Source of the DNA: Opitutus sp. GAS368
GTDB taxonomy: Bacteria > Verrucomicrobiota > Verrucomicrobiia > Opitutales > Opitutaceae
Direction of reading: 5' to 3'
Length of the DNA stretch: 35,543 nt
NCBI GenBank assembly: GCA_945903545.1
Contig: CAMDOO010000032.1
Location: forward strand, 1-35,543
Part shown: piece after piece, positions 1-35,543 of the stretch
Layout: each line of letters opens with the position of its first letter
How positions within the stretch are numbered: position 1 is the stretch's first letter
Notes under the pieces: generated by a model
The model's input: the letters and a program-made list of their open reading frames with translations, nothing else
The model's database searches: none
Told to the model about the DNA's origin: nothing
Position numbers and translations under genes: made by a program

Positions 1-6
1 GAATTC

Positions 7-27
7 GCGGCGTAAAGCCGCTCCTCC
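7..27. repeat. REP-like hairpin
   Basis: A GCGGC stem (7-11) pairs with GCCGC (17-21) around GTAAA and is followed by TCCTCC. It resembles REP-type sequences that end in a CTCCTAC-like edge. It lies just downstream of the stop of the TonB receptor gene. The element may be cut by the window edge, and a terminator role is possible but there is no T-run. Confidence 0.4.
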
Positions 28-56
28 AGTTCTCAAGCTAGGACGTAATCAGGTGG

Positions 57-2336
57 TTAAAAATTCACTTTCACAGTGGCGAGAAAGGTCCGCTGCGGGA
101 ACGGGTGGAAGAGAAAATATTTCCGGTTGAGGATGTTGTCCGCGCCGAGGCTGGCGGACCAGCGGTCGCTGACCTTGAGGCTGGCCTTGAGGTCGGCGAC
201 GAACCACGGGGCGAAGCCCTGGTAGGTGTTCGGGTGGGTGTCGGCGTTGTCGAGCGTGGTGTAGAGCATCCCGCTGTACCGCCCGGCGGCGGTGAACGAC
301 CAGCGCGGGTTCAGCCGGTAGGTGGCGACGAAGGTGGCGCGCCAGTCGGGAATGTTGGGCAGTCGCTTGCCGATCGCGCTGCCGGGCGCCGCGGTGGCGC
401 TGGCCTGGCCCGAGAGGGCGAGGGTGCGGGCGTTGAGGTAGGTGACGCTGGCGTTCAGCTCGAGGCCGCGGACAAAGACATCGCGCTGTTCGGCGAAGAG
501 CTCGACGCCGCGGGCGCGGACGTGGTCCACGTTGGACAGATAGGAGAAGAGCGTCGTTGAGCCCGGCACGAGCGGCTTGAACTGCGAGATGATGGCGTCG
601 TGCACGTCGTCCTGGAACAGCGCGAGGCGCACGCGGCCGCGCTCGAGGGTGCGCTCGATCCGCACCTCGGCGGCAAGGACGTCGTCGGGCTTCAGGTCGG
701 GATTGGGCGAGGTGAACGTCGTGCCGGTGGAGACGAGCTGGTAGAGCTCGGCGGCGGTGGCGAAGCGGTAGGCCTGGCCGACGGAGGTCGTGACGGTCCA
801 CCGGGGCGCGACCGCCCAGGCGAGCGTGGCCTTGGGGGAGAAGCCGGTTTTGCGGACGCCGGGCTGGATCACGGTGGTGGCGCCGTTGACGTTGAGCCCG
901 TCATAGGCGCGCCATTCCTCGTAGCGTGCGCCGAAGGTGAGCTTCGCGTTGGGCGAGATTTGCCAGTGGTCCTGCGCCCAGAGCGCCTGGGTGCGGGTCT
1001 TGCCGTCGCCCTCGGTGGCGATGCTGGTGTACGGTCCGCCGGCGCGCCAATCGGAGGTGTTGTAGGTCGGATTGTAGAGTTTGTAGCGATCGTCGTGGAC
1101 GCCGAACGTGATCAGGTGGGCACCCCTGCGGCCGGCGGGGCGCCAGACGCCCTTGAGGTCCAGCGTGGACCAGCCGGTGCCGCCGAGGACGGCGACGCGG
1201 CCGGCGGTTCCGAAGGTCGTGCCGGTGGCGGAGGCAGTCGTGGGGGTGCGTTGCTGGTCGCGGTCCATGCGGTAGAGCGAGGCGACGGCCTCGAAGTCCC
1301 AGTTGCCCTGGGTGTCGGACTTGAGCGCGAGGCTGTGGGCCGAGTGGCGCTGGAGCAGGCCGTAGGTCCCGCTGGCGAAACCGGACTGGCCGGCAAAGGT
1401 GGGGGCGCCGGATCCGTCGCGCAGGTAGGTCTCGGCGGACGCATCGGCGGCGTTTTTCCAGAGGCCGAGCGAGTAGGAGGCCCGCAGCGTGGGCGAGAGG
1501 TCGTAGGCGACCTTGAACTTGCCGTTGGCCATCCGGGTGTGGAGGAGGCCGGTCGCGCCGAGGACGTTCGCGGCGGCGCCGGTCTTGTTGGTCTCGGCGA
1601 AGGCGCCGGTGGTGCCGGCGGGGAACGTGGCGCTGGTGGCGTACGCCAGCGGCTGGCTGCGGCTGTCCTGCTGGTTGGCGCTGAGCCAGAACGCGAGCGG
1701 GCCGGTGCGGCCGCCGAGTGTCACGGCGGTCTGGTGCATGGCGTAGGTGCGGTCGGTGCCGTAGAGGGCGAAGGTCTGCCAGGAGCGCGTGTGCTCGACC
1801 GAGCCCTCGCGCTTTTCCGGCATCCGGGTGGTGATCTCGACCACGGCGCCCATGGAGTTGCCGGCGTAGGCCGCCGAGTACGGCCCATACATCACGTCGA
1901 TGCTTTCAATCTCCGCGGGGGCGACGAGGCCCCAGCGCGGGGCGCCGATGTTGTTGTTGTTCGCGATCAGGGCGCTCAGCGGCACGCCGTCGGCGTTGAT
2001 CAGGCTGCGCGCGCTGGAGCTGACACCCCAGGTGCGGGTGGCCATCACGGCCTGAGTGTCGCCGTTGTTGCGTTTGCGGAGGAAGAGGCTCGGCAGGTAT
2101 TTCAGCGCGTCCTGCGCATCGACGAGGTTGATTGTCTCCCCGATGCGCTGGGCGGAGATGCTGGCGTGGCGGGGAAGCGTGAGGAGCGGGGTGATGACGT
2201 TGTCGCCGCCCTGCATCCCGGTCACGGTGAACGGGTCGAGGGCGAAGGGGGCTCCCGGGGCGGCCGCGGGAGCCGAGGCGCCGTGCAGCGCGGCGCTGAG
2301 GGAGAGGAAAGACAGGGCGAGGGCAGAAAATTTCAC
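57..2336 (-). CDS. TonB-dependent outer-membrane receptor
   Basis: The 759-residue protein has the layout of a TonB-dependent transporter: a signal peptide (about 1-20, ending at an HGA/SA-type site), a TonB-box-like DPFTVTG at 34-40, a plug domain at about 45-173 (QDALKYLPSLFLRKR, YGPYSAAYAGNSMGAVVEI) and a long beta-barrel that ends in the terminal Phe typical of barrels (KVNF). It should take up a ligand across the outer membrane using TonB/ExbB/ExbD energy; those partners are not in the window. The substrate cannot be read from the sequence. The small Cys-containing exported protein encoded just upstream on the same strand makes a metal or metal chelate possible, but this is inference. 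The ATG at 2336 directly precedes the signal peptide. Confidence 0.93.
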   Translation of the reverse strand: MKFSALALSFLSLSAALHGASAPAAAPGAPFALDPFTVTGMQGGDNVITPLLTLPRHASISAQRIGETINLVDAQDALKYLPSLFLRKRNNGDTQAVMATRTWGVSSSARSLINADGVPLSALIANNNNIGAPRWGLVAPAEIESIDVMYGPYSAAYAGNSMGAVVEITTRMPEKREGSVEHTRSWQTFALYGTDRTYAMHQTAVTLGGRTGPLAFWLSANQQDSRSQPLAYATSATFPAGTTGAFAETNKTGAAANVLGATGLLHTRMANGKFKVAYDLSPTLRASYSLGLWKNAADASAETYLRDGSGAPTFAGQSGFASGTYGLLQRHSAHSLALKSDTQGNWDFEAVASLYRMDRDQQRTPTTASATGTTFGTAGRVAVLGGTGWSTLDLKGVWRPAGRRGAHLITFGVHDDRYKLYNPTYNTSDWRAGGPYTSIATEGDGKTRTQALWAQDHWQISPNAKLTFGARYEEWRAYDGLNVNGATTVIQPGVRKTGFSPKATLAWAVAPRWTVTTSVGQAYRFATAAELYQLVSTGTTFTSPNPDLKPDDVLAAEVRIERTLERGRVRLALFQDDVHDAIISQFKPLVPGSTTLFSYLSNVDHVRARGVELFAEQRDVFVRGLELNASVTYLNARTLALSGQASATAAPGSAIGKRLPNIPDWRATFVATYRLNPRWSFTAAGRYSGMLYTTLDNADTHPNTYQGFAPWFVADLKASLKVSDRWSASLGADNILNRKYFLFHPFPQRTFLATVKVNF

Positions 2337-2493
2337 GGAAAAGAAGGGAAGGTGGTTGAGTGCGGGCGGGGCGCGGCCGCGATTGGGCGCGGGCCGGCAG
2401 GTCGGGCGGAGGCCGTCGCGGCGAGGCGGAACGAAGGCAATCCCACGCCACGGGGTGGCGCGGATGCGGCGCGTCGGGACGCGGACGGGGTGA

Positions 2494-2892
2494 TCAGGCG
2501 GCCGCGCGTGGCGGCGGGGTCGGCGGGGCGGCGCGGGGCGCTTCAGGGGGGAACGCCGACGACTGAGGACGGAGGTCGAAGGACGGCTGGCGGCGGACGA
2601 ACACCGTCTCCCATTGAATTACCATCGGCATCTTGCCGAGGGCCTTGGCCCCGGCCGCGCCGTTGGCGTTGGATTCATCCTGTGCGCCCTGGCGGGCATC
2701 CTGCACGACTTCGCACACGTCGCAGAGTTCCGCGCCGCTGAAGGTCTTCTTCGCGGCCTCGAGGAGCGGCATCGACTGGGCGTAAGTGGTGACCATGCGG
2801 GCCCAGGCAAAGGTCTGCGCGACATCCCACTGGCTGCCCGTGGTGAAGAACCACGCGGTCAACGTGAGCAGGAGGGAAACTTTCCGACGCAT
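2494..2892 (-). CDS. Small exported protein with CDVC motif, unknown function
   Basis: Starting at the ATG at 2892 gives 132 residues: a short basic start (MRRK), one hydrophobic stretch (LLLTLTAWFFTT) that fits a signal peptide or anchor, then a segment with LCDVCEVVQDARQ, and a Pro/Ala/Arg-rich tail. An upstream in-frame ATG at 2910 adds only MGPPRR before the signal and is less likely. I recall a loose resemblance to short verrucomicrobial secreted proteins with a 'TFAWARM...KTF.G...C..C' pattern found near metal-related genes; no formal family is claimed. It lies 157 bases upstream of the TonB receptor gene on the same strand, so the two may be co-transcribed. Confidence 0.6.
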   Translation of the reverse strand: MRRKVSLLLTLTAWFFTTGSQWDVAQTFAWARMVTTYAQSMPLLEAAKKTFSGAELCDVCEVVQDARQGAQDESNANGAAGAKALGKMPMVIQWETVFVRRQPSFDLRPQSSAFPPEAPRAAPPTPPPRAAA

Positions 2893-2987
2893 ACGGCGCG
2901 GGGGACCCAAATGGGCCTAGTGGGCAGTGGCAAGGCTGGGGGATCCGGTAGAAGCGGCGGGTCGCGACCGCGGGGCGCAAACTCATA

Positions 2988-3011
2988 GGGATGCGCGGGA
3001 CCGCGCATCCC
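2988..3011 (-). terminator. Hairpin downstream of pyk
   Basis: A perfect 11-base inverted repeat (GGGATGCGCGG / CCGCGCATCCC) with a 2-base centre ends just outside the stop codon of pyruvate kinase (3013). No clear T-run follows on the minus strand, so intrinsic termination is likely but not certain. Confidence 0.5.
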
Positions 3012-3012
3012 C

Positions 3013-4440
3013 TCACTTCACCGTCCGGAGCTGCACGCTGTCGACCCGCTGGTCCTGGGCGACGATGTCGCTGGCGAGGATCAGCTTGTCGCCTGGGGCG
3101 ATGAGGCCGAGCCGGCGGAGCAGGCCGATGGCGCTCTCGATGGTGTCGGCCGGGTCCGCCCCGAAGGGCATCAGGACCGGCTCGACGCCGCGGAGCAGGC
3201 GCAGGTGCCGGAAGGTGTCGGGCGAGGGCGTGATCGCGAGGATCGGGGAATGCACCGGTCGCAGCGCCGACAGGCCCTGGGCCATGAAGCCGTGGCGGGT
3301 GAAGGTGACCAGCTTGGAGCGCGGCAGCTCGTTCGCGAGCACCACGGCGGAGTGCAGCACCTTCATGCGTTCGGCCGTGAACACGGCGGGCTCCCGCAGC
3401 GAAGGCTCCTCGAGCTCGATGCGTCGGGCGATCTTGTCGAGCATCTGCACGCACTCGAGCGGGTATTTCCCGGTGGTGGTCTCGCCGGAGAGCATGATGC
3501 AGTCCGCCTGCTCGTACACGGCGTTGGCGACGTCGGTCACCTCGGCACGGGTCGGCACGGCCTGGGTGATCATGCTCTCGAGCATGTGCGTGGCGATGAT
3601 CACGGGGCGGCCTTGGGAGAGGCAGGCCTGGACCGCGCGCCGTTGGATCGCGGGCAGTTCCTCGACCGCACACTCGATGCCGAGGTCGCCCCGGGCGACC
3701 ATCAGGGCGTCGGCGGCGCGCACGATCTCGTCGAGGTTGCTGATCGCGGTCTGGTCCTCGATCTTGGCGATGATGCGGGCGATGGACTTGTGCCCGGCGA
3801 TCAGGGTGCGCAGTTCCTCGATGTCGGCGGCCGAGCGCACGAAGGAGAGGGCGACGAAGTCGATGCCTTCCTCGCAGCCGACCGCCGTGTCGCCGCGGTC
3901 CTTGTCGGTCAGGGCGGGCAGGCTGATCGTGACGCCCGGCAGGTTGATGTGGCGCCGCGAGGTGAGGGTGCCGGGGATGAGCACGCGGCAATGGACCGCC
4001 GCGTCGTCGCACGCGATGACCTCAAGGCGGATCAGGCCGTTGTCGACCAGCACAAGGGTGCCGGGCGCGACGTCCTTCACGATCCCCGGGTAATTGACGT
4101 GGACGGAGCGGACGGCGCCAGGTTCGGCCCCCGGGGGGCGTGGCTCGACCGTGAAGTCAAAGAGGTCGCCGACCTCAAGCGGGATGGGTTGGGGAACGTC
4201 GCCGGTCCGGATCTCCGGGCCCTTGATGTCCATCATCACGGCGACTTCGCGCGCGAGCCGCTTGGACACCTCGCGGATGCGGCGGATCGAGGTGCGGATC
4301 CACTCGTGGCTCGCATGGGCCATGTTGAGTCGGATGACATCCACGCCGGCCAGGATGAGCTTCTCCAGCATCACCTCGCTCTCGGACGCGGGTCCGAGGG
4401 TGATGATGATCTTGGTGTGGCGGGGCGGCGAGGAGGGCAT
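3013..4440 (-). CDS. pyk: Pyruvate kinase
   Basis: Converts phosphoenolpyruvate and ADP to pyruvate and ATP in the cytoplasm, the last step of glycolysis. From the ATG at 4440 the protein has 475 residues, the usual length. Visible signatures are HTKIIITLGPAS near the start, MDIKGPEIRTGD (about 70-81), the catalytic-lysine region AKIEDQTAI, the metal-binding MVARGDLGIE, THMLESMI and the MLSGETTTGKYPLE block, followed by a C-terminal regulatory-type domain. The usual N-F-S-H-G substrate motif reads NMAHAS here, a small deviation. The frame is open to an ATG at 4503, but the extra 21 residues match nothing in the family, so 4440 is preferred. It is followed by a hairpin at 2988-3011. Confidence 0.96.
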   Translation of the reverse strand: MPSSPPRHTKIIITLGPASESEVMLEKLILAGVDVIRLNMAHASHEWIRTSIRRIREVSKRLAREVAVMMDIKGPEIRTGDVPQPIPLEVGDLFDFTVEPRPPGAEPGAVRSVHVNYPGIVKDVAPGTLVLVDNGLIRLEVIACDDAAVHCRVLIPGTLTSRRHINLPGVTISLPALTDKDRGDTAVGCEEGIDFVALSFVRSAADIEELRTLIAGHKSIARIIAKIEDQTAISNLDEIVRAADALMVARGDLGIECAVEELPAIQRRAVQACLSQGRPVIIATHMLESMITQAVPTRAEVTDVANAVYEQADCIMLSGETTTGKYPLECVQMLDKIARRIELEEPSLREPAVFTAERMKVLHSAVVLANELPRSKLVTFTRHGFMAQGLSALRPVHSPILAITPSPDTFRHLRLLRGVEPVLMPFGADPADTIESAIGLLRRLGLIAPGDKLILASDIVAQDQRVDSVQLRTVK

Positions 4441-4521
4441 GGCGGGAGATTGTCGGGCGGGCAAAGCAGATGCCACGCCGAAAACGGCGCGGATCTTGAC
4501 CACCCATCAATCGGCCGAATC

Positions 4522-4750
4522 CCGGAGTTTTGAACCGCGGATTTAGCGGATTACACGGATTCGAACCCTCGAATCATCAAGCCGACTTTTTACCGGTGGC
4601 CGCAGAGGAAGGGGTGCATGGTTTCCGATCCTTCTCCAGGTCCTCAGCAATCTCCTGTGCCAAACGGTTCGGTGGCCGGGTTCCCATCCGTGCGATCCGT
4701 GTAACCGAGTGCAGCGACAGGGCTACCAATCCGTGGTTAAAAAACTCCGG
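4522..4750. repeat. Gene-less inverted-repeat element
   Basis: The left edge (CCGGAGTTTTGAACC then GCGGATT, from 4522) pairs with the right edge (AATCCGTGGTTAAAAAACTCC, up to 4750). Inside, GGATTACACGGAT on the left has a counterpart ATCCGTGTAACC on the right. The arms are iterated CGGATT units like those around the GxxExxY gene at 7219. The middle holds no gene that I can support. It ends 4 bases before the stop of the hydrolase gene at 4754. Confidence 0.65.
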
Positions 4751-4753
4751 GGA

Positions 4754-5545
4754 TTACACCAGGTCGTAGAACGGCGTGCCGCCGTTGGGTTCGACGATGG
4801 AAAGGGGCAGGCCGAGCGGCGCGAGGGTGCGGGCCACGACGTCGGGGTGATTGCAGTCGCGGCTGAGGTGGGTGAGGAAGACCCGTTGCCAGCGCGGGCT
4901 GGCGACGGAGGCGAGGAGCTCGCGGGCACCCTCGTTGGAAAGGTGGCCGTGCCGGCCGCTGATGCGCTGCTTCACGGACCACGGCCGTTTGGAGTCGGCC
5001 TGGAGCATCGTGGTGCAGTGGTTGGCCTCGACGACCAGCACGTGGGCCTCGCGGATGCGCTCGCGGATGTGCGCGGGGGCGTGGCCGAGGTCGGTGAGCC
5101 AGACGAGGCTGCGCCGGGGCGAGAGCAGGTCGTCCTCGTGGCCGGTGTGGAACATGAAGCCCACCGGGTCGGCGGCATCGTGCGGCACGCTGAAGCTGTC
5201 GACCGTCAGATCGCGGAAGGTGAAGCGGGCGCCGGTCTCGAACACCTGCCACGCGGGCCGGTGCGCGCCGGCGCCGGCCTGCAGGGCGTGGACCGTGGCG
5301 GCATTGGCGAAGACCTGGATGTGGGGAAACTTTTTCAGCCCGTCGACCGCCGCGGCGTGGTCGCCGTGCTCATGGGTCAGGAAAATGGCGTCGATGCGGT
5401 CAAGCGACTCGCCAACCCCGGCGAGCAGCTCGCCGAGCTTGCGGGCGGAAAAGCCGGCGTCGACCAGCACGCGCGCGTTCCCGGTCTGCAGCAGGGCGGA
5501 GTTGCCCGCGCTGCCGCTGCCCAGAATACAGAAGCGCATCGCCAT
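4754..5545 (-). CDS. Metallo-beta-lactamase-fold hydrolase, YycJ-like
   Basis: A 264-residue cytoplasmic protein of the metallo-beta-lactamase fold. It shows the start FCILGSGSAGNSALL, the metal-binding THEHGDHAAAVDG, the SVPHDAADPVG block, WLTDLGH, the VVEANHCTTML block, GRHGHLSNEGARELL and THLSRDCNHPD. These blocks are those of the YycJ/WalJ group, often described as exonuclease-like proteins linked to DNA mismatch repair or to cell-wall signalling in Firmicutes; the role here is not known. ATGs at 5545 and 5539 (MAMRF or MRF) fit the family start. The longer frame up to 5623 runs through a palindromic repeat and is unlikely to be translated. It is transcribed away from the pterin operon. 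Confidence 0.88.
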   Translation of the reverse strand: MAMRFCILGSGSAGNSALLQTGNARVLVDAGFSARKLGELLAGVGESLDRIDAIFLTHEHGDHAAAVDGLKKFPHIQVFANAATVHALQAGAGAHRPAWQVFETGARFTFRDLTVDSFSVPHDAADPVGFMFHTGHEDDLLSPRRSLVWLTDLGHAPAHIRERIREAHVLVVEANHCTTMLQADSKRPWSVKQRISGRHGHLSNEGARELLASVASPRWQRVFLTHLSRDCNHPDVVARTLAPLGLPLSIVEPNGGTPFYDLV

Positions 5546-5550
5546 GCGCT

Positions 5551-5646
5551 TAGTGACGAGTGACGGGTGACGGGTGACAAGAAGGAACCGGATCGACCCC
5601 TCCCTTGGGCTCAGACTCGTCACATGTCACCCGTCACTCGTCACTA
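5551..5646. repeat. Inverted repeat of iterated GTGAC units
   Basis: The left arm 5551-5578 and right arm 5619-5646 are inverted copies with 26 of 28 bases matching. Each arm is an iteration of GTGAC every 7 bases (GTGACGAGTGACGGGTGAC). It fills the divergent gap between the hydrolase (minus) and the PTPS gene (plus), so it may carry or affect both promoters. Confidence 0.85.
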
Positions 5647-5705
5647 CCGCCGGGCAGGGCCCGGCGGTTGACCGCGTCGATTTTCCCCTGCAAGGTCTCA
5701 CCTCC

Positions 5706-6200
5706 ATGCCCGTCAAATCCAGCCGCCGCGCCGTCCGGACCCGTTCCGCACCCCAGGCCGCCGCCGTCCCGGCGGCCGGCCCGGTGTACATCACGCGCCA
5801 AGTGCATTTCAACGCCGCCCACCGGCTCCACAACCCGGCGAAGAGCCAGGCGTGGAATGAGCGGATGTACGGGCTCTGCACCAACCCGCACTGGCACGGG
5901 CACAACTACGTGCTCGAGGCGACAGTCGCCGGCCATCCGGCGCCCGAGACCGGCTACATCCTCGATCTCGGCGACCTGAAGCGGATCCTGAATGACGCCG
6001 TCGTGACGCCGTGCGACCACCGCAACCTCAACGAGGAGGTGGCCTTCCTCAAGGGCATCAACCCCTCGACCGAGAACCTGGTGGTCGCATTCTGGAACCG
6101 GATCGCCCCGCGCATCCCCGCTGGCCGGCTCTATTGTGTCCGGCTCTACGAGACGCCCCGTAACTTCGCCGACTATTACGGACCGGAGGGTCGCCGATGA
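5706..6200 (+). CDS. 6-pyruvoyl-tetrahydropterin synthase / QueD family enzyme
   Basis: A 164-residue cytoplasmic zinc enzyme that acts on dihydroneopterin triphosphate. Zinc ligands are visible as HFNAAH and HWHGHNY; the catalytic Cys is in [10 protein letters not shown], the Asp-His pair in CDHRNLN, and the Glu in LYETPRN. The spacing CxNPxxHGHNY is that of animal-type PTPS rather than of E. coli QueD (CxxxHGH), and the Cys is kept, so it is not a PTPS-III type. It could make 6-pyruvoyl-tetrahydropterin (biopterin route) or 6-carboxytetrahydropterin (queuosine route). The ATG at 5706 gives MPVKSS and then a basic/Ala-rich leader of about 25 residues before the family core. Its stop overlaps the folE2 start (ATGA at 6197-6200), so the two are translationally coupled. 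Confidence 0.9.
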
Positions 6201-7168
6201 AGCCAATGTATCTCCACAACTCGAGCTGCGGCCAGCCGCCGAAGATCAAGCGCGGCTACGACAAGAAGTTCAAAGCCACGATCGCCTACCGCGCCACGCT
6301 GCCTGACATGATGCAGGCCGCGCACGACGCAATCCAGGGCGCCAATGTCCCGATCCAGCAGGTCGGCATCCATAACTTCCGCCTCCCGCTCCGCATCCGC
6401 ACCAAGGGCGGCAAGGTCCTCACGCTCGAGGCCAGCATCACCGGCACCGTCTCCCTCGAGGCCGAGCTCAAGGGCATCAACATGAGCCGCATCATGCGCT
6501 CGTTCTACGACCACAAGAACGGCGTCGTGACCGGCGAATGGATGGGCAAGATCCTCAAGGCCTACCTCCGCAAGGTGGAGACGAAGGACGCCCGCCTGAA
6601 GGTGAAGTTCTCCTACCCGATGCTCCGTCCCAGCCTGCGCAGCGACCTCGCCGGCTGGCAGTACTACGACGTGAGCTTCGAGGGCGTGATGACCCGCGAC
6701 GGCCGCTACCGGCGCTTCATCCACTTCGACTTTGTCTACTCGTCGGCCTGCCCCTGCAGCGCCGAACTGTCGGAACACGCGCGCGACCTCCGCGGCGCCT
6801 ACGCCGTGCCCCACTCGCAGCGCAGCAAGGCGCGGATCACGCTCGAGGAAGCCGACGGGAAGAAGATCTGGATCGAGGATGTGCACGCCCACTGCCTGAA
6901 CGCATTGCAGACCGAGACGCAGGTGATGGTGAAACGCGAGGACGAGCAGGCCTTCGCCGAGCTCAACGGCGCCTCCCTCAAATTCGTCGAGGACGCCGCC
7001 CGGCTGCTCTACAAGGAGTTCGACGGCGACAAGCGGATCGTGGACTTCCGCATCGCCTGCACCCACCTCGAGTCGCTGCACTCGCACGACGCCGTCAGCG
7101 TGATCTGCAAGGGCGTGAAGGGCGGCTTCAGCGCCGACTTCATGGACTTTGGCTCGCTGCTCTGCTGA
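6197..7168 (+). CDS. folE2: GTP cyclohydrolase FolE2
   Basis: Converts GTP to 7,8-dihydroneopterin triphosphate, the entry to pterin, folate and queuosine pathways. The 323-residue protein shows the FolE2 (MptA/COG1469) blocks: [21 protein letters not shown], the [11 protein letters not shown] block with the key Cys residues, AVPHSQRS and [14 protein letters not shown]. FolE2 is the metal-flexible alternative to the zinc-dependent FolE. It overlaps the upstream PTPS gene by four bases, and its product is the substrate of that enzyme. The left arm of an inverted-repeat element begins about five bases after its stop. Confidence 0.95.
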
Positions 7169-7172
7169 AAAC

Positions 7173-7630
7173 ACCGATCCTTCCCGCGAATAACGCGGAT
7201 GAACGCGGATTCGAACCGATGATTTACGAGGAGCTCAGCGGAAAAATCATCGGAGCCGCCATGGCTGTGCTGAACGAGCTTGGGCCCGGTTTGGATGAGA
7301 AACTTTATGAGCGGGCTTTGGTCATCGAGCTGCGAAAGCGCGGGCATACCGTCGGGCAACAGAAGCCATTCGAGGTGCAATACTCCGGGGAGCTGATTGG
7401 AACCCTCATTCCAGACACCATCGTTGACGGGCTGGTGATTGCCGACCCCAAGGTGGTCGAGGCGTTCAGCGAGACGCATGTCCGTCAAATGATCGGCTAC
7501 CTGGCCATCACCAAGCTCAGGCTCGCGCTCTTGCTCAATTTCAAGCACAGCAAATTGCAGTGGAAACGTGTCGTCCGTGAAGTCCCCAACTAATCCGCGT
7601 TCATCCGCGAAATCCGCGGGAAGGTTTGGT
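7173..7630. mobile_element. Inverted-repeat element carrying a GxxExxY gene
   Basis: Left arm 7173-7211 and right arm 7592-7630 are inverted copies with 34 of 39 bases matching (core CGCGGATGAACGCGGATT). The arms bracket a single gene, the GxxExxY ORF at 7219-7593, whose stop codon lies in the right arm. The element sits exactly between folE2 and the SDR gene. The inner part looks less GC-rich than its neighbours. No transposase is present. I did not find a clear target-site duplication. Calling it mobile is an inference from arms, gene content and the second similar element at 29513-30034. Confidence 0.65.
7219..7593 (+). CDS. GxxExxY protein (PDDEXK_3 nuclease-like)
   Basis: A 124-residue protein with the name-giving motif in ELGPGLDEKLYERAL (G-x-x-E-x-x-Y) preceded by the typical IIGAAMAV helix. 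The PD-(D/E)xK-like core is PDTIVDGLVIADPKVVEAF: the first acid is kept, while the usual ELK reads DPK, so a D-xK site is possible but activity is uncertain. It ends with LALLLNFKHSKLQWKRVV, the family C-terminal strand. Known members are small proteins of unknown function assigned to a nuclease-like superfamily and often present in many copies. The ATG at 7219 is eight bases after the left inverted arm. It lies inside the pterin operon on the same strand, so it is probably read through from folE2. Confidence 0.88.
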   Translation: MIYEELSGKIIGAAMAVLNELGPGLDEKLYERALVIELRKRGHTVGQQKPFEVQYSGELIGTLIPDTIVDGLVIADPKVVEAFSETHVRQMIGYLAITKLRLALLLNFKHSKLQWKRVVREVPN

Positions 7631-8332
7631 CCGGCGGTCTTGATCACCGGCGCGTCGCAGGGCATCGGCGCCGAGATCGCCAAGGCCTTTGCCCGCGGGG
7701 TGCCTGGCGTGCGGCTCGCGCTGGTGGCGCGGAACCGGGGTAACCTGACAGCGGTGGCCAAGGTGTGCGAAGCCTGGGGGGCCGAGGTTGCGGTTTTCCC
7801 CGGTGATGTCTCGCGGGAGGCCGCGGTCACGAAGACGGCCAAAGCCGTGGCAAAGCGCTTCGGCCCGGTCGACGTGCTGATCAACAACGCGGGCGCCTTC
7901 GAGATGGCGCCGTTTGCGAAGACCCCGGTGGCGATGTTCGACCGCATGATCGCATCCAATCTGCGCAGCGCGTTCCTCGTCACGCAGGCCTTTTTGCCGG
8001 CGATGCTGCGGCGTCGGCAGGGCGACGTGTTTTTCATGAGCTCGATCGCCGGGCTCGGGGCCTACCCGAATTCCGCGGCCTACTGCGCGGCGAAATTCGG
8101 CGTGACCGGCCTCGCCAAGGTGCTGCGCGCCGAAACGAAGGGCAAAGGGATCCGCGTCTGCTGCGTTTTTCCCGGCGCGACGTGGTCACCCTCGTGGTCC
8201 GGCAGCGGCGTGAAGCCGGAGCGGATCATGCCGGCGGAGGACATCGCCCAAGCCTTCCTCGACATCTGGCGCCTCGGCCGCCGCACCGTGGTGGAGGAGA
8301 TCGTGCTCCGCCCCGCGGCCGGGGATCTGTGA
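7568..8332 (+). CDS. SDR-family oxidoreductase, sepiapterin-reductase-like
   Basis: A short-chain dehydrogenase (254 residues from GTG 7568) with the NADP-binding TGASQGIG, the LINNAGAF block, the catalytic Ser in SSIAGLGA and YCAAK as the YxxxK motif. The C-terminus RRTVVEEIVLRPAAGDL closely resembles what I recall of the Chlorobium sepiapterin reductase end, and PGATWSPSW fits the same group. With FolE2 and PTPS upstream, reduction of 6-pyruvoyl-tetrahydropterin or sepiapterin is plausible; a general ketoacyl/alcohol reductase is the alternative. The only in-frame starts before the core are GTGs at 7568 and 7577, both inside the GxxExxY gene, and residues up to about 20 are encoded by the right arm of the element. 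The original start was probably replaced by the insertion. Confidence 0.88.
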   Translation: MSSVKSPTNPRSSAKSAGRFGPAVLITGASQGIGAEIAKAFARGVPGVRLALVARNRGNLTAVAKVCEAWGAEVAVFPGDVSREAAVTKTAKAVAKRFGPVDVLINNAGAFEMAPFAKTPVAMFDRMIASNLRSAFLVTQAFLPAMLRRRQGDVFFMSSIAGLGAYPNSAAYCAAKFGVTGLAKVLRAETKGKGIRVCCVFPGATWSPSWSGSGVKPERIMPAEDIAQAFLDIWRLGRRTVVEEIVLRPAAGDL

Positions 8333-8340
8333 AGACGAAT

Positions 8341-8472
8341 CCTTTGGCACACAGGGACACGGAGAGCACGGAGCACGGCGAAGGGTAGGGGAATGTGTCC
8401 CCGCATGCCCTGGATTGGGCCAAATTCCCCTGCCGGATCCTCCGTGCTCTCTGTGTCTCTGTGTGCCAAAGG
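8341..8472. repeat. Gene-less inverted-repeat element
   Basis: Left arm 8341-8375 (starts CCTTTGGCACACAGGGACAC) and right arm 8438-8472 are inverted copies with about 32 of 35 bases matching, around about 62 bases without a gene. The arms iterate a GGCACACAG / GGACACGGAG-type unit. It occupies the gap between the SDR and creB; the rest of the gap (8473-8608) holds nothing I recognise besides the creB leader. Confidence 0.8.
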
Positions 8473-8608
8473 TTTTTCGGTGTGCCGGGTCTTCTGCTCG
8501 GCGTGGCGTCGGCCGGGTGAAATCCCGATGAAGGCACGGTGAAATCGGCGTGGGTTCCTGCCGTTGGGCTGGCGGCATCGCTCCGGGCCGCTCAACCCTT
8601 GATCCATC

Positions 8609-9340
8609 ATGGCGGATGACCCAGAAACAGAGGTGATGTCCCACGTGAACCGAGCGATCCTAGTGGTCGAGGACGAAAAGCCCATCGCCGACACGATCGT
8701 CTATGCGCTGCGGACCGAGGGCTTTGTGCCGCACTGGGCGGCCGCGCTTGGGGCGGCCCGCGCAATCCTGGCCGCGGAGACCGTGGCACTGGTCATTCTC
8801 GATGTGGGCCTGCCTGACGGGAACGGTTTCGACTTCTGCCGGGAGATCCGGACGAAATACCCCGTGCCCGTGATTTTCCTCACGGCGCGCAGCGGGGAAG
8901 TGGACCGGGTCGTGGGGCTGGAGCTCGGGGCCGACGATTACGTCGCCAAGCCGTTCAGCCCGCGCGAGCTCACGGCCCGGGTGCGCGCGGTCCTGCGCCG
9001 CAGTGAGTCTGTGCCCCTAGCGGTAGGCGGAAAAACTCCCTCCGTGGCGGGGCCTTGGAGCCACGATTCCGCCAAGTGCCGCATCGCCTACCGCGGCGCG
9101 CCGCTCGACCTGACCCGCAACGAGTACCGGCTGCTCGCGACCCTAGTGGCCGCGCCGGGGCGGGTCTTCAGCCGCGACCAGCTGATGCACGCCGCGTGGG
9201 ACGACCCGGGCGCGGCGATGGACCGGACGGTGGACGCGCACATCAAGACCCTGCGGGCCAAACTCCGCGCCGCCGCGCCGGAGGCGGATCCGATCGAGAC
9301 GCACCGCGGCATGGGTTATTCGTTGCGCGAGGAAACGTGA
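8609..9340 (+). CDS. creB: Response regulator CreB
   Basis: A 243-residue OmpR-type response regulator. The receiver domain (about 17-130) has the acidic pair in VVEDEKPIADT, the phospho-acceptor Asp in VILDVGLPDGNGF, the conserved Thr in FLTARS, and the Lys in DDYVAKPFSPREL. The winged-helix output domain (about 150-240) carries LDLTRNEYRLLATL, GRVFSRDQLM, DRTVDAHIKTLRAKLR and THRGMGYSLR. SGEVDRVVGLELGADDYVAKPFSPRE is split here in meaning but matches E. coli CreB almost block for block. It is paired with CreC by a GTGA overlap at 9337-9340. The ATG at 8609 is used; the ATG at 8636 is an alternative. CreB acts in carbon/energy-source sensing in enterobacteria; targets here are unknown. Confidence 0.9.
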   Translation: MADDPETEVMSHVNRAILVVEDEKPIADTIVYALRTEGFVPHWAAALGAARAILAAETVALVILDVGLPDGNGFDFCREIRTKYPVPVIFLTARSGEVDRVVGLELGADDYVAKPFSPRELTARVRAVLRRSESVPLAVGGKTPSVAGPWSHDSAKCRIAYRGAPLDLTRNEYRLLATLVAAPGRVFSRDQLMHAAWDDPGAAMDRTVDAHIKTLRAKLRAAAPEADPIETHRGMGYSLREET

Positions 9341-10710
9341 GGATCCGCACGGCCATCTTTGCAGTGTATGTCGGCGCCTCGGCGCTCGGGCTGGCGGTCG
9401 TCATGGCTCTCGTCCTCCGCGACGTGCGGCTGCGCTACGTGGAATCGATGCGGCGGGTGATGGGCGACACGGCGGCCTACTTCGCGGCGTATGTCGCGCC
9501 GGCGTCGCCCGGCGACGACTGGGTCCGGCGGCTCGAGACGCTGCCGCGCCGGAGCGATCTGCTGCGGGTGTTTGCCTGCGACGGCGCCGGCCGCGTGATC
9601 TTCGATACCGCGAGCCTGGATCTGGGGAAAACCTACACCTGGCCGATGACCGGGGGCGGGCCCGCGGCCTCGGAAAACTATACGATTACGAATGTCGCCG
9701 AGGTGGGGGAGGAGCTGCGAGTGGCGGCGCGGGTGCGGCGCGGCGACGAAGTTTTGGGCTGGGTCGGGGTCGGTCGGCCCCTGGCCACGGTGACCGAGGG
9801 CGTGAGTGCGGCGCGCTGGCGCCTCGTCTGGATGATCGGTGCGATCAGCGGAGTCATGGTGATTGCCGGTTGGTGGATCTCGGCGCGGCTGACGCATTCG
9901 CTCGAGCGCCTGACGGTGTACGCGCAGCAGGTGCGGGATGGCCGGCCTCCCGCGCCGCCGGCCTCGCGCGCGACCGAGATCGCGGCGCTCACGCAATCCT
10001 TCGAGGACATGCGGGAAACGCTCGAGGGCCGGAAACATGCCGAGCGCTACACCCAGGTGCTGGCGCACGAGATCAAGGCCCCGTTGGCCGCGATCCGGGG
10101 CGCGGCCGAGCTGATGGATGAGGAGATGCCCAAGGAGGACCGGACGCGTTTTCTCGCCAACATCCGCGGTGAGTCCGCCCGGATCCACGGCATCGTCGAC
10201 CGACTCCTGGAGCTGTCGTCCCTCGAGGCCCGGAAGGCGCTGCAGCGCACGGAGGCCGTGGAAGCGGCCGGACTGATGACGGAGGCCGCGGCGGTCCTGC
10301 GGCCGGCGTTCGAGGCGCGCCGCGTCAGCCTTTCGGTGGCGGCCGGCGAGGGCGGATGGCTGCAGGGCGAACGCGTGCTGCTGCGCGAGGCCTTGGTGAA
10401 CTTGCTCCAGAACGCCCTCGATTTCGCCCCGGCGGGAAGTGCCGTGACCCTGCGCGGTGAGGCCAGTGGCGGACGAATGGTCTTTGCCGTCGCAGACACC
10501 GGCCCGGGCGTGCCGGACTACGCTCTGTCCCAGGCCTTCGACCGCTTCTATTCACTGCCGCGCCCGGACTCCGGCCGGAAAAGCACCGGCCTGGGCCTCG
10601 CGCTGGTGCGCGAGATTGCCCACCTCCACGGCGGCGACGCCTCCCTCGCCAATCGCCCGGAAGGCGGGGCGATTGCCACGCTGTGGGTGCCGCTCGAGCC
10701 GGCGGGGTGA
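9337..10710 (+). CDS. creC: Sensor histidine kinase CreC
   Basis: A 457-residue membrane kinase that should phosphorylate CreB. It has an N-terminal membrane helix (about 5-27), a periplasmic sensor region, a second helix (WMIGAISGVMVIAGWWIS, about 163-182), a HAMP-like linker, the H-box VLAHEIKAPLAAIRGAAELM with the phospho-accepting His, an N-box LVNLLQNALDFAP, and ATP-lid motifs ADTGPGVP and STGLGLALVREIAHLHGG. The H-box is nearly that of E. coli CreC. The GTG at 9337 overlaps the creB stop, which supports this start; the open frame further upstream is inside creB. The inner-membrane protein CreD is not found next to it. Confidence 0.9.
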   Translation: MRIRTAIFAVYVGASALGLAVVMALVLRDVRLRYVESMRRVMGDTAAYFAAYVAPASPGDDWVRRLETLPRRSDLLRVFACDGAGRVIFDTASLDLGKTYTWPMTGGGPAASENYTITNVAEVGEELRVAARVRRGDEVLGWVGVGRPLATVTEGVSAARWRLVWMIGAISGVMVIAGWWISARLTHSLERLTVYAQQVRDGRPPAPPASRATEIAALTQSFEDMRETLEGRKHAERYTQVLAHEIKAPLAAIRGAAELMDEEMPKEDRTRFLANIRGESARIHGIVDRLLELSSLEARKALQRTEAVEAAGLMTEAAAVLRPAFEARRVSLSVAAGEGGWLQGERVLLREALVNLLQNALDFAPAGSAVTLRGEASGGRMVFAVADTGPGVPDYALSQAFDRFYSLPRPDSGRKSTGLGLALVREIAHLHGGDASLANRPEGGAIATLWVPLEPAG

Positions 10711-10765
10711 TGGATCGGGGCTGCTGACCGGTAGGGCGTGGACTCCGGCCGCGCCGGGATCGGAT

Positions 10766-10823
10766 GTAGTCCGGGTGCCCTCACCCGGAGATGATAAATT
10801 CGGGGTGAGGGCACCCCGACTAC
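10766..10823. repeat. REP-like palindrome, copy 1
   Basis: Arms 10766-10788 and 10801-10823 (starting GTAGTCCGGGTGCCCTCACC) are inverted copies with about two mismatches. The same element occurs at 13440-13497 with a slightly different spacer (GATGATAAATT against GATGATCGTTT). It lies between creC and the convergent ruvB, where it may end transcription from both sides. Further REP-like GC-rich pieces flank it (10727-10760, 10824-10850). Confidence 0.85.
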
Positions 10824-10871
10824 AGCGGCGGCGAGCAGAGTCGCGGCCCTGCCAAATCAGGCCATGCTACC

Positions 10872-11933
10872 CTACAAGAGTGAGCCCTGTTCGCCGCTCG
10901 ACGGCTTCAAACCGATCGCCGCGTAGCCTTTGGGCGTGAGCATGCGCCCCTGCGGGGTGCGCTGGAGGTAGCCTTCCTGGATGAGGTAGGGCTCGTGGAC
11001 TTCCTCGAGGGTCTCAGCTTCCTCGCCGACGGCGACGGCGATGGTGGTGAGGCCGACGGGCTTGCCGCCATAGTTCTCGGCCATCACGCGGAGGACGCGC
11101 TTGTCCATTTCGTCGAGACCGGCGGCGTCGATCTCAAGGAGCTCGAGCGCGGCGGCGGCGACGGACTGGGTGATGCGGCCTTGGGCGCGCTGCTGGGCGT
11201 AGTCGCGGCAGAAGTTGATCAGGTTGTTGGCGACGCGCGGCGTGCCGCGGGCGCGGGTGGCGATTTCCTGGGCGCCGCCGGTGTCGAGCTCGACCTGGAG
11301 CAGGCCGCAGCTGCGGCGGACGATGCCCTCGAGGGTCGGGTGATCGTAGTAGTCGAGGCGGGTCTGGAGCGTGAAGCGCGAGCGGAGCGGGGCGGTGAGC
11401 AGGCCGCTGCGGGTCGTGGCGCCGATCAGGGTGAACCGCGGGATCGTGAGGCGCACGCTCCGGGCGTTCGGTCCCTGGTCAATCATGATGTCGAGGCGGA
11501 AGTCCTCCATCGCCGAGTAGAGGTACTCCTCGACGGTCTTCGGGATGCGGTGGATCTCGTCGATGAAGAGGATGTCGCCCTCCTCGAGGTTGGTGAGCAG
11601 GCCCGCGAGGTCGCCGGCCTTCTCGATCACGGGGCCGGAGGTGACGCGCACATTGCGGCCGAGCTCGTGGCCGAGGATGAAGGCGAGGGTGGTTTTGCCG
11701 AGCCCGGGCGGGCCGGAAAGGAGGATGTGGTTGAGGGCCTCGCCGCGCTTCTTCGCGGCGCCGACCATGACCTGCAGGCGTTCGACGGTCTTCAGTTGTC
11801 CCGTGAAGTCCGCGAACGAGAGCGGCCGCAGCGCGGCCTCGGCCGGCGAGACGGGCGCGGCGAGCGCGGAGCTGAGGAAATTAATCCCCGTGGGGGAAGC
11901 GGGGCTCGCGGGCTTTTTGGGGGACTGGCTCAA
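10872..11933 (-). CDS. ruvB: Holliday junction branch-migration ATPase RuvB
   Basis: The motor of the RuvAB complex, which moves Holliday junctions during recombination and repair. The 353-residue protein has the family length and motifs: LRPLSFADFTGQ, Walker A SGPPGLGKTTLA, Walker B ILFIDEIHRIPK, sensor 1 LIGATTRSGLLTAPLRSRF, the arginine region and the winged-helix C-terminus PYLIQEGYLQRTPQGR. An extra 30-residue N-terminal leader (MSQSPKKPASPASP and following) is Ala/Pro-rich. ruvA and ruvC are not in the window. murA lies upstream on the same strand, separated by an inverted repeat. Confidence 0.97.
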   Translation of the reverse strand: MSQSPKKPASPASPTGINFLSSALAAPVSPAEAALRPLSFADFTGQLKTVERLQVMVGAAKKRGEALNHILLSGPPGLGKTTLAFILGHELGRNVRVTSGPVIEKAGDLAGLLTNLEEGDILFIDEIHRIPKTVEEYLYSAMEDFRLDIMIDQGPNARSVRLTIPRFTLIGATTRSGLLTAPLRSRFTLQTRLDYYDHPTLEGIVRRSCGLLQVELDTGGAQEIATRARGTPRVANNLINFCRDYAQQRAQGRITQSVAAAALELLEIDAAGLDEMDKRVLRVMAENYGGKPVGLTTIAVAVGEEAETLEEVHEPYLIQEGYLQRTPQGRMLTPKGYAAIGLKPSSGEQGSLL

Positions 11934-11967
11934 GGGACAGGAAGATATTTAGGACGATCTTGCGGAA

Positions 11968-12052
11968 GGTGGCACGCAGAGAGCGCAGAGGACGCAGGGC
12001 ACGGAAAATACAGGATCGAACTCTGTGCTCTCTGCGGTCTCTGCGTGAAACC
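11968..12052. repeat. Gene-less inverted-repeat element
   Basis: A CACGCAGAGAGCGCAGAGGA-type left arm (from about 11968) pairs with TCTGCGGTCTCTGCGTG on the right (to about 12052), roughly 22 of 27 bases. The unit GCAGAG is iterated in both arms. It fills the ruvB-murA gap and ends ten bases before the murA stop. Confidence 0.75.
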
Positions 12053-12061
12053 GGTTTGGCA

Positions 12062-13351
12062 TCATTTCCATTCCAGGTCGGCGCCCAGGCTCCGCAGGTT
12101 TTCCACGAAGCGGGGGTGGGCGCGGCGGATGGTGTCGGCGTGGCGCACGACGCTGCGGCCGGGGATCGAGGCCGCGACCATGGTGAGGGCGACGGCGGCG
12201 CGGATGATGTAGGGCGAGTCCACCACGGCGGGGCGGAGCGGGCGGTCGCCGAAGACCACGATGCGGTGCGGGTCGCTCACGACGATGTGCGCGCCGAACT
12301 TCGCAAGCTCGGGCATCCAGGAGAAGCCGTTCTCGTAAACCTTGTTCCAGAAATGGATCGTGCCCGTGGCGCGCGTGCTCAGCGCGATCATGAGCGGCAG
12401 CAGGTCGACCGAGAAGTAGGGCCACGGCGCCGCCTCGATCTTGGTGAGTAGGTTGGCGGTGAAGGGCGTGGCGACCGTGAGCTTCTGCTTCGCCTTCACG
12501 ATGGCCGTCGTGCCCTGGTGCGTGACGGTCACGCCGAGCTTGGCGAACGAGCGGGTGATCAGGTCGAAATGCTCGGGCAGGGAATTCTTCACGCGCACCT
12601 CGCCGCCGGTGATGGCGCCGAGCGCGAGGAAGGTGACGACTTCGTGGTAGTCGGTGCTGATGGTGAAGTCAGCCCCATGGAGTTTCTTCACGCCCGTGAT
12701 GTTGAGCATGCTGGTGCCGATGCCCTCGATCTTGGCGCCCATGGCGACCAGCGCGCGGCAGAGATCCTGCACGTGCGGTTCGCTCGCGGCGTTGATCAGC
12801 GTGGAGGTGCCGGTGGCGCCGGCGGCGGCCATGGCGAAATTCTCGGTGACGGTCACCGACATGTAGTCGAGCCAGTGGCGCGCGCCGCGGAAGCCTTTGG
12901 GCAGGGAAATGACGAGCGGGTCGCCCTCGCGGATGGTGGCGCCGAGGGCGTGGAGCACCTCGAGGTGCGGGTCGATCTCGCGCACGCCGAGCGAGCAGCC
13001 CTTGGAGTTCGAGCCGAGCCGGATCTTTTTCAGGCGGCGCAGCAGCGCGGGGTAGAGCAGCACGGTCGAGCGCATGTCCTGCGGCAGCTCGTGGTCTGCC
13101 AGCCGGTCCACGAAGGTGGAGTGGTCGACCTGCATTACGCCGGCGTTGCGGTCCCAGTCGATCCGCGAGCCCTGCGCGCGGAAGAAGGCGACCAGCTTGT
13201 CGAGGTCGGTGATGTCGGGAACGTTGCGGAGCGTCACCGGCTCGTCGGTGAGGAGCGTCGCGCAGAACACGGGCAGGACCGAGTTCTTGTTGCCCGAGGG
13301 CGTGATGGTGCCGGCGAGGGGTTTGCCGCCGTTGACGATGAGGTCAGCCAT
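12062..13351 (-). CDS. murA: UDP-N-acetylglucosamine 1-carboxyvinyltransferase (MurA type)
   Basis: Transfers enolpyruvate from PEP to UDP-GlcNAc, the first committed step of peptidoglycan synthesis. From the ATG at 13351 the protein has 429 residues, the family length. It shows the substrate-binding PSGNKNSVLP (usually SGAKNA), TLRNVPDITDL, the catalytic Cys loop GCSLGVREIDPHLEVLHALGA, TVTENFAMAAAGATGTS, the NAASEPHVQDLCRALVAMGA block and TDYHEVVTFL. The end, RAHPRFVENLRSLGADLE, differs from the usual DRGYERI form, so this is a divergent MurA or a paralogue such as a second MurA. The frame is open far upstream (to 13873) but that part covers a REP element and a terminator. Confidence 0.9.
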   Translation of the reverse strand: MADLIVNGGKPLAGTITPSGNKNSVLPVFCATLLTDEPVTLRNVPDITDLDKLVAFFRAQGSRIDWDRNAGVMQVDHSTFVDRLADHELPQDMRSTVLLYPALLRRLKKIRLGSNSKGCSLGVREIDPHLEVLHALGATIREGDPLVISLPKGFRGARHWLDYMSVTVTENFAMAAAGATGTSTLINAASEPHVQDLCRALVAMGAKIEGIGTSMLNITGVKKLHGADFTISTDYHEVVTFLALGAITGGEVRVKNSLPEHFDLITRSFAKLGVTVTHQGTTAIVKAKQKLTVATPFTANLLTKIEAAPWPYFSVDLLPLMIALSTRATGTIHFWNKVYENGFSWMPELAKFGAHIVVSDPHRIVVFGDRPLRPAVVDSPYIIRAAVALTMVAASIPGRSVVRHADTIRRAHPRFVENLRSLGADLEWK

Positions 13352-13439
13352 GGGAAAAAGTTGAAGGGTGAATGGTGAAAGTTGAAAGCCGGAACGGTGC
13401 CCGGTGCGCGGTGCAGGATTCTCCGTGGTCGTTCCGGAG

Positions 13440-13497
13440 GTAGGCCGGGTGCCCTCACCCGGCGATGATCGTTTCGGGGTGAGGGCACCCCGACTAC
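13440..13497. repeat. REP-like palindrome, copy 2
   Basis: Second copy of the 58-base element at 10766-10823, with the arms GGCCGGGTGCCCTCACCCGG and CGGGGTGAGGGCACCCCGAC. It lies between the Arg/Gly-rich protein gene and murA. Confidence 0.85.
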
Positions 13498-13514
13498 ACC
13501 CGATCCATCCGGCC

Positions 13515-13550
13515 GTAAAAAAGGCGCCCGGAAAACCGGGCGCCTTGAAG
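13515..13550 (-). terminator. Intrinsic terminator of the Arg/Gly-rich protein gene
   Basis: A perfect 11-base stem (AAGGCGCCCGG 13521-13531 and CCGGGCGCCTT 13536-13546) with a four-base loop. Read on the minus strand it is followed by TTTTTT (13522-13517). It starts about 22 bases past the stop of the gene at 13572, so it separates that gene from murA. Confidence 0.85.
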
Positions 13551-13571
13551 GGGATGAATGCGTGGAGGCGC

Positions 13572-14717
13572 TCAGATCGCGCCGCCGCCCTGCGTGCCTT
13601 CGGGGCGGGGATCGCCACCGTGGCCGCCACCCGGGCCACCCGGGCCGCCGCGGCTGCGTCCGCGACCGCCGCGCCGACGGCGCCGACGCAACGGATCGCC
13701 ACCTTGGCCACCCTCGCCACGGCCTTCGCCGCTGGAGTGACCTTGCTCGCCCTCGGGACGGGGCTGGCCGTCGCGCGGGCCGCGGTTTTCACCGCCCTGG
13801 CCGCCACGACCGCGTCCGCCGCGATGGCGGCGACGTCCGTCGCCCCGGTCGCCTTCGCGACCCTGACCGCCATGGCTGGGAGCGGTTGGGGTGGCGGGCT
13901 TCAGGTCCTCGGCGAAGAGGCGTTTCAGCCAGCCGAAGAAGCCACCACCGCTGGTGGGCTTGGCTGAGGCCGGAGTCGGAGCGGGCAGGGGAGCACGCGG
14001 TTCCAGACGCGGATCGCCGCGGCGCGGCTCGCGCTGGTCGGGCCGGGCTTCGCGCTGGTCCGGGCGACCATCGCGCTGCTGTTCCGGGCGGGCCTCGCGC
14101 TGGTCGCGGCGGGGCTCACGGCTCTCGGGACGGAACGTCGGGCGCTCGGGGCGGGAGGTCTCGGCCGGGGCCGAGGCGTTTTCCCAGCTTTGGGCGACGC
14201 GGCGGGACTCGGCCGGCGGGAGGATGTTGAGCGCGGGCTTCTCCGCGGGAGCCTTTTCCGTCACCGCGGGAGCGGGGGCGGTTTCATAGGCGGGAACCAC
14301 GACCGGGGTGTGGGTGGCGACCTGCGTGGGAGCCGGGGCCGGGACCGAACCGGAATTTGAAATCTCAGATTTGAGATTTGAAATGGCGGCCGGCGCCGGG
14401 GTGCTGGCGACCGGGGCAACGACGGCGGCGGGAGCGGGCTCGGGGGCCGGCTCGGCCGCCGGGGTTTCCGGGGCGAACGGGTTGCGATACTCGCTCTTGA
14501 CCTTGATGACCTCGATCGTGCTGGGCTTGTAACCGCCGGGGGCGGCGGAGGAAGCGGCCGGGGAGGCCGCGGATGGGGCGGGACGTTTGCCGCGGGCGAG
14601 GCCGGAGCCCCGGGTGGCGCCGAAGGAGCTGGCGGGCGCCGGGAAGCCCGCCGGCAACTGGGCCGCGGGCGAAGCCGGCGCTGCTTGGGGCGCGCCGGAC
14701 GTATCTTGATCTGACAT
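13572..14717 (-). CDS. Disordered Pro/Ala- and Arg/Gly-rich protein
   Basis: From the ATG at 14717 (MSDQDTSGAP) the protein has 381 residues; an ATG at 14744 would add nine. It has a Pro/Ala-rich first half, repeated RDQREARPDQRE-type charged segments, a short ordered-looking motif GGGFFGWLKRLFAEDLKP, and a long Arg/Gly tail ([30 protein letters not shown]). RGG-type tails often bind RNA, so a nucleic-acid role is possible, but no domain is recognised. A strong terminator follows directly, which supports a real gene. An AT-rich palindrome is inserted in frame at 14353-14383. The frame opens further to 15368 but that part is antisense to the dUTPase gene. Confidence 0.7.
   Translation of the reverse strand: MSDQDTSGAPQAAPASPAAQLPAGFPAPASSFGATRGSGLARGKRPAPSAASPAASSAAPGGYKPSTIEVIKVKSEYRNPFAPETPAAEPAPEPAPAAVVAPVASTPAPAAISNLKSEISNSGSVPAPAPTQVATHTPVVVPAYETAPAPAVTEKAPAEKPALNILPPAESRRVAQSWENASAPAETSRPERPTFRPESREPRRDQREARPEQQRDGRPDQREARPDQREPRRGDPRLEPRAPLPAPTPASAKPTSGGGFFGWLKRLFAEDLKPATPTAPSHGGQGREGDRGDGRRRHRGGRGRGGQGGENRGPRDGQPRPEGEQGHSSGEGRGEGGQGGDPLRRRRRRGGRGRSRGGPGGPGGGHGGDPRPEGTQGGGAI
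14353..14383. repeat. AT-rich palindrome inside a coding region
   Basis: The stretch around TTGAAATCTCAGATTTGAG is an AT-rich imperfect palindrome made of iterated AAATCTCA units, within a gene of very high GC. It encodes ISNLKSEISNS on the minus strand. Its composition and structure are foreign to the surroundings. Confidence 0.75.
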
Positions 14718-14887
14718 GTGCTGTGTTTGTGCTGAGGCGCTCATCCTGGGTACCAGGAGAGCCGCCGGTTTTTGTGGGCACACACGGAGCGCGTTGAAGC
14801 GCGCTCGACGCGTGCATGAAGCGTGCAGGCTCGCCGGCCTCCCCCGGAGGGGCAACTGCAAATTCCGGGCGTCTCCGGGGGCGGCGG

Positions 14888-14956
14888 AGGGCGGACATGT
14901 CATGTCCGCCGAGTTCGGCCATCGATCATCGCGGCAGAGATGACATTTCCGCCCTA
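14888..14956. repeat. REP-like element with CATGTCATG core
   Basis: A perfect palindrome GGCGGACATG-T-CATGTCCGCC (14890-14910), with a second half TGACATTTCCGCCCTACC further right. It lies in the divergent gap between the Arg/Gly-rich protein and the dUTPase. The remainder of 14718-15002 shows no gene. Confidence 0.75.
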
Positions 14957-15002
14957 CCAAATGCTTGCGTGACTTGCACCGCCGCGGGCAGCCTGCGGCA
15001 CC

Positions 15003-15374
15003 ATGGATAAACTCGAGGAAATCTTCCAGATGCAGGATGCGCTCAACCGCCGGATCGGCGTGGCCCTCCCGCCCCCGACCGACGAGGAGAAGGCCAAGTG
15101 GATCCTCAACTACACCCGCGCGATGCAACAGGAGACGGCCGAGCTGATCGACTCCGTGCCGTGGAAGTGGTGGGCAAAGTACCAGAAGTTCGACGAGCAG
15201 AACGCCAAGGTGGAGGTCGTGGACCTGTTCCACTTCCTCGTCTCGCTTGCCCAGACCCTCGGCATGACCGCCGATGATGTTTACCAGGCCTACCTGAAGA
15301 AGAACCAGGTGAACCACCAGCGGCAGGACAGCGGCTACGTCAAGAAGGACGAGGCCGACTCGAAGCATATCTGA
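15003..15374 (+). CDS. dUTP diphosphatase, all-alpha dimeric type
   Basis: Hydrolyses dUTP to dUMP and pyrophosphate, keeping uracil out of DNA and supplying dUMP. The 123-residue protein belongs to the all-alpha dUTPase_2 / MazG-like group, as seen from IFQMQDALNRRI, the metal-binding QQETAELIDSVPWKWWAK (E-x-x-E/D pattern) and VEVVDLFHFLVSLAQTLGM with a second acidic pair. The bacterial family ranges from about 120 to 200 residues, so this is a short form. It stands alone, followed by a REP element and a convergent thioesterase gene. Confidence 0.85.
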   Translation: MDKLEEIFQMQDALNRRIGVALPPPTDEEKAKWILNYTRAMQQETAELIDSVPWKWWAKYQKFDEQNAKVEVVDLFHFLVSLAQTLGMTADDVYQAYLKKNQVNHQRQDSGYVKKDEADSKHI

Positions 15375-15381
15375 CGATTAA

Positions 15382-15451
15382 GGTAGGGCGGACATGTCAT
15401 GTCCGCCGCGATATCTGCCGAGCCCGGCGGACTCACCGAGTCCGCCCTACC
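15382..15451. repeat. REP-like element between convergent genes
   Basis: GGTAGGGCGGAC at the left pairs with GTCCGCCCTACC at the right, and an inner palindrome GGCGGACATG-T-CATGTCCGCC repeats that at 14890-14910. A second small hairpin (GGCGGACTCACCGAGTCCGCC) lies within. It fills nearly the whole gap between the dUTPase and thioesterase stops. Confidence 0.85.
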
Positions 15452-15460
15452 GGCCGGAAT

Positions 15461-15922
15461 TCACCTCGTGACGACGAACGCCGCCTGCACGTCGACGGCG
15501 GTCTGGCCGTCCTCGATGACGCGGGCGCGGAGCTTGAGCTTGGCCTTGCCGTATCGGGAAAGCCCTTCCTTGAATTCGGCGATGGCAGCTTGGGCCGGAC
15601 GCTCACAGATCGCCCGCAGGTCGCCGATGACCGGGCGGCGGTAGGCGGCCCGGCTTTCCTTCACGACGATGTGCCACTGCGGCTTGTCGGCTGCCTTCTC
15701 GTTTTTCATCAGCTCCCACACGACGCCGTAGCCGGCGAGGGTAGCGAGGGAAACGAGGCTGCCGCCGAACGCGGTGTTGAGGGAATTCTTGTTCTGCTCC
15801 TTGGGGGCCGTGAGTACCAGCGAACGGTCATCGCTCACCTCCACGCCCACGCCCATCGCCTTCGCGAGAGGGATCATCTCGTGAAGGAAGAGCTCGAATG
15901 CAGGGACCTTGACCGGCTTCAT
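15461..15922 (-). CDS. Thioesterase, YiiD C-terminal domain type
   Basis: A 153-residue protein of the hotdog fold. NKNSLNTAFGGSLVSLATLAGYG matches the YiiD_C thioesterase pattern (N-x-x-G/A-T-x-F-G-G-S), followed by HIVVKESRAAYRRPV and a C-terminal strand set LKLRARVIEDGQTAVDVQAAFV. It probably hydrolyses an acyl-CoA or acyl-ACP; the substrate is unknown. The ATG at 15922 (MKPVKVPAFELFL) gives the family start; the frame open to 16036 overlaps the ABC gene leader and adds a low-complexity Pro-rich stretch. Confidence 0.82.
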   Translation of the reverse strand: MKPVKVPAFELFLHEMIPLAKAMGVGVEVSDDRSLVLTAPKEQNKNSLNTAFGGSLVSLATLAGYGVVWELMKNEKAADKPQWHIVVKESRAAYRRPVIGDLRAICERPAQAAIAEFKEGLSRYGKAKLKLRARVIEDGQTAVDVQAAFVVTR

Positions 15923-16053
15923 GTCTGGGCACGTTGAGTGAAATACCGGGGCAGGTAAAGCCCGGGCCGTGCCAAACCGGCGGGGGGGCGGCGGGGCCGG
16001 ATTATATTCATATTCCGGTTCGCCACCGGCACCCAAATTGCTTGAGTTGTCCC

Positions 16054-16722
16054 ATGCTCGATCTTGCTGACCTGCGGAAGTCGTTCCCGGCTACGGAGAC
16101 CGGTGGCGCCCGGGTTGAAATTGTACGGGTGCCGGCCTTTGCCCTCGGGGCGGGGGAGCAGACCGCGCTGCGGGGTGAAAGCGGCTCGGGCAAGACGACT
16201 TTCCTGCATCTCATCGCCGGGATCCTCGCGGCCGACTCGGGCCGGGTCACCGTCGACGGCGTGGCCATGACCTCCCTCGGCGAGGCGCAGCGCGACCGGC
16301 TCCGGGCGCAAAAGCTGGGCTACATTTTCCAGACCTTCAACCTACTGCAGGGCTTCACCGTGCTGGAGAACGTGCAGCTGGGCATGGCATTCGGCGGCGG
16401 GGTGGACAAGGCCCGCGCCCGCGAGCTGCTCGGCCGGGTGGGCCTCGGCCACCGGTTCAATCACTTTCCCAACCAGCTTTCCACCGGCCAGCAGCAGCGC
16501 GTGGCCGTGGCCCGCGCGCTGGTCAACCGGCCGAAGCTGGTGCTGGCCGACGAGCCCACCGGCAACCTCGACCGGGTGCACTCCCGCGCGGCGCTCGAGC
16601 TGATCCGCGAGGTTTGCCGCGAGTCCGGCGCCGCGCTGCTGCTCGTGAGCCACGACGAGGAAGTGCTGCGGCAGTTCGATCGGGTGCGGGAGTTTGGGGA
16701 ACTGAATGAGGTGACCCGATGA
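16054..16722 (+). CDS. ABC transporter ATP-binding protein, LolD/MacB type
   Basis: A 222-residue cytoplasmic ATPase with Walker [10 protein letters not shown] (41-49), Q-loop [17 protein letters not shown], signature [15 protein letters not shown], Walker [13 protein letters not shown] and the switch LLLVSHDEE. This layout is the LolD/MacB/FtsE type, which works with FtsX-like permeases on the periplasmic side of lipids, peptides or complexes rather than as an importer. The FtsX-like permease gene follows 190 bases later, then a DUF3299-like lipoprotein. The ATG at 16054 is chosen because the extra upstream frame does not resemble the family. Confidence 0.93.
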
Positions 16723-16770
16723 TATCTGGCCGCACGTTTGACGGAGACCGGTTGCCCGGCGACTCGCACG

Positions 16771-16865
16771 GAGATGGTAGATGGGAGATCGGAGATGGGG
16801 ATCGGCAGAGGGATCAATCGCCGGATGCCCGTTCCCGAACTCCTATCTCCCAACTTCCATCTGCG
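16771..16865. repeat. Inverted-repeat element between ABC genes
   Basis: GAGATGGTAGATGGGAGATC (from 16771) has an inverted imperfect counterpart CTATCTCCCAACTTCCATCT (to about 16862). The arms iterate GGAGAT units. It separates the ATPase from its permease, so it lies inside a probable transcript. A similar single arm occurs at about 33500-33530. Confidence 0.7.
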
Positions 16866-16912
16866 CGGGGGCTCGGGCCGGTCGCCAGACAATCCTTCTT
16901 AGTCCCCGCTTC

Positions 16913-18118
16913 ATGACCCTGCCGCTCCTTATCTACCGCTCGCTGCGCCAGCACGCGCTCTCGACCCTCGTCACAGCCGGCAGCATCGCCCTCGCCTGCG
17001 GTTTGCTGATGACGGTGTGGATGGTAAAGACGCAGTCGCAGGAGGTGTTCACCTCGACCAACACCGGGTTCGACGCGGTGCTCGGCGCGCGCGGCTCGAA
17101 GCTGCAGCTCGTGCTCAACGCGATCTTCCACCTCGAGTCCTCGCCGGGCAACCTGGAGCTCTCCGACTACGAGGAGATCCGGAAGCACCCGGCCGTGCGC
17201 GCCGCGATCCCGCTCGCCGTCGGCGATAACTACCGCGGCTACCGGCTGGCCGGCACGATCCCGGATTTGTTCACGACGGTGGAATACGCACCGGAGAAGG
17301 CCTTCACGCTCCAGCCGGGCGGGGCCTTCTTCAAGCTGGGCACCCGGGAGGCGGTCGCCGGCAGCTTCGCCGCGGCCCAGCTCAAGCTGAAGGTCGGCGA
17401 CACCTTTCATCCCTACCACGGTCTGAACTTCAACGAGGAGAGCGTGCACTCCGAGACCTACACGGTGACCGGCATCCTCGCGCCGACCAACACCCCGGCC
17501 GACCGCGTCATCTGGATCCCGATCGAGGGCATCCAGAAGATGAGCGGGCACGCGGCCGCCTCCGCCGGGCAAATCAGCGCGGTGTTGATCCAGCTGCGTT
17601 CGCCGACGGCGGGCTTTGCGCTCGACCAGCTCTACAACAAGCAGGGTAACCGCCTGACCTTCGCCTTTCCCGTGGGGGCGATCATCGCGGAACTGTTCGG
17701 AAAGATCTCGTGGTTCGACCAGGTGCTGACCCTCGTGGCGTACCTCGTGGCGGTCGTGGCCGCGGCCTCGGTGCTGGCCAGCATCTACAACTCCATGAGT
17801 GCGCGCCGCCGGGACCTCGCGATCCTGCGGTCGCTGGGCGCGCGCCGGCGCACGATCTTCGGCGCCGTGGTGGCTGAGGCGGCGGTGATCGGCGCGCTGG
17901 GGGCCGTCGCCGGCTTCGCGGTTTATTTCGGGCTGCTCGCCGGGGTGGCGCGCCTGATCCAGGCCCAGACCGGCGTGGTGCTGGAGGTTTTCGCCGGCCA
18001 CCAGGTGCTTTGGATCTGCCCGCTGGCCATGATCGGTTTGTGCGCGCTGGGTGGCGTCGTGCCGGCGATGAAGGCCTACCGCACGCCGGTGGCCGAGAGC
18101 CTGTCGCCGGTCTCGTGA
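16913..18118 (+). CDS. FtsX-like ABC transporter permease
   Basis: A 401-residue inner-membrane protein with the MacB/FtsX topology: one N-terminal helix (LVTAGSIALACGLLMTVWMV, about 20-40), a large periplasmic domain (about 45-270, with TGFDAVLGARGSKLQLVLN), and three C-terminal helices (about 275-300, 325-355, 365-390), including the conserved SMSARRRDLAILRSLGARR cytoplasmic loop. It partners the ATPase upstream. The ATG at 16913 starts right before the conserved membrane segment; the frame open to 16781 covers the repeat. The order ATPase, permease, DUF3299-like lipoprotein recalls clusters linked to zinc in gammaproteobacteria, so a metal-related export role is one option. Confidence 0.92.
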   Translation: MTLPLLIYRSLRQHALSTLVTAGSIALACGLLMTVWMVKTQSQEVFTSTNTGFDAVLGARGSKLQLVLNAIFHLESSPGNLELSDYEEIRKHPAVRAAIPLAVGDNYRGYRLAGTIPDLFTTVEYAPEKAFTLQPGGAFFKLGTREAVAGSFAAAQLKLKVGDTFHPYHGLNFNEESVHSETYTVTGILAPTNTPADRVIWIPIEGIQKMSGHAAASAGQISAVLIQLRSPTAGFALDQLYNKQGNRLTFAFPVGAIIAELFGKISWFDQVLTLVAYLVAVVAAASVLASIYNSMSARRRDLAILRSLGARRRTIFGAVVAEAAVIGALGAVAGFAVYFGLLAGVARLIQAQTGVVLEVFAGHQVLWICPLAMIGLCALGGVVPAMKAYRTPVAESLSPVS

Positions 18119-18120
18119 GC

Positions 18121-18187
18121 GGTAGGGACCGCCGTCCCGGCGGTCCGCGGACGGCGAACCTGGCCCGCCCGGAGGTCGGGCCCTACC
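18121..18187. repeat. REP-like element
   Basis: GGTAGGGACCGCCGTCCCGG on the left and CCGGAGGTCGGGCCCTACC on the right form an imperfect inverted pair, each with its own inner hairpin (GGACCGCC/GGCGGTCC). It fills the gap between the permease and the lipoprotein genes. Confidence 0.75.
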
Positions 18188-18235
18188 TGCCAAACCGTTT
18201 GACCACCCGTCCCGGATCGGTAGCTTGCGCCAATC

Positions 18236-18787
18236 ATGATGTCCGCCCGCCTCAGCCGCCACCGGTTGGTTGCCGCCCTGCTCGGTGCGGTCGTTGTCCT
18301 CGGCGCCTGCAAGGGCGGGGCCAAGGCCGACGCCACGGCCCAGGCCGCCTACCAGCCGGCCGGCTTCGACAAGCTGGCGTCGTTTCTCTTTGAGGCCGCA
18401 CCCATCGACCCCGCGGCGGACAAGTCGGTGAAGCCCGTGGTCGACGAGTCCAAGATTCCCACCGAGATCCGGGCGCTCAGCGGCAAAGACGTGCGGATCA
18501 CCGGCTTCATGATCCCGGTGAAGCTCGTGAACGGCCTGGTGACCGAGTTCCTCCTCGTGAAGGACCAGACCAGCTGCTGCTACGGCGGCGCGCCCAATCC
18601 CAACCACTGGGTGATGGTCAAGCTGGCGAAGGGCATCAAGAACGTCAGCGACATGCCGGTGCACGTCTACGGCCGGCTGGAAGTCGGCCCGGTCTTCGAT
18701 ACCTCGAATTATCTCATCGCGATCTACCGGCTCGAGGGCGAGCGGGCGGAGGCCGCGCCCGAGGTCACGATCGACAACGGGCAGTAA
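18236..18787 (+). CDS. DUF3299-like lipoprotein
   Basis: A 183-residue exported protein. The N-terminus has a lipobox LGAC at about 24-27, so it should be a lipoprotein. The folded part begins with IPTEIRALSGKDVRITGFMIPV and continues VTEFLLVKDQTSCCYGGAPNPNHWV, the pattern of DUF3299 domains, where a Cys-containing loop follows the FLLV strand. The function of DUF3299 is not established; it frequently sits beside an ABC ATPase and FtsX-like permease, as here. ATGs at 18236 and 18239 are adjacent. Two strong hairpins follow the stop. Confidence 0.8.
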   Translation: MMSARLSRHRLVAALLGAVVVLGACKGGAKADATAQAAYQPAGFDKLASFLFEAAPIDPAADKSVKPVVDESKIPTEIRALSGKDVRITGFMIPVKLVNGLVTEFLLVKDQTSCCYGGAPNPNHWVMVKLAKGIKNVSDMPVHVYGRLEVGPVFDTSNYLIAIYRLEGERAEAAPEVTIDNGQ

Positions 18788-18811
18788 AACGGCGCGCGGC
18801 GCGCCGTTTTA
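18785..18811. terminator. Bidirectional terminator hairpin
   Basis: A perfect 13-base inverted repeat (TAAAACGGCGCGC / GCGCGCCGTTTTA) around one G. It has A/T tracts at both ends, so it can act as an intrinsic terminator for the lipoprotein gene (plus) and for the convergent ACT-domain gene (minus). It overlaps the lipoprotein stop codon. Confidence 0.8.
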
Positions 18812-18815
18812 CGAA

Positions 18816-18838
18816 CCAAAATGGCGGAGCCATTTTGG
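18816..18838. terminator. Second hairpin next to the terminator
   Basis: A perfect 10-base stem CCAAAATGGC / GCCATTTTGG with loop GGA, four bases from the first hairpin and just before the stop of the convergent ACT-domain gene. It may support termination on the minus strand. Confidence 0.6.
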
Positions 18839-18841
18839 CTG

Positions 18842-19297
18842 CTAGCGCGAGATGTCCGCCTGCGTGAGGATCTTGAAACGGTGGTTGCCGAGCGTCTGCG
18901 CGGCGACGTCCGCGTCCTCGGCGTTGATTACAAGGGCGGTTTTGCCGCCGGGTCGCTTGATGAAGCAATAGACATAGTGGACGTTGATCTCGGCCTCGAG
19001 CAGCGCGGCGAGCACCTCCTTGAGGTCCCCCTCGTCGTTGATCTCCACCGCGAGGACGGTGCACTCGGTGTAGGGAAAATCATTGTTCACCATCAGCTCC
19101 CGGGCCCGGTCGGGGTCGTCCACGATCAGGCGGACGATCGCGCTGTCGGTCGTATCCAGCACCGTGATCGCCATCACGTGCACGTTGTTGTCCTTGAGCA
19201 GGCCGATCAGGTCGTAGAGCCGCCCGACGCGGTTCTCGGCGAAGACCGAGAACTGCCGGACGGGATCGCGCGTAACGGACGTGGCAGGAAGCGGCAT
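18842..19297 (-). CDS. ACT-domain protein
   Basis: A 151-residue protein with two ACT-type units: FSVFAENRVGRLYDLIGLLKDNNVHVMAITVLDTTDSAIVRLIV, written here by its start FSVFAENRVGRLYDLIG, and a second half beginning CTVLAVEINDEGDLKEVLAALLEAEINVHYVYCF. ACT domains bind amino acids or other small ligands and often regulate enzymes. Stand-alone tandem ACT proteins of this type are common but their partners are mostly unknown. The ATG at 19297 (MPLPATS) is used rather than 19339. It converges on the DUF3299-like gene and diverges from the cation transporter gene. Confidence 0.85.
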   Translation of the reverse strand: MPLPATSVTRDPVRQFSVFAENRVGRLYDLIGLLKDNNVHVMAITVLDTTDSAIVRLIVDDPDRARELMVNNDFPYTECTVLAVEINDEGDLKEVLAALLEAEINVHYVYCFIKRPGGKTALVINAEDADVAAQTLGNHRFKILTQADISR

Positions 19298-19383
19298 GGA
19301 AAACGGCCGGAGCGTGCCGGGGGCCCGGCAAGGGGTCAATTACGGCCTCGCGACGCGCCCGGGCTGATCCCTAGGTTGCGCGG

Positions 19384-20292
19384 ATGCCGACCGAGCTCGC
19401 CCGACACCACGTCGCCACGCAGCGCCGCGCGGAGGAGAGTGCGCGGCTGGTCCTGCGCGGGATTGCGCTGAACGCGGGGCTGGCGGCGGTGAAGTTTGCC
19501 GGCGGGGTGTTCGGCCATACCTATGCGCTGATCGCCGATGGGGCGGAATCGCTGCTCGATATTCTCTCCTCGTCGCTGGTGTGGGCCGGCTTCCGGGTGG
19601 CGGCCAAGCCGCCCGACGCCGACCACCCCTATGGCCACGGCAAGGCGGAGTCGCTCGCGGCCCTGGCGGTGGCCCTGTTCATCTTTCTGATGGCCGGCTG
19701 GATCGCGGTGCATGCGGTTCATGAGATTGTCACGCCGCACCAGGGGCCGAAGTGGTGGACGCTGCTGGTCCTCGCCGGCGTCATCGTCGCGAAGACCTGG
19801 TTCTCGCGCCGGATGGGCGAGACAGGGGAGGAGGTGGGGAGCACGGCGCTGGGCGTCGAGGCGCTGCATCACTGGTCTGATGCCATGACTTCGGCGGCGG
19901 CGTTTGTCGGCATCAGCATCGCACTTTGGGGCGGCCAGGGCTGGGAAACGGCGGACGACTGGGCGGCGCTCTTCGGGTGCGTGATCATCGCCTTCAATGG
20001 CGTGGGGATGCTGGGCCGGGCGCTCCGCGATGTGATGGACACGGCGGTGGCGCAGGACTTCGAGAACGAGGTGAGGACGCTGGCGCTCGCGGTGCCGGGG
20101 GTGGGCGCGCTCGACAAGGTCCGGGTGCGCAAGAGCGGGCTCAGCCACCTCGTCGATATCCAGGTCCGCGTGAATCCCGACCTCTCGGTCCGCGCCGGGC
20201 ACGACATCGCCCACGCCGTGAAGGACGCGCTCCTCGCCTCCGCGCCGCATGCGATCAGCGATGTCACGGTGCACATCGAGCCGATGAAGTAG
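19384..20292 (+). CDS. Cation diffusion facilitator transporter
   Basis: A 302-residue inner-membrane metal/proton antiporter. TM2 carries ADGAESLLDILSS, where E-x-x-x-D replaces the D-x-x-x-D of YiiP, HPYGHGKAES follows, and TM5 carries HHWSDA (H-x-x-x-D) of the transport metal site. The C-terminal cytoplasmic domain (about 215-302) ends with VHIEP, with H residues for the regulatory site. Metal preference (Zn, Fe, Mn or Co) cannot be set from the sequence. The ATG at 19384 follows a divergent gap of about 90 bases from the ACT gene. Confidence 0.93.
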   Translation: MPTELARHHVATQRRAEESARLVLRGIALNAGLAAVKFAGGVFGHTYALIADGAESLLDILSSSLVWAGFRVAAKPPDADHPYGHGKAESLAALAVALFIFLMAGWIAVHAVHEIVTPHQGPKWWTLLVLAGVIVAKTWFSRRMGETGEEVGSTALGVEALHHWSDAMTSAAAFVGISIALWGGQGWETADDWAALFGCVIIAFNGVGMLGRALRDVMDTAVAQDFENEVRTLALAVPGVGALDKVRVRKSGLSHLVDIQVRVNPDLSVRAGHDIAHAVKDALLASAPHAISDVTVHIEPMK

Positions 20293-20348
20293 GCGGGCGG
20301 CCCCAGCTCGTTTCATCCGTGGACGCTGGGCTGGCGCGATCATTTTCG

Positions 20349-20466
20349 GATTTTTTTGCCACAGGCACAGAGGGCTCAGAGCCCCAGCCTCGTTGTTTTT
20401 TGTTTGGGTTCCGAACCGGAACAGCATCCGACCTCTGTGAGCTCGGTGCCTCTGTGGCAAAAACGG
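20349..20466. repeat. Gene-less inverted-repeat element, copy A
   Basis: The left arm (TTTTTTTGCCACAGGCACAG, from about 20351) pairs with the right arm (CTCGGTGCCTCTGTGGCAAA, to about 20463). The interior (AGCCTCGTTGT, GCATCCG, CTCTGTGAGCTC) and the flank GGTTTGAAATCA are shared with the element at 22979-23121, so these are two copies of one element. It lies between the CDF gene and the small membrane gene. Confidence 0.85.
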
Positions 20467-20523
20467 TTTGAAATCAGCGCGGCCGGGTCGTCGCCCAGCC
20501 CGACCGGCGCCACCGCGACTGTT

Positions 20524-20688
20524 TCACTCGAACCGCCGCGCGATTTTCCAGCCGAGCCAGACCCCGACGATGCTGCCGACGCCGCTGAGCATGAAGGAGG
20601 CGAAGAAGCTGAAACCCAGCGCGTCGCCGATCGCCCAGAAGGCGTAGCCGCAGACCGTGGTGCCGGCGAAGATGCACAGCTTGTTCAT
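20524..20688 (-). CDS. Small membrane protein, unknown function
   Basis: From the ATG at 20688 (MNKLCIFAG) a 54-residue protein with two hydrophobic helices (KLCIFAGTTVCGYAFWAIG and FMLSGVGSIVGVWLGWKI) and a basic end KIARRFE. Small Gly-rich two-helix proteins of this appearance are common in many bacteria and have no known function. The frame runs upstream to 20769 without family support. It is isolated between repeats and transcribed opposite to its neighbours. Confidence 0.6.
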   Translation of the reverse strand: MNKLCIFAGTTVCGYAFWAIGDALGFSFFASFMLSGVGSIVGVWLGWKIARRFE

Positions 20689-20756
20689 GCCGCCGACCCT
20701 GGCCGCCCTGGCCAGTAAACGCGAGTCCGCACCCGCTCGAAGCACGCGCCGGCCTC

Positions 20757-20790
20757 GCCAGAGTTGCATCTATGAGATGAAACTCTGGCG
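20757..20790. repeat. Hairpin upstream of small membrane gene
   Basis: CGCCAGAGTT and AACTCTGGCG form perfect outer arms and CATCT/AGATG inner arms around ATG. It lies in the gap between the small membrane gene (minus) and pckG (plus), before the larger element at 20825. Confidence 0.6.
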
Positions 20791-20824
20791 AGAGCGGCCG
20801 TGGGGCAGGGGCAAGATCTGCCCT

Positions 20825-20899
20825 TGTCGGAGCCTGCTTGCAGGCGATCAGGGCTGGGTCGGCTTTGAACCGACCTTCGCCTGCAAGCAGGCTCCGACA
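20825..20899. repeat. Perfect 23-base inverted repeat (REP-like)
   Basis: Arms 20825-20847 (TGTCGGAGCCTGCTTGCAGG and following) and 20877-20899 are perfect inverted copies. The spacer holds another pair (GGTCGG/CCGACC). It lies about 150 bases upstream of the pckG start. Confidence 0.9.
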
Positions 20900-21049
20900 G
20901 TTCGAAAACACCTCACTTCCAGGCCGAGGTTTTGCCTACATGCCACGCAAAACATGACTTATTAAGCAGGCTGGGTGCGGGCGTTGCGGCCGCTTAATCG
21001 TGGCTTACTTTCTGCATCATGCTACGCAGGATCTGTGTCCAAACCTGTG

Positions 21050-22873
21050 ATGAAACCCGGCTCCGCCCGTCCCCCGTGTCGCAATCCCCATCTGCTCCGC
21101 TGGGTCGAGAAGATGGCCGCGCTCTGCGAGCCGGCGGCGATTCACTGGGTGGACGGCTCGAAGCAGGAATACGACCGCCTCTGCGCCCAGCTGGTCGCGG
21201 CCGGCACCTTCACCCGGCTGAACGCGCGCCGCTGGCCGGGGTGCTTTCATGCGCGGAGCGACCCGGGTGACGTCGCCCGCGTCGAGGACCGCACCTTCAT
21301 TTGCTCCTATTCGCGCGAGGCGGCCGGCCCGAACAACCAGTGGATGGATCCCTTCGAGATGCGGCTGAAGCTCCGGGGGCTGTTCCGCGGCGCGATGCGC
21401 GGCCGCACGATGTATGTGCTGCCGTACAGCATGGGCCCGGTCGGTTCCCCGCTGGCCCGCATCGGTGTCCAGCTCACGGACTCGCCCTACGTGGTGGTGA
21501 GCATGCGGATCATGGCGCGCATCGGCCTGCCCGTCTTCAAGATCATCGACCGTGACTCGGTCCGCGTGGTCCCGGGGCTGCACTCGGTCGGCGCCCCGCT
21601 CGCGCCCGGTGCCAAGGATGTCCCGTGGCCATGCAACCCCGACAAGTACATCGTGCACTTCCCGGAGACGCGCGAGATCTGGAGCTACGGCTCGGGCTAC
21701 GGCGGCAACGCCCTGCTCGGGAAGAAATGCTTTGCGCTCCGCATCGCCTCGAACCTCGCGCGTGACGAGGGCTGGTTGGCGGAGCACATGCTCATCCTCG
21801 GCGTGGAGGATCCCCAGGGTGAGAAGACCTATGTGGCCGCGGCGTTCCCGAGCGCGTGCGGCAAGACGAACTTCGCGATGATGATCCCGCCGCCGGCCTT
21901 CCAGAAGCAGGGCTGGAAGATCTGGACCGTGGGTGATGACATTGCGTGGCTGCGGCCCGACGCCGAGGGCCGCCTGCGGGCGATCAACCCGGAGGCGGGC
22001 TTCTTCGGCGTGGCGCCGGGGACCTCGCTGCGGACCAACCCCAACGCCATGGCGTCGCTGGCGCGGAACACGATCTTCACCAACACGGCGCTGACGCCGG
22101 ACGGCGGCGTCTGGTGGGAGGGCATGACCGACGAGCCGCCGGCCAAGTGCCAGGACTGGCAGGGCAATGCCTGGACGCCGGAGATCGCCAAGGCCACGGG
22201 GGCCAAGGCTGCGCATCCCAACTCGCGCTTCACGGCCCCGGCGGCGCAGTGCCCCACGATCGACCCCGACTGGGAAAAGCCCGAGGGCGTGCCGATCAGC
22301 GCGATCGTCTTCGGCGGACGCCGGGCGGCCACGATCCCGCTCATCTACCAGGCCTTCAACTGGACGGCTGGGGTGTATGTCGGGGCGACGATGGGCTCCG
22401 AGGCGACGGCGGCATCGACCGGCACGACTGGCGTGCTGCGGCGCGATCCGATGGCGATGAAGCCGTTCTGCGGCTACCACATGGGCGATTACTTCCGGCA
22501 CTGGATCGCGATGCAGAAACGGCTGAGCGAGACCCCGCGCATTTTCCACGTGAACTGGTTCCGCAAGGGTGCCGACGGAAAGTTTCTCTGGCCGGGGTTC
22601 GGCGACAACATGCGCGTCCTGAAGTGGATCGTGGACCGTTCCCGCGGCCGGGCCCTAGGCCGCGAGACCCCGATCGGGTGGATGCCTCGCCACGAGGATC
22701 TGGACTGGACCGGTCTCAAGTTTTCCCGCGAGGCCTTTGAGGCGCTCCAAGCCGTCGACCGGATGGCCTGGCGCGGCGAGGTCATGAGCCACGAGGAACT
22801 CTTCATCGAGCTGCACGACCGCCTGCCGAAGGAAATGATCTACGAGCGCGAGCTCCTGATCTGCCGGCTGTAG
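21050..22873 (+). CDS. pckG: Phosphoenolpyruvate carboxykinase (GTP)
   Basis: Interconverts oxaloacetate plus GTP and PEP plus GDP and CO2, the entry to gluconeogenesis. The 607-residue protein has the length of the GTP-dependent family and its blocks: [62 protein letters not shown], the kinase P-loop [15 protein letters not shown] with the reactive Cys, [37 protein letters not shown] and VFGGRRA. The ATG at 21050 ([10 protein letters not shown]) is preferred; a GTG at 21047 is an alternative and the frame runs to 20975. It stands alone between repeats. With pyruvate kinase elsewhere in the window it touches the same PEP node but is not co-transcribed. Confidence 0.96.
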
Positions 22874-22978
22874 GGGGCGATCGAAATCCGTGATTGGGAG
22901 GGGTAAGCGGACTCGGTGAGTCCCTCGACCATGCTCGGGACCTTGAGCCTGTCGAAACGGTCCGCCGCGATCTTTCCG

Positions 22979-23121
22979 GATGTTTTGCCGCAGAGGCACA
23001 GAGTGCACAGAGCCCAAGCCTCGTTGTCTTGGTTTCCGAACCCTGAAATTTCCGGCATTCAGGGTCCGGAGGCCAAAGCATCCGCCCTCTGTGAGCTCTG
23101 CGCCTCTGTGGCAAAAACAGG
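22979..23121. repeat. Gene-less inverted-repeat element, copy B
   Basis: The left arm TTTTGCCGCAGAGGCACAGA (22983-) pairs with GCGCCTCTGTGGCAAAAAC on the right (to 23118). It shares interior and right flank (AGCCTCGTTGT, GTTTGAAATCA) with the element at 20349-20466, with about 25 extra bases in the middle. The rest of 22874-23237 holds another small repeat (GCGGACTCGGTGAGTCC at 22908-22924) and no gene. Confidence 0.85.
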
Positions 23122-23237
23122 TTTGAAATCATTGCGGTCCACCGTTTCGACCCACGCAAGGCTCCGGGCCAGTCCTGCCCCGATTGTGGAATCGCTGCGC
23201 TGCTTGCGGAACGGCCTGCCGACGCTACGGTGATGCC

Positions 23238-23981
23238 GTGTTGTCCCGCCCGTTCCTGCTGATCCTCGGGTTTTGCCTCGCCGCCCTGCCGCTGCGGGCC
23301 GAGGTGCCGCCGTTGCTGCAGGAAGCCTTCAGGAAATTCTCCGCGGAGGTGCCGTACTGGGCCTTCACCGAGACGATCGTGCGCACCGATATGAAGGGTA
23401 AGCCCGAGGGTGAGACCGTCGTGCAGATCGATCCTTCCAAGCCCTACGCTGAGCAGATCCTGCCGCTCAAGATCGACGGCAAGCCGCCCACGCCCGCGGC
23501 AATCGAGAAATTCCGCAAGCAGCGCCAGCGGCGCCAGGACCGCGAGGAGAACCAGTCGCTCGGCCGCCTGATCCTCCCGGACCAGACCAAGGTGGTCGCC
23601 GAGACCGCGACGAGCATCACCTACGACGTCGGCCTGCGGCGCACCGGCAACAGCCGCCTGCCACCCGACAAGTTCCAGGTGCTGGTGCGGATCAACAAGA
23701 CCCGTCAAGAACTCGAGAGCATCTCGGTACTGGTCCGCGAATCCTTCCGCGTGGCGCTGGTGGGCAAGGTGAAGTCGGGCACGGCCGTCCTGAACTTCCA
23801 GCCGGTGGTGCCGGAGCACCCGGCGCCGCTCGCGATGATCCTGGCCGAGGGCGCGGGCTCCGTGCTCTTCGTGAGGCTCGGTGCCAACTACGAGCTGCGC
23901 CGGACGGAATTCCGCCGGGTGAAGCCGTACAGCGACAACTTCGGGGCGACGATCGGGGACTTGAAGGTGCTGGATTTCTAG
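23238..23981 (+). CDS. Exported protein of unknown function
   Basis: A 247-residue protein from the GTG at 23238 (TTG 23241 is an alternative; no ATG is placed well). The N-terminus LSRPFLLILGFCLAALPLRAE is a clear signal peptide. The mature part has a charged middle (KFRKQRQRRQDREENQS) and a beta-rich end. No family is recognised. It is followed 83 bases later by another exported protein gene on the same strand, and the two could form an operon. Confidence 0.65.
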   Translation: MLSRPFLLILGFCLAALPLRAEVPPLLQEAFRKFSAEVPYWAFTETIVRTDMKGKPEGETVVQIDPSKPYAEQILPLKIDGKPPTPAAIEKFRKQRQRRQDREENQSLGRLILPDQTKVVAETATSITYDVGLRRTGNSRLPPDKFQVLVRINKTRQELESISVLVRESFRVALVGKVKSGTAVLNFQPVVPEHPAPLAMILAEGAGSVLFVRLGANYELRRTEFRRVKPYSDNFGATIGDLKVLDF

Positions 23982-24064
23982 ATCCTCGGAGAACGTTCCG
24001 ACCGGTCCCCGCCTGCCTTGATAATCCGGTTGGCGTCTGCGTCCGATGGGACGAACTTCCGTCC

Positions 24065-24610
24065 ATGAATTTGATCCCCCGCCGGTTCCTCCTGGTCGGT
24101 TTTCTCGGCCTCGCGTCCGTGCTGCCCGCCGCGGAGAAGCCCAAGCTTACGTTTTCCGCCCAGGAATACACCCTGGCCTTTGTCGACCTCGGGGCCAACG
24201 GCGTGATCAACGAGTACGTGCCGCCCGGGGACACGGTGGAGAAATGGACGACCCTCATCACCGTGCAGCAGGCGCCGCAGGTGAAGGAGCCGGCCGTGGT
24301 GGCTGCGGCGGTGCTCAGGGCGGTCACGGACAACGATGCCGTCGCCAGCAAACCGCAGGTGCTCTTCCGCGACGGCACAAAGAACCGCGAGGACATTATC
24401 GTGCTGCTGCTTATCCGCGACCCGGCCCACGGCGGCAACGAGCTGAGCATCCAGCGCTACGTCAAGGAGCCGGGCACCGTCGGGGTGAAAACCTACATCT
24501 ACGGCCGGCGCATCCCGACCGGCGCGGACAATCCCACCCAGACGCAGTTGAACACCTGGATCGCGGCGCTCTGGGATTTCAAGGCCGACACCTTCAAGGC
24601 GATGCCGTGA
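24065..24610 (+). CDS. Exported protein of unknown function
   Basis: A 181-residue protein. The ATG at 24065 gives a signal peptide (MNLIPRRFLLVGFLGLASVL, cut near PAAEKP). The mature part begins LTFSAQEYTLAFVDLGANG and contains NEYVPPGDTVEKWTTLITVQ, a pattern with a Pro-Gly turn between strands. No domain or active site is recognised. It shares orientation with the exported protein gene upstream. Confidence 0.7.
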   Translation: MNLIPRRFLLVGFLGLASVLPAAEKPKLTFSAQEYTLAFVDLGANGVINEYVPPGDTVEKWTTLITVQQAPQVKEPAVVAAAVLRAVTDNDAVASKPQVLFRDGTKNREDIIVLLLIRDPAHGGNELSIQRYVKEPGTVGVKTYIYGRRIPTGADNPTQTQLNTWIAALWDFKADTFKAMP

Positions 24611-24633
24611 TGCGGCGGGATCCTTCGATCCGT

Positions 24634-24840
24634 CTTTTGACCACGGACCGTGTCCTGCGAAGCTCGAAGAGCGAAGCAGGATGGCACGGCTTAAACGGAT
24701 TCGAACTCGAACCCCGAACCGGTTGGCACAGGAGGTCGCTGAGGACAGGGAGGTTTGATTCCGGAAATTCTCGGTGTGCTCCGTGCCCTCCTGTAAATCT
24801 GCCGTGGATCGGATCCTTATCCCTTGAATCCGCGGTTACT
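24634..24840. repeat. Nested inverted-repeat elements
   Basis: An outer pair (TTTTGACCACGGA near 24634 and TCCGCGGTTAC near 24826) of the CGGATT family encloses a second pair of the ACAGGAGG family: GGCACAGGAGGTCGCTGAGG at 24724 and GTGCCCTCCTGTAAAT near 24783-24798. A smaller GAAGCTC/GAGCGAAG palindrome sits at 24652-24682. CGGATTCGAAC occurs here and also at 4557 and 7207. No gene is seen in 24611-24905. Confidence 0.65.
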
Positions 24841-24905
24841 CCCGTTTTTGCCGCCCGGTTGGGATATTGCGCTGGGTGAAGGCCCGCGTTTGCGTTCAGG
24901 CCCGC

Positions 24906-26759
24906 ATGTTTCATCCGCCGATCCCGTCCACCAGTCCGCCGAAATTGACGGCCCGGCTGCTGGGCAGCTTTTCGCATACGCCCCGCACGATCGGCCTCGT
25001 GTGGCAGTCCGCTCCCGGCGGTCTCGTGGGGCTGGTGTTCCTGGTGCTGGCGGCAGCGGTCCTGCCGTTGAGCGTGGCGTGGGTCGGCAAGCTCATCGTC
25101 GACGCGGTCGTGGCGGCGCAGGCCGCGGCGGCCGGTCCGGCGCGCGAGGCCGCCGTCGATCTGACGATCCGCTGGGTGCTGGTGGAGCTCGGGCTCTTCG
25201 TCGCAATCAGCCTCACGGAGCGGGCGATCGGTCTCAGCCGGCAGCTGGTGGGCTCGCGCCTGAGCATCGACATCAACGTGCGCATCCTGGAGAAGGCGCT
25301 GACGCTCGACCTGGCGCATTTTGAGAACCCCGAGTTCTACGACAAGCTGGTGCGGGCGCGGCGCGAGGCTTCGTCCCGGCCGCTCTCACTCGTGCAGCAG
25401 AACTTCGTGCTCCTGCGCAACACGCTCACGCTCGCGGGCTACGCGGCGTTCCTCGTTGCATTCAGTCCCTGGGCGGCGCTCGGCCTGCTGTTGGCGGCGG
25501 TGCCGGCGTTTGTGTCGGAGGTGAAGTTCTCCGGCGCGGAGTTCCGCCTGCGCAACTGGCGCTCCCCGGAAAACCGGCGCCTGAATTATCTCGAGCACGT
25601 GATCGCGAACGATGAGCACGCCAAGGAGGTGAAGCTCTTCGGCCTCGGGCCGATGCTGCTCGCGCGTTACCGGGCCCTCGCCGAGACCTTCTTCGGGCAG
25701 GACCGCCAGCTCGCGATCCGCCGCGCGGGGTGGACCTTCGGGCTCTCGCTGCTCGCGACCGCGGCCTTCTACGGCTGCTACGTGGCGGTGGCGATCGCCG
25801 CGGCGACGGAGGCCATCACGCTCGGCGAGATGACACTCTACCTTGTGGCCTTCCGGCAGGGCCAGCAGTCATTCCAGTCGGTGCTCAGCGCCGTCGGCGG
25901 CATGTACGAGGACAACCTCTACATGAGCAACCTGTTTGAGTTCCTTGCGATCCCCGTCGCCGGGCTGGCGCCCGGCGACAAGGCGGCTGCGCCGATGCGG
26001 ACAGAAGAAGGAATTCGTTTTGAAAATGTCGGATTCCGCTACCCGGGAGCGGAGGAGTGGGCGTTGCGCGGGGTGTCGGTGTTCATTCCCCGGGGTGAGA
26101 GCCTGGCGCTCGTGGGCGAGAACGGCGCGGGCAAGACGACCTTCATCAAGCTGCTGACCCGGCTCTACGAACCCACGGAAGGCCGGATCCTGCTCGATGG
26201 CTGTGACCTGCGTGACCTTAGTGCGGGCGCGTTGCGCGCCCGCATCGGGGTGATCTTCCAGGACTTCAACCAGTACCAGTTCGTGCTGCGCGAGAATGTC
26301 GGCACGGGCAGCGTGGAGCACATCGAGGACCGGTCTCGGGTGCAACGGGCGGTGGAACGGGGTGGGGCGGAGGAACTGGTAGCGTCGCTCACGCAGGGGC
26401 TCGAGACGCAGCTCGGCCGCTGGTTCAAGGGCGGCGCGGAGCTCTCCGGCGGCCAGTGGCAGAAGGTGGCGCTGGCGCGCGCCTTCATGCGGGAGGAGGC
26501 CGACATCCTCGTCCTCGACGAGCCGACCGCGGCGCTGGACGCAGCAGCGGAGCACGCGGTGTTCGAGCGTTTCCGCACGCTCACGCAGGGGCGCACGGCG
26601 ATCCTGATCTCACACCGTTTCCCGACCGTGCGCATGGCCGACCGGATCCTCGTGATCGAGCACGGCCGGATCCTGGAGCAGGGAACGCATGACCACTTGC
26701 TCAGGGAGGGTGGGCGTTATGCGCGGCTGTTCGCGCTGCAGGCCGAGGGGTATCGGTAG
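24906..26759 (+). CDS. ABC exporter, fused permease and ATPase
   Basis: A 617-residue half-transporter (works as a dimer) of the MsbA/lipid-peptide exporter type. The membrane domain (about 30-340) has six predicted helices; coupling motifs include ENPEFYDKLVRAR. The nucleotide-binding domain (about 375-615) has Walker A GENGAGKTT, Q-loop FQDFNQYQ, signature LSGGQWQKVALARAF, Walker B ILVLDEPTAALD and switch ISHRFPTV. The substrate cannot be told. The ATG at 24906 (MFHPPIP) starts right before the Pro-rich leader; the frame at 24867 lacks support. It stands alone between repeat-rich gaps. Confidence 0.92.
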   Translation: MFHPPIPSTSPPKLTARLLGSFSHTPRTIGLVWQSAPGGLVGLVFLVLAAAVLPLSVAWVGKLIVDAVVAAQAAAAGPAREAAVDLTIRWVLVELGLFVAISLTERAIGLSRQLVGSRLSIDINVRILEKALTLDLAHFENPEFYDKLVRARREASSRPLSLVQQNFVLLRNTLTLAGYAAFLVAFSPWAALGLLLAAVPAFVSEVKFSGAEFRLRNWRSPENRRLNYLEHVIANDEHAKEVKLFGLGPMLLARYRALAETFFGQDRQLAIRRAGWTFGLSLLATAAFYGCYVAVAIAAATEAITLGEMTLYLVAFRQGQQSFQSVLSAVGGMYEDNLYMSNLFEFLAIPVAGLAPGDKAAAPMRTEEGIRFENVGFRYPGAEEWALRGVSVFIPRGESLALVGENGAGKTTFIKLLTRLYEPTEGRILLDGCDLRDLSAGALRARIGVIFQDFNQYQFVLRENVGTGSVEHIEDRSRVQRAVERGGAEELVASLTQGLETQLGRWFKGGAELSGGQWQKVALARAFMREEADILVLDEPTAALDAAAEHAVFERFRTLTQGRTAILISHRFPTVRMADRILVIEHGRILEQGTHDHLLREGGRYARLFALQAEGYR

Positions 26760-26786
26760 AGGACGGCGCCGAACATTCCGGATTGG

Positions 26787-26932
26787 TTTCACGCAGAGAA
26801 GCCCAGCCTGCGGCTGGCCAAGGCAAAGGGCGCAGGGCTCGATCCAATCCAAACGCCATGGGGCCGGAACGCTGATCGATTGGGGGAGTGGGTTCTGGAA
26901 ATCAGCATTGATCAGCGCAGATCAGCGTTCCC
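26787..26932. repeat. Degenerate repeat region
   Basis: TTTCACGCAGAGAAGCCCAG begins a CACGCAGAG-type arm that appears interrupted by CAGCCTGCGGCTGG before it continues GGGCGCAGGG. Further right GGAACGCTGATC (26867-26878) and GATCAGCGTTCC (26921-26932) are perfect 12-base inverted copies, with extra GATCAGCG repeats between. No gene is seen in 26760-27076. Confidence 0.55.
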
Positions 26933-27076
26933 TCTCTCCGGCCGCGCCGGGATTGACCCGGCCCGGAAATCTTGCGGAAGTGCCGGAACCCTTTCGGCCC
27001 TGAACCGCCGACTTACCCCTCCCGCTTCCCGGTCCGGCTCCGTGCCCCGGGAGAAAACCCCGACCCCCGCCTGTTT

Positions 27077-29506
27077 ATGAACACCCCTGATCATTCGTCC
27101 CTGCGCACCGCCCTGTTTGCCCTCCTCGCCTTTTCCGTGGGCACCGTCCCGGCCTTCGCCCAGGCCCCGCAGGCCGGTGCCGGCCGTGGGGCGGCCCCCG
27201 CGGCGCCGGGAACGGTGCTTTCCCCCGCCCAGACTGCGGCCGTGGGCGCGATGAACCAGGCGCTCACACCGCTGGCGAACGAGGTGGCCGCGGCGCGCAC
27301 CGCCTTGGCCGCCGCGAGTCTCTCGATTCCCCGCGACGATGCCGCGATCCGCGCGAAGGCCGAGGCGGTGTCGACCGCCGATCTCGCGCTGGCCGCGGCC
27401 CGGGCGGATCGGTTCATGCGGATCCAGGGCTCGGCCAATCGCCTCTCGCCCGAGCAGGTCGCCCCGATCGTCACCCAGGCCGCCCAACCCGGCGGCCGCG
27501 GCGGCCGCGGCTCCGCGGTCAATCCCGGCGGCACCGGTCTGGCGTCGGCGCAGGCAGAAACGGCGAAGCTGGTCACGGCCCCCGGGGTCGCGGCGACCCT
27601 CGTCGCGGCCGAGCCTATGATCGTCAATCCGACCAATCTCGACGTCGATGCCCGCGGCCGCGTCTGGGTCAACGAGGGGGCCAATTACCGCACGCTCGCC
27701 TACACCCGCGAGGAGGGCGACCGCATTCTGATCCTCGAGGACACCAACGGCGATGGCGCCACGGAAAAGTCCACCGTCTTCTACCGGGACCCGTCGGTGA
27801 ACGCCGCGCTCGGCGTCATGGCCCTTGAGGGCAACAAGGCGCTCGTGGCCTCCTCGCCCTACATCTTCGTGCTGACGGATACCAACAACGACGGCGTCGC
27901 GGACAAGCGCGAGGTCATGTTCGAGTCGCTCGGCCAGGCCAACCACGACCACAGCCTGCACGCCTTCGTCTTTGGGCCGGACGGCAAGCTCTACTTCAAC
28001 TTCGGCAACTCGATCACCGAGCTGAAGCGCCCGGTCGCGGGCCTGCTCACCGTGCCGCTGCACGGGGAGATCCCCGCCCATGAGTCGGTCACCGTCATCG
28101 ACCGGGACGGCAAGCCGGTAAAGCACGGTGACACCTACAAGGGCGGCATGGTGTTCCGCTCCAACCTCGATGGCAGCAACGTGGAGACCCTCGCCCACAA
28201 TTTCCGCAACAACTTCGAGGTCGCCGTCGATTCCTTCGGCGGCATGTGGCAGTCGGACAACGACGACGACGGTAATACCTCGGTGCGCATCACCTACGTG
28301 ATGGCGGGTGGAAATTACGGATATCTGGACGAGCTGACCGGGGCCGCCTGGCGCACGCCTTGGATGGCGGCGGGTTCGCCGACGGATCCCGTCGTTCGCG
28401 CGTCGTTCCACTGGCACCAGACAGATCCGGGGGTCGTGCCGAACCTGCTCATCACCGGCGCCGGTTCCCCGACCGGCATCGCGGTCTACGAGGGCTCGCT
28501 GCTCCCCGCCGAATTCCGCAATCAGGTATTCCACACGGATGCGCGCCCGAGCGTGACGCGCGCCTATCCGGTCACCAAGGCCGGGGCCGGCTACACTGCG
28601 ACCGCGGCCCCCATCCTGTCACCCGCACAGACCGACAACTGGTACCGCCCGTCCGATGTGGCGACTGGTCCCGACGGGGCCCTCTATGTGGCGGACTGGA
28701 ATGACTCCACCGTGGGTGGCCATGCCATGGCCGACCAGATCCTGCCCACGCTGACGGGCCGCGTTTACCGCCTGGCGCCCCCCGGCAACCGTCCCGCCGT
28801 GCCGGCGCTGAATCTCAACAACGCGGCGGGAGCCGTGGCCGCGTTGCAGTCGCCGAACATGAACACGCGCTATCTCGCCTGGACCAAGCTGCACTCCATG
28901 CAGGCCGGCGCCGAGGCCGAGCTCGTGAAGCTCTGGCAGAATCGCGCCAACGACCGCATGCGCGCCAGGGCGCTCTTCCTCCTCTCCCAGATCAAGGGCA
29001 GCGAGAAGAAGTACCTGGATCAGGCCGCGACCGACACCAGCGAGGACATCCGGATCGTGGCCCTCCGCGCGGCCCATGCCGCCGGCGTGGATGTCATTCC
29101 CTACGTGAAGCAACTCGTCCGCGATCCCTCCGCGCAGGTCCGCCGCGAGGCGGCCCTCGCGCTGCGGCACAACCGGTCGCCGGAAGTCCCCGCGCTCTGG
29201 GCGGCGCTTGCCCAGCAGCACGACGGCAAGGACCGCTGGTACCTCGAGGCCCTCGGCATCGGCGCCGACCAGCGCTGGGACGAGTGCCTGACCGCCTGGC
29301 AGGCGGGCGGCCGGATCGACCTCACCAGCGCCGCGGCGCACGACATCGTCTGGCGCTCGCGAGGCAGCAAGACGCCGGAGCTTGTCGTGGCCATGGTCAA
29401 ACAGCCGGGTACGACTCCGGCCGAGCGCACCCGGTTGCTCCGCAGCCTCGATTTCGTGAAAGGTCCGGAAAAGGATGCGGCGCTGCTTCAGCTGCTGACT
29501 CCCTGA
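27077..29506 (+). CDS. PVC-type exported dehydrogenase (beta-propeller), heme domain absent
   Basis: An 809-residue exported protein with a signal peptide (about 1-29, ending AFAQA). Residues about 50-137 form an Ala-rich helical domain, followed by a Gly/Arg linker (PGGRGGRG). The main domain (about 165-600) is a glucose/sorbosone-dehydrogenase-like propeller: NPTNLDVDARGRVWVNE, DTNGDGATEKSTVF, FGPDGKLYFNFGNS, ATGPDGALYVADWND. HEAT-like helical repeats follow (about 615-800). In PVC bacteria such proteins often carry a C-terminal CxxCH cytochrome domain; here that is in the next gene. The helical domain is shared with the C-terminus of the ThuA-like protein downstream. The ATG at 27077 sits directly before the signal peptide. 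Confidence 0.88.
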   Translation: MNTPDHSSLRTALFALLAFSVGTVPAFAQAPQAGAGRGAAPAAPGTVLSPAQTAAVGAMNQALTPLANEVAAARTALAAASLSIPRDDAAIRAKAEAVSTADLALAAARADRFMRIQGSANRLSPEQVAPIVTQAAQPGGRGGRGSAVNPGGTGLASAQAETAKLVTAPGVAATLVAAEPMIVNPTNLDVDARGRVWVNEGANYRTLAYTREEGDRILILEDTNGDGATEKSTVFYRDPSVNAALGVMALEGNKALVASSPYIFVLTDTNNDGVADKREVMFESLGQANHDHSLHAFVFGPDGKLYFNFGNSITELKRPVAGLLTVPLHGEIPAHESVTVIDRDGKPVKHGDTYKGGMVFRSNLDGSNVETLAHNFRNNFEVAVDSFGGMWQSDNDDDGNTSVRITYVMAGGNYGYLDELTGAAWRTPWMAAGSPTDPVVRASFHWHQTDPGVVPNLLITGAGSPTGIAVYEGSLLPAEFRNQVFHTDARPSVTRAYPVTKAGAGYTATAAPILSPAQTDNWYRPSDVATGPDGALYVADWNDSTVGGHAMADQILPTLTGRVYRLAPPGNRPAVPALNLNNAAGAVAALQSPNMNTRYLAWTKLHSMQAGAEAELVKLWQNRANDRMRARALFLLSQIKGSEKKYLDQAATDTSEDIRIVALRAAHAAGVDVIPYVKQLVRDPSAQVRREAALALRHNRSPEVPALWAALAQQHDGKDRWYLEALGIGADQRWDECLTAWQAGGRIDLTSAAAHDIVWRSRGSKTPELVVAMVKQPGTTPAERTRLLRSLDFVKGPEKDAALLQLLTP

Positions 29507-29512
29507 GCCGGA

Positions 29513-30034
29513 TTTTTACAGGAGGGCGCGGAGAGCGCGGAGGATATGTCGCTGTGAGTAACTCATGCTGGGCTTGGTCGATGGATGCGCTTGGATGACC
29601 AAATGCATCCGTTGTACCTGAAGGCTGACGCTCTGACCCAAACCGTCATCGGGGCCGCGATCGAGGTCCATAAGGACAAAGGACCCGGGCTGGTTGAATC
29701 AATCTACGAGTGGTGTCTGTTGCGTGAATTGGAACTGCAGAAACTAAAGACGGAGAACCAACGGCTCGTGCAAATTCACGACAAGGGATTCATCCGGGAT
29801 GAACCGCTTCGTTTCGACGTGCTTGTAGAGGGCTGCGTCTTGGCCGAGGCGAAATCAGTCGAAGCGATCCTTCCCATCCACAAGGCCCAGCTCTTGAGTT
29901 ACATGAAACTCCTGGATGTGCCCATCGGTCTCCTGATCAACTTCAATTCCACCAAGCTGACCGACGGCGTTTCCCGTTTGGTTCTGCGAGGTGCGAGCTC
30001 ATGACTCCTCGCTCTCCGCGCCCTCCTGTAAAAA
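29513..30034. mobile_element. Inverted-repeat element carrying a GxxExxY gene
   Basis: Left arm 29513-29542 and right arm 30005-30034 (TTTTTACAGGAGGGCGCGGA and following) are inverted copies with 29 of 30 bases matching. They bracket one gene, a GxxExxY ORF. The left arm starts seven bases after the dehydrogenase stop; CCGGA/CCAGT just outside is less similar. The gene is visibly poorer in GC than the neighbours. No transposase is present. This is the second such element in the window with different arms (GGAGGGCGCGGAGAG unit instead of CGCGGATGAA). Confidence 0.7.
29585..30004 (+). CDS. GxxExxY protein (PDDEXK_3 nuclease-like)
   Basis: A 139-residue protein (ATG 29585; ATG 29603 gives 133 residues and also fits). 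It has IGAAIEVHKDKGPGLVESIYEWCL, with the GxxExxY motif as GLVESIY, and a PD-(D/E)xK-like core LRFDVLVEGCVLAEAKSVEAI in which D and E-x-K are both kept, so it may be catalytically active. The C-terminus VPIGLLINFNSTKLTDG is typical. Function of the family is not established. Its TGA overlaps the ATG of the cytochrome gene (ATGA at 30001-30004). It lies on the same strand as the dehydrogenase and cytochrome genes and is probably in their transcript. Confidence 0.9.
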   Translation: MRLDDQMHPLYLKADALTQTVIGAAIEVHKDKGPGLVESIYEWCLLRELELQKLKTENQRLVQIHDKGFIRDEPLRFDVLVEGCVLAEAKSVEAILPIHKAQLLSYMKLLDVPIGLLINFNSTKLTDGVSRLVLRGASS

Positions 30035-31119
30035 CTGGTTTGTTGGTTTGCCTGATCTTGGCTGCCTTGTGGGGAGGCTTGGTGTCGACATTCGCCGCCG
30101 ACGCCCCGCCGATCGATGTGCTGCTCCGGCTCAAGGGCACCAATCTCGACTCCAGCCCGGCGGTGAAGGCGGCGCTGGATCGCGCGTTGCAGGCGTATCG
30201 GGGCCAGCCGCCCTTTCTTGAGTTGGTGCGGGCTTTCAATCTCACCGACCGTGCGGATGGCCTGATTGCGCTCGCCGTGGCGCACCCGGATGACTCGACC
30301 GGCGCGGAGGCGCTGCAGCGGGTGATCGAGGATGGCGGGTTGGACGCCATCAAGCAGGCCATGGCCGGTTCCGGCGGCTCTGCGCTGGTGCGGGCCCTTG
30401 GCAATGTCGCCGATGCGTCCGTGCCGGAGCTGCTTCAGCCGGTGATGCTCGACGCGAAGGCCCCGGAGGCGCTCCGGCTCGACGCGGTTCGGGCGCTTGC
30501 GCACAGCGAGGCGGGAGCGCAGGCGCTGCTCGAGCTGGCCCGGGCCGGCGGATTTCCCGAGACACTAAAGCCCGCGGCGGCAACGGCGCTCGCGGCCTCA
30601 CCCTGGCCGGCGGTCAAGGACGAGGCGGCGCGACTTCTACCCCCGACGGCGTCGGCGGGCCAGTCGATCCCGTCGCTCGCGGAGGCCCTGGCCCTGCGGG
30701 GCGATGTGGCCCGCGGCGAAAAGGTTTTCTTCGGCGCGGCGGCCTGCGCCAGCTGCCACCAGGTGAACGGGCGCGGGGTGGACTTTGGTCCCGGGCTTTC
30801 CGAGATCGGTGACAAGTTCGCCGCGGAGGCGCTCTATGCCGCGATCGTCGAGCCCAACGCCGGCATCAGTTTCGGCTACGAGCCTTGGCAGATCACGCTG
30901 CGCAATGGCGCTGCCGTCGGGTTCATCGCGAGCGAGACCGACGACGAGCTCACGGTGAAAGCACCGGGCAATATCATCACGCGCTACCGCAAGTCCGATG
31001 TCACGGCCCGCGACCGGATCCCCGGCTCGCTCATGCCGCCGGGGCTGCTCGCCGCGACCAATGCGCAGGAGGTCGCCGACCTGCTGGTGTACTTGGGGTC
31101 GCTGAAGAAGGGGCGCTGA
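30001..31119 (+). CDS. PVC-type cytochrome c, CxxCH protein
   Basis: A 372-residue exported protein. A hydrophobic signal segment (GLLVCLILAALWGGLVSTFAA, about 13-33) is followed by HEAT-like helical repeats (about 40-215) and a cytochrome c domain with CASCH at 249-253 (heme attachment), GPGLSEIGDKF and a probable Met ligand in SLMPPGLL. This is the heme-binding domain that is fused to the dehydrogenase in many PVC bacteria, so it should take electrons from the dehydrogenase upstream. The first 12 residues (MTPRSPRPPVKT) are encoded by the right arm of the GxxExxY element; TTG codons at 30040 or 30043 would give a shorter, more usual signal peptide start. Confidence 0.88.
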   Translation: MTPRSPRPPVKTGLLVCLILAALWGGLVSTFAADAPPIDVLLRLKGTNLDSSPAVKAALDRALQAYRGQPPFLELVRAFNLTDRADGLIALAVAHPDDSTGAEALQRVIEDGGLDAIKQAMAGSGGSALVRALGNVADASVPELLQPVMLDAKAPEALRLDAVRALAHSEAGAQALLELARAGGFPETLKPAAATALAASPWPAVKDEAARLLPPTASAGQSIPSLAEALALRGDVARGEKVFFGAAACASCHQVNGRGVDFGPGLSEIGDKFAAEALYAAIVEPNAGISFGYEPWQITLRNGAAVGFIASETDDELTVKAPGNIITRYRKSDVTARDRIPGSLMPPGLLAATNAQEVADLLVYLGSLKKGR

Positions 31120-31401
31120 CCGGAGATTTTTGCCACAGAGGCACAGGGCAGCGGAGCCCACCGTTTCCGACAGGCTCAAGGCCCTGAGCTAAGCCGAAGG
31201 GCAACCAACCCCCGGAAGGGTAGCCGCAAAAAAGCGCAAAAACTTCCGGGGCTGTGAAAGGAGTCTCCCGCGCGCTTATAAGCGCGATGGTGACGTCACC
31301 GGAGCCCAAGAAATCTTGCGCCTTTTTGCGGCCAAACCGGCTTGGAGTTCGTCGCCCCCGGCGAGGCCTGGACTCGGTGCCTCTGCGGCAAAAGTTCCGG
31401 T
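31118..31401. repeat. Stack of nested palindromes
   Basis: The outer pair CCGGAGATTTTTGCCACAGA (31120-) and GCCTCTGCGGCAAAAGTTCC (31379-) is of the same family as 20349 and 22979. Inside are CCGCAAAAAAGCGCAAAAAC (31224-) paired with TTGCGCCTTTTTGCGG (31316-), then a perfect palindrome CGCGCTTATAAGCGCG (31271-31286) and GGTGACGTCACC (31289-31300). No gene is supported between 31120 and 31520. Confidence 0.75.
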
Positions 31402-31520
31402 GCTTGCGGATTTCCGCAAAAAGGCTGATCGAGGTGCCCCGGCTCGACAGCCGGCCGATGTTGTCCATGATATCAGACGGTTTACCCCGGTTCCTGTTCG
31501 ATCCCCAACCCCTGCTCGCC

Positions 31521-32678
31521 ATGAAAAAGCTGCTGCTTGCCTTGATGCTGTCCAGTCTGGCCACGGTTACTTCCGCCGCTGACAAAAAAATCATCCTGAT
31601 CGCCGGCGCGCCCAGCCACCCGGCGGGCGAACACGAGCACCGCGCCGGGATGATGCTCCTGCAGAGCAGTCTCGCGGGTTACCCGGGAATCAAAGTCGAG
31701 GTGCACAGCCTGACAGGAACCGGCTGGGTGGAGGACGAGGCCATCTTCAACGACGCAGCGGCCGTGGTGGTCTACAGCGATGGCGCGGGCTCGCATCCAC
31801 TCCTCCGCGAGGACCGGTTGCAAAAGATGGGCGCCTTGGTCGAAAAGGGCATGGGGATCGGATTCCTGCACTATGCCACGGAGCCTACGCTGCCCAACGG
31901 CAACAAGGAGTTCATCGCCTGGACCGGCGGCGCGTTCGAGGTGAACCTCTCCATCAACCCGATCTACCTCGGCGAATTCAAGTCGCTGCCGACGCACGCG
32001 GTCACGCGCGGCGTGAAGCCGTTTTCCACCACCGACGAGTGGTATGCGCACATCCGCTTCCGCGAGGGCATGCAGGGCGTGACGTCCATCCTCGCCACCG
32101 TCCTGCCCGAGACCGCGCTCAACCGTCCGGATGCGCCGCGGCTCGGTCTGCGCGAGGGTAACGAGTCCGTCTGGGCGGCGGTCCGCCGCCGCGAGCCCCA
32201 GACCGTCATGTGGGTGACGGAGCGCGCCGCCGGCGGCCGCGGCTTCGGTTTCACCGGCGGCCACTACCACTCGAACTGGGCCAACGACGACCAACGCAAG
32301 CTGGTGCTCAACGCCATCCTCTGGGCGGCGAAAGTCGAGGTCCCGGCCAACGGCGTGGTTTCCAAGGTCACCCCGGCCCTGCTGCGGGCGAATCTCGATC
32401 CCAAGGGCGGCCGTGGCGGGGTGGCCCCGAATGCGGCGCTGTCCAGCATGACCGCGCTGTCGTCAATGGCCCGGCAGAAGGTCACCGACGCCCGCCGGGC
32501 GCTGACCAACACTTCCCTGACCAACCCGGGCCAGCTGCGCCAGATGGCCGATGAACTGGCCGTGGCCAACCTCGAGCTGGCGCAGACCCGCGCCGCGCTC
32601 TTCACCGAAATGCAGTCTACGCCCGAGCGTTTCACCGCCGAGCAGATCGCGACGCTCGTCCAGCAGGCGGGGCAGTAG
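31521..32678 (+). CDS. ThuA-like domain protein, exported
   Basis: A 385-residue protein with a signal peptide (MKKLLLALMLSSLATVTSAA) and a ThuA-like glutamine-amidotransferase-fold domain (about 22-272): KIILIAGAPSHPAGEHEH, AAAVVVYSDGAGSHPL, GMGIGFLHYATE, and GFGFTGGHYHSNW. ThuA proteins are linked to trehalose and other sugar use; the exact reaction is not settled. Residues 303-385 are a helical domain that aligns with residues 50-137 of the dehydrogenase in this cluster. The ATG at 31521 is right before the signal peptide; the frame open to 31254 covers palindromes. It is on the same strand as the cytochrome gene after a repeat gap. Confidence 0.85.
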   Translation: MKKLLLALMLSSLATVTSAADKKIILIAGAPSHPAGEHEHRAGMMLLQSSLAGYPGIKVEVHSLTGTGWVEDEAIFNDAAAVVVYSDGAGSHPLLREDRLQKMGALVEKGMGIGFLHYATEPTLPNGNKEFIAWTGGAFEVNLSINPIYLGEFKSLPTHAVTRGVKPFSTTDEWYAHIRFREGMQGVTSILATVLPETALNRPDAPRLGLREGNESVWAAVRRREPQTVMWVTERAAGGRGFGFTGGHYHSNWANDDQRKLVLNAILWAAKVEVPANGVVSKVTPALLRANLDPKGGRGGVAPNAALSSMTALSSMARQKVTDARRALTNTSLTNPGQLRQMADELAVANLELAQTRAALFTEMQSTPERFTAEQIATLVQQAGQ

Positions 32679-32682
32679 GCGC

Positions 32683-32720
32683 CGGCGGCGCCGGTTATTG
32701 GTAATTCGTTATTGGTTGCC
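32683..32720. repeat. Short repeat after ThuA gene
   Basis: GGCGCCGGCGGCGCCGG is a GC-rich palindrome, followed by a tandem TTATTGGTAATTCGTTATTGG (direct copies of TTATTGGT, 13 bases apart). It lies right after the ThuA stop. Confidence 0.55.
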
Positions 32721-32982
32721 GGGGGTAGGGCTGACCCGCTGGGTCGGTCGCGCTGTTCGGATGGGCCGCGCCGGGCTCATCCGGAGATCGCGTCCTTGCC
32801 TTGTGCTGATCAGTTGCTACAGCGAGAGGCGTGTCCGGACACGATCCCAGCAGGAACCCAGCGAAACATTCAGATCTCCGGTTGGTGGTGTTTGTGGGGC
32901 GGTTAGCTTCCTTTGGAATGAGCAGCCGGAACCGCGTGGCGGCGTCCAATTTTTTGTCGCCGTGGTGGGCGCATTGGTAGTG

Positions 32983-33369
32983 ATGGCTCTCGGCCATTGG
33001 ACCGGCCGCCTGGTGTGGACTCCTCTTTTGAAAAAGGTGGGCTACGGGCTCACGAGCGTGATCCTGATGTGCGCGGTTCCCCTCGTCGGCGTGCTTCTGG
33101 TGGTCGCCGGCGTGGGATGGAACATGCCCCGGGTGGTCACCGCGGTGGCGATCGGTGTAACCGTCGGCGTACTGATGTTCGGCTGGGCGAGTGCGGTTCT
33201 CGCGCTGGCGCAGGCCAAGCGACCAGATCCGGCAGTCTCCCGCTACGGCTTTTTGGCGCGCCGGCGGTTGAGGTTGCTAGGGGGCGGGCCGCTGACAATC
33301 GGCGCTTTGGCCAAAAACCCCTGCGCCGGGGACCCGAACCTAGGGCTTCGGGCCGGGTTTCGTGGATGA
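32983..33369 (+). CDS. Possible small membrane protein
   Basis: From the ATG at 32983 (MALGHWTGRLVWTPLLKK) a 128-residue protein with two to three hydrophobic segments (SVILMCAVPLVGVLLVVAGV, VVTAVAIGVTVGVLMFGWA). The frame stays open far upstream to 32551, and a hydrophobic stretch FFVAVVGALVVMALG just before the ATG suggests an earlier, unclear start. No family is recognised. The end after about residue 105 loses structure and may be beyond a decayed stop. Existence is uncertain. Confidence 0.4.
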   Translation: MALGHWTGRLVWTPLLKKVGYGLTSVILMCAVPLVGVLLVVAGVGWNMPRVVTAVAIGVTVGVLMFGWASAVLALAQAKRPDPAVSRYGFLARRRLRLLGGGPLTIGALAKNPCAGDPNLGLRAGFRG

Positions 33370-33424
33370 GGGTTTAGTCTGAACCATTGGCTGGGAGTGG
33401 ATCCGTGGTTCGAAAACGGGATGC

Positions 33425-33530
33425 CGGCCCGTTGGGGCGTCGGGCCCTGCCCGGAATCATCGCGGCGGCGAGCGGAGTCGCTGCCCTACCGGGATCGACC
33501 CCATCTCCGATCTCCCAGCTTCGAACTCCC
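33425..33530. repeat. REP-like pieces
   Basis: GCGGCGGCGAGCGGAGTCGC at 33467 repeats a piece near 10824 (GCGGCGGCGAGCAGAGTCGC). GGGCCCTGCCCGG and GTCGGGCCC form short hairpins. CCATCTCCGATCTCCCAGCT at 33501 is a single arm of the family at 16771. No gene in 33370-33551. Confidence 0.6.
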
Positions 33531-33532
33531 CA

Positions 33533-33555
33533 CTGACGCGCCAACGGCGCGTCAG
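33533..33555 (-). terminator. Hairpin at the end of the DUF1553 gene
   Basis: CTGACGCGCC / GGCGCGTCAG, a perfect 10-base stem with a 3-base loop, overlaps the stop codon of the DUF1549/DUF1553 gene. There is no T-run on the minus strand, so a terminator role is tentative. Confidence 0.45.
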
Positions 33556-35543
33556 TTGTAGAACACCGCCTCGTTCGTCTGGAAGAGGGCGTGGGCGAGC
33601 TTGGTCCAGGCGTCGAGGGGGTCGCGGGAGGTGAAGGCCTCGATGCCGGGCTCGGCTTGGAAGTTGCCGCGGCCGGCGGCGACACCGCGGCCGGCGCGAC
33701 CGGCGGCGGCGGCCTGCTGCTGGGCGGCGCGACCGGCGCGGGCCACGGTTTTCTGCTGGTCCGCATTCAGGCGGGGGCCGTCGAGTGAGGTTCCGCCGGA
33801 GGTGTCGCGCACGAATTTGATGCTTAGCCTAGCCTCCTCGTCCGTTGGCGGGCGCTGGAAGACCGAGAGGTAGAGTTCCCGCACGCGTTCCTGGTCGGTC
33901 TTGAGGGCGAGGAACTCCGCCGAGTGGGTCAGCTTGCGCGAGGTCTCGATCACGAGCGGGCTGTTCATCAGGAAGAGCGCCTGCTGCGGGACGATCGTCT
34001 CGTAGCGCTTGCCGGACACGACGCTCGGGTTGGGCACGTCGAATTGGGTGAGGATCTCGGCCGGGTTGGCGCGGTCGATGAAGGTGTAGACGGCGCGGCG
34101 GCTGGCGAACTCGCTGCTGCTGATCGGCGCGGAGCGGCCGCCCATCTTCAGGTCGAGCGTGCCGGCGATCGCGAGGATCGAGTCGTGCACGGCCTCGAAG
34201 TCGAGCCGGCGGAGGTTGTAGCGCCAGTGCAGCGTGTTGTCGGGGTCGACGTCGGCGTACTTCGGGTTGTTGAGGCCGCTCTCCTGGTAGACGCTCGTGA
34301 GGAGGATCGTGCGGTGGAGCTGCTTGATCGACCAGCCCTGCTCGACGAAGCGCACGGCGAGGTAGTCGAGCAGCTCGGGATGGGAGGGCGGGGCGGACAT
34401 GTTGCCGAGGTCGTCGGGGGTCGGGACGAAACCCACGCCGAAGTGGTGCTGCCAGACGCGGTTCACGAGGACACGCGCGGTGAGCGGGTTGGTCGGGCTG
34501 GCGATGTCACGCGCGAGCTCGAGCCGGCCGCTGCCGAGGGTGTAGCTGGGGCGGTTGGGGCCGGCGAGGATCTCGAGGAAGCGCCGCGGCACGACCTCGC
34601 CACGGTTCTGAGCTTCGCCGCGAAGCAGGACGGGGGCGTTGGCGGGATTCGGCTTGTCGAGGAAAACATTGGCGCGCGGGTAGGCGCCGGCGTGGGTGAA
34701 CTCGAGGTCAGTGAAGGCGCTCTGCAGTTGCGTGAGATCGCGCTGCAGCTGCTGGCGCCGCTGCGCATCGTTCATCGCCGGGGCGGGGCCGCGGCCGGGA
34801 GCGGCACCCGGGGTGGATGTCGTGGCCGGGGTCGAGCCGGCCATCGAGTTGTCGGCCATGCCGCCGCCCATCGCGTTCATGTCTTGGGCTCCCGCGCCCA
34901 TCGATGGATTGACGGGGTTGGCGGAGAGATTGGCGGCAGCGGCGGGGCGGGCGGCTTGGGCGGTCTGCGCCGCCGGACGGACGGGGGCGTTGGCGGCGGG
35001 AGCGGCTCCGGGCTGGGTTCCCGGTTGGGCGCCGGGCCGAACGACTCCGGGCTGGGCGGGCACAGCCGCGCCGGCCGGGCCACCGCGGGCACCGGCTTGG
35101 CGCAGGGCGGCCTGCTCCTGGTTGAGCTCGGTCAGGCGCTGGTTCAGCTGGGCGAGCTGGGTGAGGTAGTCGGCGTGCTCGGGGGTGTTGGGTGCGGGGG
35201 AGAGGAGCGGCTGGTTTTGGACCGCGGTCGGCTGGACGCTGCTGTTGAAGATGCCGTAGAGCGAATAGTAGTCCTTCGTCGGGATCGGGTCGAACTTGTG
35301 GTCGTGGCAGCGGGCGCACGAGACGGTCATGCCGAGGAAGCCCTTCGTGGTGACATCGATCTGGTCGTTGATGATGTCGTTCATGTTCCCGTCGAACTGG
35401 TTGCCCAGCGTGAGGAAGCCGAGGGCGGCGAGGGTGGAGCGGTCGGCGCCGTCGGGAATGGCGAGGGTCGGCTCGGGTCCGCGGCCGCCGCCGCGGGCGG
35501 CGGCGTTAGCATTGGCCGGGACGTTGGCGCGCGCGGCGCCGGC
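33552..35543 (-). CDS. DUF1549/DUF1553 protein, 5' end beyond window
   Basis: The frame is open to the right edge, so the start is missing; 663 residues are seen. It begins in the DUF1549 (PSCyt2) part: [19 protein letters not shown], then [17 protein letters not shown] with a CxxCH motif, and [16 protein letters not shown] coiled-coil-like stretch ([21 protein letters not shown]) and a long low-complexity insert (Gly, Ala, Pro, Met; about 34790-35110) follow. The DUF1553 (PSD1) part has [44 protein letters not shown] and [11 protein letters not shown]. Such proteins are exported and abundant in PVC bacteria, with a role probably in polymer or sugar use. It is transcribed opposite to the dehydrogenase cluster. 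Confidence 0.88.

Follow-up and report, generated by a model that had tools for sequence, protein, structure and literature searches.

A GxxExxY-family gene between near-perfect inverted repeats in Opitutus sp. GAS368: a candidate minimal mobile element and its gene-less relatives

The two GxxExxY loci, their protein and their arms

The stretch of DNA analyzed here (the window; 35,543 nucleotides of Opitutus sp. GAS368, whose genome is referred to below as G000) holds an element of about 520 bp, e2, which consists of two 30-nt arms that are 97% (29/30) complementary, 29513-29542 on the forward and 30005-30034 on the reverse strand, with 462 nt between them and a single enclosed ORF, a GxxExxY (PDDEXK_3) gene of 139 aa at 29585-30004 (+). 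A 29/30 inverted match anywhere in 1 kb would be expected about 4e-11 times by our own arithmetic, which assumes uniform bases. The left arm opens with a T-run, followed by the units 29518-29524 (ACAGGAG), 29527-29533 and 29536-29542 (both CGCGGAG); the right arm is its inverse copy and ends in an A-run, with one unit reading CGAGGAG instead of CGCGGAG. The left neighbor, a gene for a PVC-type heme-binding CxxCH protein (26972-29506, +), ends 6 bases before the left arm, and downstream lies an ORF for a TIGR02603 heme-c protein (30001-31119, +), the ATG of which overlaps the GxxExxY stop codon and the frame of which passes through the right arm, so that its N-terminus may be supplied by the element. 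The original prediction of 29/30 inverted repeats around one GxxExxY gene is thereby borne out, as is its likening of the locus to a second one, e1 (7173-7630, +), where CGCGGAT arms (7173-7211 and 7592-7630; 39 nt, 87% complementary) surround a GxxExxY gene at 7219-7593 within a folE2-SDR junction. The SDR ORF downstream of e1 also runs through the right arm; both downstream ORFs (7568-8332 and 30001-31119) begin within the elements and translate a right arm, and their starts may be misplaced or element-made.

Both proteins belong to the GxxExxY family, above the curated cut-offs: PF13366 is matched by e2 with E=9e-34 and 116.8 bits and by e1 with 119.4 bits (cut-off 22), TIGR04256 by e2 with E=2.1e-36 and 124.8 bits and by e1 with 123.1 bits (cut-off 35). 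The acid...D...(E/D)xK center that defines the PD-(D/E)XK superfamily is present (E38, D78, E88 and K90 in e2; D in place of E88 in e1), and its residues are kept across the family, E38, D78 and K90 in 106/107 sequences each and E/D88 in 107/107. An AF2 model of the e2 protein (pLDDT 92.3, pTM 0.85) finds its best PDB structural match, at a modest score (E=4.8e-4, TM 0.42 by query length), in SSO0001 (4ic1), which we take to be a Cas4, followed by lambda exonuclease (E=0.01), with tRNA-splicing endonucleases lower in the list, which places the predicted fold, on modest scores, in the Cas4/lambda-exonuclease branch of PD-(D/E)XK; a sequence search of the PDB gave no clearly related chain (best E=0.71). 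As the center is conserved and the modeled fold resembles that of Cas4 and lambda exonuclease, the gene is probably kept as an active nuclease of the DNA-exonuclease/Cas4 type. An origin in defense or phage was considered and rejected, the e2 protein having a weak Cas4 match in PADLOC (E=0.0055), the e1 protein none, and neither a PHROG match.

The arms of e1 and e2 had been described as unrelated, which they are not: they follow one grammar in two spellings, CGCGGAT in e1 and CGCGGAG in units 2 and 3 of e2, with a common spacing, and the only distinctive part is the outermost e2 unit (ACAGGAGG). Arm units are 7 nt long, of the general form CRC-N-R-A-K, and spaced by 9-10 nt, as is also seen in the arm autocorrelation, which peaks at 9 (0.387) and 10 (0.358); exactly three units were called in 58 of 109 elements, fewer in 43 and more in 8. 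The two arms of an element agree in their units and differ in their spacers. With units called on either arm (109 elements), the mismatch is 4.6-19.5% per unit position versus 118/320 in spacers, and, the count being redone with one-arm calls because the first had called units on either arm, units called on the left arm only are mismatched on the right in 145/1673 positions (8.7%) versus 104/285 (36.5%) in spacers, and units called on the right arm only give 8.0% versus 36.7%. Arms that match unit by unit while their spacers differ look like sets of protein-binding sites rather than like one continuous stem.

It might nevertheless be argued that the arms work as a transcript hairpin (in stability, processing or RNase III-like cleavage), that the GxxExxY protein processes or regulates that RNA and that any spread is incidental, since the arms could pair across the gene, the elements sit directly after stop codons among co-directional genes, and RNase III cuts the stem formed by S23 intervening sequences, as the available text of PMC4990558 has it. 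We deem this explanation distinctly improbable, given that the spacers differ freely while the units match, that the nearest folds are Cas4 and lambda exonuclease (even though tRNA-splicing endonucleases do appear further down), that no Rfam family is matched in the window, and that, among ordered mismatches, sense-strand changes compatible with G-U pairing are fewer than incompatible ones (129 versus 186). Selection on an RNA stem was rejected on this last count.

Gene-arm association and co-divergence across genomes

PF13366 matches were found in 39 of the 57 genomes searched (that of the window and its relatives), and the matches listed, of 165 in the 57 genomes, comprise 150 unique domains from those 39. 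Among the 134 of these that are full-length and have flanks, flanking inverted repeats exceed 95% of mismatched-pair controls (the left flank of one gene against the right flank of another) in 109 and 99% in 77, the remaining 25 being without arms above the 95% level. Outside the host family, 18 of 24 loci pass the 95% and 8 the 99% level (24 of 30 loci, own-family and unusable ones being left out). A further 80 named loci were chosen as the best among 571 e2-like places in GTDB genomes and hence are not a random sample; the best-scoring named relatives of e2 come mostly from Opitutaceae/Opitutales assemblies. Of the 80, 78 were usable, and 64 of them exceed 95%, and 57 exceed 99%, of a weaker random-stretch control (each left flank being compared with a stretch taken at random from another locus). 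The armed ones fall in nine of the twelve phyla sampled (Verrucomicrobiota, Planctomycetota, Kiritimatiellota, Lentisphaerota, Pseudomonadota, Chloroflexota, Bacteroidota, Myxococcota and Thermodesulfobacteriota), with no arms above the 95% level of that control at the loci from Acidobacteriota (2), Methanobacteriota (1) and Elusimicrobiota (1). The association of gene and arms is general, which supports the original view of it as more than chance, and the possibility that most GxxExxY genes lack arms does not agree with these counts. One locus (L188, in G007) has two GxxExxY domains in one open frame and no detectable arms.

The relation of arm type to protein subfamily is a graded one. The more identical two proteins are, the more similar are their arms (Mantel r=0.268, reached by 0/999 permutations) in 110 of the 119 elements, those with a score of at least 28 and without L188, arm typing itself having used 119 of 125 unique domains; and, in the 87 of 109 elements with at least four units called each, identical units between genomes make up 72.7% at protein identities of at least 75% and 0.9% below 35%. 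Random assortment of the two is not what is seen. The one-to-one pairing of subfamilies and arm families that had been suggested as a check is borne out as graded tracking but not shown as a strict match, many genomes having arm types for which no cognate gene was found. As physical linkage alone would also produce a correlation between arms and protein, stronger support for recognition comes from the conservation of units over spacers and from the dialect of the gene-less arms described below.

Candidate specificity residues did not hold up: residue-to-unit covariation does not survive phylogenetic control. The pairing of T18 with G at position 4 of the unit seemed strong at first (31:1 in the discovery set; 36:3 for T versus 9:16 for S in the hold-out, Fisher 2e-6) and was lost in independent-pair tests, in which other columns do equally well, while N30 went with a final T in 34/34 discovery cases, occurred once in the hold-out and was far from significant in independent-pair tests, so both residues are at most leads. 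The hold-out comprised 65 loci, others having been removed because arms (15) or a called unit (15) were lacking, because they belonged to the discovery set (10), because they were partial (9) or because their flanks were short (2).

Movement, junction turnover and gene-less hairpins

Genes and arms travel together, as far as genome comparison can tell. Of the 90 close pairs formed between genomes, 45 have neither flanking gene in common (46/91 when an unreadable flank is treated as no match) and 45 at least one; the arms of the former, which are not independent and come in many cases from the e2 clade, have a median similarity score of 34 versus 14 for distant proteins, 31/45 lying above the 95% point of the background. 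As e2 itself has no flanking gene in common with any of the eight relatives that have arms and are at least 70% identical to it (8/8, at 71-79%), its movement is supported, which is in line with what had been supposed of it, and e1 was inherited in place in its folE2-SDR junction.

Besides the two gene-bearing elements, the window contains gene-less hairpins of an e2 type at 24728-24794 (arms 24728-24752 and 24770-24794, 76% complementary), of a CACGGAG/CACAGAG type at 8338-8475, directly 3' of the SDR stop codon, of a CGCAGAG type at 11968-12052, of a CACAGAG type at 20353-20463 and 22983-23116, and of a CGGAT type at 4547-4699, as well as a single CGCTGAT-type arm at 26911-26927 (-), the partner of which was not found. 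Several of the stretches bearing them are missing in congeners: 24611-24899, the 289 nt around the e2-type hairpin, is 9 nt in G001, 20332-20523 is absent there, and 26762-26942, the 181 nt around the single arm, is 8 nt in G001. Three junctions hold a different element in each of three genomes (the window and the congeners G001 and G002), with types in the congeners, as in the folE2 relatives below, assigned by eye: 7169-7642 has e1, a heptamer hairpin and an e2-type hairpin; 11881-12063 has CGCAGAG, GTGGAAAGCAGGAAA and CTGGAACTCAGGAA; and 29507-29999 has e2 in the window, whereas G001 has a GAAG-type hairpin without a gene there and G002 an S23 element. An empty dehydrogenase-cytochrome junction, which the original prediction had proposed to look for in relatives, was not found in these two congeners, both being filled. 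Elsewhere, the folE2 junction is without an element in G023, G008 and G015, has gene-less hairpins in G019, G017 and G022 and holds a frameshifted gene in G011. Neither a target-site duplication nor an excision product was resolved at the congener junctions, which are too diverged to read. A REP-like hairpin of GTAG-type look (GGTAGGGCGGAC...) lies at 15382-15451 of the window, in a stretch that is 7 nt in G001.

The thought that these are old intergenic hairpin-gene units, inherited vertically, with arms homogenized by gene conversion and little present movement, draws on the 45 of 90 close pairs that have at least one flank in common, e1 with its folE2-SDR junction included; set against the other 45, e2 among them, and against what the congeners show, namely clear-cut absences and, at one and the same junction, arms of other types, it seems to us very improbable.

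Gene-less arms go with the gene on the scale of whole genomes. Matches to three arm patterns, counts that include the genes' own arms, have a median of 20 in the 39 GxxExxY genomes versus 0-3 in the 18 without (p=9e-8) and, within the host family, of 21.5 (32 genomes) versus 1.0 (5 genomes), although 7/39 GxxExxY genomes have three matches or fewer; since reversed-pattern controls, near zero for two patterns, still yield 0-4 matches per genome for the ACAGGAGG pattern, single matches mean little. For each of the three types, solo arms are found in larger numbers in genomes that have the cognate gene type (p=8e-6, 6e-5 and 4e-5; within the family p=9e-4, 1.2e-3 and 1.0e-3), in a test which counted L238 and L319 twice and whose gene-side pattern was looser than the genome-side one, so that too many own arms were subtracted in G007 and G012, a bias against the result. 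Exceptions exist: at least four arms and no cognate gene found is the state of three genomes for the e2 type (G001, G019 and G031, of which G019 holds an e2-clade gene with arms scoring below control), of 15 for GGAT (G043 with as many as 95 arms) and of 6 for TRAT, and a test at the four-arm threshold is not significant for GGAT within the family (10/12 versus 13/25, p=0.08).

Often, with such exceptions, the gene-less hairpins appear to have not only the arm type of the resident gene but also its spelling. The e2-type pattern has 25 exact matches in G000, two being e2's own arms, and five paired hairpins, 68-150 nt across, were found in the 28 loci read for them; in G022, 17 stretches chosen for having arms gave 14 paired hairpins of 87-217 nt, whose termini (TTTTTT-AACC...GGTT-AAAAAA) and arms are those of the gene-bearing copy L189. 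In e2-type arms, the spacer that separates units 1 and 2 varies by genome: C stands at the second spacer position in 20/23 solo arms of G000, as in e2, in 1/21 of G002, as in its resident A-type L113 (p=2e-8), and in 1/22 of G024 (22 of the 30 matches listed), as in its resident L195. G056, where the base after the spacer is G in 33/34, was not used as a resident match, because its gene L171 is part of a tandem array in which the arms are in the opposite order. Our interpretation of the dialect is that, once the lineages had separated, the solo arms either spread from the resident element or were kept in agreement with it.

The reverse dependence has also to be considered, namely that the arms are REP/MITE-like hairpins moved by some other enzyme (a RAYT or a host factor) and that GxxExxY is captured cargo: gene-less arms outnumber genes (104 GGAT matches versus 3 GxxExxY genes in G022), some genomes are arm-rich with no cognate gene found, and GTAG-type REP-like hairpins are present in the window as well. 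Presence and type of the gene, however, predict presence and type of the arms, one arm grammar surrounds the gene in nine phyla, and the nuclease center is strictly constrained, which, taken together, leaves this account unlikely in our view, if the most serious of the competitors.

Two peculiarities of gene-less copies may be added. In G056 (C82:193-996, C112:72-598 and C6:58214-58636), e2-type arms stand in tandem with alternating orientation every ~90-110 nt, and three 174-nt GGAT-type copies lie beside a GxxExxY gene; in the G022 hairpins (L371-L390), ~11/38 arms (by eye) have, on one side, a GAGAGGCAG-like sequence ahead of the terminal T-run, possibly as a target or companion unit.

Proposed mechanism and known systems

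REPINs and the Rpn/PDDEXK_2 recombination-promoting nucleases are two known systems beside which such an element can be placed. The latter are PD-(D/E)XK proteins that have been annotated as transposases; they belong to different Pfam families and are not known to us to have arms of the GxxExxY kind. Like a classical transposon with its MITEs, e2 combines terminal inverted repeats with gene-less miniature copies.

Among the closest plans is that of the REPtrons/TIRtrons, in which a RAYT goes with REP sequences (available text of PMC3733652). Judging by that text, both are single-gene elements with cognate repeats at their borders and many dispersed gene-less intergenic repeats, the families of which vary by genome, and e2, with repeats flanking the gene and dispersed gene-less copies, shows this arrangement. 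The RAYT, on the other hand, is an HUH tyrosine transposase, whereas the e2 protein is a PD-(D/E)XK nuclease with PDDEXK_3/GxxExxY matches only; and the e2 arms are multi-unit arrays without the GTAG tag, those of e2 and G022 opening with a T-run and then ACAGG or AACC.

The reading we prefer, and which we think somewhat more probable than otherwise, is that e2 is a REPtron-like mobile element whose PD-(D/E)XK nuclease recognizes its own arms and mobilizes both itself and gene-less hairpins. On this proposal, e2 would be one copy of a widespread minimal mobile element, a small nuclease gene between terminal inverted arms, in which the 7-nt units, typically three at a 9-10 nt spacing, would serve as sites for the element's own nuclease; the nuclease, together with host replication or repair, would move the element that encodes it and also, acting in trans, REPIN/MITE-like hairpins with two arms of the same type and no gene, and, as arms and protein diverge together, each lineage would have its own arm code. 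Recognition of the arms by the nuclease is suggested by unit-wise conservation, co-divergence and dialect, its activity by the conserved center, and its part in causing movement by the correlation with gene presence. Against this reading, we know of no PD-(D/E)XK enzyme shown to transpose DNA alone. The further-reaching version, in which a ~130-aa PD-(D/E)XK nuclease alone mobilizes elements of a new class, present in at least nine phyla and equipped with a protein-arm code that can evolve, and in which it is the source of much of the CACAGAG, CGCGGAT and ACAGGAGG repeats dispersed through Verrucomicrobiota and their relatives, is put forward tentatively, at rather less than even confidence.

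Were it true, a large class of dispersed intergenic repeats would be explained, a function would be suggested for a nuclease family for which none was found, and the enzymes capable of moving DNA would gain a further type. The question posed by REPINs and RAYTs, namely which agent moves short hairpins and whether hosts make use of them, would become testable in an independent system, and, since protein and arm type diverge together, nature would have provided a data set of nuclease-site pairs for reading how small nucleases choose their sequences. Judged by the sequences compared, mobile DNA of this kind seems to be widespread, to scatter gene-less copies and to have gone undescribed: in the open-access literature, no description of arms or of a mobile element was found for GxxExxY, TIGR04256 or PF13366, six exact arm spellings had no occurrence, and nothing linking PDDEXK to MITEs or inverted repeats stood among the matches listed; since only open-access texts were searched, this is no proof of absence. 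One published mention of GxxExxY is a remark on a reverse transcriptase neighbor.

Intergenic arrays of short units in several phyla are also described for the TAACTGA heptamers of Beggiatoaceae (available text of PMC4679880), for which translational regulation was proposed; those, however, are direct repeats of heptamers and stand nearer to S23-type arms than to GxxExxY arms. The S23 intervening sequences are, in the available text of PMC4990558, called selfish and described with terminal inverted repeats, transposition or mobility being among the quoted hypotheses, with heptamers before the Coxiella S23 ORF, and resemble e2 in being ~0.4-kb elements with one small gene. The S23 protein (PF05635) is, unlike that of e2 and e1, which match PF13366 only, a four-helix one, and the Coxiella element lies inside the 23S rRNA, whereas e2 lies between two protein genes in a window free of Rfam matches. 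The arms differ too, their autocorrelation being 0.62 at 7 for S23 versus 0.39 at 9 for GxxExxY; in the genomes examined, the S23 genes have period-7 arms, which exceed the 95% control in 29/36. PF05635 genes are about as widespread as GxxExxY ones (38 versus 39 of 57 genomes, with 13 matches in G000) and look like a second element class of the same plan, and the window itself has, at 5551-5646, a gene-less S23-type hairpin of heptamers (GTGACGG-like), in the place of which G001 has a different hairpin.
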